Shown here piece after piece: positions 1 through 44,219 of a stretch of 44,219 nucleotides of DNA (position 1 is the stretch's first letter; the number at the start of each line of letters is the position of its first letter). The DNA lies in NCBI GenBank assembly GCA_013334925.1, contig JAAXWP010000019.1, forward strand, positions 1 to 44,219. The letters are read 5' to 3'. The DNA is from Chlorobiaceae bacterium (lineage in GTDB: Bacteria; Bacteroidota; Chlorobiia; Chlorobiales; Chlorobiaceae). Under the pieces are notes generated by a model that worked only from the letters and a program-made list of their open reading frames with translations, ran no database searches and had not been told where the DNA came from. The translations under genes and the position numbers were made by a program.

Positions 1-191
1 TGATCGCCGGCGCCTATGGCATAGAGCATTTCGGTCAGGCTCGGAGCAAGGCTGATGATCCGTTTCGGTGCCGTTGCCGAGGATCTGGCCGGTTCTTGCC
101 GCTGTGGTGAACAGGCTGAGATGCTCACCGTGACAAGGGTCAGCAACAGGGACAGGCTGAAGTGGAATTTAAGGGGTGAGCGTTTTGGCAT
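1..191 (-). CDS. btuF: Vitamin B12 ABC transporter substrate-binding lipoprotein BtuF (N-terminal part, cut by window edge)
   Basis: The minus strand reads from an ATG at 191 to the window edge, giving the first 63 residues. They begin with a lysine/arginine-containing leader, a hydrophobic stretch and a lipobox ISAC with the lipidated cysteine at residue 27. A proline/glutamine-rich linker follows, then KRIISLAPSLTEMLYAIGAG, the hallmark start of BtuF/FecB-type periplasmic corrinoid and siderophore binding proteins. In this family the lipoprotein captures corrinoid after BtuB and delivers it to BtuCD. The start codon overlaps the end of the upstream NUDIX gene by 23 bases, so the two are probably translationally coupled. 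Its partners BtuB, BtuC and BtuD lie on the opposite strand in this window, which supports a B12 role over siderophore binding. The remainder is outside the window. Confidence 0.85.
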   Translation of the reverse strand, partial: MPKRSPLKFHFSLSLLLTLVTVSISACSPQRQEPARSSATAPKRIISLAPSLTEMLYAIGAGD

Positions 192-579
192 AGCACTGAA
201 GCACGAGATTGTGGTTGAAGGCAAGCTGCATCGAGAGCGCCTGGTCGAGAGGAACCCAGGCAATGTCGGTCACCTCTTCGGGCTGATGGCGGAGAGTACC
301 TGAGCCGGGCCCGGAGAAGGCGAGCACGACCGCGTGGAAGCGGTGTTCCGGGAAGATCTCGTCAAAAAAGCCGATGAAGTTCTCAGGTTCGAAACCGAGC
401 CCGGTCTCCTCCTGGATCTCCCGCCGGACGGCGTTCTTCACGGTTTCGCCATCGTCGATATGTCCTCCGGGGAGGCACCAGTACCCCTGGAATGGCTGGA
501 CGTTTCTCCTGGTGAGCAGCACGGTTCGCGGGTTGCCCCCTTCGGGAAAGACCACGCCGGTTACAGTCGCTTTTGCCAT
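169..579 (-). CDS. NUDIX hydrolase
   Basis: The protein is about 136 residues when started at the ATG at 579 (MAKATVTGVVFPEGG), the usual beginning of a NUDIX fold. An upstream in-frame ATG at 708 would add 43 residues of unlikely sequence and would overlap the divergent gene. The NUDIX box GHIDDGETVKNAVRREIQEE followed by TGL is complete (G-x5-E-x7-REU-x-EE-x-GU), so the metal-binding glutamates are present. Such enzymes hydrolyse nucleoside diphosphates linked to another group; the substrate cannot be read from the sequence. The gene overlaps btuF downstream, so it is probably co-transcribed with the B12 binding protein. Whether it acts on a cobamide intermediate or is a housekeeping enzyme is unknown. 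Family assignment is firm; the start is moderately sure. Confidence 0.85.
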   Translation of the reverse strand: MAKATVTGVVFPEGGNPRTVLLTRRNVQPFQGYWCLPGGHIDDGETVKNAVRREIQEETGLGFEPENFIGFFDEIFPEHRFHAVVLAFSGPGSGTLRHQPEEVTDIAWVPLDQALSMQLAFNHNLVLQCYAKTLTP

Positions 580-740
580 GGTGAAGGCGATCGGATTGAG
601 AGAATTCAGATTGTCAAAGCTAAAAACAGCCGGAAATTCCGCAAAGCAAGGAGACTTTTTTACATCGCCTGTCGTTATGTTCGAAGATGAGGTGCCTGCG
701 TGAAGCACTTCACGGATTCAGTAATCAAGCGTTACACAAG

Positions 741-1208
741 ATGAGTCAGCACAGGAGGAGCTGGGTGCAGCGGATGCCGGTGACGGTGGAGGAGGCCTGG
801 GATTTTTTTTCGATGCCCGACAACCTTGCAAGAATCACCCCGCCAGAAATGTTTTTCAGAATCACCAATGGCGTCAGGGGCCAGTCGATCCGCGAGGGGA
901 TGATCATCACCTACACGCTTTACCCGTTCATGCTGATTCCTGTCAACTGGGCGACCGAGATCACGAAAGTATCGAAGCCCGAATTCTTCGAAGACCGGCA
1001 GATGGAGGGGCCATACGAAGAGTGGCACCACCGGCACCTGTTCAGGGCGATAGATGGAGGAGTCGAGATGACCGACATCGTCGAGTACCAGCTCCCCCTG
1101 GGACCATTCGGAGATCTTGTGGAGTCGCTCATTGTAGGACGGCGTCTGGACGAAGTGTTCGCTTATCGCAGAAAACGTATCGCCGAGATCCTCGGCACCT
1201 TGGATTGA
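741..1208 (+). CDS. SRPBCC-family (START-like) protein
   Basis: This protein of about 155 residues has the layout of a small SRPBCC/polyketide-cyclase-like protein: an early PVTVEEAWDFFSMPDNLARITP segment (helix after first strand), an aromatic-rich middle with YEEWHHRHLF, and a long C-terminal helix with the RRLDEVFAYRRKRI pattern. Proteins of this shape are often annotated as ligand-binding SRPBCC or 'cell division inhibitor SulA-like' proteins, and no catalytic residues are recognisable. The ATG at 741 is preferred; an upstream in-frame ATG at 687 adds 18 residues with no similarity to the family. It is divergent from the NUDIX-btuF pair and lies upstream of the B12 riboswitch. Its ligand is unknown and a role in B12 metabolism should not be assumed from position alone. 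Confidence 0.7.
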   Translation: MSQHRRSWVQRMPVTVEEAWDFFSMPDNLARITPPEMFFRITNGVRGQSIREGMIITYTLYPFMLIPVNWATEITKVSKPEFFEDRQMEGPYEEWHHRHLFRAIDGGVEMTDIVEYQLPLGPFGDLVESLIVGRRLDEVFAYRRKRIAEILGTLD

Positions 1209-1212
1209 GTGG

Positions 1213-1241
1213 TTGCATTATTTGCGGGAAATCGTTATTTA
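1213..1241 (+). promoter_or_regulatory. Candidate sigma-70-type promoter for the btuB leader
   Basis: TTGCAT at 1213-1218 and TATTTA at 1236-1241 are separated by 17 bases, and transcription would begin near 1248, about 20 bases before the first riboswitch helix. The -35 element is good and the -10 element is weak. The placement directly upstream of a cobalamin riboswitch is the main support. Promoter consensus for this lineage is not certain. Confidence 0.35.
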
Positions 1242-1269
1242 TGGCCTGCAAAGATTTTTGTTCTTTCGA

Positions 1270-1482
1270 ATGATAGCTGGTGCCGGCTTCAAAGCCGGAG
1301 AATAGGGAAGTACGTGAGATTCGTACACTGTACCCGCAACTGTACAACGGCAAGCTGCCGCTGACAGGCATGGCCACATGTCTCGAAGCCGCAGTCGCTG
1401 CGTGTCACTGCCCAGGTCCTCCACGGACAGGGCGGGAAGGCCGCAACGGTTTGGCCGCCATAGTCAGGAGACCTGCCAGTTA
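1270..1482 (+). promoter_or_regulatory. Cobalamin (AdoCbl) riboswitch
   Basis: The leader of btuB carries the conserved blocks of a B12 riboswitch in order: a short helix around GGTGCCGGCTTCAAAGCCGG (1279-1298), the core AATAGGGAAG (1301-1310), GTGAGATTCGTACACTGTACC (from 1315), CCGCAACTGTA (1334-1344), and the B12 box AGTCAGGAGACCTGCCA at 1462-1478. In this family, adenosylcobalamin binding reduces expression of uptake and synthesis genes. It is expected to control btuB and, by read-through, the bluB-cobQ-cobD-cbiB-cobO-btuC-btuD-cbiR run. The distance from the B12 box to the btuB start is over 200 bases, which is long for a simple kissing-loop expression platform. A hairpin over the btuB ribosome site at 1654-1690 may form part of the output. 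Confidence 0.93.
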
Positions 1483-1653
1483 ACTCTTTGCTTGTGATAC
1501 GACTACGGGTTATAGTCAGGCAAAGCTGTACCGATCGGACGATCCCAGTCAAAAAAACTTCCCGTTTTTCATGTTTTCCTGCACTGGAGGAGCCCGGGGC
1601 GAACCTCAGGTTTATCGTCGTTCATGGTACGAAAGCAGCCTCATTTCTTGACC

Positions 1654-1690
1654 CCTGTCTGTTGATCATTGTTTAATAATTCAACACAGG
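1654..1690 (+). promoter_or_regulatory. Hairpin overlapping the btuB Shine-Dalgarno site
   Basis: CCTGT (1654-1658) plus GTTGA (1661-1665) pair with TCAAC (1681-1685) plus ACAGG (1686-1690), a ten-pair helix with a two-base bulge and a 15-base AT-rich loop. The downstream arm contains the AGG of the only Shine-Dalgarno-like sequence (AGGA 1688-1691), nine bases before the btuB ATG. Forming the helix would hide the ribosome site. No poly-T follows, so this is not an intrinsic terminator. It is likely to be part of translational control by the upstream riboswitch. Confidence 0.5.
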
Positions 1691-1700
1691 ACAACCAGTT

Positions 1701-3572
1701 ATGAACAGGAAAAAACTTGCCATTCTGATGACTGCCATGCTCTGCAGTCGCGGGGTGCTTGCCGCCGACACCGGTTATGTTGGCGAAGAGGTCGTCGTTT
1801 CGGCGACCAAGACACTGAACAGGATCAGCGATGCCGGCGGCAGTTCGGTGACGGTGATCACTTCGGAGGAGATCAGGAACTCGGGTCAGCCGACGGTCGT
1901 GGATGTGATCAAGGGTGTCGCAGGTATCGACGTTGCATCCAACGGCGGCCTCGGCAGCAACAGCAGTATCTTTCTGCGGGGCGCCGATGCAACCTATACG
2001 CTGGTTCTGATCGATGGCGTGCCGGTGAACGATCCTTCCGACGGCACCAGGGCTCCGAACCTTTCCAACCTCATCGTCGACAATATCGCCCGTATCGAGA
2101 TCGTTCGCGGACCGTCAAGCATGCTGTACGGTTCGGGCGCTTCGGCAGGCGTGATCAACATCATCACCAGAAAGGCGGGCGACAAGCCTGAAACCTATGC
2201 GGGTGCCGAGGGTGGTGCCTACGGAACGTACAAGTATTATGCAGGAACGAGTGGTCGCAAGGGCATCATGGACTACTCGATCGGCTTCTCCAGGCTCAAG
2301 ACCGATGGCTTTTCGTCGACAGATAAGCGGAACAGCTGGATCAACCCGACAGGCCGTTCGTTCGAGAAGGATGGCTACGACAACACGACCCTCTCCGGTA
2401 ACTTCGGATTCCGCTTCAGCGACCATATCTCCCTCGAGACCTCTCTGAGGCATACCGATGCCAGCACGGAGTACGACAACCCAGGCGTCGATGTAATCGG
2501 CAACGACCAGGATTCCGAGCAGTTCAGCGGCAGGGTTGCCCTGAAGATGAATTACCAGCCGCTTCTGAGCACGGTCTACTACAACGTGAGCAGCCAGAAT
2601 CGTTCCTACATCTCAAATGATGTTCTCAACGCCAAATACCACGGTTTCATCTACGAAATCGGATGGCAGGGCGATCTGTCGGTGACGGACAACAACATCG
2701 TCAGTATCGGACTGAATGCCCAGAACGAGCGGATCGACCAGAAGAGTTATGGCCTGTACGCCTCTTCGGTTGACCACGATGTCTCATCGAACGCCATTTT
2801 CCTCGAAGACCAGTGGCGTGTCGGCAATCTGAGGTTCGTTGGGGGTATCCGTTATGAGGACAACGAGAAGTTCGGTGACAAGACCACCTTCCGCATCGCC
2901 CCTTCTTACTCGCTGGGCGACACGATGTTCAAGTTCAGTTACGCGACTGCGTTCAAGGCGCCGTCACTGTATGAGCTCTATTCGATGTATGGCAACGAGC
3001 AGCTCAAGGCCGAGACCAGCGAAGGGTGGGACGCCGGCATCGAACAGAAGATCGGCAAGCGTGTGACGGTCGGTTCCACCTATTTCCATACCGATTATGA
3101 CGATCGCATCGCATTCGACCTCAGCACATGGAAGTATGCCCAGGCAGAAGGCAAAACCCGGACTCTCGGCGTGGAGAACTTCGTCGAATGGCGTCCATCC
3201 GATTCTCTGACAGCGGTCATGAACTATACCTACACCTACACCCGGGATGCGAACGACAGTGAACTGGCGCGTCGTCCGAAAAACAAGGTCGGCCTGACCT
3301 GTTCCTGGAAAGCGACCGACCGGCTTAAGCTGAACACGAACGTGCAGTGGGTCGGTTCCCGCAGGGATTCAGGAGCACGGAATGATGACGGAGTGATTAC
3401 CGGAAAGCTGGACAGCTATCTGCTGGTCAATCTTGCAACCTCCTACAGGCTCTCCGATAACTTCGAGGTCTATGGAAGGATCGACAATATCTTCGACAAA
3501 TACTACGAAGATGCCTGGGGTTATGCGACTCCCGGCAGGTCGGCGTACGCAGGCATGAAAGTGAATTTCTGA
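1701..3572 (+). CDS. btuB: TonB-dependent vitamin B12 outer-membrane receptor
   Basis: This 623-residue protein starts with a signal peptide (MNRKKLAILMTAMLCSRGVLA) and a TonB box region EEVVVSATK at about residues 29-37. The plug domain follows, with VIKGVAGIDV, SIFLRGADATYTLVLIDGVP, and ARIEIVRGPSSMLYGSGASAGVINII. The rest is a 22-strand-type barrel rich in alternating aromatic residues, ending in GMKVNF with the terminal phenylalanine needed for outer membrane assembly. It imports corrinoids using TonB energy. The cobalamin riboswitch immediately upstream and the B12 synthesis genes downstream identify the substrate better than the sequence alone. The ATG at 1701 follows AGGA with nine-base spacing. 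A hairpin at 3606-3633 follows the gene. Confidence 0.93.
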   Translation: MNRKKLAILMTAMLCSRGVLAADTGYVGEEVVVSATKTLNRISDAGGSSVTVITSEEIRNSGQPTVVDVIKGVAGIDVASNGGLGSNSSIFLRGADATYTLVLIDGVPVNDPSDGTRAPNLSNLIVDNIARIEIVRGPSSMLYGSGASAGVINIITRKAGDKPETYAGAEGGAYGTYKYYAGTSGRKGIMDYSIGFSRLKTDGFSSTDKRNSWINPTGRSFEKDGYDNTTLSGNFGFRFSDHISLETSLRHTDASTEYDNPGVDVIGNDQDSEQFSGRVALKMNYQPLLSTVYYNVSSQNRSYISNDVLNAKYHGFIYEIGWQGDLSVTDNNIVSIGLNAQNERIDQKSYGLYASSVDHDVSSNAIFLEDQWRVGNLRFVGGIRYEDNEKFGDKTTFRIAPSYSLGDTMFKFSYATAFKAPSLYELYSMYGNEQLKAETSEGWDAGIEQKIGKRVTVGSTYFHTDYDDRIAFDLSTWKYAQAEGKTRTLGVENFVEWRPSDSLTAVMNYTYTYTRDANDSELARRPKNKVGLTCSWKATDRLKLNTNVQWVGSRRDSGARNDDGVITGKLDSYLLVNLATSYRLSDNFEVYGRIDNIFDKYYEDAWGYATPGRSAYAGMKVNF

Positions 3573-3605
3573 AGAAGTATCGTTCGAAAACAGTACTATG
3601 GTCTC

Positions 3606-3633
3606 CCGGCAGGCTGCAGATGCGGTCTGCCGG
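3606..3633 (+). terminator. Stem-loop after btuB (weak terminator or processing hairpin)
   Basis: CCGGCAG (3606-3612) and CTGCCGG (3627-3633) are a perfect seven-base inverted repeat around a 14-base loop, in the 101-base gap between btuB and bluB. No T-run follows, so intrinsic termination would be weak. It could stabilise the btuB message or cause polar expression of the distal genes. Confidence 0.3.
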
Positions 3634-3673
3634 CAAGGTCATGGCACCAAAAGTTTAAACTCCGTCGACCAAC

Positions 3674-4315
3674 ATGATGACAATCAGCGATTCGGAACGC
3701 CAGGCACTCTACAAGGTTATTTACAGCCGTCGCGACGTCAGGGGGCAGTTCCTGCCCGATCCGGTACCGGAAGCGGCCCTTCGTCGAGTGCTCGATGCGG
3801 CACATCACGCTCCGAGCGTCGGCTTCATGCAGCCATGGGACTTCATTGTCGTCCGTGATCCGGAGCTGCGGCAAAAGATCAAAGAGGGTTTTGAAATTGC
3901 TCATGCAGAAGCCTCGGCAATGTTCGATGGCGACAAACGTGACCAGTACGGTACCTTCAAACTCGAAGGAATCATGGAGGCTCCGCTGGGTGTCTGCGTC
4001 ACCTGTGACCGGTCGCGAACCGGCGATGTGGTCATCGGCCGTACGGCAAACCCCGAAATGGACCTCTACAGTTCGGTCTGTGCTGTGCAGAATCTCTGGC
4101 TCGCAGCCAGAGCCGAGAATCTCGGCGTCGGCTGGGTGAGCATCATCCATCACGATCATGTCCGGAAGGTGCTTGGCATTCCGGAGCACATCATGCCGAT
4201 TGCCTGGCTCTGCATCGGCAAGGTCAGTTTTTTCCACGAAACCCCCGAGCTGGAGCAGGCCGGTTGGCTGCCGAGGCTGGAGCTGGAGGAGCTGATCCAC
4301 GAAGAGCAATGGTAA
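3674..4315 (+). CDS. bluB: BluB, 5,6-dimethylbenzimidazole synthase
   Basis: This is a 213-residue nitroreductase-fold flavoprotein. RRDVRGQFLPDPVPEAALRRV at residues 19-39 and AAHHAPSVGFMQPWDFIVV at 42-60 are signatures of BluB rather than of general nitroreductases. GVGWVSI near the C-terminal third is also conserved. BluB breaks down reduced FMN using molecular oxygen to form 5,6-dimethylbenzimidazole, the lower ligand of B12. The aspartate in RRDVR and the serine in GWVSI appear to correspond to residues studied in the Sinorhizobium enzyme; that mapping is from memory. The gene lies between btuB and cobQ and supplies the base that CobT activates. Need for oxygen is odd if the host is a strict anaerobe. 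Start could be either of two adjacent ATGs. Confidence 0.88.
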   Translation: MMTISDSERQALYKVIYSRRDVRGQFLPDPVPEAALRRVLDAAHHAPSVGFMQPWDFIVVRDPELRQKIKEGFEIAHAEASAMFDGDKRDQYGTFKLEGIMEAPLGVCVTCDRSRTGDVVIGRTANPEMDLYSSVCAVQNLWLAARAENLGVGWVSIIHHDHVRKVLGIPEHIMPIAWLCIGKVSFFHETPELEQAGWLPRLELEELIHEEQW

Positions 4316-4393
4316 AATGGGGGGCAACCTCTCACGACGGTCGGGACATACGTCGATTTGCTGAAAAGATTGTGTTTTAACAGAAAAAAGAGC

Positions 4394-5893
4394 ATGAAGA
4401 ATATCGCCGTACTTGGTACCGCTTCGGACGTGGGCAAGAGCATTGTCGCTACAGCCCTGTGCCGCATCTTCAGCAATGCGGGCATCGACGTCGCGCCGTA
4501 CAAGGCTCAGAACATGTCGAACAACTCCGGCGTCACGGTCGAGGGTGACGAGATGGGGCGTGCCCAGATCGTGCAGGCTCATGCCGCACGCGTCTCGCCA
4601 CATGCCGATATGAATCCTGTGCTGCTCAAGCCGAACACCGATACCGGAGCCCAGGTGGTGCTTCAGGGCCGTGTCTGTACGGACCGGACTGCGAGGGAGT
4701 ATTTCGGCGACACCTCCAGGTGGGCCGCGGCTGCGTTTGAAAGCCTCGACAGGCTTTCGGATCGTCACGAACTGGTCGTGATCGAGGGGGCCGGGTCGTG
4801 CGCCGAGATGAACCTCTACAGCCGCGATTTCGTCAATTTCAGGACGGCGAGGCGTGCCGGGGCTTCGGTGATTCTCGTCGCGGATATCGATCGCGGAGGA
4901 GTGTTTGCTCAGGTGGCAGGCACGCTTGCCGTCATTCCGCCTGAAGACCGGGCTCTGGTGAAAGGGGTCATCGTGAACCGTTTCCGTGGAGACAAGGCTC
5001 TCTTCGAGGATGGCGTGAAGATGCTTGAATCGATGACCGGCGTGCCGGTGCTCGGGGTGATTCCATGGTTCCGTGGTTTTTCGATCGACTCGGAAGATGC
5101 CGTACCGCTCTCGGCAGTCGTTGATCCGAAACATGATCCGTCACCGGACAAGCTCGGTATTGCGGCGGTCTACTTCCCGCACATCTCCAATTTCACCGAT
5201 CTGGCCCCGCTTGAAGCGGAGCCGGATGTCGAGCTCCATTGGCTGCATCACCCAAAACCGCTCGATGGCTACAAAGCGCTGGTGCTGCCCGGTTCGAAAA
5301 ATGTGCGTGGAGACCTCGAATGGCTCTTCTCTATGGGCTGGCGTGAGCACATCGATGCCTTTCGAGCTTCCGGCGGCCTGATTATCGGTATCTGTGGTGG
5401 TTACCAGATGCTCGGCGAGTCGATCGCCGATCCGCATGGAGTGGAAGGCGCACCTGGTTCGAGCGCTGCGCTTGGTATGTTGCCCGTCGAGACGGTGCTG
5501 GAGCGCGACAAGGCGCTCTGCAACAGTACCGGCACCATTTGCGGATCGGATGTGTCTGTTCGCGGATACGAGATCCACATGGGCAGGAGCCATGCCTGCA
5601 ATGGTGAACTCCTGCCACTCATCGAGGTGTCTCACCGGAACCAGCGGCCCGAGCCGGGACCCGACGGAGCGGTGAGCCCCGACGGACGGGTGATGGGCAC
5701 CTATTTCCATGGTCTCTTCGACGAGCATGGTGCCAGGGAGTGGTTCCTCCATCTGCTCGATCCCGACCGTCGCACTTCCGGAGACGCAACCTCAGCCCGC
5801 GACCCTTACGAGCTTCTTGCCAGCCATTTTGCAGACAATCTCGATCTGGATGCCCTCTTTGAAATTGTCAACGCCAGGGAGTTGGTGCCATGA
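4394..5893 (+). CDS. cobQ: Adenosylcobyric acid synthase (glutamine-hydrolysing)
   Basis: This 499-residue two-domain enzyme has an N-terminal dethiobiotin-synthetase-like ATPase domain ([19 protein letters not shown], then [11 protein letters not shown] and [20 protein letters not shown], all characteristic of CobQ/CbiP). Its C-terminal class I glutamine amidotransferase domain has nucleophile Cys334 in [13 protein letters not shown] and His439 in [10 protein letters not shown]. It amidates four carboxylates of adenosylcobyrinic acid a,c-diamide in the cytoplasm. ATG at 4394 is chosen because the product then begins directly with the first strand and a purine-rich GAAAAAAGAG lies in front; an upstream in-frame ATG at 4358 only adds a basic tail. 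The stop overlaps the cobD start by four bases. Confidence 0.95.
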
Positions 5894-6969
5894 GTGCCGC
5901 GTATCTTTTTGCCCATCAGCATGGTGGCGCACCGGCAGGAAAAGAGGGGCTGCTTGACTTCAGTGTCAATGTGAGTCCGATTCCGCTTCCGATGCCGTCG
6001 GATCCGTTGCACTCGTTCAACCTTGGCTCCTATCCTTCAATGGACGGGAAAGGTGTCAGGGAGTTCTATGCAGGGCGTTTCGGCTTCGATGAGAAGCATG
6101 TGATGCCGCTGAACGGAGCGATCGAGGGGATCTACCTCTTGCCAAGAGCGCTTGGCCTGAAACGTGTCCTGATTCCCAAGCCCTCGTTTCACGATTACTC
6201 CAGGGCATGCAGGCTCGCGGGGGCAGAAGTTGTCGGTCTGTTCCTTGATCCCGAGACAGGTTTTGCCTTTCCGGATATCGAAACGGTTGCAGACGCACTG
6301 GATGGATGTGATGCGCTCTGTGTCGGCAATCCGAACAACCCGACCGGAACGATGATACCGAAGGCGCAACTGCTCGCTCTTGCCTGCCGTTTTCCTGAAA
6401 AGATCTTCATCGTAGATGAGGCTTTCATCCAGTTCACCGAAGGGTTTCCCGACAACTCGCTCATGTTCGACTCGATGGCCTTCCGGAACATCGTGGTCAT
6501 CCACTCCCTGACCAAATTCTACGCTCTTCCGGGTTTGCGGCTGGGTGCGGTGGTGGCCCATTCCGGCATGATCAGGAGACTCTACGGGCACAAGGAGCCG
6601 TGGACGGTCAACGCGATTGCCGAGTCGGTGGCGCGTCACCTGCTCGAGTGCCGCCGTTACGAGGAGCATCTTTTCGAAATGGTCAGTTCGGGTCGCAGAC
6701 TGATCGCCGAGGCGCTCAGCGGCCATGACGCAATGAAGCTGTACGGCGGGACGGCCAATTTCTTCCTGGCTTCGATCGAACCGGAATCAGAGCCGGAGAG
6801 TTTTTTCCCGCAGCTCGAAGCACGAGGCATTTTTGTCAGGGATTGCCGGAATTTTGACGGTCTCGATCGTAACTGGTTCCGGTTTTCGATCAGGGGACGA
6901 GAGGACAACCTTCGCCTGGTCGAATCGCTCCGGGCGGTGTTACCCTGTCTGGCAGGAGGAGTCAAGTGA
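5890..6969 (+). CDS. cobD: Threonine-phosphate decarboxylase, PLP-dependent (CobD)
   Basis: This 359-residue fold-type I aminotransferase-like protein begins with HQHGG and LDFSVNVSP, as in CobD, and has the VGNPNNPTG substrate/PLP segment, the aspartate of IVDEAF, and the Schiff-base lysine K209 in [15 protein letters not shown]. CobD decarboxylates L-threonine-O-3-phosphate to (R)-1-aminopropan-2-yl phosphate, the linker that CbiB joins to cobyric acid. Histidinol-phosphate aminotransferase is the closest alternative family, but the position between cobQ and cbiB, with an ATGA overlap at the start and tight coupling at the end, settles the role. Salmonella naming (CobD) is used; Pseudomonas CobD is the cbiB product. 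Confidence 0.92.
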
Positions 6970-7925
6970 TGGTTCCTGCGATGTGGCTGGCAGCATTGCT
7001 CGATCTGTTTCTGGGTGATCCAGCCGGATTCCCGCATCCGGTCAGGGGTGTGGGACGACTGGCGCTCGTTCTGGAAAAGCTCTTCAGGTCACTTCGGTTC
7101 CTGCCGCTGCGTCTGGCCGGTGTGCTGACGCTGATCTCCGTTGTTCTGATTACCGGAGGCAGTGTTTTCCTGCTCGTGGACGCGACTTCACGCATGCAGC
7201 CCGCGGCAGGTTTTGCCGTATCGGCGATCCTGCTCTATTTCGCGATCGCTCCCAGGGATCTGGCGGATCATGCGATGTCGGTCTGCCGGGCGCTCGAACG
7301 TGGTGATCTTGAGCTGGCGCGCCAAAGCGTCGCGATGATGGTGGGACGTGACACGGCTCGGCTGGACGAAACCGGCGTGGCGAAGGCTGCTGTCGAAAGC
7401 GTCGCTGAAAACACTGCCGATGGCGTCACTGCGCCTTTGCTGTATGGCCTCCTGTTCGGACCGGTTGGTGCCTGGGTGTACAAAGCTTCAAACACGCTCG
7501 ATTCGATGTTCGGATACAAAAACGAGCGCTATCGTGAATTTGGATGGGCATCGGCCAGGTTTGACGATCTGCTCAACTATATTCCGGCACGTCTGACCGT
7601 TTTGGCGGTTGCGTTCGCGGCATTTATTTTACGTCTCGATCCGGTTGGATCTCTTCGTACGGTTCACCAGTGTGCGCGGCGGCATGAAAGTCCGAATGCC
7701 GGTTATCCCGAGTCTGCATATGCCGGCGCACTCGGCGTTTCGTTCGGAGGTGCGAGAAGTTATGGCGGCAGGATCAAGGAGCTTCCGGTGCTTGGTCTTG
7801 CGGATGGGCGTATCGATATGGGCGTTCTCCGGCTTTCCGTTCGGCTCATGTATGCCACAACAGCGGTATTTTTGTCGGCAGGAACTGTTATCATATTTTT
7901 AATTCGACACTTGATATCATTTTAA
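6969..7925 (+). CDS. cbiB: Adenosylcobinamide-phosphate synthase CbiB (membrane protein)
   Basis: The 318-residue integral membrane protein begins with [23 protein letters not shown], the characteristic CbiB opening (LDxxxGDPxxxPHPVxxxG). Other conserved blocks are [20 protein letters not shown] and [25 protein letters not shown] with [12 protein letters not shown]. It condenses aminopropanol phosphate with adenosylcobyric acid. AGGAGG at 6954-6959 serves either a GTG at 6966 (six-base spacing) or the ATG at 6969 (nine-base spacing); the ATG, which touches the cobD stop as TGATG, is annotated. It has several hydrophobic segments, consistent with its inner-membrane location beside CobS. Confidence 0.93.
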
Positions 7926-7936
7926 GCTAAGGATCC

Positions 7937-8464
7937 ATGGAACAGAAACGAGTACTTCTCTTCACGGGCAATGGCAAAGGCAAGAGCACGGCAGCGTTCG
8001 GGATGCTTGCCAGGGCGCTCGGGCATGGCATGAACACGCGGGTCATCCAGTTCGTCAAGGCGCAGGATGGGGTTGGCGAAATGCTCTTCTTCACCCGTTT
8101 CGAAAACGTGACCTGGGACCATTACGGGAAGGGGTTTCTTCCCTCCAACCCGGAAAGCCCGATCATGGAGTCACATCGGAAGGCGGCAAGCGCGGGTTTC
8201 GAGGAGGCTCTCGAAGCACTCGTTTCGGACGAGTACGATTTCGTGCTTCTGGATGAGGTCTGCTTCGCCCTGTCCAAAGGCATCATTCCGATCGAACCGC
8301 TGATCGACGCCATCCGCAAGGCTCCTGAAGGGAAGATCATCGTGCTCACCGGCAGGAATGCGCCACAGGAGCTGATCGATATCGCGGATACGGTCACCGA
8401 GATGCGCATGGTCAAACACGGCTATGAGCAGGGGCTTCTTTCCCAGGCCGGAGTTGAGGAGTGA
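7937..8464 (+). CDS. cobO: Cob(I)alamin adenosyltransferase, CobO/CobA type
   Basis: This 175-residue P-loop ATPase has GNGKGKST at residues 11-18, QFVKAQ after strand two, and the DFVLLDEVCFALSKGII block typical of the CobA/CobO family, with VLTGRNAPQELIDIADTVTEM near the end. It transfers the adenosyl group from ATP to the cobalt of reduced corrinoids and serves both de novo synthesis and salvage of corrinoids imported by BtuFCD. A good ribosome site AAGGA lies before the ATG. Its stop overlaps the GTG start of btuC by four bases, linking adenosylation to uptake. The PduO and EutT types of adenosyltransferase are excluded by the P-loop. Confidence 0.95.
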   Translation: MEQKRVLLFTGNGKGKSTAAFGMLARALGHGMNTRVIQFVKAQDGVGEMLFFTRFENVTWDHYGKGFLPSNPESPIMESHRKAASAGFEEALEALVSDEYDFVLLDEVCFALSKGIIPIEPLIDAIRKAPEGKIIVLTGRNAPQELIDIADTVTEMRMVKHGYEQGLLSQAGVEE

Positions 8465-9504
8465 GTCATACCGCCCGGGTATGTCCTGCAGGTGGTGACG
8501 GCTGCCGGCCATTGCCTCAGAGCGGATCTCCCAGGTTCAGGAAAGCGATGGCGTTTCTCCTTGCCGTGCCGCTGCTGCTCGGTGTGTCACTGCTGGTCGG
8601 TCCGTCAGGGATCGGTCTGCCGGACAGCTCCACTCCATCCGGACAGGCCATTCTTTCGCTCCGGTTCGGAAGGTTTTTCATGGGGATCATGGTCGGTGCG
8701 GCACTTTCGGCTTCAGGTACCGTTTTTCAGGCGATCCTGCGTAATCCACTGGCTGAACCCTATGTGCTCGGCGTGAGCGGTGGCGCGGGTCTTGGCGCTG
8801 CGCTGAGCATACTGATCGGGGGATCGCTGCTCGGTGCCGTCGGGCTCCCGGTCACGGCGTTCATCTTCGCCGTACTGACGCTCATGGCCGTCTACGGCAT
8901 AGCCGGTCAGGGGGGTGGTTCACCTTCGGTATACAGCCTGATCCTGAGCGGAGTCATCATCAGCGCCATCTGTTCGAGTGTCATCATGTTCCTTGTTTCG
9001 ACGGCGGATATCGACGGTATGCACACCGTCGTCTGGTGGATGCTTGGCAACCTCCAGCCAGGTGATCTTCGTGAGCAGCTCGTTCCGCTATTTTTCATCA
9101 CCGTGGCCGTTGGTTTGCTCTGGATGCTCGCTCCTTCGCTGAATATTCTGACCCTCGGTCGCGATATGGCTCATTATCGGGGCCTCAACGCCAATTTCGT
9201 GATACTGGCAAGCCTGCTTCTTGCAACCCTGCTTGCCGCGACAGCCGTGTCGATGGGTGGGATGATCGGTTTCGTTGGCCTCATTGTTCCTCATGTGATG
9301 AGGGCTCTGTTCGGTCCCGACCATCGCTGGCTCGTGCCTGCTTCAGCGATTGGCGGCGGAGCCTTTCTCGTACTCTGCGACGCAATAGCCCGGAGTGTGA
9401 TGGCGCCAGTCGAAATTCCCGTTGGTGTCGTCACGGCACTGTGCGGAGGTCCTTTTTTTCTTGTCATTCTTCGCAGGAAGATGAGCAATGCCTGGATCGC
9501 GTGA
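8461..9504 (+). CDS. btuC: Vitamin B12 ABC transporter permease BtuC
   Basis: This FecCD-family permease has about 347 residues and around ten hydrophobic segments. Family landmarks are LRFGRFFMGIMVGAALSASGTVFQAILRNPLAEPYVLGVSGGAGLGA, SLILSGVIISAICSS, WWMLGNL, MGGMIGFVGLIVPHVMR and the C-terminal PVEIPVGVVTALCGGPFFLVILRR. The start is a GTG that overlaps cobO by four bases; a first internal ATG would remove part of the leading helix. The initial 30 residues are basic and unusually long for the family. It forms the membrane pore for BtuF-bound corrinoid with BtuD, whose gene overlaps its end. The B12 rather than siderophore substrate is inferred from the surrounding genes. Confidence 0.9.
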   Translation: MSHTARVCPAGGDGCRPLPQSGSPRFRKAMAFLLAVPLLLGVSLLVGPSGIGLPDSSTPSGQAILSLRFGRFFMGIMVGAALSASGTVFQAILRNPLAEPYVLGVSGGAGLGAALSILIGGSLLGAVGLPVTAFIFAVLTLMAVYGIAGQGGGSPSVYSLILSGVIISAICSSVIMFLVSTADIDGMHTVVWWMLGNLQPGDLREQLVPLFFITVAVGLLWMLAPSLNILTLGRDMAHYRGLNANFVILASLLLATLLAATAVSMGGMIGFVGLIVPHVMRALFGPDHRWLVPASAIGGGAFLVLCDAIARSVMAPVEIPVGVVTALCGGPFFLVILRRKMSNAWIA

Positions 9505-10777
9505 AATGAGTACCAACGCTCTTTCTTTCAGAAATGTCTCCGCCGGTTACCGCAATCGCCCGGTTCTGCGTGGTGTCGGGTTCGAGATCGGCGAAGGGGA
9601 GTTCGTCTCGGTGATCGGCCCGAACGGTTCCGGAAAAAGCACCATGCTGAAGACTGCCACCGGTCTTATCCGGCCTGATGAGGGAAGGGTGGAGCTGTTT
9701 GGCCGGGATGTGGCTTCGCTGAAGCCGCGCGAGCGCGCCTCCCTTATCGGCGTCGTTCCACAGAAGCTCGACTCTCCGATGGCTTTCACGGTCTCCGAGA
9801 TCGTCATGTTCGGACTTGGTTCGACTGGCAGACCATGGGGTATGCATGGATCGAAGGAGCTCGACAGCGTCGAGCGGGCGATGATCTACACCAATGTGCT
9901 CGACCTGAAGGACCGGATGTTCAACGAGCTGAGCGCAGGCGAGCAGCAGCGTGCGGCTCTCGCCATGGCGCTTGTCCAGGAGCCTCGCATCATCATGCTC
10001 GACGAGTCCATCGCGCATCTCGACATCAACCACAGCCAGGAGGTGCTCAGGATCCTGATGAACATCAACCGTGAACGCAGGATCACGGTACTGCTCGTGA
10101 GCCACGACCTGAATCTCGCTGCCCAGATCGCCGATCGCCTGCTGCTGATGGAGAACGGACGGCTTGTCATGAACGGCTCTCCGGGCGAAGTGATGCAGGA
10201 GGAGCTGCTCAGCAGTGTATACGGATGCGAACTCCGGGTACGGCGTGATCCCTTCGGCGGTCATCCAGTCGTCACCGGCGCGCTCGACACGGCGTTGCGG
10301 CGACCGGCTCTGCGTAAACGTCTGCATGTCATCGGTGGTGGCGGGTCCGGCATCGAGCTCTTCAGACGCCTCTCCATCGAAGGGTTCGAGGTCTCTGCCG
10401 GGGTGCTCAACCAGCTCGATTCCGATGCCGAGGCTGCACGAGCCCTCGACATACCCTGCGCCCTGGAACAGCCGTTTTCGGCTATCGGCAACGAAGCCTT
10501 CGAGGAGGCCCGTCTGATGGTCTCCGAGGCAGACGGAGTTGTGGTCAGCGCCGTTCCGTTCGGTTCAGGCAATGTGGTGAACCTGGAACTCGCGGCAGAT
10601 GCCCTGCGGGCCGGCAAGCCGGTATGGATGGCGTCGGGGATCGCGGCAAGAGATTATACGGTAGACAAGGCTGCGACGCTTGCTGCAGAACGACTCCGGA
10701 ATGACGGAGCTGTCGAGTGGAGCGGCATTCATGAACTGATGACTCGCCTCGAGCGGGACATCAAGAATCGTCAATGA
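9488..10777 (+). CDS. btuD: BtuD-type ABC ATPase fused to an extra C-terminal Rossmann-like domain
   Basis: Residues 1 to about 260 form a FecE/BtuD-type ATPase: Walker A GPNGSGKST (44-52), signature LSAGEQQR, Walker B IIMLDES and switch histidine in LLVSHDLNLAA. It powers corrinoid import with BtuC and BtuF. The usual family length is about 250-260 residues; this protein has 429. The additional 155 residues (about 275-429) begin with HVIGGGGSG, a glycine-rich dinucleotide-type loop, and contain VVVSAVPFGSGNVVNLELA and GKPVWMASGIAARDYT, which look like a nucleotide- or cofactor-binding alpha/beta domain. No catalytic residues are obvious. ATG 9488 has a good ribosome site (AGGAAG, seven-base spacing); ATG 9506 is an alternative. 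It overlaps btuC and cbiR. Confidence 0.88.
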   Translation: MPGSREMSTNALSFRNVSAGYRNRPVLRGVGFEIGEGEFVSVIGPNGSGKSTMLKTATGLIRPDEGRVELFGRDVASLKPRERASLIGVVPQKLDSPMAFTVSEIVMFGLGSTGRPWGMHGSKELDSVERAMIYTNVLDLKDRMFNELSAGEQQRAALAMALVQEPRIIMLDESIAHLDINHSQEVLRILMNINRERRITVLLVSHDLNLAAQIADRLLLMENGRLVMNGSPGEVMQEELLSSVYGCELRVRRDPFGGHPVVTGALDTALRRPALRKRLHVIGGGGSGIELFRRLSIEGFEVSAGVLNQLDSDAEAARALDIPCALEQPFSAIGNEAFEEARLMVSEADGVVVSAVPFGSGNVVNLELAADALRAGKPVWMASGIAARDYTVDKAATLAAERLRNDGAVEWSGIHELMTRLERDIKNRQ

Positions 10778-11583
10778 TGAAGTTTCAGCGTTATCCATTC
10801 CGACTTGGCACCACCTCCTATATCGTGCCTGACGAGATCATTCCCAACGTTCGTTACCTGGCGGGAAGAGTCCAGGATATCGAACTGGTGCTGTTCGAAT
10901 CGGATGAATTCAGCAACCTTCCTTCGGAGGGAGACATTTCACAGCTGGTCGAACTGGCAGGAGCGAACGACCTCACCTACTCGGTCCATCTGCCTCTCGA
11001 CGTCTATCTCGGCCATCCTGATCGACACGAGCGAGAGCGCTCGGTCGGCAAGTGCCTGAGGATCATAGAGCTGGTTCAGCGGCTGCCGAAATCTGCGTAT
11101 GTCATGCATTTCGAATCAGGTCCCGGGGTGGACATCAACGCCTTTACACCCGATGAAACTGCAGGTTTCGTGGCGGGGCTGAGGGATTCGTCCGGGATGC
11201 TGCTTGGCGGATGCAGTGAGCCTGCCGGGATGTTCTGCGCAGAGAATCTGAACTACCCGTTTGAAACGGTCTGGCCGGTAGTCGAGGAGTCGGGGTTTTC
11301 CGTCACGCTCGATGTGGGGCACCTCGAGTATTACGGTTTTCCGGTAGGCGAGTACCTCGACCGGTACCTGAAGCGGGCGAAGGTGCTGCACATGCATGGG
11401 ACGACTGAAGGGCGGGATCACAACTCACTTGCCTTCATGCGCACGGAAGCGCTTGACCTCGTTGTCGAAGCTCTTGCGAAACTTGAAGCTGCAGGAGAGC
11501 ATGAGCGGGTATTCACGCTCGAGATCTTTTCTCAAGCCGATCTTGAGTCCTCTGTGACCGCGCTCCAGCGATACCTCCGCTGA
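10774..11583 (+). CDS. cbiR: CbiR-like cobamide remodelling enzyme (AP-endonuclease-2/xylose-isomerase-like TIM barrel)
   Basis: The 269-residue protein has a TIM-barrel pattern of the AP endonuclease family 2 superfamily: FRLGTTSYIVPDEIIPN at the start, TYSVHLPLDVYLG, YVMHFESG, ENLNYPF, VTLDVGHLEYYG, LHMHGTTEGRDHNSL and FTLEIFS near the end. The histidines, glutamates and aspartates at the strand ends fit a metal site. CbiR was described in Akkermansia as an enzyme of this superfamily that cleaves the nucleotide loop of cobamides so that a new lower ligand can be attached. The start overlaps btuD by four bases and follows the importer genes, which suits remodelling of imported corrinoids by the CobU/T/S genes further on. 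A generic sugar-phosphate isomerase is the alternative. Confidence 0.75.
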   Translation: MMKFQRYPFRLGTTSYIVPDEIIPNVRYLAGRVQDIELVLFESDEFSNLPSEGDISQLVELAGANDLTYSVHLPLDVYLGHPDRHERERSVGKCLRIIELVQRLPKSAYVMHFESGPGVDINAFTPDETAGFVAGLRDSSGMLLGGCSEPAGMFCAENLNYPFETVWPVVEESGFSVTLDVGHLEYYGFPVGEYLDRYLKRAKVLHMHGTTEGRDHNSLAFMRTEALDLVVEALAKLEAAGEHERVFTLEIFSQADLESSVTALQRYLR

Positions 11584-11584
11584 A

Positions 11585-11601
11585 GCCTCAACGGGTGAGG
11601 C
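11585..11601. terminator. Short stem-loop between convergent cbiR and usher genes
   Basis: GCCTCA (11585-11590) and TGAGGC (11596-11601) flank a five-base loop, starting just after the cbiR stop and overlapping the last codons of the convergent usher gene. The gap between the genes is only four bases. The helix is short and has no T-run, so it is a weak candidate for a bidirectional stop signal. Confidence 0.25.
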
Positions 11602-14272
11602 CATTGGTCAGCGTGCCGGGAGCGCCAGTCGCGGTCACGGACGAAACCTCCCCGATATCGAGGTCGATGCCGTTCAGATAGTCGCCTTTGATGATGACTT
11701 CACGTCCGAGCGTACGACCGACCGGCACTCCGGCGACCGATACCACCCTGATTCGATAGGCGCCTGACAGCAGGCCGTCGGTGCGGTAGTCTCCGAACTC
11801 ATTGCTTCTTGCGCTCGCGGCGACCCGATTCTGTGCATCGAGTACTTCGAGGATGACGTTGCCTATTCCGTTGCCTTTACGGTCGACAACCCGTCCGTCG
11901 ATGCCATACATGGCACGGACAGGAATGTTCACGTTTGTGACCGCTCCGTTTCTGACCTCCACAAGCATACGTTTACGCTCGGCGGACAATTCGATCGGGA
12001 GGTTTTCGGTATCGACCATCACCGTGTAGAGTCCTGGCCTGAGATTGCCGACGAAGAACGACCCGTCGATCTGGCGCTGGTCGAGTCGCCGGCCATCGAG
12101 CAGGATGCTCACGTCGTTGATATCCGATGAGGTTAGTTTCGTATCGCCGTCGATGGCGATCTTTCCTGCAAGTCCGCCGCGAGTCGTGGTGATGGCGCTC
12201 CGGTCGATCGCGAATGGCCTGATGCCGGAAAAACCAAGGTCCCAGCTCAGCGTACAGGCGAAGAAGTGGCGGGACAATGGTGGCATGATGAACTCCGAAT
12301 ACTCGCTGGTCGTGACGAGGTTCTGGGCGAGGGTCATGTTCCAGCTGTACTGCAGGGCGACTCTGAGTCCGGCATTGAAATACCTGATCCATTTTCCGGT
12401 AAACCCGGTCTCCTTTCCTGACCGTGAGGTGCCCAGTTCGACCATATTGAAACGGCTGTTTCTCGGATACCAGTCGAAGTAGGCCGCCACCAGGTTATTT
12501 CCCGTTTTGAACGCGTGTTCATAGAGCACTCTCGCACTCAGGTTGTCCCGCAGGCTCTTGTTCCATTCCGCGGAACCGACACCTGATTCGTGTATGAACC
12601 TGAGGTATGAGGTCGGGGAGAAGGTCTGGTCAATCTCGTAACGGTAGTGGCTGTTTTCATTCGGTACGGCCGAGAGTCTCAGATTGCTCCATGGGGAGAT
12701 ATAGGCTCCGGGGAGCAGGAATCGACGTGTTTCGATCTCATTTTCACGCGTTTTCCTGCCATAGACCAGCAAGGTTGCCTGTTCGATCGGATTGGCGGTG
12801 AATCTGAGCCACTGTTGTGTCTGCTGCTGGGTGCCCGCAACACCGAAGTCATGGTCATTCCATTGTGACAGATAGGAGACTGACCAGCCTTTTCCGTGTC
12901 CATCGACCCGCAGATCGGTTGCATACCGGCTGTTTGCCTGTGTGCCGTAAAGCGAGGTGGCCCAGTTTTTCCCGAGTGACAGAATCGAACCGACGGAATA
13001 TTCACCGGACGCGGAAACGGGGTTGTATTGTGCAGACGCATCGAGTGTGAGCCGGTCGTTCAGGCCATACTGCACCTGTGCATATCCGGTTCCGGAGTCC
13101 GGAGTCGTTTTGTCGAGATCAGTGAGCGGATTTCCGGCACGTCCGAATCCGCTTCGTATGAGCAGCTCCCCACCAGGCAGGCTTCCGTTCATCACCGATT
13201 GGGTATAATCGAGAATCGCGACCGGTTTTTCGGCCGGTGACCGTTCATAGACATACACTTCGGTCCTTCGCAGATCGGCACCCATTCGCACATTCTGGAA
13301 CGCGAACCGTCCGTCGAGCCGGATACGCACTCTCGCCACGATTTTACCATCGAATCGAAGTTCCGCTATGCCCGCAGCCGGACCACTGCCTTCGATGGTG
13401 CGGTACATGTTCCGGTTGAGTGAGACGAAAAGATCGGTTGACGAACGGCCGGAAGTGTCGAGATAATCGAGTATGCTCCGGTTGTTCCACCCGACCTGTA
13501 TGCCGGTGAAGTCATTGTTCACCGATTCGGGGGAGATGAGGTTCGTACCGGTACCGATCCTGATGGCAAATCGGTCATTGAAAGAGGTCCAGTGGTAGCG
13601 GAGCAGCTCCATCTGTTTCGACGGATCTCCTTCAGCGTCGATGTCCCAGACTCCGTTGACAAGACGGCCTCCGGCCTGTATCTGCAGGGAGTTCGAGGAG
13701 AGCCCCTTGAAGTCACGCTGGGCGCCTGCGTCGATCGACAGGAACGACAGTGATCCACCGGGAGCCGAGATGTCGGGCACCGGAGCCGGAAGAGCACCGC
13801 TCTTTTTTGCATCCCTCGCAGGTGACCAGGGGATGTCGAGCGAAGCGGCGAACTGGCGCTGGTCGAATACGGCTTTCACGAAAAATGCCTTGCCAAGTGA
13901 AGAGAAGGAGATGTAGGGCTCCGTTTCGAACGTCTTGAGCTGACTTCTGTCGAACGTGAGGGTACCGACCGTGGTGGAGAACGTTACCGTTTGCTCTTTT
14001 GTGCCAGATGGCTCTTTGAGGCCGCTCTGTCCGATAAAGAGGGCATAGGGTATCCAGTAGTCGCCGGCCGATTGGTAGAGCACCAGATCACCAACGTTTC
14101 TGCGGTTGACGATGAGTCCTGCGGCGAGAGGTTCTTCTCCGCCTTTTGCCGATACGGCGACTGGCTGAACCGTAGTGGCCTCAGCCAGGAGTGGAGATGT
14201 TTCCGGAACGACCTGGACAAGGACAGCGCACAGGCAGGCAATTCGCAGATAGCGTCGGGGATGGCTTCGCAT
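11588..14272 (-). CDS. Outer-membrane usher of a chaperone-usher pilus
   Basis: The product is 894 residues, the size of ushers, with a signal peptide ending near PLLAEA. GLIVNRRNVGDLVLYQSAGDYWIPYALF suggests the N-terminal domain. A long central region of alternating polar and aromatic residues follows, with LPGGELLIRSGFGRAGNP and GYAQVQYGLNDRLTLDASAQY, typical of usher barrels. IDGRVVDRKGNGIGNVILEV near the C-terminus is a carboxypeptidase-regulatory-like beta domain, as in usher C-terminal domains. It would secrete and order pilin subunits delivered by the chaperone gene 24 bases upstream. Similarity is to the divergent CS1/alternate usher groups rather than FimD/PapC, which lowers certainty. 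No sign of breakage. It runs against the B12 genes on both sides. Confidence 0.75.
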   Translation of the reverse strand: MRSHPRRYLRIACLCAVLVQVVPETSPLLAEATTVQPVAVSAKGGEEPLAAGLIVNRRNVGDLVLYQSAGDYWIPYALFIGQSGLKEPSGTKEQTVTFSTTVGTLTFDRSQLKTFETEPYISFSSLGKAFFVKAVFDQRQFAASLDIPWSPARDAKKSGALPAPVPDISAPGGSLSFLSIDAGAQRDFKGLSSNSLQIQAGGRLVNGVWDIDAEGDPSKQMELLRYHWTSFNDRFAIRIGTGTNLISPESVNNDFTGIQVGWNNRSILDYLDTSGRSSTDLFVSLNRNMYRTIEGSGPAAGIAELRFDGKIVARVRIRLDGRFAFQNVRMGADLRRTEVYVYERSPAEKPVAILDYTQSVMNGSLPGGELLIRSGFGRAGNPLTDLDKTTPDSGTGYAQVQYGLNDRLTLDASAQYNPVSASGEYSVGSILSLGKNWATSLYGTQANSRYATDLRVDGHGKGWSVSYLSQWNDHDFGVAGTQQQTQQWLRFTANPIEQATLLVYGRKTRENEIETRRFLLPGAYISPWSNLRLSAVPNENSHYRYEIDQTFSPTSYLRFIHESGVGSAEWNKSLRDNLSARVLYEHAFKTGNNLVAAYFDWYPRNSRFNMVELGTSRSGKETGFTGKWIRYFNAGLRVALQYSWNMTLAQNLVTTSEYSEFIMPPLSRHFFACTLSWDLGFSGIRPFAIDRSAITTTRGGLAGKIAIDGDTKLTSSDINDVSILLDGRRLDQRQIDGSFFVGNLRPGLYTVMVDTENLPIELSAERKRMLVEVRNGAVTNVNIPVRAMYGIDGRVVDRKGNGIGNVILEVLDAQNRVAASARSNEFGDYRTDGLLSGAYRIRVVSVAGVPVGRTLGREVIIKGDYLNGIDLDIGEVSSVTATGAPGTLTNGLTR

Positions 14273-14296
14273 GGAGGAGTATGGAAAGAGCCGGTT

Positions 14297-15133
14297 TCAG
14301 GGAAACACCTTTTCGATAGTCCGGTTGCCGATTTTTCCGGCAAGGGCGATCACAATGCCTTCGCGGCTGCCGGTGATCTCGAGCTTTTCCATGATGGTTC
14401 TGCGATGTCCGGGAAGCACGGGGGTACTGTGCAGAGATCCTGATGCGATAAGGCCGGGTGGTGTGACACCGCTTTTCTGTTTTGCAAGATACTCTTTCAT
14501 GGCTTTGAAGCCGGGGAAGGTTCCCGATTTCCAGATGGTGTAGTCACCGGTCAGGCGGGTATGGATGTTCCCGGTATTGTGGATGACAGCTTTGATGGTC
14601 ATGGCCGGTTTGTCGAACGTCAGGCTTTCCAGATCTGCGGATTCATGCTTCGCACCGCTGACTCCATAAACGGCCATTCCGTAGCGGAACAGTACCTTGA
14701 CGGCACCACCATCGGTATTGGTATTGTCGTCGCCCTCTTCACTCAGGTAGATCATGGCTCTGTGCTCTCCAGGCTCGGGTATGACCGCAGGCCTTACGGA
14801 GTAGCGGATAACCTGGCTTGCTCCGGGTTCGAGCCTGAAGGTCACCGGGCTGATGAGCATCCATCGGTCGAGTGACTGAAGGTCGCCGGGAATGAGTTTT
14901 ACCCGGTTCTGTTCATCGAGCGTCCAGTTGTAGACCTCAACCTTGACGTTGACGGTCTCTTTTTTCAGATTCTGCATCCTGATCGAACCGTTGACCGGCT
15001 TGTTTTCGATCGTGAGCTCGATCATGCTCGGAGAGATCGCGATCTGGCCGGGCGGAGCTTCTGCAGCACGGGCCTGGCTTGAGCCTGCGGTCAGGAGTAA
15101 GGAGAGAATGCCGTGGAGGAGCGTGCGCTTCAT
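14297..15133 (-). CDS. Periplasmic pilus chaperone (PapD-like)
   Basis: The 278-residue protein has a signal peptide (cleavage near ARA-AEAPP) and two immunoglobulin-like domains. The first has IAISPSMIELTIENKPVNGSIRMQN, then VEVYNW, RWMLISPVTFRLEPGASQVIRYSVRP and HRAMIYLSEE, which is the classical order of PapD-like chaperones (strand A1, F1/G1 edge and the R-x-x-I/M-Y-x-x-E strand). The second domain starts near LFRYGMAVYG. It would hold pilin subunits in the periplasm by donor-strand complementation and pass them to the usher. It is slightly longer than the 230-250 residues usual for the group. The gene starts 15 bases after the third pilin-like gene and ends 24 bases before the usher gene, indicating one operon. 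Confidence 0.82.
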   Translation of the reverse strand: MKRTLLHGILSLLLTAGSSQARAAEAPPGQIAISPSMIELTIENKPVNGSIRMQNLKKETVNVKVEVYNWTLDEQNRVKLIPGDLQSLDRWMLISPVTFRLEPGASQVIRYSVRPAVIPEPGEHRAMIYLSEEGDDNTNTDGGAVKVLFRYGMAVYGVSGAKHESADLESLTFDKPAMTIKAVIHNTGNIHTRLTGDYTIWKSGTFPGFKAMKEYLAKQKSGVTPPGLIASGSLHSTPVLPGHRRTIMEKLEITGSREGIVIALAGKIGNRTIEKVFP

Positions 15134-15147
15134 GAGGTCCGGTATGA

Positions 15148-15684
15148 TTATATGATGGTGACGTTGATGGTGACGGTAGTCCCGGTTGAGGTGTAGGTGC
15201 CTGAACGGGATGTGCCTGAGAGGTCGAGGGTCATGTTGGCATAGCCCGAATAGAGCTTGCTGCTGCTGCTGTAACTTATCGAGCTTGTCGTTATCGAGGT
15301 GACGGTCACGTTTGAAACCGTTGTCGATACGCCCGATTTGGCCAGTGTCGGGCGAGTGATGGTGTAGGTCGCGGTTATGTTTCTTTTAGAATTGGTATCT
15401 GAATATGTCCAGAAGAGCAGACCGGTTTTGGTGATGGTTGTCGTACCATCGGTCAGGCTTATGGTTGTTCCTGAAACATCTCCACCGTCGAGCGTCGAAG
15501 TGCCTGACCATCTGGTGTGAGGCTGAGCAGCGGCAAGCCCGAAATCAGCCGCCGTGAGCGTGACCGAAACGTTTTTCCCTGATATTATTGCCGTGTGGGC
15601 AGGGCGCGGAGAAAGTGACAGCAGAGCCAACGTAAGAAGTGGAACGGATGTTAACTGCATGAACCGGCGATAAGTCTTTTTCAT
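15148..15684 (-). CDS. Putative minor or tip pilin subunit
   Basis: The product of 178 residues starts at the ATG at 15684 (MKKTYRRFMQL); an upstream in-frame ATG at 15726 adds 14 residues before a clear signal peptide (VPLLTLALLSLSPRPAHT). The mature part is almost entirely serine, threonine and valine in alternating patterns, predicting beta strands, and ends in TYTSTGTTVTINVTII. That resembles the final strand of chaperone-usher pilins and of the two paralogous pilins upstream. It has no cysteine. Except at the C-terminus it does not resemble the other two subunits, so it may be a tip adhesin, an initiator or an anchor. The position directly before the chaperone gene supports an assembly substrate. 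Assignment rests on context and composition. Confidence 0.6.
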   Translation of the reverse strand: MKKTYRRFMQLTSVPLLTLALLSLSPRPAHTAIISGKNVSVTLTAADFGLAAAQPHTRWSGTSTLDGGDVSGTTISLTDGTTTITKTGLLFWTYSDTNSKRNITATYTITRPTLAKSGVSTTVSNVTVTSITTSSISYSSSSKLYSGYANMTLDLSGTSRSGTYTSTGTTVTINVTII

Positions 15685-15736
15685 GCAGATTCTACCTGTT
15701 CCGTTGCTGGAGATGGGGGAGTTCACGGTTGAAATA

Positions 15737-16357
15737 TTACAGGGTTATGGCCGTAATCGTGATGGTGCCGGTATAGTCACCAGCAAGAGATGTATTTGCG
15801 AAATTCAGGCCCATAAGTACGTCACCCATGGTGGCGTCACCCTTCTGGATGCCGTTCAGATTTGTCGAGATCGAGCTGCTTGCAGACGATGAAGAGGCTC
15901 CATCGACAAGTACCTGGAGCTTGGATACTCCTATGGTCGAAGATGTGGCGCCCTTGACCAGGGTTGATGGCCCGGCCACGCTGACACTCGCTTTGCCTGT
16001 GGCAGAGAAGCCTCGAACTGCCCAGACATTTCTGAGCGTCAGCGTGATATCCGTACCTCTCAGAGCCGAAAGGTCGGCGTCGGAGATGGTGCTTGTCGTC
16101 AGCGCCCCGGATCCGTCAATCGACTGATCGGTACCGCTCAGGTTTGACTGCGAATAGCTGCTGTGCTCGTGACTTTCACCCTGGCCGGCAAGGCCGAGAT
16201 TAATATTGGTGAAATAATCAAGGATGATGACATCCGGAACCGATATGGTGATGGTAGAATATCCGGTGCCTGTCTGGGTTGCAGCCAAAGCTGGTGTTGA
16301 TGGGACAGCTGCCAGCATGGCTGCTGCGAAAGCGAATGCCCGAATCGTCTGTTTCAT
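15737..16357 (-). CDS. Putative pilin subunit B, paralogue of pilin A
   Basis: The 206-residue protein has a signal peptide (MKQTIRAFAFAAAMLAAVPSTPALA) and a mature domain almost collinear with the upstream pilin. It shares VPDVIILDYFTNINLGLAG, WAVRGFS-TGKA, STIGVSKLQV, GIQKG-AT-GDV-MGLNF and the C-terminal GDYTGTITITA. The alternating hydrophobic pattern at both ends fits donor-strand exchange between subunits. It has no cysteines, so the fold lacks the disulphide found in many pilins. The gene follows a strong terminator placed after pilin A, so it is probably expressed at a lower level by read-through or from its own promoter. It is 52 bases ahead of the third subunit gene. Confidence 0.68.
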   Translation of the reverse strand: MKQTIRAFAFAAAMLAAVPSTPALAATQTGTGYSTITISVPDVIILDYFTNINLGLAGQGESHEHSSYSQSNLSGTDQSIDGSGALTTSTISDADLSALRGTDITLTLRNVWAVRGFSATGKASVSVAGPSTLVKGATSSTIGVSKLQVLVDGASSSSASSSISTNLNGIQKGDATMGDVLMGLNFANTSLAGDYTGTITITAITL

Positions 16358-16472
16358 GTGCTGCCATCGTTGTGGTTGAGTTAAATTTAATGATGTTTGG
16401 CGATATTCAAGGGTTTTAAAATGAGAATTGGCGTGATTTTTATTCCCTGATCAATGGCGGCAGGACAATAAA

Positions 16473-16497
16473 AAACCCCGGGTATCAGCCGGGGTTT
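16473..16497 (-). terminator. Rho-independent terminator after pilin A
   Basis: AAACCCCGG (16473-16481) and CCGGGGTTT (16489-16497) form a perfect nine-pair stem with a seven-base loop. Read on the minus strand it is followed by a T-rich tract (TTTTTTATT counting the end of the stem). It lies 48 bases after the pilin A stop codon and 116 bases before the pilin B start, so it separates the major pilin from the rest of the cluster. Confidence 0.85.
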
Positions 16498-16544
16498 CCG
16501 ATGACGGGTCGCATACTTATTTACTCAAACCGCATCACCAGGTA

Positions 16545-17198
16545 CTACATTGTTACGGCAGTGATCGTGATGGTACCGGTATAGTCACCCGATACCGAGG
16601 TGTTCGTGAAGTTCAGCCCCATCACCACGTCACCCAGGGTAGCGTTGCCCTTCTGGATACCCTTCAGATCAGTCGTGATCGACTTGCTGGCCGTGCCACC
16701 ACTCACCTGAACCTGCAGTTTCGATACACCGATCGTTGAGCTGCTCGAAGCCTTCTTCAGGGCGCTGTCTCCGTCGATGCTCACCGTCGCCTTGCCCGTG
16801 CTGGAGAAGCCGCGCACTGCCCAGGCGTTTTTGAGCGTCAGGTTGACATCAGATCCCTTCAGGGCTGCCAGCTTTGCATCGGTGAGGGTGTCGGTGGTCA
16901 GTTCGCCGGTGCCGTCGATCGTCTGGTCACCACCATTGAGGTTCGACTGCTCATAGGAGGAGTGATCGTAACTGTCAGTCTGGCCGGCAAGACCGAGATT
17001 GATATTGGTGAAGTAGTCGAGGATGATCACATCCGGAACCTTCATGGTGACGGTTGAGCTGCCGGTCGTCTGGGTTGACGGCGCCACGACGCTTGCCGAT
17101 GCCTTCGAGGGGGTTGCTGCTGCGATAAGGGCTGCGCCAAGAGCGACGGTGCGGAGGAGGGGATTCTTGAACATGGTCGTAAAGTTTTGGGGTTTCAT
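16545..17198 (-). CDS. Putative major pilin subunit A
   Basis: The product is 217 residues when started at the ATG at 17198, which has AGGA eight bases upstream; an upstream in-frame ATG at 17243 and an internal one at 17174 lack a ribosome site. A signal peptide ends near ATPSKASA. The mature protein is rich in serine, threonine and glycine, contains no cysteine, and ends in SGDYTGTITITAVTM, a terminal strand pattern seen in chaperone-usher pilins. VPDVIILDYFTNINLGLAG near its N-terminus is shared with pilin B. The gene stands first in the cluster with its own terminator and a sigma-54-like promoter, features expected of an abundant structural subunit. I know of no named family; pilin function is inferred from the chaperone and usher downstream. 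Confidence 0.68.
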   Translation of the reverse strand: MKPQNFTTMFKNPLLRTVALGAALIAAATPSKASASVVAPSTQTTGSSTVTMKVPDVIILDYFTNINLGLAGQTDSYDHSSYEQSNLNGGDQTIDGTGELTTDTLTDAKLAALKGSDVNLTLKNAWAVRGFSSTGKATVSIDGDSALKKASSSSTIGVSKLQVQVSGGTASKSITTDLKGIQKGNATLGDVVMGLNFTNTSVSGDYTGTITITAVTM

Positions 17199-17481
17199 TC
17201 CTGTTTTCCTGCCAGGCTTTCCCGGCCTTCTACGACTATTCACTCAAATCCCGTGCCAGAATATGTTCGTTCGTTTTTTGTTTTTTCTGCCCAATGGCTT
17301 AACATCAAATCCTGGTATGAGTTGTCTCAATGTTGGTGTTGCTTGTCTGTTTTATCTTTTTCGTCATGGAGTCTGATCTGGTGTAATAGCTTGCGGTCGT
17401 CTCATGGGTGATTTCTCAGCTTGAGACAGAATGCTGCTTTTTACCCTGTTTTCGTGATCAACCATCAAAAGCCAAATCCCG
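17199..17481. other. Divergent intergenic region between pilin A and cobU
   Basis: These 283 bases lie between divergent pilin A and cobU. They hold the sigma-54-like element, a T-rich central stretch and the inverted repeat GTCTCA/TGAGAC (17399-17427), with a further GTCTCA copy near 17324. I find no B12 box, so cobU-cobT-hydrolase-cobS do not seem to have their own cobalamin riboswitch. Confidence 0.5.
17243..17258 (-). promoter_or_regulatory. Sigma-54-like promoter for pilin A
   Basis: On the minus strand the sequence reads TGGCACG, four bases, then TTGAG. This matches the RpoN consensus TGGCACG-N4-TTGCW except that the C of the -12 GC is A. It lies about 45 bases before the pilin A ATG. 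The -12 mismatch is at a normally invariant position, so the call is tentative. An inverted repeat GTCTCA/TGAGAC at 17399-17427, about 140 bases upstream, could be an activator site. Confidence 0.35.
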
Positions 17482-18012
17482 ATGCATCAGCTGATTTATG
17501 TTACTGGAGGAGCCCGAAGCGGAAAAAGCGGTTATGCGCTGGATCTTGCCCTGAAAACGGCAGAAAAAGGGCAAAGAGTATTTCTGGCCACCGCGGAGGC
17601 CTTCGATGACGAGATGCGCTACCGCATCGATCGGCATCGCGACGAGCGTGCCGGTGAATTTTCCACCCTGGAGGAGCCTGTTCATATCGACAGGACACTT
17701 CGCAACCTTCCTGAGGGGACCGGTGTCGTACTTCTTGATTGCCTGACCGTCTGGCTCGGTAACCTGATGCATCATATCGGCGACCCTGAGGCGATCGAAA
17801 AAAAGATTTCGGAGCTTCTCGATGTGCTTCGTGATCCACCGTGTGACCTGATCGTTGTGTCCAATGAGGTCGGTATGGGTATCGTGCCAGAAAATGCCAT
17901 GGCCCGCCACTTCAGGGACCTTGCAGGATCGCTCAATCGAAGGGTTGCCGATTGCTCGACTCGGGCTTATCTTCTCTGCAGCGGATTGCCGCTCGTTCTC
18001 AAACAGCCATAA
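17482..18012 (+). CDS. cobU: Adenosylcobinamide kinase / adenosylcobinamide-phosphate guanylyltransferase
   Basis: This 176-residue protein has the CobU P-loop GGARSGKS at residues 9-16, ATAEAFDDEMRYRIDRH with His52 in the position of the guanylylated histidine, FSTLEEP, VVLLDCLTVWLGNL and the late VSNEVGMGIVPENAMARHFRDLAG block. All are diagnostic of CobU/CobP. The enzyme phosphorylates adenosylcobinamide and then forms adenosylcobinamide-GDP, the substrate of CobS. The kinase activity is needed for salvage, the guanylyltransferase for both salvage and de novo synthesis. It starts the second half of the B12 run after the divergent pilus cluster and is 18 bases before cobT. Confidence 0.95.
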   Translation: MHQLIYVTGGARSGKSGYALDLALKTAEKGQRVFLATAEAFDDEMRYRIDRHRDERAGEFSTLEEPVHIDRTLRNLPEGTGVVLLDCLTVWLGNLMHHIGDPEAIEKKISELLDVLRDPPCDLIVVSNEVGMGIVPENAMARHFRDLAGSLNRRVADCSTRAYLLCSGLPLVLKQP

Positions 18013-18030
18013 CCTTTCAATATCCGTTTC

Positions 18031-19092
18031 ATGATCAACCGCTTCCAGCAGCTTCTCGCCTCCATCCGTCCGGTCGATATGTCGCTTACTGGCCACATTC
18101 AGGCACATCTCGATGATCTGACCAAGCCCCAGGGAAGTCTTGGCCGTCTCGAACAGATCGCCATGAAATACGCGCTGGCGACTGGCACGACCGAGCCTGT
18201 GCTGCGCAAAAAGAAGGTATTCTGTTTCGCTGCCGATCATGGCGTGGCTGCTGAAGGGGTATCGGCCTTTCCGGCAGCGGTCACACCGCAGATGGTTTAC
18301 AATATGCTCTCCGGCGGTGCCGCGATCAGCGTGCTTTCGCGCCATGCCGGTGCCGATCTCGAGGTGGTGGACATGGGGGTCAATCACGACTTCCCGGCGC
18401 ATCCAATGCTTCGCGGGCGAAAGATCCGTTATGGTTCCTCGAATATGGCTGCCGGTCCGGCCATGTCGGTAGACGAGACTCTGCAGGCGGTGATGACCGG
18501 AGCGGACCTTGCCATCGAAGCAAAGGCGCAGGGATATGATCTGCTCGCAACCGGGGAGCTGGGAATCGCCAATACCACTCCGGCGACAGCACTCTATTCT
18601 GCGCTGCTGGGTCTGCCGGTCGATGAGATCACCGGCAGGGGCACCGGGCTCGATGACGCCGGTCTCGTCCGGAAAGTTGCAGTCATCGGCAAATCACTGG
18701 AGACCAACCGCACGCGCCTCGCAACACCGCTTGAGACGCTCGCAGCGGTTGGCGGGTTCGAAATCGCCGGTCTCTGCGGGCTCATACTTGGCGCGGCATC
18801 TGCAGGCATACCGGTGGTTGTCGACGGCTTTATCTCCTCGTCCGCTGCCGTGGCGGCCATGAAGCTCTCCTGCAAAGTGAGTGATTACCTCTTCTTCAGC
18901 CATCTCTCCAACGAACAGGGGCACCGTGCCGTCATGAAAAGCCTTGGCGCAGTGCCTATCCTCGATCTCGACCTGCGACTCGGGGAGGGAACCGGTGCCG
19001 CGCTGGCCATGCAGGTGATCGAGGCTTCAGTCAGGATCTACAACGAGATGGCGACCTTCAGTTCGGCCAGCGTTTCAGGTAAAAACAGCTGA
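18031..19092 (+). CDS. cobT: Nicotinate-nucleotide:dimethylbenzimidazole phosphoribosyltransferase
   Basis: The 353-residue protein matches CobT along its length: [85 protein letters not shown] and [12 protein letters not shown]. Glu319 in [12 protein letters not shown] corresponds to the catalytic glutamate of Salmonella CobT. It activates the lower-ligand base by transfer of ribose phosphate from nicotinate mononucleotide, giving alpha-ribazole phosphate. With bluB present in the same locus, 5,6-dimethylbenzimidazole is the likely substrate, though CobT enzymes accept other bases. Confidence 0.95.
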
Positions 19093-19096
19093 GATT

Positions 19097-19984
19097 ATGG
19101 AGACGTTTGAAAAGGTACAGCAGCGGCTTGCCGACTCCGACAGCCGATTTCTCGACTGCAACGGGTTCAGGGTTCACTACAAGATGTACGGTAACGGTAA
19201 AGGGCCGTTCATCGTACTGCTGCACGGCAGCTTCCTGAGTATTCGTTCATGGCGTCACGTCATGGAGCCTCTTGCCGAAGCCGCTACGGTGGTGGCATTC
19301 GACCGTCCTGCGTTCGGTCTGACATCACGGCCAGTACCATCGAAACTGAATGAGGCCAGATACAGCCCTGAAGCGCAGAGTGATCTAGTCGTCGCGCTCA
19401 TGGACCGCCTGGGCATCGATCGCGCTGTGCTGGTCGGCAACTCGACAGGCGGTACGCTTGCCCTTCTGACTGCCTTGCGGCATCCGGGTCGTGTGCAGGG
19501 GATCGTTCTTGCGGGGGCCATGATTTTCAGCGGATATGCAACCAGTGAAGTGCCTGCTTTCATGAAACCGTTCATGAAGCTGATGAGCCCGATGTTCTCC
19601 AGGCTCATGAAGCGGATGATCACCTCTCTGTACGACCGGAACATCCGTGGTTTCTGGCATGTCAAAGAGCGACTCGATGACCGTACGCTTGCCGCTTTCC
19701 GGCAGGATCTGATGGTCGGTGACTGGTCCCGGGGTTTCTGGGAGCTGTTTCTCGAAACCCACCATCTCCATCTCGACCATCGTTTGAAAACCCTCTCGAC
19801 TCAATCGCTCGTCGTGACGGGAGAGCATGACCTGACCGTAAAGGTCGAGGAGAGCCTGCGCCTTGCCCGTGAACTGCCCGGAGCCGAACTGCAGGTGATC
19901 GCCGATTGTGCCCATCTTCCGCAGGAGGAGAAGCCTGTGGAGTTTGTCAGGTGTGTACAGGCTTTTGTCCGGAGGATCTCCTGA
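19097..19984 (+). CDS. Alpha/beta hydrolase in the cobalamin operon
   Basis: The 295-residue protein is a typical alpha/beta hydrolase: oxyanion HGSF, FDRPAFGLTSRP, nucleophile Ser116 in VGNSTGG, probable acid in VTGEHDLTVK and catalytic histidine in ADCAHLPQEEKP. A helical cap lies between about residues 150 and 220 (methionine-rich MKPFMKLMSPMFSRLMKRM). It has no signal peptide. It begins four bases after cobT and its stop is one base before the cobS ATG, so it is translated with the lower-ligand genes. No CobC-type phosphatase for alpha-ribazole phosphate is visible in the window, and this gene occupies the place where cobC often sits; hydrolases of this fold are not usually phosphatases, so that idea is speculative. 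The substrate is unknown. Confidence 0.85.
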   Translation: METFEKVQQRLADSDSRFLDCNGFRVHYKMYGNGKGPFIVLLHGSFLSIRSWRHVMEPLAEAATVVAFDRPAFGLTSRPVPSKLNEARYSPEAQSDLVVALMDRLGIDRAVLVGNSTGGTLALLTALRHPGRVQGIVLAGAMIFSGYATSEVPAFMKPFMKLMSPMFSRLMKRMITSLYDRNIRGFWHVKERLDDRTLAAFRQDLMVGDWSRGFWELFLETHHLHLDHRLKTLSTQSLVVTGEHDLTVKVEESLRLARELPGAELQVIADCAHLPQEEKPVEFVRCVQAFVRRIS

Positions 19985-19985
19985 G

Positions 19986-20732
19986 ATGCTGCGCGGGCTC
20001 GTGACAGCATTGAGGACCCTGACCATTCTTCCGGTTCCTGGCAGGGATGCCGAAAAGTTCAGCTCTTCGCTGCACTGGTTCACCGTCGCCGGACTGCTGA
20101 TCGGCGCCGTCGAGGCAGGGATGGCCATGCTTGGCATGTTGGCCGGATGGCCCGAGCTGGCGGCCTTGCTGCCGGTTCTTGCCGGTATCGCGCTGACTCG
20201 CGGGCTGCATGCCGATGGTCTCGCGGATCTGGCAGATGGTTTTTTTGGAGGCAGGAACCGGGAGTCGATCCTGCGCATCATGAAAGATCCGAACGTCGGC
20301 TCCTTCGGTGCTATCGCCCTCATCCTGCTTTTTCTGTCGAAATGGGTTGTCCTGCTCAGGCTGGTTCATTATGGGGGGTACGCTGTGGTCGCGTCCGGTG
20401 TGATCCTAGCACGTATGGCACAGGTGGTTCTGGCGGAGCGTTTTCCGTATGCACGTCCGGAGAATGGAACGGCAACGGCGTTCGTCAACGGTGCGGGACC
20501 GGCACATCTGCTTTCAGCCCTGTTTTCAGGAATCGTGATCGTTTCGCTCATCCTCCGTTTCGACCTCTATCTGTCGATCGCTCTTCCTGTGACAGCCCTT
20601 GCCTCGGCAGCCGGAACAGGTCTGCTCGGAAAGCGAAAGATCGGGGGCGTGACCGGCGATGTGCTTGGTGCCGTCAGTGAGGTCACCGAAGTCGCCGTCT
20701 GGATGGCAGGGGCACTGATTATCGGCAGATGA
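19986..20732 (+). CDS. cobS: Adenosylcobinamide-GDP ribazoletransferase (cobalamin synthase)
   Basis: The 248-residue membrane protein begins LRGLVTALRTLTILPVP, the usual CobS start, and has ADGLADLADGFFGGRNRESILRIMKDPNVGSFGA with the acidic metal-binding residues, and RMAQVVLAERFPYARPENG, also conserved. The end GGVTGDVLGAVSEVTEVAVW contains the second DxxG motif. It joins alpha-ribazole (phosphate) to adenosylcobinamide-GDP in the inner membrane, the last step of assembly. ATG 19986 follows the hydrolase stop by one base; a longer in-frame reading from 19908 is antisense-like and lies inside the hydrolase gene. It ends the B12 run; a new promoter follows. Confidence 0.94.
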   Translation: MLRGLVTALRTLTILPVPGRDAEKFSSSLHWFTVAGLLIGAVEAGMAMLGMLAGWPELAALLPVLAGIALTRGLHADGLADLADGFFGGRNRESILRIMKDPNVGSFGAIALILLFLSKWVVLLRLVHYGGYAVVASGVILARMAQVVLAERFPYARPENGTATAFVNGAGPAHLLSALFSGIVIVSLILRFDLYLSIALPVTALASAAGTGLLGKRKIGGVTGDVLGAVSEVTEVAVWMAGALIIGR

Positions 20733-20788
20733 GGTTTGACAATATAGCTAGCTCTGCTCCGCTCCAACGTAAGCCTGAGAACTCCTTT

Positions 20789-20817
20789 TTGGTAATATAT
20801 GAGCATATGCGTATAAT
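20789..20817 (+). promoter_or_regulatory. Sigma-70-type promoter for the OsmC gene
   Basis: TTGGTA (20789-20794) and a perfect TATAAT (20812-20817) are separated by 17 bases, in an AT-rich gap downstream of cobS. Transcription would start near 20824, about 40 bases before the OsmC-family ATG. Confidence 0.6.
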
Positions 20818-20862
20818 TAAGGGTGCTCAAGCAGTTCCAATCATCGCAACAACATCGATAAT

Positions 20863-21270
20863 ATGGCCAACGATATGATCGTCACCTTCGCTGGTGGCAA
20901 AAAGGTCAATGCTGAATTCAACGGGTTTACCGTCAAGACCGACCAGGGCGTCTATGCCGGAGGTGAAGGCTCCGCTCCCGAACCGTTCGTGCTTTTTCTG
21001 GCCTCCATCGGTACCTGCGCAGGTATTTTCGTACTCTCTTTCTGCCAGAGCCGTGGAATTCCGACCGAAGGCATCCGACTGGTGCAGAGCCATGAGGCAA
21101 AGGAGACCGGACGCGGCATCGGTAAAATTACCATCACCATCGAGCTTCCGCCGGACTTTCCTGAAAAGTACAAGGATGCCGTTATCAGTGCGGCGAACCT
21201 CTGTGCGGTGAAACGTCACATCATGGAGCCGCCGGTGTTCGACGTGCGGACCGCCACGGTTGGTGCCTGA
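20863..21270 (+). CDS. OsmC/Ohr-family protein
   Basis: The 135-residue protein has the OsmC layout: GGKKVNAEFNGFTVKTDQ at the start, APEPFVLFLASIGTCAGIFVLSFCQSRGI in the first long helix, and NLCAVKRHIMEPPVF at the end. OsmC and Ohr enzymes reduce organic hydroperoxides through two cysteines, one in each helix. Here Cys52 (approx.) in GTCAGIF and the cysteine of NLCAVKRH are at the expected places, with an additional cysteine in LSFC. Many members of this subgroup are annotated only as OsmC-family proteins. It has its own promoter and a long following gap, so it is probably monocistronic. Role in peroxide defence is inferred from the family. Confidence 0.82.
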   Translation: MANDMIVTFAGGKKVNAEFNGFTVKTDQGVYAGGEGSAPEPFVLFLASIGTCAGIFVLSFCQSRGIPTEGIRLVQSHEAKETGRGIGKITITIELPPDFPEKYKDAVISAANLCAVKRHIMEPPVFDVRTATVGA

Positions 21271-21490
21271 GGTGACAGAAATTCGGGATCTCCTGCCTGA
21301 ATCGCGCGTTCATCGGGCGATCGGGCGGGAGAGATCGTGCGTTCAGAGCTCTTTTTTATGCCGTTTTTTGAAATCATGTTAACAATTGATGATATTTGAG
21401 TGCTTTCAGGTTCATCGTACATGGTTTCCCCGTCCTGTGCACTACGACAGAGCCTGATTCTGTTGTTGAATCAATACTCCAGCTATCAGT

Positions 21491-21952
21491 ATGAAGAACA
21501 CCCGTGCCGGCAGACCGGTGAACTGCCGTTCAGTGGAAGGTCTCCCGAAAGTCACCTGTTTTCTGCCAGAGGGCATTCCGCCCATGAAACTCAAGAACGT
21601 CGTGCTTTCGGTCGATGAGGTCGAGGCCATGAGACTTGCCGATATGCAGGGACTCTACCAGGCTGAAGCGGCAGAAAAAATGAACGTGTCCCGCCAGACC
21701 TTCGGACGTATCGTCCAGTCGGCGAGGAAGAAGGTAGCCGAAGCGCTGGTCGAGGGCAAGACCATCTGCATCGAGGGCGGCAATATCGCCCAGGTCTGTC
21801 CGGGACATCCGGTCGAAGGTGAAAATGTCTGTGTCTGCCTCTACTGCGGTTACGAAAAACCGCATATCGACGGAGTTCCGTGTAGAACCGAGCTCTGTCC
21901 GGAATGCAAAAAACCGCTTATCAGGAAAGGGAGGTTCAGTAGTGTCGACTGA
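21491..21952 (+). CDS. DUF134 (UPF0251) predicted DNA-binding protein
   Basis: The 153-residue protein has GRPVNCRSVEGLPKVTCFLPEGIP at its start and then VLSVDEVEAMRLADMQGLYQAEAAEKMNVSRQTFGRIVQSARKKVAEAL, a sigma-region-4-like helix-turn-helix diagnostic of DUF134. The C-terminal third has a cysteine array (CPGH, CVCLYCGYEK, CRTELCPECKKP) that looks like a metal-binding ribbon, longer than in many DUF134 members. It is presumably a regulator; target genes are unknown. The gene overlaps the start of the alcohol dehydrogenase gene by 11 bases, so the pair is translationally coupled. Confidence 0.85.
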   Translation: MKNTRAGRPVNCRSVEGLPKVTCFLPEGIPPMKLKNVVLSVDEVEAMRLADMQGLYQAEAAEKMNVSRQTFGRIVQSARKKVAEALVEGKTICIEGGNIAQVCPGHPVEGENVCVCLYCGYEKPHIDGVPCRTELCPECKKPLIRKGRFSSVD

Positions 21953-23132
21953 TACCGCCGTCTGTTTTTCCCTGCTTCCTCTTCCCCGGATCCATTTCGG
22001 CCCTGGCCGGTTGTCGCTGCTGCCGGGCATCTGTTCGGAATACGGCAGAAATGTACTGCTGGTTACGGGCAGGGGCGCACTGCAACGCACCGGACGTCTG
22101 CAACAGCTGCTCGACGCATTCGCCGGAGAGGGGCTGAACGTGTTCCAGGTCAACGTATTACACGAGCCATCTCCGGAACTGGTGGACCGGACGGTTTCTG
22201 AATGCCGTAACCGGGTGGTCGACGTTGTCGTCGCTGTGGGTGGTGGTAGTGTCCTCGATGCGGGCAAGGCCATTTCCGCCATGATTCTGCAGCGTCATCC
22301 GGTCGAACGTTTTATCGAAGGCCGCCAGGGGGTCATTCCCCATGATGGGCGCAAAGTTCCGTTTATCGCGGTCCCTACCACCTCTGGAACGGGAAGCGAG
22401 GTGACCAGTAACGCTGTCATAAGCAGGGTGGGACCCGGTGGTTTCAAACGCTCATTGCGACACAACGCTTTTGTGCCCGATGCCGCCATTGTCGATCCGG
22501 AACTCATGACATCCGTTCCGGCTCCGCTGACGGCTGCTTCAGGCATGGATGCCTGCACTCAACTGCTCGAAGCTTACCTGTCTCCTTTCGGGAACTCCTA
22601 CACCGATGCCCTGGCGCTCAGTGGTCTGGAGCGATTCGGTCGCTCATTCATGGCGGCGTGCTCCGGCGGTGCGTCCGACGTCGCTGTCAGAGGTGATATC
22701 GCCTATGCGGCCCTGATGTCGGGCATCGCACTCGCCAACGCAGGGTTGGGCATCGTTCACGGTTACGCTTCGTCGGTCGGAGGTCTCTACGACATTCCTC
22801 ATGGCACACTCTGTGCGACGCTGCTTGCCGAAGCTACCAGGGTGAACATCCGCAAACTCCGGCAGATCGATGGTGCTCATCCGTCGTTGGCGAAATTCGC
22901 GAAAGCGGGCGAAGTGCTGACCGGAGAGCCTTGTGACAATGTCGAAAATGGGTGTGCCCGGCTGCTCGACCGCCTGGACTCCTGGCAGGAGATGCTGGGT
23001 TTTCCTCGATTGGGTGAATTCGGTGTGCAGGACGCAGAGCTCGATGCCATCGTTTCGATAACGCGCAGCAAAAGCAACGCGGTCGTTCTCGATGCCGGCG
23101 AGATGCGGAATATTCTCGAAGCAAGATTGTAG
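21942..23132 (+). CDS. Iron-containing alcohol dehydrogenase family protein
   Basis: With a GTG start at 21942, preceded by GGGAGG at seven-base spacing, the product is 396 residues; a longer reading from 21819 lies inside the DUF134 gene and has no ribosome site. Motifs of group III dehydrogenases are complete: RIHFGPGRLSLLPG, VVAVGGGSVLDAGKAISA (NAD-binding glycine loop), PTTSGTGSEVTSNAVIS and the metal ligands in MDACTQLLEAYLS, GLGIVHGYASSVGG and YDIPHGTLCATLL. It would reduce or oxidise an alcohol or aldehyde with NAD(P); the substrate cannot be told. Coupling with a DUF134 regulator is seen directly. Confidence 0.88.
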   Translation: MSTDTAVCFSLLPLPRIHFGPGRLSLLPGICSEYGRNVLLVTGRGALQRTGRLQQLLDAFAGEGLNVFQVNVLHEPSPELVDRTVSECRNRVVDVVVAVGGGSVLDAGKAISAMILQRHPVERFIEGRQGVIPHDGRKVPFIAVPTTSGTGSEVTSNAVISRVGPGGFKRSLRHNAFVPDAAIVDPELMTSVPAPLTAASGMDACTQLLEAYLSPFGNSYTDALALSGLERFGRSFMAACSGGASDVAVRGDIAYAALMSGIALANAGLGIVHGYASSVGGLYDIPHGTLCATLLAEATRVNIRKLRQIDGAHPSLAKFAKAGEVLTGEPCDNVENGCARLLDRLDSWQEMLGFPRLGEFGVQDAELDAIVSITRSKSNAVVLDAGEMRNILEARL

Positions 23133-23133
23133 C

Positions 23134-23166
23134 GGTCAGGTTTTGCAAGTTTTGCAAGGCCTGACC
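23134..23166. terminator. Stem-loop between convergent alcohol dehydrogenase and SET genes
   Basis: GGTCAGG (23134-23140) and CCTGACC (23160-23166) form a perfect stem. The loop is two tandem copies of TTTTGCAAG. It fills the 41-base gap between convergent genes and is likely to stop transcription from one or both sides. Confidence 0.5.
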
Positions 23167-23173
23167 CCAGGGT

Positions 23174-23629
23174 TCATTTTCTGGTTGACCACCAGTCGTC
23201 GCCGTAGTTGTAGAACAGCTCCTCGCCTTTGCGGATGTCCCTGAGCGCATAGAGGACCAGCTCCGCGCCAAGCTTGCTGTCTTCCCGGTAATAGGCGACG
23301 TTGGGTTTCGGCGAGTGGTTGAAGAGCATGCCGTATCCCATCGCCACGAGTCTCAGGTTTTCCTCGCTGCCGTAGAAAACATAGTTCAGCAATTCACCCC
23401 CTACATCCTTGTCCGTCACTTCGAGCGCCGGGCATCGTTCGATGATCTCACCTTCACGTATGGCTCTGTCAGCGAAAGCTCCCCGGCCGCATACCGTGGA
23501 TGCGTCGATTCTTACCGACCCCCTGCTGATGGTTGGGCTGTTCCTTTTCAACAGCAGGCCTGCGGGAATGCCTGCTGCCACTCCTGCAGCTACGGCTATG
23601 GTTGCAACGAAGAATATATCCGGAGTCAT
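23174..23629 (-). CDS. Membrane-anchored SET-domain protein
   Basis: The 151-residue protein has a hydrophobic N-terminal helix (residues 5-27, FFVATIAVAAGVAAGIPAGLL) followed by a compact SET domain. GRGAFADRAIREGEIIERCPALEV is the opening SET strand, GMLFNHSPKPNVAYY is the NHS-x-xPN motif, and IRKGEELFYNYGDDWW has the GEEL-x-x-x-Y catalytic tyrosine motif. SET proteins methylate lysines using S-adenosylmethionine. The domain has essentially no pre- or post-SET region. The charge distribution (KR after the helix) predicts a cytoplasmic catalytic part. Bacterial SET proteins of this minimal kind have few known substrates. It converges with the alcohol dehydrogenase gene. Confidence 0.82.
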   Translation of the reverse strand: MTPDIFFVATIAVAAGVAAGIPAGLLLKRNSPTISRGSVRIDASTVCGRGAFADRAIREGEIIERCPALEVTDKDVGGELLNYVFYGSEENLRLVAMGYGMLFNHSPKPNVAYYREDSKLGAELVLYALRDIRKGEELFYNYGDDWWSTRK

Positions 23630-23744
23630 GCGTTACGCTTCATGGTCTCATTGTGGGAAACGATGCGGAAAATAGGAAAAAAAGAGCTGTTTCTGCAGCA
23701 ATGCTTTAAGCGGGAGTAACCTTTCAGGATGGTCAGGAAAGGGC

Positions 23745-24098
23745 TTAACGTCGGGGAAGTTTACGCCGGGTACGTTTCGGCAGGTTGTGATTCATGGCTG
23801 CCCATGCTATTCCGAGAGCGATCGCGACAACACCTGCGACCGACAGGTAGACCCATGCCGGGATGCTGGTGCCAGCAGCGTTCAGGAACAGGTAGGCCGC
23901 AGTCCAGAATATTATCGTGAGGATTGCCGGAAGGAGCGGAGGTTTTTTCGAGCTGATGTTCCTGACCAGCCACGCCATCGAGGCCATAAAGAATGGAATG
24001 CTTCCGAAATAGATCATACCGAACACCAGAGGATCTATGCCTCTTGCCTGGCGTGCATCAGCGAGGACTCCGCCAATGATGTCGGTGATACTTGGCAT
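23745..24098 (-). CDS. Small membrane protein of unknown function
   Basis: The 117-residue product has an N-terminal soluble part (SITDIIGGVLADARQARGIDP), three predicted membrane helices (about residues 26-44, 54-75 and 79-103) and a highly basic end (KRTRRKLPRR) that should stay in the cytoplasm. No family is recognised. It is on the same strand as the SET gene, 115 bases upstream of it, and is divergent from the ABC exporter operon. The hydrophobicity pattern and the lack of a good competing frame support it as a real gene. Confidence 0.62.
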   Translation of the reverse strand: MPSITDIIGGVLADARQARGIDPLVFGMIYFGSIPFFMASMAWLVRNISSKKPPLLPAILTIIFWTAAYLFLNAAGTSIPAWVYLSVAGVVAIALGIAWAAMNHNLPKRTRRKLPRR

Positions 24099-24291
24099 TT
24101 ACTGTCAATATATAATCTAAATGTACGCTTGTCTCAGGCACATTGTCAACATCAACTTTGATGGATACTTGCAGAGGAGCTCGAGAAATGAATTTCCGCT
24201 CTTGAAGGTTATGGAATGCATAGGGAAAGGGCCGGCATAGAAGAGAGAACCTCTGCCTGTCGGATGTAACAAGACTCGAACCGGAGGGGGT

Positions 24292-25017
24292 GTGACACCT
24301 GAAACAGACAAGAGTGAACCGGTGCTTCAGATCGTCGAAGTCTCGAAGATCTATCTCATGGGCGAAGTATCGGTATCGGCGCTCAGAAACGTGTCGCTCG
24401 ATTTTCGAAGCGGTGAGCTGGTGGTGCTTCTTGGGGCTTCGGGAAGCGGAAAATCGACGTTGCTCAATATTGTCGGCGGTCTCGATGTGCCGACATCCGG
24501 ACGCCTGCTCTTCAGGGGACGAGACCTCACTCTGGCGACCGATGCCGCACTCACCGAGTACCGGCGGCGCTCGATCGGGTTCGTGTTCCAGTTCTACAAT
24601 CTGATCTCAAGCCTGACGGCGCTGGAGAACGTTCAGCTGGTGACCGAAATATCACGAAATCCCATGCCAGCCGAAGAGGCGCTCCGGCTGGTGGGACTGG
24701 CCGACCGGATGCATCACTTTCCGGCACAGCTCTCAGGAGGCGAACAGCAGCGCGTGGCCATTGCCAGGGCGGTCGCCAAACGGCCGGAGCTGTTATTGTG
24801 TGATGAACCGACCGGCGCGCTCGATTATCTGACCGGAAAGCTGGTGCTGGAGGTGATCGAGCGTATCAACAGGGAGCTTGGCACCACTACGCTGGTCATC
24901 ACGCACAACAGCTCCATAGCCGGGATGGCCGACCGGGTCATCACCCTGCGCAGCGGCGAGGTGGCCGAAGACCGTCGAAATACAGAAAGGCTTTCACCCT
25001 CGGAACTCTCATGGTAG
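24292..25017 (+). CDS. ABC exporter ATP-binding protein (LolD/MacB type)
   Basis: The 241-residue ATPase starts with GTG after a GGAGGGG ribosome site. It has Walker [10 protein letters not shown] (48-56), the Q-loop [18 protein letters not shown], signature [14 protein letters not shown], Walker [13 protein letters not shown] and switch histidine in VITHN. The segment [18 protein letters not shown] at the start is typical of the LolD/MacB group, which pairs with FtsX-type permeases. It is the first of three genes for an exporter with the double-FtsX permease (8 bases later) and a HlyD adaptor. The transported substance is unknown. Confidence 0.92.
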
Positions 25018-25024
25018 TGGCGGT

Positions 25025-27388
25025 ATGAAATCCCTCACACGGAAATTGTTCAGGGATCTGCTGCATATGAAGGGGCAGATGCTGGCGGTGGCGGCGGTCG
25101 TCACCTGTGGCATCGCCGTGTTCGTATCCATGAGCAGCGTGAAGTACTCCCTTGAAGCGTCGCGCTGGAACTACTATAACCGGTACCGGTTCGCCGAGAT
25201 CTTCCTGCAGGTCAAGCGGGCTCCCGAGTCCTGGCGTGAAGTGGTCAGCCGGATCCCCGGTGTTGCATCGGTGTCGACCAGAATCGTGACCGATGTCACC
25301 CTCGATGTTCCCGGTCTCGACGAACCGGCCACAGGACGTCTGGTCTCCATCCCCGAGCGGAGTGAACCCCAGCTGAATGGCGTCTACATCGTGGAGGGGC
25401 GATACATCGACCCTGACATGACCGACGAAGTCATTGCGAGCCGTCCGTTCATGGATGCCAACGGCCTGAAACCCGGGGATCATGTCGGCGCAGTCATCAA
25501 TGGACGCTGGAAGGAGTTGCGCATCGTCGGGAGCGGGTTGTCGCCGGAGTATATCTACGAAGTGCAGCCGGGTTCATTCTTTCCGGACAAACGACGTTTC
25601 GGGGTGTTCTGGATCAGCCGCCGCGCACTCGAATCGGCGCTGGATATGGATGGTGCGTTCAACGACCTGTCGCTGACTCTGGCGCATGGCGCTTCCGGTA
25701 AAGAGGTGATCATGAGGCTCGACCAGATGTTTGCACGATACGGCTCACTCGGGGCCTACGGCAGGGATGAGCAGCTCTCCGACCGTTTCATCTCCGACGA
25801 GATCAAGCAGCTGGGTACCCAGATCACGATCCTGCCGGCCATTTTTTTCAGTGTTGCGGTGTTTCTGCTGAACATTGTCCTGCAGCGTCTCGTCAGTACC
25901 CAGCGGGATCAGATCGCCGTGCTCAAGGCCATGGGATATGCCAACGCCGAGATCGCGCTGCACTACCTGGGCTTTGCGCTCGTGCCGACTGGCGCAGGGG
26001 CTCTGGCTGGCAGTCTTGCCGGCGCATGGCTCGGAACGAGGCTTGTGCGCATCTACGGGGATTTCTACAATTTCTCTGAACTCCTCTATGTGTTCCGGCC
26101 CGAAAATCTCATCACTTCCGTGCTGTTGAGCATCATCGCAGCGGTTGCAGGAGCTCTGCTGGCCCTTCGTCGGGCAGTGCAACTGCCACCGGCGGAGGCC
26201 ATGCGTCCGGAAACGCCTGCGCTCTATCGCCCCGGTGTGCTGGATCGGGGAGGATTCGGGCGGCGTTTTCCGGTCACGGTCAGGATCATTGTCCGGAATA
26301 TCGAACGGCGTCCGTGGAAATCAGCATTGTCGGTGCTCATGATCTCGATGTCGGTGGCAATTCTGATCGCCGGGCGTTACTCCTATGACGCCGTCGATCG
26401 CATGAGCCTGGTGGAGTTCGGGGACAAGCATCGCGAGGATGTGACGGTGATCTTCAATAAGCCGATGCCGACCTCGGTTGCTTACCAGATCGCCTCGCTC
26501 GAGGGCGTTCTTGAACATGAGTATTATCGGGAAGAGCCGGCACGACTCAGCTTTGGCCATCGCTCCCGTCGCCAGACGCTCAAGGGCTTGCCATCATCGG
26601 AGGGTCTGCAGCGTCTTGTCGATACCCGACGTCAGCGTGTGGGGCTGCCATCGGGAGGAATACTGCTCACGACGAAGCTCGCCGAAATCCTCGGCGTGAA
26701 GCCGGGCGATCGTCTGCAGGTAGAGTTGCTGCAGGGCTCCCGACGTTCCGCGGAGGTGCCTGTGGCAGGAACCATTGACGAGATTCTTGGCTTGTCGGCA
26801 TACATGCGACTTGATGAACTCGATCGTCTTGCCGGGGATAGCGGCGCCCTGAATGCAGCCAATCTGCGCATCGACCCGGCACGCGAGCAGGCTCTCTACC
26901 GGGAGTTCAAACACATGCCAGGAGTCTCGGGAATCATGATGCTCAAGGCTCTCCGGAGCAGTTTCGATGAGCTCATCGCACGAAGCATGACAACCTCAAC
27001 GCTGATCCTCACGACCTTCGCGTGTGTCCTGGCGTTTGCGATTGTGTACAACGGTGCGAGAATTTCCCTCTCCGAAAGATCGAGAGAGCTCTCCAGTCTG
27101 AGGGTGATGGGGCTCACCAAAGGGGAGATCGCCTTCATCCTGCTGGGTGAGCAGGCGCTTTTCTGCATATTCGCCGTTCCGATAGGCTTCCTGATCGGAG
27201 TAGGCCTCTCCGTGCTGCTCTCGATGGCGCTCAGCTCCGAGCTTTACCGCCTTCCGCTGACCTTCAGCCCTGCCAACTTTCTGTTTGCGAGCGGGGTTCT
27301 CTTTTCTGTGGCGATCGTTTCCGGCCTTGTCGTACGGCGTCGTCTCGTGACGCTTGATCTTATAGCGGTCCTGAAAACAAGGGAATAA
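25025..27388 (+). CDS. ABC exporter permease with two FtsX domains
   Basis: The 787-residue membrane protein has an N-terminal helix (MLAVAAVVTCGIAVFVSM), a periplasmic domain of about 220 residues, and three helices ending near residue 390 with QRDQIAVLKAMGYANAEIALHYL, the FtsX cytoplasmic signature. A second half repeats this plan: helix near KSALSVLMISMSVAILIAG, a periplasmic domain, and ERSRELSSLRVMGLTKGEIAFILLGEQ before the last helices. This duplicated arrangement allows a single gene product to serve as the whole transmembrane part. It would work mechanically, as MacB and LolCE do, on a periplasmic substrate. The gene is eight bases after the ATPase and two bases before the adaptor gene. 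Confidence 0.9.
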   Translation: MKSLTRKLFRDLLHMKGQMLAVAAVVTCGIAVFVSMSSVKYSLEASRWNYYNRYRFAEIFLQVKRAPESWREVVSRIPGVASVSTRIVTDVTLDVPGLDEPATGRLVSIPERSEPQLNGVYIVEGRYIDPDMTDEVIASRPFMDANGLKPGDHVGAVINGRWKELRIVGSGLSPEYIYEVQPGSFFPDKRRFGVFWISRRALESALDMDGAFNDLSLTLAHGASGKEVIMRLDQMFARYGSLGAYGRDEQLSDRFISDEIKQLGTQITILPAIFFSVAVFLLNIVLQRLVSTQRDQIAVLKAMGYANAEIALHYLGFALVPTGAGALAGSLAGAWLGTRLVRIYGDFYNFSELLYVFRPENLITSVLLSIIAAVAGALLALRRAVQLPPAEAMRPETPALYRPGVLDRGGFGRRFPVTVRIIVRNIERRPWKSALSVLMISMSVAILIAGRYSYDAVDRMSLVEFGDKHREDVTVIFNKPMPTSVAYQIASLEGVLEHEYYREEPARLSFGHRSRRQTLKGLPSSEGLQRLVDTRRQRVGLPSGGILLTTKLAEILGVKPGDRLQVELLQGSRRSAEVPVAGTIDEILGLSAYMRLDELDRLAGDSGALNAANLRIDPAREQALYREFKHMPGVSGIMMLKALRSSFDELIARSMTTSTLILTTFACVLAFAIVYNGARISLSERSRELSSLRVMGLTKGEIAFILLGEQALFCIFAVPIGFLIGVGLSVLLSMALSSELYRLPLTFSPANFLFASGVLFSVAIVSGLVVRRRLVTLDLIAVLKTRE

Positions 27389-27390
27389 GT

Positions 27391-28560
27391 ATGAAATTAC
27401 CGTCCAAAACATGGCTTCTGGCCGTTTCCGGCATTGCCCTCACCGTTCTGTCGCTTTTTTTCCTGTTCCGCCCCTCACCACTTCCGGTGGATGCCGGGCG
27501 TGTGAATTCAGGCCCTTTGCAGGTGACCGTCGAGTCGGAAGGGATGACTCGCGTGGTTGACCGCTACACGGTTGCCGCTCCCGTATCCGGACGCCTGTTG
27601 CGCAGCACGCTCAGGGAAGGTGATCCGGTTCATGCAGGCATGATCCTCGCATCCATAGTTGCACCCGAACTGAATTCGCGGGAGTTCAGCGAAGCCGCGG
27701 CGCTTGCTGCGTCGGCCCGGTCCAGCCTGAATGAGGCTGAAGCTCGCAGCCGTCAGGTTTCGGTCAACCTCGGTCAGGCAAAACTGCGTGCCGGAAGGTT
27801 TGACAACCTCTATCGTGAAGGAGCCGTGTCGAAGGAGAGCTGGGAGCAGACGAGAAACGAGGCGGATGTGCTTGAGAAGGAGCGTCAGGCAGCGGTTTCG
27901 GCAGTTGCTGCCGCGTCATCACAGTATGAAGCCGCCAGGGCGAAGATCGATCGGCGGCTCGCATCGAAACCGGTAGAGGTTACCGCTCCCGCTGATGGAC
28001 AGGTTCTCAGGATATACGAGAAGAGTGAACGTACGGTACCGGCAGGTACGGCGCTCTTTGATATCGGAGATCCAGGGACCCTCGAAATTGTCATCGATGT
28101 GCTTTCCGCAGACGCGGTCAGCGTCCGGCCTGGCCAGGCGGTGAAAATCGACGGCTGGGGAGGTCGAGAGGTGCTGCGGGCGCGTGTAAACCGCATCGAG
28201 CCGGCTGCGTTCACGAAAGTGTCGGCGCTTGGAATAGAGGAAAAACGGGTGAATATTATCGCTCTTCCCGAACGTGTCGAACCAGGACTTGGAGACAATT
28301 TCAGGGTTCAGGCAACCATTGTCGTTCAGGAGGCCCCGAGAGTGCTTCGGGTGCCGGTGAGCAGCCTGTTCAGGTCAGGAACCGGCTGGAGGCTTTTTGT
28401 GATCGAAGGTGGACGTGCGGTCGAGCGGAAGGTCAGGATCGGTCTTCGGGGAGTGTATGAGGCCGAGGTGCTCGATGGCGTGAAGGATGGTGAACCGGTG
28501 GTTCTGCATCCACAGAACGAGCTGAAGAGTGGCATGCGCGTCACGGTTCGGGGGAAGTAA
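27391..28560 (+). CDS. HlyD-family periplasmic adaptor of the ABC exporter
   Basis: The 389-residue protein has one N-terminal membrane helix (about residues 8-26), a barrel-sandwich start VTVESEGMTRVVDRYTVAAPVSGRLLR, a coiled-coil hairpin from about 95 to 195 (alanine-, arginine- and glutamate-rich with heptad pattern), the second half of the lipoyl domain APADGQVLRIYEKSERTVPAGTALFDIGD, and beta-barrel and membrane-proximal parts ending in ELKSGMRVTVRGK. It would bridge the double-FtsX permease to the outer membrane. No TolC-like gene is nearby. It ends the three-gene operon. Confidence 0.9.
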   Translation: MKLPSKTWLLAVSGIALTVLSLFFLFRPSPLPVDAGRVNSGPLQVTVESEGMTRVVDRYTVAAPVSGRLLRSTLREGDPVHAGMILASIVAPELNSREFSEAAALAASARSSLNEAEARSRQVSVNLGQAKLRAGRFDNLYREGAVSKESWEQTRNEADVLEKERQAAVSAVAAASSQYEAARAKIDRRLASKPVEVTAPADGQVLRIYEKSERTVPAGTALFDIGDPGTLEIVIDVLSADAVSVRPGQAVKIDGWGGREVLRARVNRIEPAAFTKVSALGIEEKRVNIIALPERVEPGLGDNFRVQATIVVQEAPRVLRVPVSSLFRSGTGWRLFVIEGGRAVERKVRIGLRGVYEAEVLDGVKDGEPVVLHPQNELKSGMRVTVRGK

Positions 28561-28636
28561 GCATTAAATGTAGTCTGAGATGGCAAAATTGCGTAGACGT
28601 GAAAACAGGGATTTGGAAGACAGGCAGGGAAAAATC

Positions 28637-29980
28637 GTGAACGTGCAACAGCTGACTATTGTGGGAGCCGGAGCCTCGGGCATGATGGCGGCGATCTCCG
28701 CGCGTCAGTCGGCTCGTGCTCTTGGCGTTACCGATGATCGGTTCCGTATCCTTCTGATCGAGCGCAATCCTGAACCGGGGGCAAAAATCGCCATTTCGGG
28801 AGGCGGTCACTGCAATCTCACCCATGACGGTCCGGTAGAGCGACTGATCCAGAAAGGGTTTCTCAGAAAGAACGAACAGCGGTTCGTGAAGCCTGCCATC
28901 TACGCGTTCGATAACCGGGAGTTGTGCTCGCTCTTCGAGCGTTACGGCGTGCCATCCACAGCAAGGGATGATGGACGGGTGTTTCCGGTCTCAGGCATCG
29001 CCCGGGACGTTGTGGATGCCATGCGCCAGATGCTTCGTGACGCTTCCGCAGATCTGGTGAGCGGTACACGAGTCGAAGCGCTTGAGATGGTCAGCGACAG
29101 ATTCGCTCTTCGGGCCGGTGACCGCTTTTTCGATGCCGATGCGGTGGTGCTTGCGGCAGGCGGAAGCGCCTGGGGCGCTTCCGGTACTACCGGAGACGGA
29201 TTCCGTCTGGCGGCGGCTCTCGGTCATCGCATCGAATCCGTATTGCCAGCTCTCGCTCCGGTTTTTTTCACGGTTCCTCCAGATCCGGGTATCGTCGGCG
29301 TAACGCTGCGCGGAGTCGGGCTCGTCGTCGAATCGCAGCGGGGGCGCGATGTGAGTGTGGGCGATCTGCTGATGAGTCATCGCGGCATTTCGGGACCAGC
29401 CTGTCTGTCATTATCACGCTCGGTGGCAGGAGTGATGGCCGAAGGCGGTGACGCTCCGCTGCTCTTCGCCGATTTTTTCCCCGGTCACGAACCAGCCGAG
29501 GTCTCGTCTTTCGTGCTCGCACACATCTCCCGGCATGGTTCACAGTTTGTCAGAACCTTCCTGCAGCGTTGTCCTATGGCTCCGGAACGGCTTGAACCGT
29601 ATGACGCATCCCGGGCGCCGCATCAGGAGACCATTCCGAATGCGTTCGTTCCGGAGCTCATGGCGAGGGCCGGTATTGGCCATGACCAGACACTCAGTGT
29701 GCTGACACGGCAGCAGCGCAATGCGCTTGTCGCTGTGCTGAAACGGTTCGTGCTGGGCAAGGCTCGAAAGGTACCGCTCGACAGGGCTGAAGTGACGGCC
29801 GGAGGGGTTTGTCTTGCCGAAGTGGATCCGAAAACCATGAGATCGCGGCTGCATCGCCGTCTGTTCTGCTGCGGCGAGTTGCTGGACTATGCCGGAGAGG
29901 TTGGCGGGTTCAACCTGCAGGCGGCATTTTCAACCGGCTGGATGGCCGGAGCTCATGCCGCCCGTGAGCTGTTCGGATAA
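28637..29980 (+). CDS. NAD(P)/FAD-dependent oxidoreductase, HI0933/YhiN family
   Basis: Start is GTG at 28637, with AGGGA six bases upstream, giving 447 residues; an ATG at 28580 has no ribosome site and adds a charged leader. The N-terminal dinucleotide fold is VGAGASGMMAA, followed by LLIERNPEPGAKIAISGGGHCNLTHDG, the diagnostic HI0933 segment. VVLAAGGSAWGASGTTGDGFRLAAALGH, LMSHRGISGPACLSLS and a C-terminal FCCGELLDYAGEVGGFNLQAAFSTGWMAG also match. The physiological substrate of the family is not established for most members. It follows the exporter operon on the same strand and is convergent with the next gene, nine bases away. Confidence 0.9.
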   Translation: MNVQQLTIVGAGASGMMAAISARQSARALGVTDDRFRILLIERNPEPGAKIAISGGGHCNLTHDGPVERLIQKGFLRKNEQRFVKPAIYAFDNRELCSLFERYGVPSTARDDGRVFPVSGIARDVVDAMRQMLRDASADLVSGTRVEALEMVSDRFALRAGDRFFDADAVVLAAGGSAWGASGTTGDGFRLAAALGHRIESVLPALAPVFFTVPPDPGIVGVTLRGVGLVVESQRGRDVSVGDLLMSHRGISGPACLSLSRSVAGVMAEGGDAPLLFADFFPGHEPAEVSSFVLAHISRHGSQFVRTFLQRCPMAPERLEPYDASRAPHQETIPNAFVPELMARAGIGHDQTLSVLTRQQRNALVAVLKRFVLGKARKVPLDRAEVTAGGVCLAEVDPKTMRSRLHRRLFCCGELLDYAGEVGGFNLQAAFSTGWMAGAHAARELFG

Positions 29981-29988
29981 CGTCGCTC

Positions 29989-30921
29989 TCAGCTGGCGCA
30001 GGAGTAGCTCGGGTTGGATGCCTTGCGATCGTAGGGAAGTACCTTGACCCTGCAGTGATCCAGGCTGAACGACTGCTGATAGTCTTCGAACAGAATCCGT
30101 CCGCTGCTGAAACGTACTTTCAGCGGAACAACGACCTTTCGCTCCGTACCGCACGGATTGTCCTTCAGACCGGGCGAGAAGCGATGCCCTTCACCGAGCT
30201 GATCGATGATCACGAACTCTTCAGCGACGGTCTTGAAGGCCAGGACCGAACCTTCCGGAGTGAACTGCAGTGAATTCAGGTCGCCGTGGATTCCCTGGGG
30301 GTCATTGTCATAGGCCGTGATCAGACCGACTGGCGTTTCCACTCTGGTGACACCAGCCGGCTCGATGGAGCGCAACGCACCATCTTCGTAAAACGCGACG
30401 CCGGTTCTGACTCTGAACTCGCCCGATGTCGTGTTGATGGTAAGCAGTTCGCCCGGCCAGAGGGTAATGCTTTTCAGTGCACCGCTGTCATAGAACTGAA
30501 GACCGATGAACTTTGCCGTCAATGCTCCTGCAGGCGTATCGATCGTGATCGATTCTGCCAGATCGTACTCGTTTTTTGACGTCCAGTATCCGGTGAGCCT
30601 TCCGTCAAGAGGGAAGATACGCTTGATGCTGCCGGACTCATGAAAGGTGACCAGCTCTGCGGGTACCTTGCCGACAGGAGTATCGAGAAGTGTCTGCTCC
30701 TGCAGGGCTATCGATTTGAGAGCGCCGGACTTGTAGAAGTAGAGCGGTTTTACCGGCCTGCGGCCCATGTCTTCAGCAAAATGCTGCGGCACAAGCTCTC
30801 CATAAGGAGTTTTCAGGATATTTGCCTTGCTGACGAGGCATCCGTCGGTCTTTCCGTTTGAAAAGAGCGTCCTGAACTCGACACCATCGAGTGTTCCGTA
30901 TGTGGTGGTAAAACTGGTCAT
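29989..30921 (-). CDS. MORN-like repeat protein of unknown function
   Basis: The 310-residue protein has at least five copies of a repeat with the core (L/V)-x-F-(Y/H/T)-x-(S/D/E)-G-(A/S)-(L/I/V)-(K/R)-S-I, e.g. FYKSGALKSI, FHESGSIKRI, FYDSGALKSI and FYEDGALRSI. The pattern resembles the MORN/YwqK-type beta-hairpin repeat. Copies alternate with conserved TP-x-G strands (DTPVGKVPAEL, DTPAGALTAKF, ETPVGLITAY). It has no signal peptide. A distinct C-terminal part carries three cysteines (NPCGTER, DHCRVKV and SYSCAS at the very end). No function is known to me. The gene is monocistronic and a short direct repeat lies in its upstream region. Confidence 0.75.
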   Translation of the reverse strand: MTSFTTTYGTLDGVEFRTLFSNGKTDGCLVSKANILKTPYGELVPQHFAEDMGRRPVKPLYFYKSGALKSIALQEQTLLDTPVGKVPAELVTFHESGSIKRIFPLDGRLTGYWTSKNEYDLAESITIDTPAGALTAKFIGLQFYDSGALKSITLWPGELLTINTTSGEFRVRTGVAFYEDGALRSIEPAGVTRVETPVGLITAYDNDPQGIHGDLNSLQFTPEGSVLAFKTVAEEFVIIDQLGEGHRFSPGLKDNPCGTERKVVVPLKVRFSSGRILFEDYQQSFSLDHCRVKVLPYDRKASNPSYSCAS

Positions 30922-31068
30922 ATGCTGTCCTTTTTAAAGATGGTCTGCTTCACTGATAATGAACCCTATCTTGTACCTCAAGTATCGTGCCAATGCTTGC
31001 TGATTACAGTAAGCGTTTGTATGGTAATGAGTTAATGAAATTCTCCCGCTTGTTGCAGATGCGGAAAT

Positions 31069-31119
31069 AGCTACATGCGGGTAGGAAATATCTGGCGAGC
31101 TACGCTTGTGTAGGAAATA
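31069..31119. repeat. Two-copy 29-base direct repeat upstream of the MORN-like gene
   Basis: AGCTAC, six variable bases, then GTAGGAAATA, occurs at 31069-31090 (core) and again 29 bases later at 31098-31119. It lies in the 264-base gap between the MORN-like gene (transcribed leftward) and the coiled-coil gene. It may be a pair of binding sites or the remains of a small tandem duplication. Confidence 0.5.
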
Positions 31120-31132
31120 GGGATGGAATAAG

Positions 31133-31172
31133 GCCAGCAGAAAGCCCCGGTTCTTCGGGGCTTTCTGCTGGC
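31133..31172 (-). terminator. Strong intrinsic terminator after the coiled-coil protein gene
   Basis: GCCAGCAGAAAGCCCCG (31133-31149) pairs perfectly with CGGGGCTTTCTGCTGGC (31156-31172) around a six-base loop, a 17-pair stem. It begins 13 bases after the stop of the leftward gene at 31186. The T-rich part is inside the stem, so termination on the minus strand is likely though not textbook. Confidence 0.75.
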
Positions 31173-31185
31173 AGATATGAAAGGG

Positions 31186-31458
31186 CTATCTGAACTTTGC
31201 CTTGGCTCTTCTCATCGCTTTCCGCACATCATGGAAAGCATCTTCAGCTCCCTCCTTCAGCTCCCCCCAGGCCTCCTCACTGCTGTGCAGCAGGGCATCC
31301 GTACGTTTCAATGCAGCTTCCTTGCGCTTCTTGAGTTCATCGAGTCGGTCATGCAGGTCGCTGGTCACCTTTTGCACCTTTTTTTCGATGCGGGCAATGT
31401 CGGCATCCCAGGTTTTCAACTGCCGGTTGAGCCTGGCGATCGTGGTTTTGCGTTCCAT
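31186..31458 (-). CDS. Small coiled-coil protein of unknown function
   Basis: The 90-residue product is highly charged and almost entirely helical, with clear heptads (LNRQLKTWDADIARIEKKVQ, LHDRLDELKKRKEAALKRTD) and an alanine/lysine end (RKAMRRAKAKFR). It has no cysteine, signal peptide or membrane helix. It is followed by a strong terminator and preceded by a 129-base gap. Similar small proteins of about this size are found in several bacterial groups without known role. I take it as real because of the amino acid pattern and the terminator. Confidence 0.65.
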   Translation of the reverse strand: MERKTTIARLNRQLKTWDADIARIEKKVQKVTSDLHDRLDELKKRKEAALKRTDALLHSSEEAWGELKEGAEDAFHDVRKAMRRAKAKFR

Positions 31459-31587
31459 AGCGTCCTCCGCGGTTCAGGAAGTGATACAAATCTGTATGAA
31501 AGAGGCTTACCTGTTCTCAGTTGAAACAAAAAAAAACTGCAGGGTTTCACCGGGATGGTGTTTAAAATCTCGATGGAACGACTTTCT

Positions 31588-33699
31588 CTAACGTTTTTTT
31601 GCTTTTTTCAGCGCTTTTTCGGTGATCTCCTGCTCGATTCCGGATGAGATTGAGAGGCTCCTGAAGAGGTCAAGCAGGTTCTGGTCGATGTTCAGGTTCA
31701 GGTTGACCGCCCGGCCGTTCTGGAAGTCGGGGTTGTAACCTTTGAGCTGAAGTGAAATCCTTGACTCGCCGTCCGGCGTCATGGTGATGGTCGAAACAAG
31801 TTCGGAATAGAGGAAATTGCCCAGAGCTTCATAGGTGATACGCATGCCGGCGTTTGCCGCAGAGCGCTCTTCCGGAGTTGTGGAATAGACGATCTGTCCC
31901 GAGTGTTCGGCATCCATGCCCCCATCCGGAATGCTGAACGAGTCGCCGTCAAGCACGACAGGGATTCGTCCCCTGACGGTACCCGTAGCAGAGATTTTTT
32001 TCGTTCCCTGCAGGTCGAGCAGTTTCTGGAGGGGAATGCCATTGAGCTGAACGATTGTTCTGCCAGATCGTCTGGAGAGGTCGTAATCAACGCGGTCGAT
32101 AGCGATGGAGCCGTCGAAAAATCCTGCGGAAAAACCCGAAAGCGTGACGATCTCGCGTCTTTTTCCCTCACCGGGCAGGCTGATGCTGCCTTTGGCGTTC
32201 GTGAGCGCAAGTTCGCCGCCATCGGCCTGACGCTTCAGATTTTTGAGGGTGAAGTCAAGCATTGTGCTTCCTGCCGGATCTCGGTCAAAGACTATTGTAG
32301 GCGCACTGAAGCTCCATACGCTTTCCGGTTTCGTTTCCGTGAAGATCTGGCCGGTTTTCTCTTTTTTTCCTGCAATCCGTTGCCGTATGGTGCCTTCGCC
32401 ACCAGAAGAAAGCCTCGCTCGGCGAATCGCGATGCCACTCCGTGAAATTTCCATCGGTATCGTTCCGCTAACCGTGCCTTTCATCGAACCACTGAACTCC
32501 CCGTGCAGACGGATGCGGTCAAGTAGTGGTACGTTTCTGAGCTTGATGGTCGAGATACCCGAGCCGTTATCGGTGTTGTAGTGTGTTTTCGATGCCGATA
32601 CAGCTCCGCCAAACAGAGTTGTTGCAAGACCCCCGATCTGTATTCCCGAAAGCTTGTCGTCTTTAGCGTTCAGGGTCACCTCGGCATCGAGTCCGCTCAG
32701 CATCGGAGGGCCTCCTTTACGTCGACCGGCATCGAACGAGAAGAGGGGTTTTCCACCAGCGCCTTTCCAGGTTACAAGAGTCCCTGGGCCGGCGTCGACC
32801 AGGCCATTACGGATTCTGAGCGTTGTATCCCTGAATTCGACCGGCAGGGAACCGGACATGGTTCCGGTCACCGATGGGTTGCTGCTGCGTGCTCCGCCGA
32901 TCTCGGCGAGACGTTCTGCGGGCACACTGTCCAGATTCAGGGTGAATGCGGTCTGTTTTGTTCTGAGGCTGTATTCGATTCTTGGCGTATATGCCCTGAC
33001 TCCGGAAAGATTCACGGAGCAGTCACTGAATACCAGCGTACAAGGCTTTTCAGGGCTTCTCCTCATGCCGAATGTCGCTTTGAAATCGGTAAGCGGGGTT
33101 TTTGCCCCAGCTGAAAAGAGATATCCGGCCTGGAATGTCGATGGCTGCTGGACCCAGTTTGCGGACTTCGTGAGCAGCGCCTGATAAGCGACATCGACGA
33201 GTTTCAGTTTACCTGACTGCGCTTCGCCTCGAGTGATGGTATAGGCTGCTGAATCGGGCGCAACCCCGAATGTCAGGCCTCCCGTGCTGAAAATATCCAG
33301 GCGCGCGGTAACTCTGGGGTTTCGATCCCTGAATATGATGTCCGCGGGTTTCATGCGTGCGGTGACCGAATCGGCTTCCAGCACAAGCCTGGCCGTTGCG
33401 CCTTTTGCGGTCGGGAGGGTATTCCAGGAGAGTCTGCCGTTGTGAATGGCGACAACATAGATTGGCGCGATACCTGTGCAGCTGTCCTTCTGAGCGGTAA
33501 AGATGGCATCGATTCTGCCGAACGCGAACTTGCCAGGAAGCGGACGCCCGGGGTCATGCAGGGTCAGGCGGATATTTTTACCGGCGACGTAGCGGTCGAT
33601 CAGACCCTGCGCATACCAGGGAAAGGTGAACCACGCTCCTGCTACCGCCAAGGCAATCAGCAGGAGCAGCGTTCCGAGGATGCGCAGCGTCCATTTCAC
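31588..33699 (-). CDS. ydbH: YdbH-like AsmA-family intermembrane lipid transport protein
   Basis: The 703-residue protein has an N-terminal membrane helix (LRILGTLLLLIALAVAGAWFTF) and a long run of beta repeats with N-terminal AsmA-like pattern. The C-terminal part SGQIVYSTTPEERSAANAGMRITYEALGNFLYSELVSTITMTPDGESRISLQLKGYNPDFQNGRAVNLNLNIDQNLLDLFRSL is the portion most diagnostic of YdbH. In E. coli, YdbH together with TamB and YhdP carries phospholipid between inner and outer membrane, and YnbE is its outer-membrane partner. Here ynbE- and ydbL-like genes lie directly upstream, a linkage that makes the assignment strong. Length is somewhat below the E. coli protein. Confidence 0.82.
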   Translation of the reverse strand: MKWTLRILGTLLLLIALAVAGAWFTFPWYAQGLIDRYVAGKNIRLTLHDPGRPLPGKFAFGRIDAIFTAQKDSCTGIAPIYVVAIHNGRLSWNTLPTAKGATARLVLEADSVTARMKPADIIFRDRNPRVTARLDIFSTGGLTFGVAPDSAAYTITRGEAQSGKLKLVDVAYQALLTKSANWVQQPSTFQAGYLFSAGAKTPLTDFKATFGMRRSPEKPCTLVFSDCSVNLSGVRAYTPRIEYSLRTKQTAFTLNLDSVPAERLAEIGGARSSNPSVTGTMSGSLPVEFRDTTLRIRNGLVDAGPGTLVTWKGAGGKPLFSFDAGRRKGGPPMLSGLDAEVTLNAKDDKLSGIQIGGLATTLFGGAVSASKTHYNTDNGSGISTIKLRNVPLLDRIRLHGEFSGSMKGTVSGTIPMEISRSGIAIRRARLSSGGEGTIRQRIAGKKEKTGQIFTETKPESVWSFSAPTIVFDRDPAGSTMLDFTLKNLKRQADGGELALTNAKGSISLPGEGKRREIVTLSGFSAGFFDGSIAIDRVDYDLSRRSGRTIVQLNGIPLQKLLDLQGTKKISATGTVRGRIPVVLDGDSFSIPDGGMDAEHSGQIVYSTTPEERSAANAGMRITYEALGNFLYSELVSTITMTPDGESRISLQLKGYNPDFQNGRAVNLNLNIDQNLLDLFRSLSISSGIEQEITEKALKKAKKR

Positions 33700-33705
33700 G
33701 ATCGG

Positions 33706-34062
33706 TTATTTTTTTGACCACTTGCCCTGCATCTGCACCCAGGTGCCAGCGGGAAAGCCGGGATAACGTTTTTCGAAGGTCCGCTTGCCGGCCACATCCA
33801 CGGTGATGCCGTTTTTGGTGGCAATATCGCTATAGGCCGCACGCCGTTCCTGATTTACCGTTCCTATAAGAGCCTGGGCATCGTTACCTGCGCCCGGCGG
33901 AATGGCGATATAACCGTTGTCAACCTCTCCGACCAGTCCTTTTGCCCTTGCGGTTTCGAGGTCAAGAGCAAACGCTGCGGCTGTCGACGATGCTATGAAA
34001 GCGAGAAGCAGAGCTGAAGTCCTGAAAAACGAACCAGCCCGGTACATGATGGATTTTTGCAT
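33706..34062 (-). CDS. ydbL: YdbL-like DUF1318 periplasmic protein
   Basis: With the ATG at 34062, preceded by GGGAG at good spacing, the product is 118 residues; an earlier ATG at 34080 would overlap the ynbE stop. A signal peptide ends near AAAFA. The mature part DLETARAKGLVGEVDNGYIAIPP, VNQERRAAYSDIATKNGITVDVAGKRTFEKRYPGFPAGTWVQMQGKW matches DUF1318/YdbL throughout (the K-G-x-V-G-E start and the R-x-x-Y-x-x-I-A helix). YdbL accompanies YdbH and YnbE in E. coli and affects their complex. The gene lies between them here. Confidence 0.85.
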   Translation of the reverse strand: MQKSIMYRAGSFFRTSALLLAFIASSTAAAFALDLETARAKGLVGEVDNGYIAIPPGAGNDAQALIGTVNQERRAAYSDIATKNGITVDVAGKRTFEKRYPGFPAGTWVQMQGKWSKK

Positions 34063-34079
34063 GGTTGGGTCTCCCTTCA

Positions 34080-34286
34080 TTAAAAGATGTCTTTTCTTTT
34101 CTCGACAAGGCTGTCGATATCCCTGTCCACTTTCACCCTGATTTCGTGATCGATCTTGATGTTCATGTTGATCGTGATCGGTTTGTCAGGTGCTTCAACC
34201 TTGACGGTCGGGCTGCAACCCGAAATCACGATTTCCGTGAGCAGGAGGAGTGCTGCCGGCAAGGCAAATGCGGTTTTTCTGTTCAT
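34080..34286 (-). CDS. ynbE: YnbE-like outer-membrane lipoprotein
   Basis: The 68-residue product has a lipoprotein signal with lipobox VISGC (Cys24). The mature part SPTVKVEAPDKPITINMNIKIDHEIRVKVDRDID is the YnbE signature: a short beta segment with alternating residues that in E. coli stacks onto the C-terminal end of YdbH to complete the bridge to the outer membrane. The C-terminal end LVEKRKDIF also fits. It is the first gene of the three and its stop is next to ydbL. Confidence 0.88.
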   Translation of the reverse strand: MNRKTAFALPAALLLLTEIVISGCSPTVKVEAPDKPITINMNIKIDHEIRVKVDRDIDSLVEKRKDIF

Positions 34287-34338
34287 ATCGTTGGCTGATG
34301 GTTGTCAATATGGATGCAGTCAGCGGTGCCACACCTCG

Positions 34339-34797
34339 TTAAAAATAGTTCATGTCGATCTCAAGGGCAAGCTCGCGACGGTCGAGATGTACCTGGGAAT
34401 CCTCGTATGTCGGTGGGCCGCGCCTGATTTTGGGGTTGTTCGATGTGCCGAATCCCTCCTTTGGTATGCCGATGATGTTCTTGTCCATTTTACGGTTCCC
34501 GTTTTCGTCATGCAATACGCTGATCGCATAGGTTCCGTAAGGAACATTGTCGAATACGATTTCACAGGAATCACCAGCTTTTATGCTGCGACCATCGATG
34601 GCTCGCTCCGGCTTGTCAGGAAATCCCTTTTTCGCATTGAACAGCGCGATGCCGACAAATCCCCTGGAACTGCGGAGATTTTCGACCGAGACCCTGATAC
34701 GCCCGGTTTCCGGTCGGACCTCCTGCGACTGCAGGGACCCCGAACAGAGCGACATGATGAAGATCAGTGGTATGGTTTTTTTCAGCATCCTTTTCAT
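34339..34797 (-). CDS. DUF2141 secreted protein
   Basis: The 152-residue protein has a signal peptide (PLIFIMSLCSGSLQSQ) and a DUF2141 domain: GRIRVSVENLRSSRGFVGIALFNAKKGFPDK, DVPYG-type FDNVPYGTYAISVLHDENGNRKMDKN with an EF-hand-like acidic loop, and GIPKEGFGTSNNP. The domain occurs in many Bacteroidota, cyanobacteria and proteobacteria and has no proven function. It is upstream of the ynbE-ydbL-ydbH operon on the same strand, with a 52-base gap, and could be the first gene of the same transcription unit. Confidence 0.82.
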   Translation of the reverse strand: MKRMLKKTIPLIFIMSLCSGSLQSQEVRPETGRIRVSVENLRSSRGFVGIALFNAKKGFPDKPERAIDGRSIKAGDSCEIVFDNVPYGTYAISVLHDENGNRKMDKNIIGIPKEGFGTSNNPKIRRGPPTYEDSQVHLDRRELALEIDMNYF

Positions 34798-34923
34798 CTG
34801 GTTGCAGGCTTCCGGTTGTGATGACTTCCGGCCGCGATCGAGAATTTCATGAAAGAATATACATCAGCGAACTCTCAAATACGTTGTATCACGAACATTG
34901 AACGAATGAACCCTGGTCTGGAG

Positions 34924-34966
34924 CGCTCATACGATCGCTTTTCCTGTCGACAAGAAATTATGAGCG
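34924..34966. repeat. Inverted repeat in a divergent intergenic region
   Basis: CGCTCATA (34924-34931) and TATGAGCG (34959-34966) are perfect inverted copies 27 bases apart. They lie between the DUF2141 gene (leftward) and the 60-residue gene (rightward). They could be half-sites of an operator that controls one or both divergent units. Confidence 0.35.
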
Positions 34967-35046
34967 GTTGCGTAGTTAACGTACTCTTCCGTAAATTGTC
35001 GGGATAAATTTAAAGATTGTCACCAACCAGCAAAACAGGAGATGCC

Positions 35047-35229
35047 ATGTCAGCACTTTCAGCACTCCAGCTCGCTACTGATGCCATCGAGGATGCGCGC
35101 CGGCGTCTCGACCGGGCAAAGGCGGATGCAGACGACGATTACGAAATTCGTCAGGCTCTGAAGCATCTTGAAGAGGCTGCCAGTTACATTAAAAAGGCAT
35201 CTGCCGAAATCCGGCAGCAGCAGGGTTGA
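35047..35229 (+). CDS. Small helical protein of unknown function
   Basis: The 60-residue product starts at ATG 35047, six bases after AGGAG; an ATG at 35017 in the same frame has no ribosome site. The composition is alanine-, arginine- and aspartate-rich (ATDAIEDARRRLDRAKADADDDYEIRQALKHLEEAASYIKKASAEIRQQ), predicting two antiparallel amphipathic helices. No family is recognised. It is followed after 90 bases by a secreted-protein gene. Confidence 0.65.
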   Translation: MSALSALQLATDAIEDARRRLDRAKADADDDYEIRQALKHLEEAASYIKKASAEIRQQQG

Positions 35230-35319
35230 CTCCTGCTGCGCCGGGCTTTCCGGCTCCCGCTGTCTCTCTGAACCATCTGCAGTTGCATCTCCCTGAACCC
35301 TCAAACCCCGAAGTATGCC

Positions 35320-36075
35320 ATGAAGTCAGGCAAAATTCTCTCCCGAAACCTGTTGAACATGCTTTTTTGCAGTGCCATCTCCCTCCCATTTGTCACTCCG
35401 GCTGTCGCGCATGCCGAGTTCGGGCAGGTTCCCGAAGCTCATTTTCCGAATCTTCCCGGTAAAGCGTCAACACCAGAGGGTTTTCTGACCAGTGGGCTCA
35501 AGATCGAAAAACTTGCCAAAGGGGATCTGAACGCAGATACCCTGCCCGATCTGGCCATGATCATCAGGATGGATGATCCCGGGAATCTGCTTCGTGATCC
35601 GGAAGAGCCGGAGCGCGAGCCTCTGGATACCAATCCGAGGATGATAGCGGTTGCTGTTGCTGAAAAAAGTGGCGGTTACGTACTCGATATGGTCAACATG
35701 AGCATGATACCACGTGTCGAGGATCCCTATATCAACGATCCGCTGGTTGATCTGACCATCGAAAAGGGAGCGATTCGCCTCAAGCTGGAGCAGTCTTCGA
35801 ATGCCGGCAGCTGGGGGAGTGCCAATATGACCTTCGTATTCCGGAAACGCGCGGAAGGGATCGCCCTTGTCGGATTCGACCGGATGGATGTGAATCGGGC
35901 GAGCGGTGAACTGACCGAAACGAGCGTGAATTTTCTGACCGGTCAGCAGCAGACCTCTACCGGCAACATATCGAGTGACAAAAAGGTCACGAAGATGAAA
36001 TTGCTGCCCAGGCGAACGCTGACAACCCTTGGCTTCATGGGCGACGCTTTCTCCTTCGATCCGTTGAACCCCTGA
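35320..36075 (+). CDS. Secreted protein with an FG-GAP/dockerin-like acidic loop
   Basis: The 251-residue product has a signal peptide (LLNMLFCSAISLPFVTPAVAHA) and a mature domain with KGDLNADTLPDLAMII. This is the D-x-N-x-D-x-x-P-D loop of VCBS/FG-GAP-type calcium-binding repeats. Other segments (NPRMIAVAVAEKSGGYVLD, GSWGSANMTFVFRK, FDRMDVNRASGELTETSVNFLTGQQ, SSDKKVTKMKLLP) resemble a widespread but uncharacterised secreted family that senses or describes a scalar value; function is unknown. A terminator follows at 36103-36130. Confidence 0.65.
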   Translation: MKSGKILSRNLLNMLFCSAISLPFVTPAVAHAEFGQVPEAHFPNLPGKASTPEGFLTSGLKIEKLAKGDLNADTLPDLAMIIRMDDPGNLLRDPEEPEREPLDTNPRMIAVAVAEKSGGYVLDMVNMSMIPRVEDPYINDPLVDLTIEKGAIRLKLEQSSNAGSWGSANMTFVFRKRAEGIALVGFDRMDVNRASGELTETSVNFLTGQQQTSTGNISSDKKVTKMKLLPRRTLTTLGFMGDAFSFDPLNP

Positions 36076-36102
36076 GGCTTTTCGGTCTTTTTCCTGTTTG
36101 TG

Positions 36103-36130
36103 AAGCCCCGTGTCGTTACATACGGGGTTT
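36103..36130 (+). terminator. Intrinsic terminator after the secreted protein gene
   Basis: CCCCGT (36106-36111) pairs with ACGGGG (36122-36127) and flanking AAG/TTT extend the stem by a wobble and two A-T pairs. A T-rich stretch follows (36128-36139). It is 28 bases after the stop codon. Confidence 0.6.
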
Positions 36131-36163
36131 CGTACTTTTACTGAAAAGCGCTTCATTACCACA

Positions 36164-36211
36164 ACACAGGGCGGATAGTCGCCCTTGCTGAAAAACTCCT
36201 GTGTCAGGAGT
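36164..36211 (+). promoter_or_regulatory. Leader with mutually exclusive hairpins before the thioredoxin gene
   Basis: Hairpin 1 is AGGGCG (36168-36173)/CGCCCT (36180-36185). Hairpin 2 is ACTCCTG (36195-36201)/CAGGAGT (36205-36211). The alternative pairing ACACAGG (36164-36170)/CCTGTGT (36198-36204) uses one arm of each and cannot coexist with hairpin 2. The arrangement looks like a switch, but the gene start is 38 bases further on and no poly-T follows. Confidence 0.35.
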
Positions 36212-36248
36212 ATAGGCTACGAACTGTACAACCGTTTGATAACGACTC

Positions 36249-37052
36249 ATGCAGAGCACTTCTTTTGATTTTCAGATCGAGGTCCTGGAACAAAGCCGGA
36301 CCGTCCCTGTTCTCGTTGATTTCTGGGCAAGCTGGTGCGCACCGTGCCGGATGCTCGCCCCGATTCTTGAACGGCTTGCCGACAAGGCTGAAGGACGATG
36401 GAAACTCGTCAAGGTGAACACCGAGGAGTATCCTGAACTCGCACGTGATTATGCGGTCAGAAGCATCCCGAGCGTTAAGCTTTTTTCCGACGGCAGGGTG
36501 GTGGATGAATTCTCCGGCGCCTTGAGTGAGTATCAGGTTGAACAGTGGCTGAAGAATGCCTTGCCAAGCCCATGGGCAGCAACGCTTGCCGAAGCGGAAA
36601 AGGCCAATGCAGCCGGTGACCGTGAAACCGCGAGGGCATTGCTTGAAGAGGTTCTGGCTCATGAACCGTCAAATGTCGGTGCTGCGGCTGCGCTTTCGAA
36701 ACTTCTTCTTTTTTCGGACCCGGCAGGGGCGAGAAAACTGGCTGAGACGATCGAAGGTGAGCCGGGTCAGTCGGATCTCTGCGAAATCGTCAGGACGATT
36801 GCGCCGATGATCGAGCGCCCGGATGCCGATCTGCCTGAAGGTGTCCAGCGGGATGCCTACGCATCGGCTATCGCAGCCCTCAGGAACCGGGACTTCGATG
36901 CAGCCCTCGATCGATTCATCGGAGTGCTTCGCCAGGAGCGGCAGTACGACCAGGATGGCTCGCGGAAAGCCTGCATCGCCATCTTCAGATTGCTTGGTGA
37001 AGATCATGAGATCACGATGAAGTACCGGCGTGCGTTCGACAGAGCGTTTTAG
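36249..37052 (+). CDS. Thioredoxin-TPR protein, CnoX/YbbN-like
   Basis: The 267-residue protein has an N-terminal thioredoxin domain with WASWCAPCR (Cys30, Cys33) and the cis-proline in RSIPSVKLF, followed by helical repeats: LAEAEKANAAGDRETARALLEEVLAHEPSN and later SAIAALRNRDFDAALDRFIGVLRQE. This is the layout of CnoX (YbbN), a chaperedoxin that protects proteins from over-oxidation and passes them to chaperones. E. coli CnoX lacks an active CXXC; this one keeps it. No clear Shine-Dalgarno precedes the ATG. A heptamer repeat begins immediately after the stop codon. Confidence 0.88.
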   Translation: MQSTSFDFQIEVLEQSRTVPVLVDFWASWCAPCRMLAPILERLADKAEGRWKLVKVNTEEYPELARDYAVRSIPSVKLFSDGRVVDEFSGALSEYQVEQWLKNALPSPWAATLAEAEKANAAGDRETARALLEEVLAHEPSNVGAAAALSKLLLFSDPAGARKLAETIEGEPGQSDLCEIVRTIAPMIERPDADLPEGVQRDAYASAIAALRNRDFDAALDRFIGVLRQERQYDQDGSRKACIAIFRLLGEDHEITMKYRRAFDRAF

Positions 37053-37157
37053 AATGCTGAATGATGAGTGCTGAGTGATGAATGCTGAGTGCTGAGTGAT
37101 GAATGATGAATGATGAATGCTGAATGCTGAATGCTGAATGATGAATGATGAATGATG
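37053..37157. repeat. Heptanucleotide tandem repeat ARTGMTG, 15 units
   Basis: Fifteen consecutive seven-base units of the form A(A/G)TG(A/C)TG begin at the first base after the thioredoxin stop codon; a partial unit follows. Variants are AATGATG, AATGCTG, AGTGATG and AGTGCTG. The period of seven does not preserve codons. The same units recur at 43988-44092 near the window's right end. Confidence 0.95.
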
Positions 37158-37177
37158 AATGACAGGACAAAAAACTG

Positions 37178-37227
37178 TAGGGGCACGGCGTGCCGTGCCC
37201 TGACTGTGACGAGTGACGGTTGACGGA
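37178..37227. repeat. GC-rich palindrome followed by a second heptamer series
   Basis: GGGCACGGC (37181-37189) and GCCGTGCCC (37192-37200) are perfect nine-base inverted arms with a two-base centre. GTAG-type sequence precedes it. Directly after are TGACGAG, TGACGGT and TGACGGA (37207-37227), a second short seven-base series. Such GC palindromes are a common dispersed intergenic element in many bacteria; I know no function. Confidence 0.7.
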
Positions 37228-37305
37228 TCACAAAGGATTTGGTATTGAGTCTGGCTTGTCGGATTTTTTCCCATAGGTCCCACTATTCTTGAAAAGGAGG
37301 AGGTC

Positions 37306-37884
37306 ATGAGCGACAGGAGTGATATCGTCATCGGTGTTGACCTGGATGGGGTCTGTGCCGATTTCTACGGCAGGATGCGCGAAATTGCCGCCGAATGGTT
37401 CGAGCGTCCGATCGGGGAGCTGACGACAGAGGTCTCCTATGGTCTTTCAGAATGGGGCATCAGCGACAAGAACCATTACGACAGCCTGCACCGGTTTGCC
37501 GTTACCCAGCGGTCGCTGTTCAGCAGCATGGAGATGATTCCGGGGGCAAGGAAGTATCTGCGCCTGCTCTCCGATGAAGGTTACCGGATCCGGATCATCA
37601 CGCATCGCCTGTTCATTCACTACTTCCATGCAACGGCCGTCGAGCAGACCGTCAACTGGCTCGACAGTCATGGTATTCCTTTCTGGGATCTCTGCTTCAT
37701 GAAAGAGAAATCCCAGGTGGGAGCAGATGTTTACGTCGAAGATACGCCGTCAAATATCATAAGTCTTCGCGAAAAGGGACTCTACACCATCTGTTTCGGC
37801 AACAGTACCAACACCCACATCGAAGAACCGCGTGCAAACTCCTGGCAGGAGGTGTATGAACTGGTTCATGCGTGGCATTCCTGA
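37306..37884 (+). CDS. 5'-deoxyribonucleotidase, HAD superfamily (NT5C type)
   Basis: The 192-residue protein starts with [17 protein letters not shown], the HAD motif with nucleophile and acid/base aspartates, followed by a cap region. [10 protein letters not shown] is motif II, with T replacing the usual (S/T)xR pattern, [21 protein letters not shown] is motif III/IV with lysine and acidic residues. This is the pattern of 5'(3')-deoxyribonucleotidases (NT5C family), which dephosphorylate deoxynucleotides. AAGGAGGAGG precedes the ATG, an excellent ribosome site. It is a single gene after the repeat region and is convergent with corA. Confidence 0.82.
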
Positions 37885-37909
37885 GGGACCCCGCCCTTTT
37901 CGTGCTCGA

Positions 37910-37931
37910 CCGGAAAGGTTTTCCTTTACGG
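37910..37931. terminator. Stem-loop between convergent deoxyribonucleotidase and corA genes
   Basis: CCG-x-AAAGG (37910-37918) pairs with CCTTT-x-CGG (37923-37931) around a TTTT loop, with one internal mismatch. It lies in the 59-base gap between convergent stop codons and is a modest candidate for shared termination. Confidence 0.4.
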
Positions 37932-37943
37932 GGAGCTGACATT

Positions 37944-38873
37944 TTACAGCCAGTTGCGGCTCTTGAACAGCAACACTCCCGAGGTTGAAAGTACGAACGA
38001 GAAGAGCAGGATGAACCAGAATCCGAAAGGCGCGTTCTCGAAGGAATTGGGTACGTTCATCCCATACAGGCTCGCGATGAGCGTCGGAATCATCAGGATG
38101 ATGGAAATCGAGGTGAGCCGTTTCATGACGACGTTCAGATTGTTCGAGATCACCGACGCGTAGGCATCCATCATACCGCTCAGAATGTCGCTGTAGATAT
38201 TGGTGAGTTCCAGCGCCTGCTTGAGTTCGACCTCGACATCCTCGATCAGTTCCGAATCGTAACCCTGCTTGCGCGAAAGCATGTTTTTGATCTTGTGCAG
38301 CAGGATATCGTTGCTTTTCAGGGAGGTCATGAAGTAAACGAGACACTTCTCGATTTCGAGGAGCGTCTGGAGGTCTTCGTTTTTGATCGATTTTTCGAGT
38401 TTGTCTTCGGCGCTCTTGATCTGCAGGTTGATCTGCTTGAGATACTTGAGAAACCACACGCTGGCTGAGAGCAGGAGTTTCAGGACAAAGTCGTAATTGC
38501 TTTCGATGACGATGTTTTTGCGCTTTGTGTACCCGATGAAATCCCGAATGAGATCGGTCTCGAAAAAGCAGATCGACAGCACAATCTCTTCATTGAAGAT
38601 GATGCCGAGCGGAATTGTCGAGAAGGGAAGCTTTTCGTCGTTGGTCTTGTGTGGAATCCTCAGGAGGACAAGCGTCCAGTCATCTTCGGTTTCAATACGC
38701 GGGCGTTCGTCGATATCCTCGATATCCCCGTAAAACCATGAGGGGACCTTAAGTTTGTTCAGAATGAGGTATTCGTCATTCTTGTCAGGGCATTCGATAT
38801 TGATCCAGCATTTCTCTTCCCACTCTTCGATACGCTCAAGTCCGTTGGGGGTGCTTTTCAGATAACTTCTCAT
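37944..38873 (-). CDS. corA: CorA-family magnesium/divalent metal transporter
   Basis: The 309-residue protein ends with two membrane helices around the CorA filter motif: MKRLTSISIILMIPTLIASLYGMNVPNSFEN, with YGMN at the pore mouth, followed by the second helix and a short basic tail (SRNWL). The long cytoplasmic part has the expected alpha/beta start and extended helices (ESNYDFVLKLLLSASVWFLKYLKQIN and later). It would form a pentameric channel for magnesium or cobalt. Cobalt import could matter beside a B12 producer, but the gene is 17 kb from the B12 genes. Confidence 0.93.
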   Translation of the reverse strand: MRSYLKSTPNGLERIEEWEEKCWINIECPDKNDEYLILNKLKVPSWFYGDIEDIDERPRIETEDDWTLVLLRIPHKTNDEKLPFSTIPLGIIFNEEIVLSICFFETDLIRDFIGYTKRKNIVIESNYDFVLKLLLSASVWFLKYLKQINLQIKSAEDKLEKSIKNEDLQTLLEIEKCLVYFMTSLKSNDILLHKIKNMLSRKQGYDSELIEDVEVELKQALELTNIYSDILSGMMDAYASVISNNLNVVMKRLTSISIILMIPTLIASLYGMNVPNSFENAPFGFWFILLFSFVLSTSGVLLFKSRNWL

Positions 38874-39219
38874 GTGCCGGATGAGTTATGGCATTAAACT
38901 GGCGTGACCAGCGAGATGACAGGATTTTCTGTCCCGGGCAGACCAGCTGTCACCCGGGTTTTGCTGCCGGAGCAGGTAGCTGCGATAGAGTCGGGCTGTT
39001 ACCGGTACATTTCTTACCGGAAACGCGCGATGAATCGGGACGGCAAGGCAGCAGCGAACTGAAAGATACGGCTTCAGTCGGGAAATCGTGCTTAAAAAAC
39101 AGAGGATACCGTCAATTGAGCGGATTACTACCCGACACAGAATGAACGTTATATTTCCTCCTGGATCGGCAGCCTCTTTTTCATTTTACGTACTGCCTGT
39201 GACCCTTACTGACCGAATC
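38874..39219. other. Intergenic region between corA and the beta-lactamase gene
   Basis: These 346 bases between divergent genes hold only a small hairpin (CCGGTA 39002-39007/TACCGG 39015-39020) and scattered short runs. I see no convincing promoter or gene. An in-frame upstream ATG for the beta-lactamase exists at 39142 but leads to an implausible leader. Confidence 0.5.
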
Positions 39220-40068
39220 ATGAGCAGAAACATATCTTCGCGTTACCCGGTCGAACAGAATGGCCGATTGCCGGAAAGAACTTCCTGTTTTACCGTGGCG
39301 CTGCTTGTCTTTGCCCTGGCAGCATCCGTTCCTGTGCAAGCGTCGACAGAAGACCGGCAATTGGCCGATCTTTTTGCCCATGACAAGGTTCGAGGCACCA
39401 TGGTGATCGCCTCGCTGGACGGCCGCACCACCTATGTGCATAATTCACCGAGAGCGCAACATCGTTATCCTGTCGCGTCGACCTTCAAGATTCTGAATAC
39501 CCTGATCGCATTACAGGAGGGGGCTGTCAAGGGCAAGGATGAGATTATCCGATGGGATGGCCATCAGCATGACTTTCCCGGCTGGAACCATGACCAGACG
39601 CTCGAAAGCGCCTTCAAAGTCTCCTGTGTCTGGTATTATCAGGAGCTGGCCCGAAGGGTCGGAGCGGAAAAGTACCGTGATTACCTGCGGCTTTGCTCCT
39701 TTGGAAAGCTCGATGAACCGTTTGAAGCCACCACTTTCTGGCTGGATGGTTCTCTCAGGGCGAGCGCTTTCGAGCAGATTGAGCTGCTTCGCAGCGTATG
39801 CAACCGATCGCTGCCGTTTTCTGCCGCTGCCTATGAAACGCTCGGTGAGATCATGGTTGTCGAAAAAACATCAAAGGGGGTTATCCGGGCCAAGAGTGGC
39901 TGGGCGGTAAGAGGCTTGCAGCAGCAGGGCTGGTATGTGGGATGGGTCGATACCTGTCGAGGTGTCTGGCTTTTTGCCATGAATATGGATCTGCTGAGCC
40001 AAGGTGAACTTCCTTTACGACAGCGGATTACCAGGGAAGCGCTTCAGGTGAAGGGGATCATCGACTGA
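39220..40068 (+). CDS. Class D (OXA-type) beta-lactamase homologue
   Basis: The protein of 282 residues has a signal peptide with hydrophobic core 23-40 and then the class D plan in correct spacing: S87-TFK90 (nucleophile and carboxylated lysine), S135-CV137, W174 and K225-SG227. The distances between these motifs equal those in OXA-10. At the position of the usual YGN motif the sequence is F161-G-K163. The C-terminal GWYVGWVDTCRGVWLFAMNMDL and LPLRQRITREAL are strongly OXA-like. It would be a periplasmic serine hydrolase acting on beta-lactams or a related penicillin-interactive role. No mobile element flanks it, so it looks chromosomal and resident. Upstream ATGs at 39142 and 39088 are less likely. 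Confidence 0.88.
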   Translation: MSRNISSRYPVEQNGRLPERTSCFTVALLVFALAASVPVQASTEDRQLADLFAHDKVRGTMVIASLDGRTTYVHNSPRAQHRYPVASTFKILNTLIALQEGAVKGKDEIIRWDGHQHDFPGWNHDQTLESAFKVSCVWYYQELARRVGAEKYRDYLRLCSFGKLDEPFEATTFWLDGSLRASAFEQIELLRSVCNRSLPFSAAAYETLGEIMVVEKTSKGVIRAKSGWAVRGLQQQGWYVGWVDTCRGVWLFAMNMDLLSQGELPLRQRITREALQVKGIID

Positions 40069-40108
40069 TATTCTGCCGGGGGAACGGGAAGATGTCAGCA
40101 GGTTTTGC

Positions 40109-40345
40109 TCAGTTGATTTTGTACCGGCGCTCGCATTCGCGAAAAATCGACGCTTTTCCGAACTTCGTTCCTGCTGCGAACCCTTCGGCAAAAATCCGCC
40201 GGCAGGCCTCGTCGAGCGAAACCTGCTCGTCCAGAGCTTTTTTCAGGTAATCGGTCATGTCATTGACCTGCTGGTTCCATTTCAGTCTCACCAGGTAGGC
40301 GTTCCATGCGCCGGTAATCACCTGCATCAGTCGTGAATCTGCCAT
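40109..40345 (-). CDS. Small protein of unknown function
   Basis: A 78-residue product begins at the ATG at 40345 (MADSRLMQVITGAWNAYLVRLKWNQQ). It is helical, with QVSLDEACRRIFAEGFAAGTKFGKASIFRECERRYKIN at the end, and has two cysteines. An upstream extension to 40510 runs into the region of a terminator and is judged untranslated. No family recognised. It is convergent with the beta-lactamase gene. Confidence 0.55.
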   Translation of the reverse strand: MADSRLMQVITGAWNAYLVRLKWNQQVNDMTDYLKKALDEQVSLDEACRRIFAEGFAAGTKFGKASIFRECERRYKIN

Positions 40346-40493
40346 CTTCGGATGCGCTCGGGTTTGTGTTGATGGGACAATCGACAGTTCCATTCCAGAA
40401 CAGGAAAATGAACCTGCCTGTCGCCAGCGTTCCGAACAGGTGCCTCGATGACGCATCGGGTGACCGGACTTCGGAACCGTCAGGAAAATGCCG

Positions 40494-40519
40494 AGGCCGC
40501 GAGTTTGCATTCGCGGCCT
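40494..40519 (-). terminator. Intrinsic terminator after the periplasmic SRPBCC gene
   Basis: AGGCCGCGA (40494-40502) pairs perfectly with TCGCGGCCT (40511-40519) around an eight-base loop. Read leftward it follows the stop of the gene at 40564 by 44 bases and is followed by GGCATTTT. The same stem could serve the plus strand. Confidence 0.7.
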
Positions 40520-40563
40520 TAACGTTGTGTTCTGAAGAGACCCGGAAAAATCAGGTTGTTGTT

Positions 40564-41238
40564 TCAGGACGCTTCGGTCGGACGTCTCTTTTCAGTTTTA
40601 CCGATTGCTGCAGTGGTTTCGGCACGTTTTTTCATGGCAGTCATCACCATTGGCAGGTCTTTCTGCTGGACGTTGCGGACGAAATAGGGAGGTGCGAAGA
40701 AATCCGGCTTGATTTCAGCCCTGAAGGTGAGCATGGCACCACGGCCGTTCAGTACCGGTTCGATAATCCATTCACCCTGATAAATCTTGAAATCACCGTC
40801 GACCTGCTGGAACGTGAGGCGTTTGAGATGTTCGCCCCTGATCCTGAGCTTGATATGAACTGTTTTGGTGAAAAACAGCACGCCGGTTTTGCCCGTTTCG
40901 TACATGATCTGTTCCGAACCGTTGTCGGAGATGAGGCCGCTGTCGATCAGCTTCGGTACGAAATTCTTCTGGTTTTCGTAATCGGTGATGGCCTGCCAGA
41001 TGTGCTCCGGGGCTGCGTCAACGTAAATTTTCCCCCGGACTCCCGTAATGCCGTCATTAAGCGCCGCAGTAGTGACGATGACTTCGCCGTTCAGCAGCCT
41101 TGAATGCTCGGTGGCTGTGACGTCCGTTCTGGTTTCCGTCAGCGCGTAGGCGGGAATGGCATGAAACGTGATGAAGGCCATGGCTATGGCTGTCACGATG
41201 TTTCGCAGTCGAGAAATTCCTGATGTTGGTGTTCCCAT
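40564..41238 (-). CDS. Periplasmic SRPBCC (COQ10/START-like) protein
   Basis: The 224-residue protein has an N-terminal signal region (IVTAIAMAFITFHAIPAYA) and a SRPBCC domain: VRGKIYVDAAPEHIWQAITDYENQKNFVPKLIDSGLISDNGSEQIMYETG, then a beta-rich middle and a long C-terminal helix NVQQKDLPMVMTAMKKRAE. The pattern matches cyclase/dehydrase-type proteins that bind hydrophobic ligands. A signal peptide on this fold is less usual; the ligand is unknown. A terminator lies downstream; the upstream gap is over 500 bases. Confidence 0.8.
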   Translation of the reverse strand: MGTPTSGISRLRNIVTAIAMAFITFHAIPAYALTETRTDVTATEHSRLLNGEVIVTTAALNDGITGVRGKIYVDAAPEHIWQAITDYENQKNFVPKLIDSGLISDNGSEQIMYETGKTGVLFFTKTVHIKLRIRGEHLKRLTFQQVDGDFKIYQGEWIIEPVLNGRGAMLTFRAEIKPDFFAPPYFVRNVQQKDLPMVMTAMKKRAETTAAIGKTEKRRPTEAS

Positions 41239-41790
41239 GGTCGTACGGATCTGTGATTGTCATTCAGGCTTTACGTCAGTCGCAAAAGCAAGTGTAATGA
41301 TCGATTCAATTTCGGGGCCGTTGAGCATCACCTGAAGGGGTGATCTGGCCTGCCGTCCTCGTTGTGATGAACGAAGAAGGGTACTGCTGGGATTGACGGG
41401 CTATTTCTGCGGGGAATGGCTCCTCGACCGTCAGAGAGTTGGCCGGAGACAGACTGACACACTCCGGATCTTTCAATTCATGAATTATACGGCTTTTTTT
41501 TCAAACTTCTGAGGCGTTTGCTCTGTTTTTTAAAGAGTCGGGAAAGCTGTCGCCTGTTACCACGTCATGGCTTTGGCTGCTTGAACTGTCGATCAATGGA
41601 TGAGCAATGGTACTCCCGGATTTCACGCTGATCACGACTTGTCGGAAGAAGAATCCATAAGTCGATGTTTAACAACAAGATGGATTTTTCATTACGCTAC
41701 GAGCCATTTAGTGTGACACCGCTTTGTTCGGGAATATATCACGAGCTGCAATGCCGGGATTGCCAGAAGCAAACCCTTCGCCGGTGTGTT
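41239..41790. other. Intergenic region of 552 bases without a recognised gene
   Basis: It lies between leftward rlmI and the leftward SRPBCC gene. It holds a 12-base palindrome AATTCATGAATT at 41475-41486, a T-rich stretch just after it, a small stem ATCACC/GGTGAT (41327-41344) and no convincing coding sequence. It could carry a promoter for the SRPBCC gene or an unrecognised RNA. Confidence 0.4.
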
Positions 41791-42975
41791 TTACAGATCC
41801 GTCACGTAGAAACAGGCGAATTTCAGATAGCTGGTTTCCGGCATCGAGAGCAGTATCGGGTGATCAGGCGGCTGAGAGTTCCGGCAGATGAGACGGAGGT
41901 GCTTGCCTGCATGCATGGCGCCGAGATGGACCGCTGCGAGGAAATCCTCTTCCGAAACGTGATGGGAGCACGACGCGGTAGCCAGGAAGCCTCCGTTTCT
42001 GACAAGCTGCAGACCCATTCTGTTGAGCTTGGTATACGCCTTGAGCGCCGTAGGTACCGTTTTGCGGCTTTTGGTGAAACTCGGCGGGTCGAGAATCACC
42101 AGGTCGAACGAGCGCTGCTCCTGTTTGAGTTTCGAAAGTGCTTCGAAAGCGTCCGATGCGACGATGGAGAAGTTGCCGAGATTGTTCATGCGGGCATTCT
42201 GTTCGGCTCGCTGCAATGCCTCCTGCGAGATGTCCACCATGGTCGTAGAGCGTGCACCGGCGAACATGGCGTTAAGTGCGAATCCGCCGTCGTTGGTGTA
42301 GACGTCGAGCACGTCGGCATCGGCCGAATACTTGCGGACGATCCTCCGGTTTTCGCGCTGATCGAGGAAGAACCCGGTTTTCTGTCCTTCGAGGATGTTC
42401 ACCCGGTAGCTGATGCCTCCATCAAATATGACCTGTTGCGCATCTTCAGGTTTTCCGGTGATCATCTCCTTGTACAGGGGCAATCCCTCGAGTTCGCGAA
42501 GAGGCGATTCGTTCCGGATCACGATCGCGTTCGGCTTGAACAGCTCGGTCAGAACTTCGGTGATCAGAGGCAGGTGCCTGTCCATACCTGCCGAAAAAGA
42601 CTGCAGGACGATGGCCTTGTCGAACCGGTCGATCACCAGGCCGGGAAGTCCGTCGGATTCACCGTGCACGAGCCTCCAGGCGTTGGTTTCCGTTGCCGGA
42701 TAGAGTTTCTCCCTGAGCTGCAGCGCTTCGCTGATCTTGCTGCGGAAAAATTCACGGTCGGGCTGCTGATCGTTCCTGGTCAGAAGCCGGAATGCGATCA
42801 GCGACTGGGGGTTGAAGAAACCGGTGCCGAGAAGCCTGCCGTCATGGGTGAAAAGCTGTACCGTTTCTCCTGCCGCGATGTTGCGGGGGACTTCCCGGAG
42901 CTCGTTGCTGAAAACCCAGAGGTGTCCGCTGATCAGTCTTCGATGCTCCTTTGGTTTGAGATACAGTGCCTGCAT
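41791..42975 (-). CDS. rlmI: Class I SAM-dependent rRNA methyltransferase RlmI-like
   Basis: The 394-residue protein has a PUA-type N-terminus ([21 protein letters not shown]), a linker, and a C-terminal Rossmann methyltransferase domain with [16 protein letters not shown] (SAM-binding loop), [20 protein letters not shown] and the catalytic region [14 protein letters not shown], followed by [14 protein letters not shown]. This arrangement matches RlmI (YccW), which makes 5-methylcytidine at position 1962 of 23S rRNA. A large plus-strand frame over the same region is its antisense shadow. Confidence 0.9.
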
Positions 42976-43127
42976 GAATGAAAAACTCCCCGGATCGTGT
43001 TTTGATGACGCAATGATTTGCTGTAAAATAACATTTCAGAACAATCGGGCCCTATACGGTATGCAGAATGTTTGTGTTATGCCGTCGAGGGCTACTGAAC
43101 CATGAAGAACAGGAGGATGATACGCTG

Positions 43128-43985
43128 ATGAAGAGGTCGATAAGGAATCTGTGCTGCATGCTGGCGATGTTTGCGGTGACCGGCTGTTCAGGGATGAAGC
43201 CCGTTACCCGAGGGCCTGCAGCTCCCCAGGAGCGGGTCGCGCTCTCTCCGGAGCTGAAGCGGCTTTACCGTGATGTCGCGACCGGGTCTCGAAACGTCGA
43301 GGCACTTGACGGCTATGCCGACATCTATCTCAAGACACCGAAACGCGATACCAAAGCCTACTGCACGGTTCAGGTGCAGAAGTCGAAAAATGCACGCCTC
43401 ATCGTGACTGCCGGAATTCTCGGCTGGCCGGTGGCTGACATGCTCATCAGGCCCGACTCCCTGTTTGTGCACGATATGCTGAACAACCGGATGCTTGTCG
43501 GAAGAAACAATGGCGAGAATCTCGAAAAGATCCTCGGTGTGCAGGCCGGATTCGGCCAGATGACCGAGACCCTTTTCGGTATTGCAGGAGTGCCGGAACC
43601 CGAGAGCGCCATCGAATCGGTACGACAGGGGGGCGGCAAGGTAAGCTTTACCATAAAGAGCGCACGCGGTCAGAAGGTGCTGGTTGTCGATCCGGTGACA
43701 AAGGTTCTCGAAGAGATGATTCTGCTGGATCCTTACGGCAGGAAAACGGTCGATTTCCGGTTCGCCGATTTTCAGTTGCAGCAGGTGGGCAATGCTCAGG
43801 TCCGGGTTCCGAAAGAGATCGACATGGAGCTGTTCATGCCTGAGGAGAGTGCCAGCTCACACCGCCTGAAGGTGGTCTATGACGAGCGGGTCATCAATCC
43901 CTCGAATCTGACGATCAGTTTCCGGAAACCGGCCAGGGCGAAGGTGGTGAATCTGGATCAGGTGCAGCGTATGCCGTGGCTGTGA
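43128..43985 (+). CDS. LolB/DUF4292-like lipoprotein
   Basis: The 285-residue product has a lipoprotein signal with lipobox VTGC. A LolB-like fold is suggested by ALDGYADIYLKTPKRDTKAYCTVQVQKSKNARLIVTAGILGWPVADMLIRPDSLFVHDMLNNRMLVGRN, then LLDPYGRKTVDFRFADFQLQQVGNAQVRVPKEIDMEL. Such DUF4292 proteins are found in Bacteroidota/Chlorobiota. It may help move lipoproteins or hold lipids at the outer membrane; unproven. AGGAGG lies 11 bases before the ATG, inside an eight-codon reading frame (43102-43128, MKNRRMIR) whose stop overlaps the start as TGATG. Confidence 0.78.
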   Translation: MKRSIRNLCCMLAMFAVTGCSGMKPVTRGPAAPQERVALSPELKRLYRDVATGSRNVEALDGYADIYLKTPKRDTKAYCTVQVQKSKNARLIVTAGILGWPVADMLIRPDSLFVHDMLNNRMLVGRNNGENLEKILGVQAGFGQMTETLFGIAGVPEPESAIESVRQGGGKVSFTIKSARGQKVLVVDPVTKVLEEMILLDPYGRKTVDFRFADFQLQQVGNAQVRVPKEIDMELFMPEESASSHRLKVVYDERVINPSNLTISFRKPARAKVVNLDQVQRMPWL

Positions 43986-43987
43986 AC

Positions 43988-44092
43988 AATGATGAATGAT
44001 GAGTTATGAGTGCTGAGTTATGAATGACGGGGTATGGGTGAAATAGCGGTTGTTTAACGGCATTCATCATTCATCACTCAGCATTCAGCATT
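43988..44092. repeat. Heptanucleotide repeat ARTGMTG in inverted arms
   Basis: Six units (AATGATG, AATGATG, AGTTATG, AGTGCTG, AGTTATG, AATGACG) run rightward at 43988-44029, and about four and a half units of the same family run in the opposite orientation at 44061-44092. The two arms can pair across a 31-base loop. They lie immediately after the lipoprotein stop and next to a terminator. The unit is the same as at 37053-37157. Confidence 0.9.
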
Positions 44093-44094
44093 AA

Positions 44095-44120
44095 AAAAGG
44101 CCCCATTGCCGGGGCCTTTT
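44095..44120. terminator. Bidirectional intrinsic terminator
   Basis: AAAAGGCCCC (44095-44104) pairs with GGGGCCTTTT (44111-44120) with a six-base loop. A- and T-tracts flank both sides, so it can serve the lipoprotein gene on the plus strand and the convergent gene on the minus strand. Confidence 0.85.
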
Positions 44121-44148
44121 CGCAAGAACTGTTTTCCTGATCCTGGAT

Positions 44149-44219
44149 TTATTTCGCGGCGAGGTAGTTTTCGGTGGCGAAGTTCCAGTTCAGGAGGTTG
44201 TCGATCACGGCTGACACAT
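44149..44219 (-). CDS. Probable Fe/Mn superoxide dismutase (C-terminal end only)
   Basis: The minus strand gives 22 codons plus TAA: VSAVIDNLLNWNFATENYLA and AK. This resembles the last helix of iron/manganese superoxide dismutases (NxxNWxF...). The gene enters from the right edge. The match is short, so the call is moderate. Its terminator is at 44095-44120. Confidence 0.5.
   Translation of the reverse strand, partial: VSAVIDNLLNWNFATENYLAAK

Follow-up and report, generated by a model that had tools for sequence, protein, structure and literature searches.

The window, the whole 44,219-nucleotide stretch of Chlorobiaceae DNA analyzed here, carries a five-gene operon on the minus strand encoding, in order, pilin A, pilin B, subunit C, a PapD-like chaperone, and an usher. 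The coherent leftward cluster recognized in the preliminary description is borne out, with all five ORFs on the minus strand at 11588-17198, separated in operon order by gaps of 187, 10, 14, and 24 nt. Pilin A (16545-17198), the first gene, is assigned an ATG start in an ORF that is open to a GTG at 17243, and subunit C (15148-15684), a single-domain, beta-rich protein, likewise is given an ATG start in an ORF open to a GTG at 15726. Pilin B (15737-16357; 206 aa) has a signal peptide, an N-terminal donor-strand-like segment, and a probable incomplete beta-sandwich. The chaperone (14297-15133; 278 aa) is predicted to be periplasmic and of a non-classical, archaic-like type, and the usher (11588-14272; 894 aa) is a predicted outer-membrane protein. 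No two-domain tip adhesin is encoded in the operon, and no such gene follows the usher.

Directly downstream of pilin A, in the gap before pilin B, a terminator- or attenuator-like hairpin (16471-16499, minus strand) reads GGAAACCCCGG-CTGATAC-CCGGGGTTTTT, with a T-rich tail after it. None of 100 shuffles produced a hairpin as good; the general terminator scan does not list it, and similar hairpins occur in only two other pilin gaps among relatives. Promoter and terminator scans yielded no more than chance.

Predicted structure of the usher, chaperone, and subunits

The AF2 model of the usher (pLDDT 76.7) has the domain layout of FimD and PapC. An N-terminal domain (13835-14134; residues 47-146) is predicted ahead of a barrel of about 24-26 strands (12230-13753; residues 174-263 and 370-681), which is interrupted past its sixth strand by a plug-like domain (13208-13405; residues 290-355), and two C-terminal domains follow (11690-12178; residues 699-787 and 789-861), the second of which scores as CarboxypepD_reg. 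As modeled, this combination of an N-terminal domain, a plug-interrupted barrel of ~24 strands, and two C-terminal domains is that of the chaperone-usher pathway. The top 17 PDB matches to the model (Foldseek) are all FimD or PapC, the best with an E-value of 3.6e-24 at ~11% identity, and the structure prediction thus agrees with the usher assignment made earlier from the sequence. At the sequence level, the Usher model PF00577 matches 0 of 21 members of the usher family, and neither PapC_N (PF13954) nor PapC_C (PF13953) matches the usher, with FimD as the positive control for all three. Single-sequence searches of the usher and pilins (Pfam, NCBIfam, PHROGs, and the PDB by sequence) returned only CarboxypepD_reg. 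The usher is modeled in the textbook shape of an E. coli pilus usher, while its sequence is too divergent for Pfam and NCBIfam.

PapD_N matches 16 of 20 members of the chaperone family (best E-value 8e-8), in keeping with the PapD-like assignment. Using the residues defined for CsuC in PMC4654587 (Pro59, Arg89, Arg174, and Tyr196), the superfamily-invariant proline is kept as P96 in all 20 members, the two arginines correspond to R125 (18 of 20) and R193 (20 of 20), and the position of the anchoring tyrosine is occupied by proline in all 20. The G1 donor strand is hydrophobic and alternating (V145/V147/F149/Y151) in the archaic register. A PapD-like protein with the invariant proline and an alternating hydrophobic G1 strand is what would be expected, by sequence, of a chaperone in this pathway, and apart from the anchoring tyrosine the chaperone is clearly archaic-like.

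Pilins A and B are 64% identical and share VPDVIILDYFTNINLGLAG unchanged, confirming that the two are closely related, and the third, beta-rich subunit of the preliminary description matches them by profile (probability 96%); in nearly all relatives there is one copy of subunit C per operon. The absence of cysteines holds for pilins A and B, and the only cysteine of subunit C lies upstream of its likely ATG start, but this feature is not diagnostic: the pilins of relatives and of the DUF4402 family discussed below have few, scattered cysteines without a conserved pair. The AF2 model of pilin B is moderately confident (pLDDT 73.8, with residues 60-97 below 50). Its best Foldseek matches are CfaB (top), FimA/G, CsuA/B, CsuE, PapA, and PapE, and chaperone-usher pilins of the classical, archaic, and alternative types make up the majority of the first 50 PDB matches, though no single PDB match is as good as an E-value of 1e-3. 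The model and its matches (best E-value 3.6e-3) point with moderate confidence to an incomplete Ig-like fold. A glycine lies 13-16 residues before the C-terminus in 29 of 29 pilins, the last strand alternates, and the penultimate residue is threonine in 25 of 29, the classical penultimate tyrosine being absent.

The barrel could instead be an usher-like pore through which Ig-like proteins are exported or displayed singly, as a coat or capsule-like layer and with no polymerized fiber. The lack of a tip adhesin and the variable number of subunits per operon (1 to 5 among relatives) would fit such a role, and the fiber itself is a prediction. The pilins, however, retain both the alternating C-terminal strand and an N-terminal alternating segment (consensus ...GTxxVxVxVPxxIIL), as expected for polymerization by strand exchange, and capsule-like fibers of the F1 type are themselves chaperone-usher polymers. 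Display of single proteins is distinctly unlikely.

Conservation and relation to known systems

Thirty further loci keep the gene unit, with ushers 33-70% identical, which places it far beyond chance. A unit of pilin(s), subunit, chaperone, and usher occurs at every Chlorobiaceae usher locus read (28 of ~81 genomes), barring those cut by contig ends, so that the neighborhood check proposed earlier found pilin-like genes beside the usher at all uncut loci of relatives. When the phylum was searched with the usher profile, full-length matches were confined to the Chlorobiaceae, the family to which the preliminary description had tentatively assigned the DNA, an assignment that the relatives, members of that family, support; about 100 other weak matches in the phylum were set aside as the CarboxypepD_reg domain alone.

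A second system, consisting of a DUF4402 pilin, a 'molecular chaperone', and a 'carboxypeptidase-like regulatory domain' protein, occurs in other Chlorobiaceae, other Bacteroidota, and on Proteobacterial plasmids. A chaperone, an usher, or both accompany the DUF4402 pilins at 22 of 24 Bacteroidota loci (L078-L081 and L150-L169; one of the two exceptions is a contig fragment) and at 5 of 5 plasmid loci (L170-L174) from Polaromonas, Sphingopyxis, Novosphingobium, and Pseudoalteromonas. One of these operons (L078) occupies the same chromosomal spot as the operon in the window. Both systems have the gene order pilin(s)-chaperone-usher and ushers with a CarboxypepD_reg-like C-terminus. Conversely, the window operon differs in its extra subunit C, in the replacement of the chaperone tyrosine by proline, in an usher without the C-terminal extension, and in pilins that lack the penultimate tyrosine and fall below the DUF4402 cut-off (PF14352 matches 4 of 29 family members at E<1, the best at 0.0039, short of the cut-off).

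Single-sequence hhalign comparisons of the usher with FimD and with EcpC were uninformative, as was FimD with EcpC (E-values for single pairs are nominal), and clade profiles were therefore built. The usher profile is homologous over its full length to the DUF4402-associated ushers (hhalign, 99.6%) and still scores 96.5% without its C-terminal domains, compared to 1.6% for TonB receptors as the negative control. The pilin profile matches DUF4402 at 90.8%, mostly over the C-terminal half. The match of the usher to the classical profile shifted too strongly with the composition of that profile to serve as evidence, at 89.7% with eight K-12 ushers including EcpC and 0.7% with the seven remaining when EcpC is left out. 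The computation shows the gene unit, the usher fold, the chaperone motif, and the relation to DUF4402-type and archaic systems.

The archaic (sigma) systems, typified by CsuA/B-CsuC-CsuD, are the source of an unlikely reading, that of an ordinary Csu or spore-coat-U like system that has merely drifted. They share with the window a non-classical chaperone, the Pro59, Arg89, and Arg174 equivalents, and the donor-strand register; the chaperone profile scores nearly the same against archaic (98.3%) and DUF4402-type chaperones (98.8%), and for the usher the archaic match (96.6%) greatly exceeds those to classical and alternative ushers. With profiles of equal size (5 sequences), however, the usher is always nearer the DUF4402-type (scores of 112-174) than the archaic ushers (76-97). 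Further, the window usher is missed by PF00577, the Tyr196 equivalent is lost, there is no CsuE-like two-domain tip gene after the usher, and the pilins match spore-coat-U pilins at only 5.4% and lack their invariant cysteines.

Membership in the alternative (alpha, CS1/Ecp) pathway is very improbable. EcpC too escapes PF00577 and ends in a CarboxypepD_reg-like domain, and CfaB is the top fold match of the pilin, but PF15976 and PF16967 match 0 of 21 ushers (EcpC as the positive control), indicating that the CooC_C and TcfC domains are absent, and the alpha profiles all score below 4% (ushers 1.7%, chaperones 3.3%, and pilins 0.6%). The classical systems (FimD-FimC-FimA and PapC-PapD) resemble the window in usher fold and domain layout and in the pilin fold, which matches FimA, FimG, PapA, and PapE; they differ in the ~11% usher identity, the PapC_N, Usher, and PapC_C domains, the pilin disulphide and penultimate tyrosine, and the two-domain adhesin, all missing from the window.

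Proposed assembly and placement of the system

Support for a chaperone-usher fiber comes from the fold of the usher, the motif residues of the chaperone, the model of the pilin, and the 30 conserved neighborhoods. The operon is interpreted here as a chaperone-usher pilus belonging to a subfamily specific to the Chlorobiaceae within a broader, overlooked branch of DUF4402 type, with a probability of about 0.88. We infer fiber formation, strand exchange, the roles of the subunits, and a function in adhesion or biofilms, such that the operon would build a thin adhesive pilus. Subunits would cross the inner membrane via Sec, after which the periplasmic chaperone would lend its hydrophobic G1 strand to each incomplete Ig-like subunit, with its two arginines gripping the subunit C-terminal carboxylate. 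The usher N-terminal domain would receive the chaperone-subunit complex, the plug would then open, and the N-terminal strand of the incoming subunit would displace that of the chaperone from the subunit before it. Pilin A, which precedes the terminator-like hairpin, probably serves as the main subunit of the shaft and pilin B may be a second; subunit C, present once per operon, could be the terminal subunit.

The suggestion of a new pilus type is upheld in part. By sequence the subunits are unlike FimA, PapA, SCPU, and CS1. The system as a whole, however, is a divergent branch with kinship to the DUF4402-type systems, and its chaperone is archaic-like. We lean slightly toward the view that the window and DUF4402 operons constitute a fourth major chaperone-usher class, about as far removed from the classical and archaic classes as the alternative one and widespread in the Bacteroidota and on Proteobacterial plasmids, in which the Chlorobiaceae branch has cysteine-free pili and a modified carboxylate anchor. 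The DUF4402-type branch is unrecognized in the libraries and literature searched; the literature search returned no description of DUF4402 operons as chaperone-usher systems, of PF14352, or of Chlorobi or Bacteroidota ushers, and PMC4654587 places chaperone-usher systems only in the Proteobacteria, Cyanobacteria, and Deinococcus-Thermus. Together, the window operon and the DUF4402 operons would carry the pathway into the Bacteroidota, green sulfur bacteria included. DUF4402 proteins would then likely serve as pilins, and a group of 'carboxypeptidase-like regulatory domain' proteins as ushers. Pilins without a disulphide and a chaperone without the anchoring tyrosine amount to a natural experiment, and the system is directly testable in culturable Chlorobiaceae.

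An ~80-aa protein beside orphan pilins was not tied to the pilus, as it belongs to a family repeated throughout the genus and present in usher-less genomes. Elsewhere in the genome, a near-identical second copy of pilin A is split over two contig ends.

Gene content and subunits of the operon

Five tightly packed genes on the reverse strand of the window encode, in order, pilin A (16545–17198), pilin B (15737–16357), subunit C (15148–15684), a chaperone (14297–15133) and an usher (11588–14272), and all five proteins carry signal-peptide-like N-terminal segments by inspection. The locus is a genuine chaperone-usher operon, as the preliminary description had held, though the weight placed there on missing cysteines was too strong; no cysteine occurs in pilin A, in pilin B or in the probable mature form of subunit C. 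Pilin A has 64% identity to pilin B, including the exact match VPDVIILDYFTNINLGLAG, and subunit C belongs to the pilin superfamily (profile probability 96%). The gap between the pilin A and pilin B genes contains a hairpin that resembles a terminator and has a T-run (16471–16499); it was equalled in 0 of 100 shuffles, was not picked up by a general terminator scan and has no conserved equivalent in most relatives. Such a hairpin after the first pilin gene is a common means of raising the output of that pilin.

Modelled from 29 sequences (pLDDT 73.8), pilin B has a beta-rich ordered part and an extended N-terminal segment. No PDB match to this model is significant by itself (best E 3.6e-3), yet most of the matches are chaperone-usher pilins from the alternative (CfaB), archaic (CsuA/B, CsuE) and classical (FimA, FimG, PapA, PapE) classes. 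The C-terminal strand of the pilins alternates, with a Gly 13–16 residues before the end in 29/29, yet Thr occupies the place of the penultimate Tyr of classical and DUF4402 pilins. Combined, these features make a missing-strand groove likely rather than proven. Subunit C, of which nearly every relative has one copy per operon and whose N-terminal segment is slightly shorter than that of the pilins, is weakly compatible with a terminal subunit.

Usher fold, chaperone residues and putative assembly

None of the 21 usher family members matched Usher (PF00577), PapC_N, PapC_C, CooC_C or TcfC, and the sole library match of the window-type ushers, CarboxypepD_reg, is limited to the last domain. Absence from PF00577 alone proves nothing, because the alternative-class EcpC is missed as well. 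The AlphaFold2 model (21 sequences, pLDDT 76.7, pTM 0.59) predicts the FimD/PapC plan with the plug at the expected place: an N-terminal domain (residues 47–146), 6 barrel strands, a plug-like domain (290–355), about 19–20 more strands and two beta-sandwich C-terminal domains. The first 17 Foldseek entries are FimD/PapC (E 3.6e-24 to 2.9e-10; ~11% identity, most near full length), ahead of any other barrel, and their TM-scores of 0.3–0.55 are expected given the uncertain relative placement of domains in the model. 

PapD_N was detected in 16 of 20 chaperone family members (best E 8e-8). Residues were placed on CsuC numbering through the archaic profile; in that numbering Pro59 is the sole residue invariant across the chaperone superfamily and Arg89 the trait most typical of the non-classical ones (PMC4654587). 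The equivalents of Pro59 (P96, 20/20), Arg89 (R125, 18/20, with one K and one H) and Arg174 (R193, 20/20) are kept, and donor-strand residues V110/F112/M114/Y116 correspond to V145/V147/F149/Y151, positions that are hydrophobic in most members. The one departure is Tyr196, replaced by Pro238 in 20/20. These residues mark the protein as a non-classical chaperone whose carboxylate anchor is modified.

Computation shows the genes, the gene unit, the usher fold and the chaperone residues; polymerisation, the roles of the subunits and adhesion are inferred. The archaic-like chaperone would complement subunits by donor strand, the chaperone-subunit complex would be handed over at the usher N-terminal domain, the plug would open, and strand exchange between subunits would precede export.

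Distribution and a DUF4402-type branch

Full-length window-type ushers occur in 28 of the ~81 Chlorobiaceae genomes examined and nowhere else in a set of 394 genomes from the phylum. At every relative's locus uncut by a contig end the chaperone gene adjoins the usher and is preceded by 1 to 5 pilins and usually one subunit C, and no usher homologue lacked the pilin-like neighbours whose absence the preliminary description had named as counter-evidence. One usher gene (L089:7009-9795, contig C28 of relative G264) is interrupted by a stop codon just short of its midpoint, owing either to gene decay or to an error in sequencing.

A second system came to light when weak matches were traced. In 14 other Chlorobiaceae genomes and in other Bacteroidota families, a unit of the same kind combines DUF4402 pilins (E to 7e-31) with a PapD-like chaperone and a third protein, mostly 850–1270 aa long. 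Its chaperone adjoins the usher at 23 of 24 loci read (the remaining locus is cut by a contig end), with DUF4402-like pilins nearby at 22. The same gene order occurs on plasmids of two Polaromonas, Sphingopyxis, Novosphingobium and Pseudoalteromonas, annotated as DUF4402, molecular chaperone and carboxypeptidase-like regulatory domain protein or hypothetical protein.

In profile-profile alignments the window usher matched the DUF4402-type at full length (99.6%, score 213), ahead of archaic (96.6%, 92), alternative (1.7%) and classical (0.7%) ushers and TonB receptors as negative control (1.6%). Five-sequence subsets kept this order (DUF4402-type 112–174 versus archaic 76–97), and removal of the C-terminal domains still left 96.5% against the DUF4402-type. 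This relationship lay beyond what the preliminary description could detect. DUF4402-type ushers scored 134 against archaic (98.3%) and 117 against classical (97.7%), comparable to alternative against classical (97.2%, 100) as opposed to archaic against classical (410); by these scores the branch appears about as distant as the alternative class, and may therefore be read as a ‘fourth class’. Classical and alternative systems are described from beta- and gamma-proteobacteria, and archaic systems additionally from alpha- and delta-proteobacteria, Cyanobacteria and Deinococcus-Thermus (PMC4654587). Among open-access journal papers, none was found that deals with DUF4402 or describes chaperone-usher systems from Chlorobi or Bacteroidota.

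One Chlorobiaceae DUF4402-type operon (L078) occupies the chromosomal spot of the window operon, adjoining TIM-barrel and ABC-ATPase genes; the site seems to exchange pilus types. Unlike known ushers, many Bacteroidota DUF4402-type ushers (L081, L162, L165, L166 and similar loci) have C-terminal extensions, some with TPR-like repeats. In other Chlorobiaceae (L078:803-8949, L150, L152–L154), DUF4402-type operons lie at the window operon's site beside cobalamin genes, which points to an apparent exchange of pilus types there.

Other genes in the window and its genome

Two long open reading frames in the window, 41665–42981 (+) and 29989–30921 (−), had no Pfam matches at E 1e-5. Distant from the usher operon, the window's genome (G000) holds an intact orphan pilin (L186:4215-4898; G000:C99:109217-109840) and a second, nearly identical pilin A gene, in two pieces at two contig ends (the ends of L188 and L187; G000:C63 and C1), possibly a pilin reservoir or a recent duplication. 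Three orphan pilins are each followed downstream by a protein of ~80 aa (L186:3311-3568, L187:4246-4500, L190:3746-3994) with the motif VDVEVEGEPAKGLRYKF ... VIELW; this protein has 10 copies in the window's genome and is found genus-wide, including in usher-less genomes.
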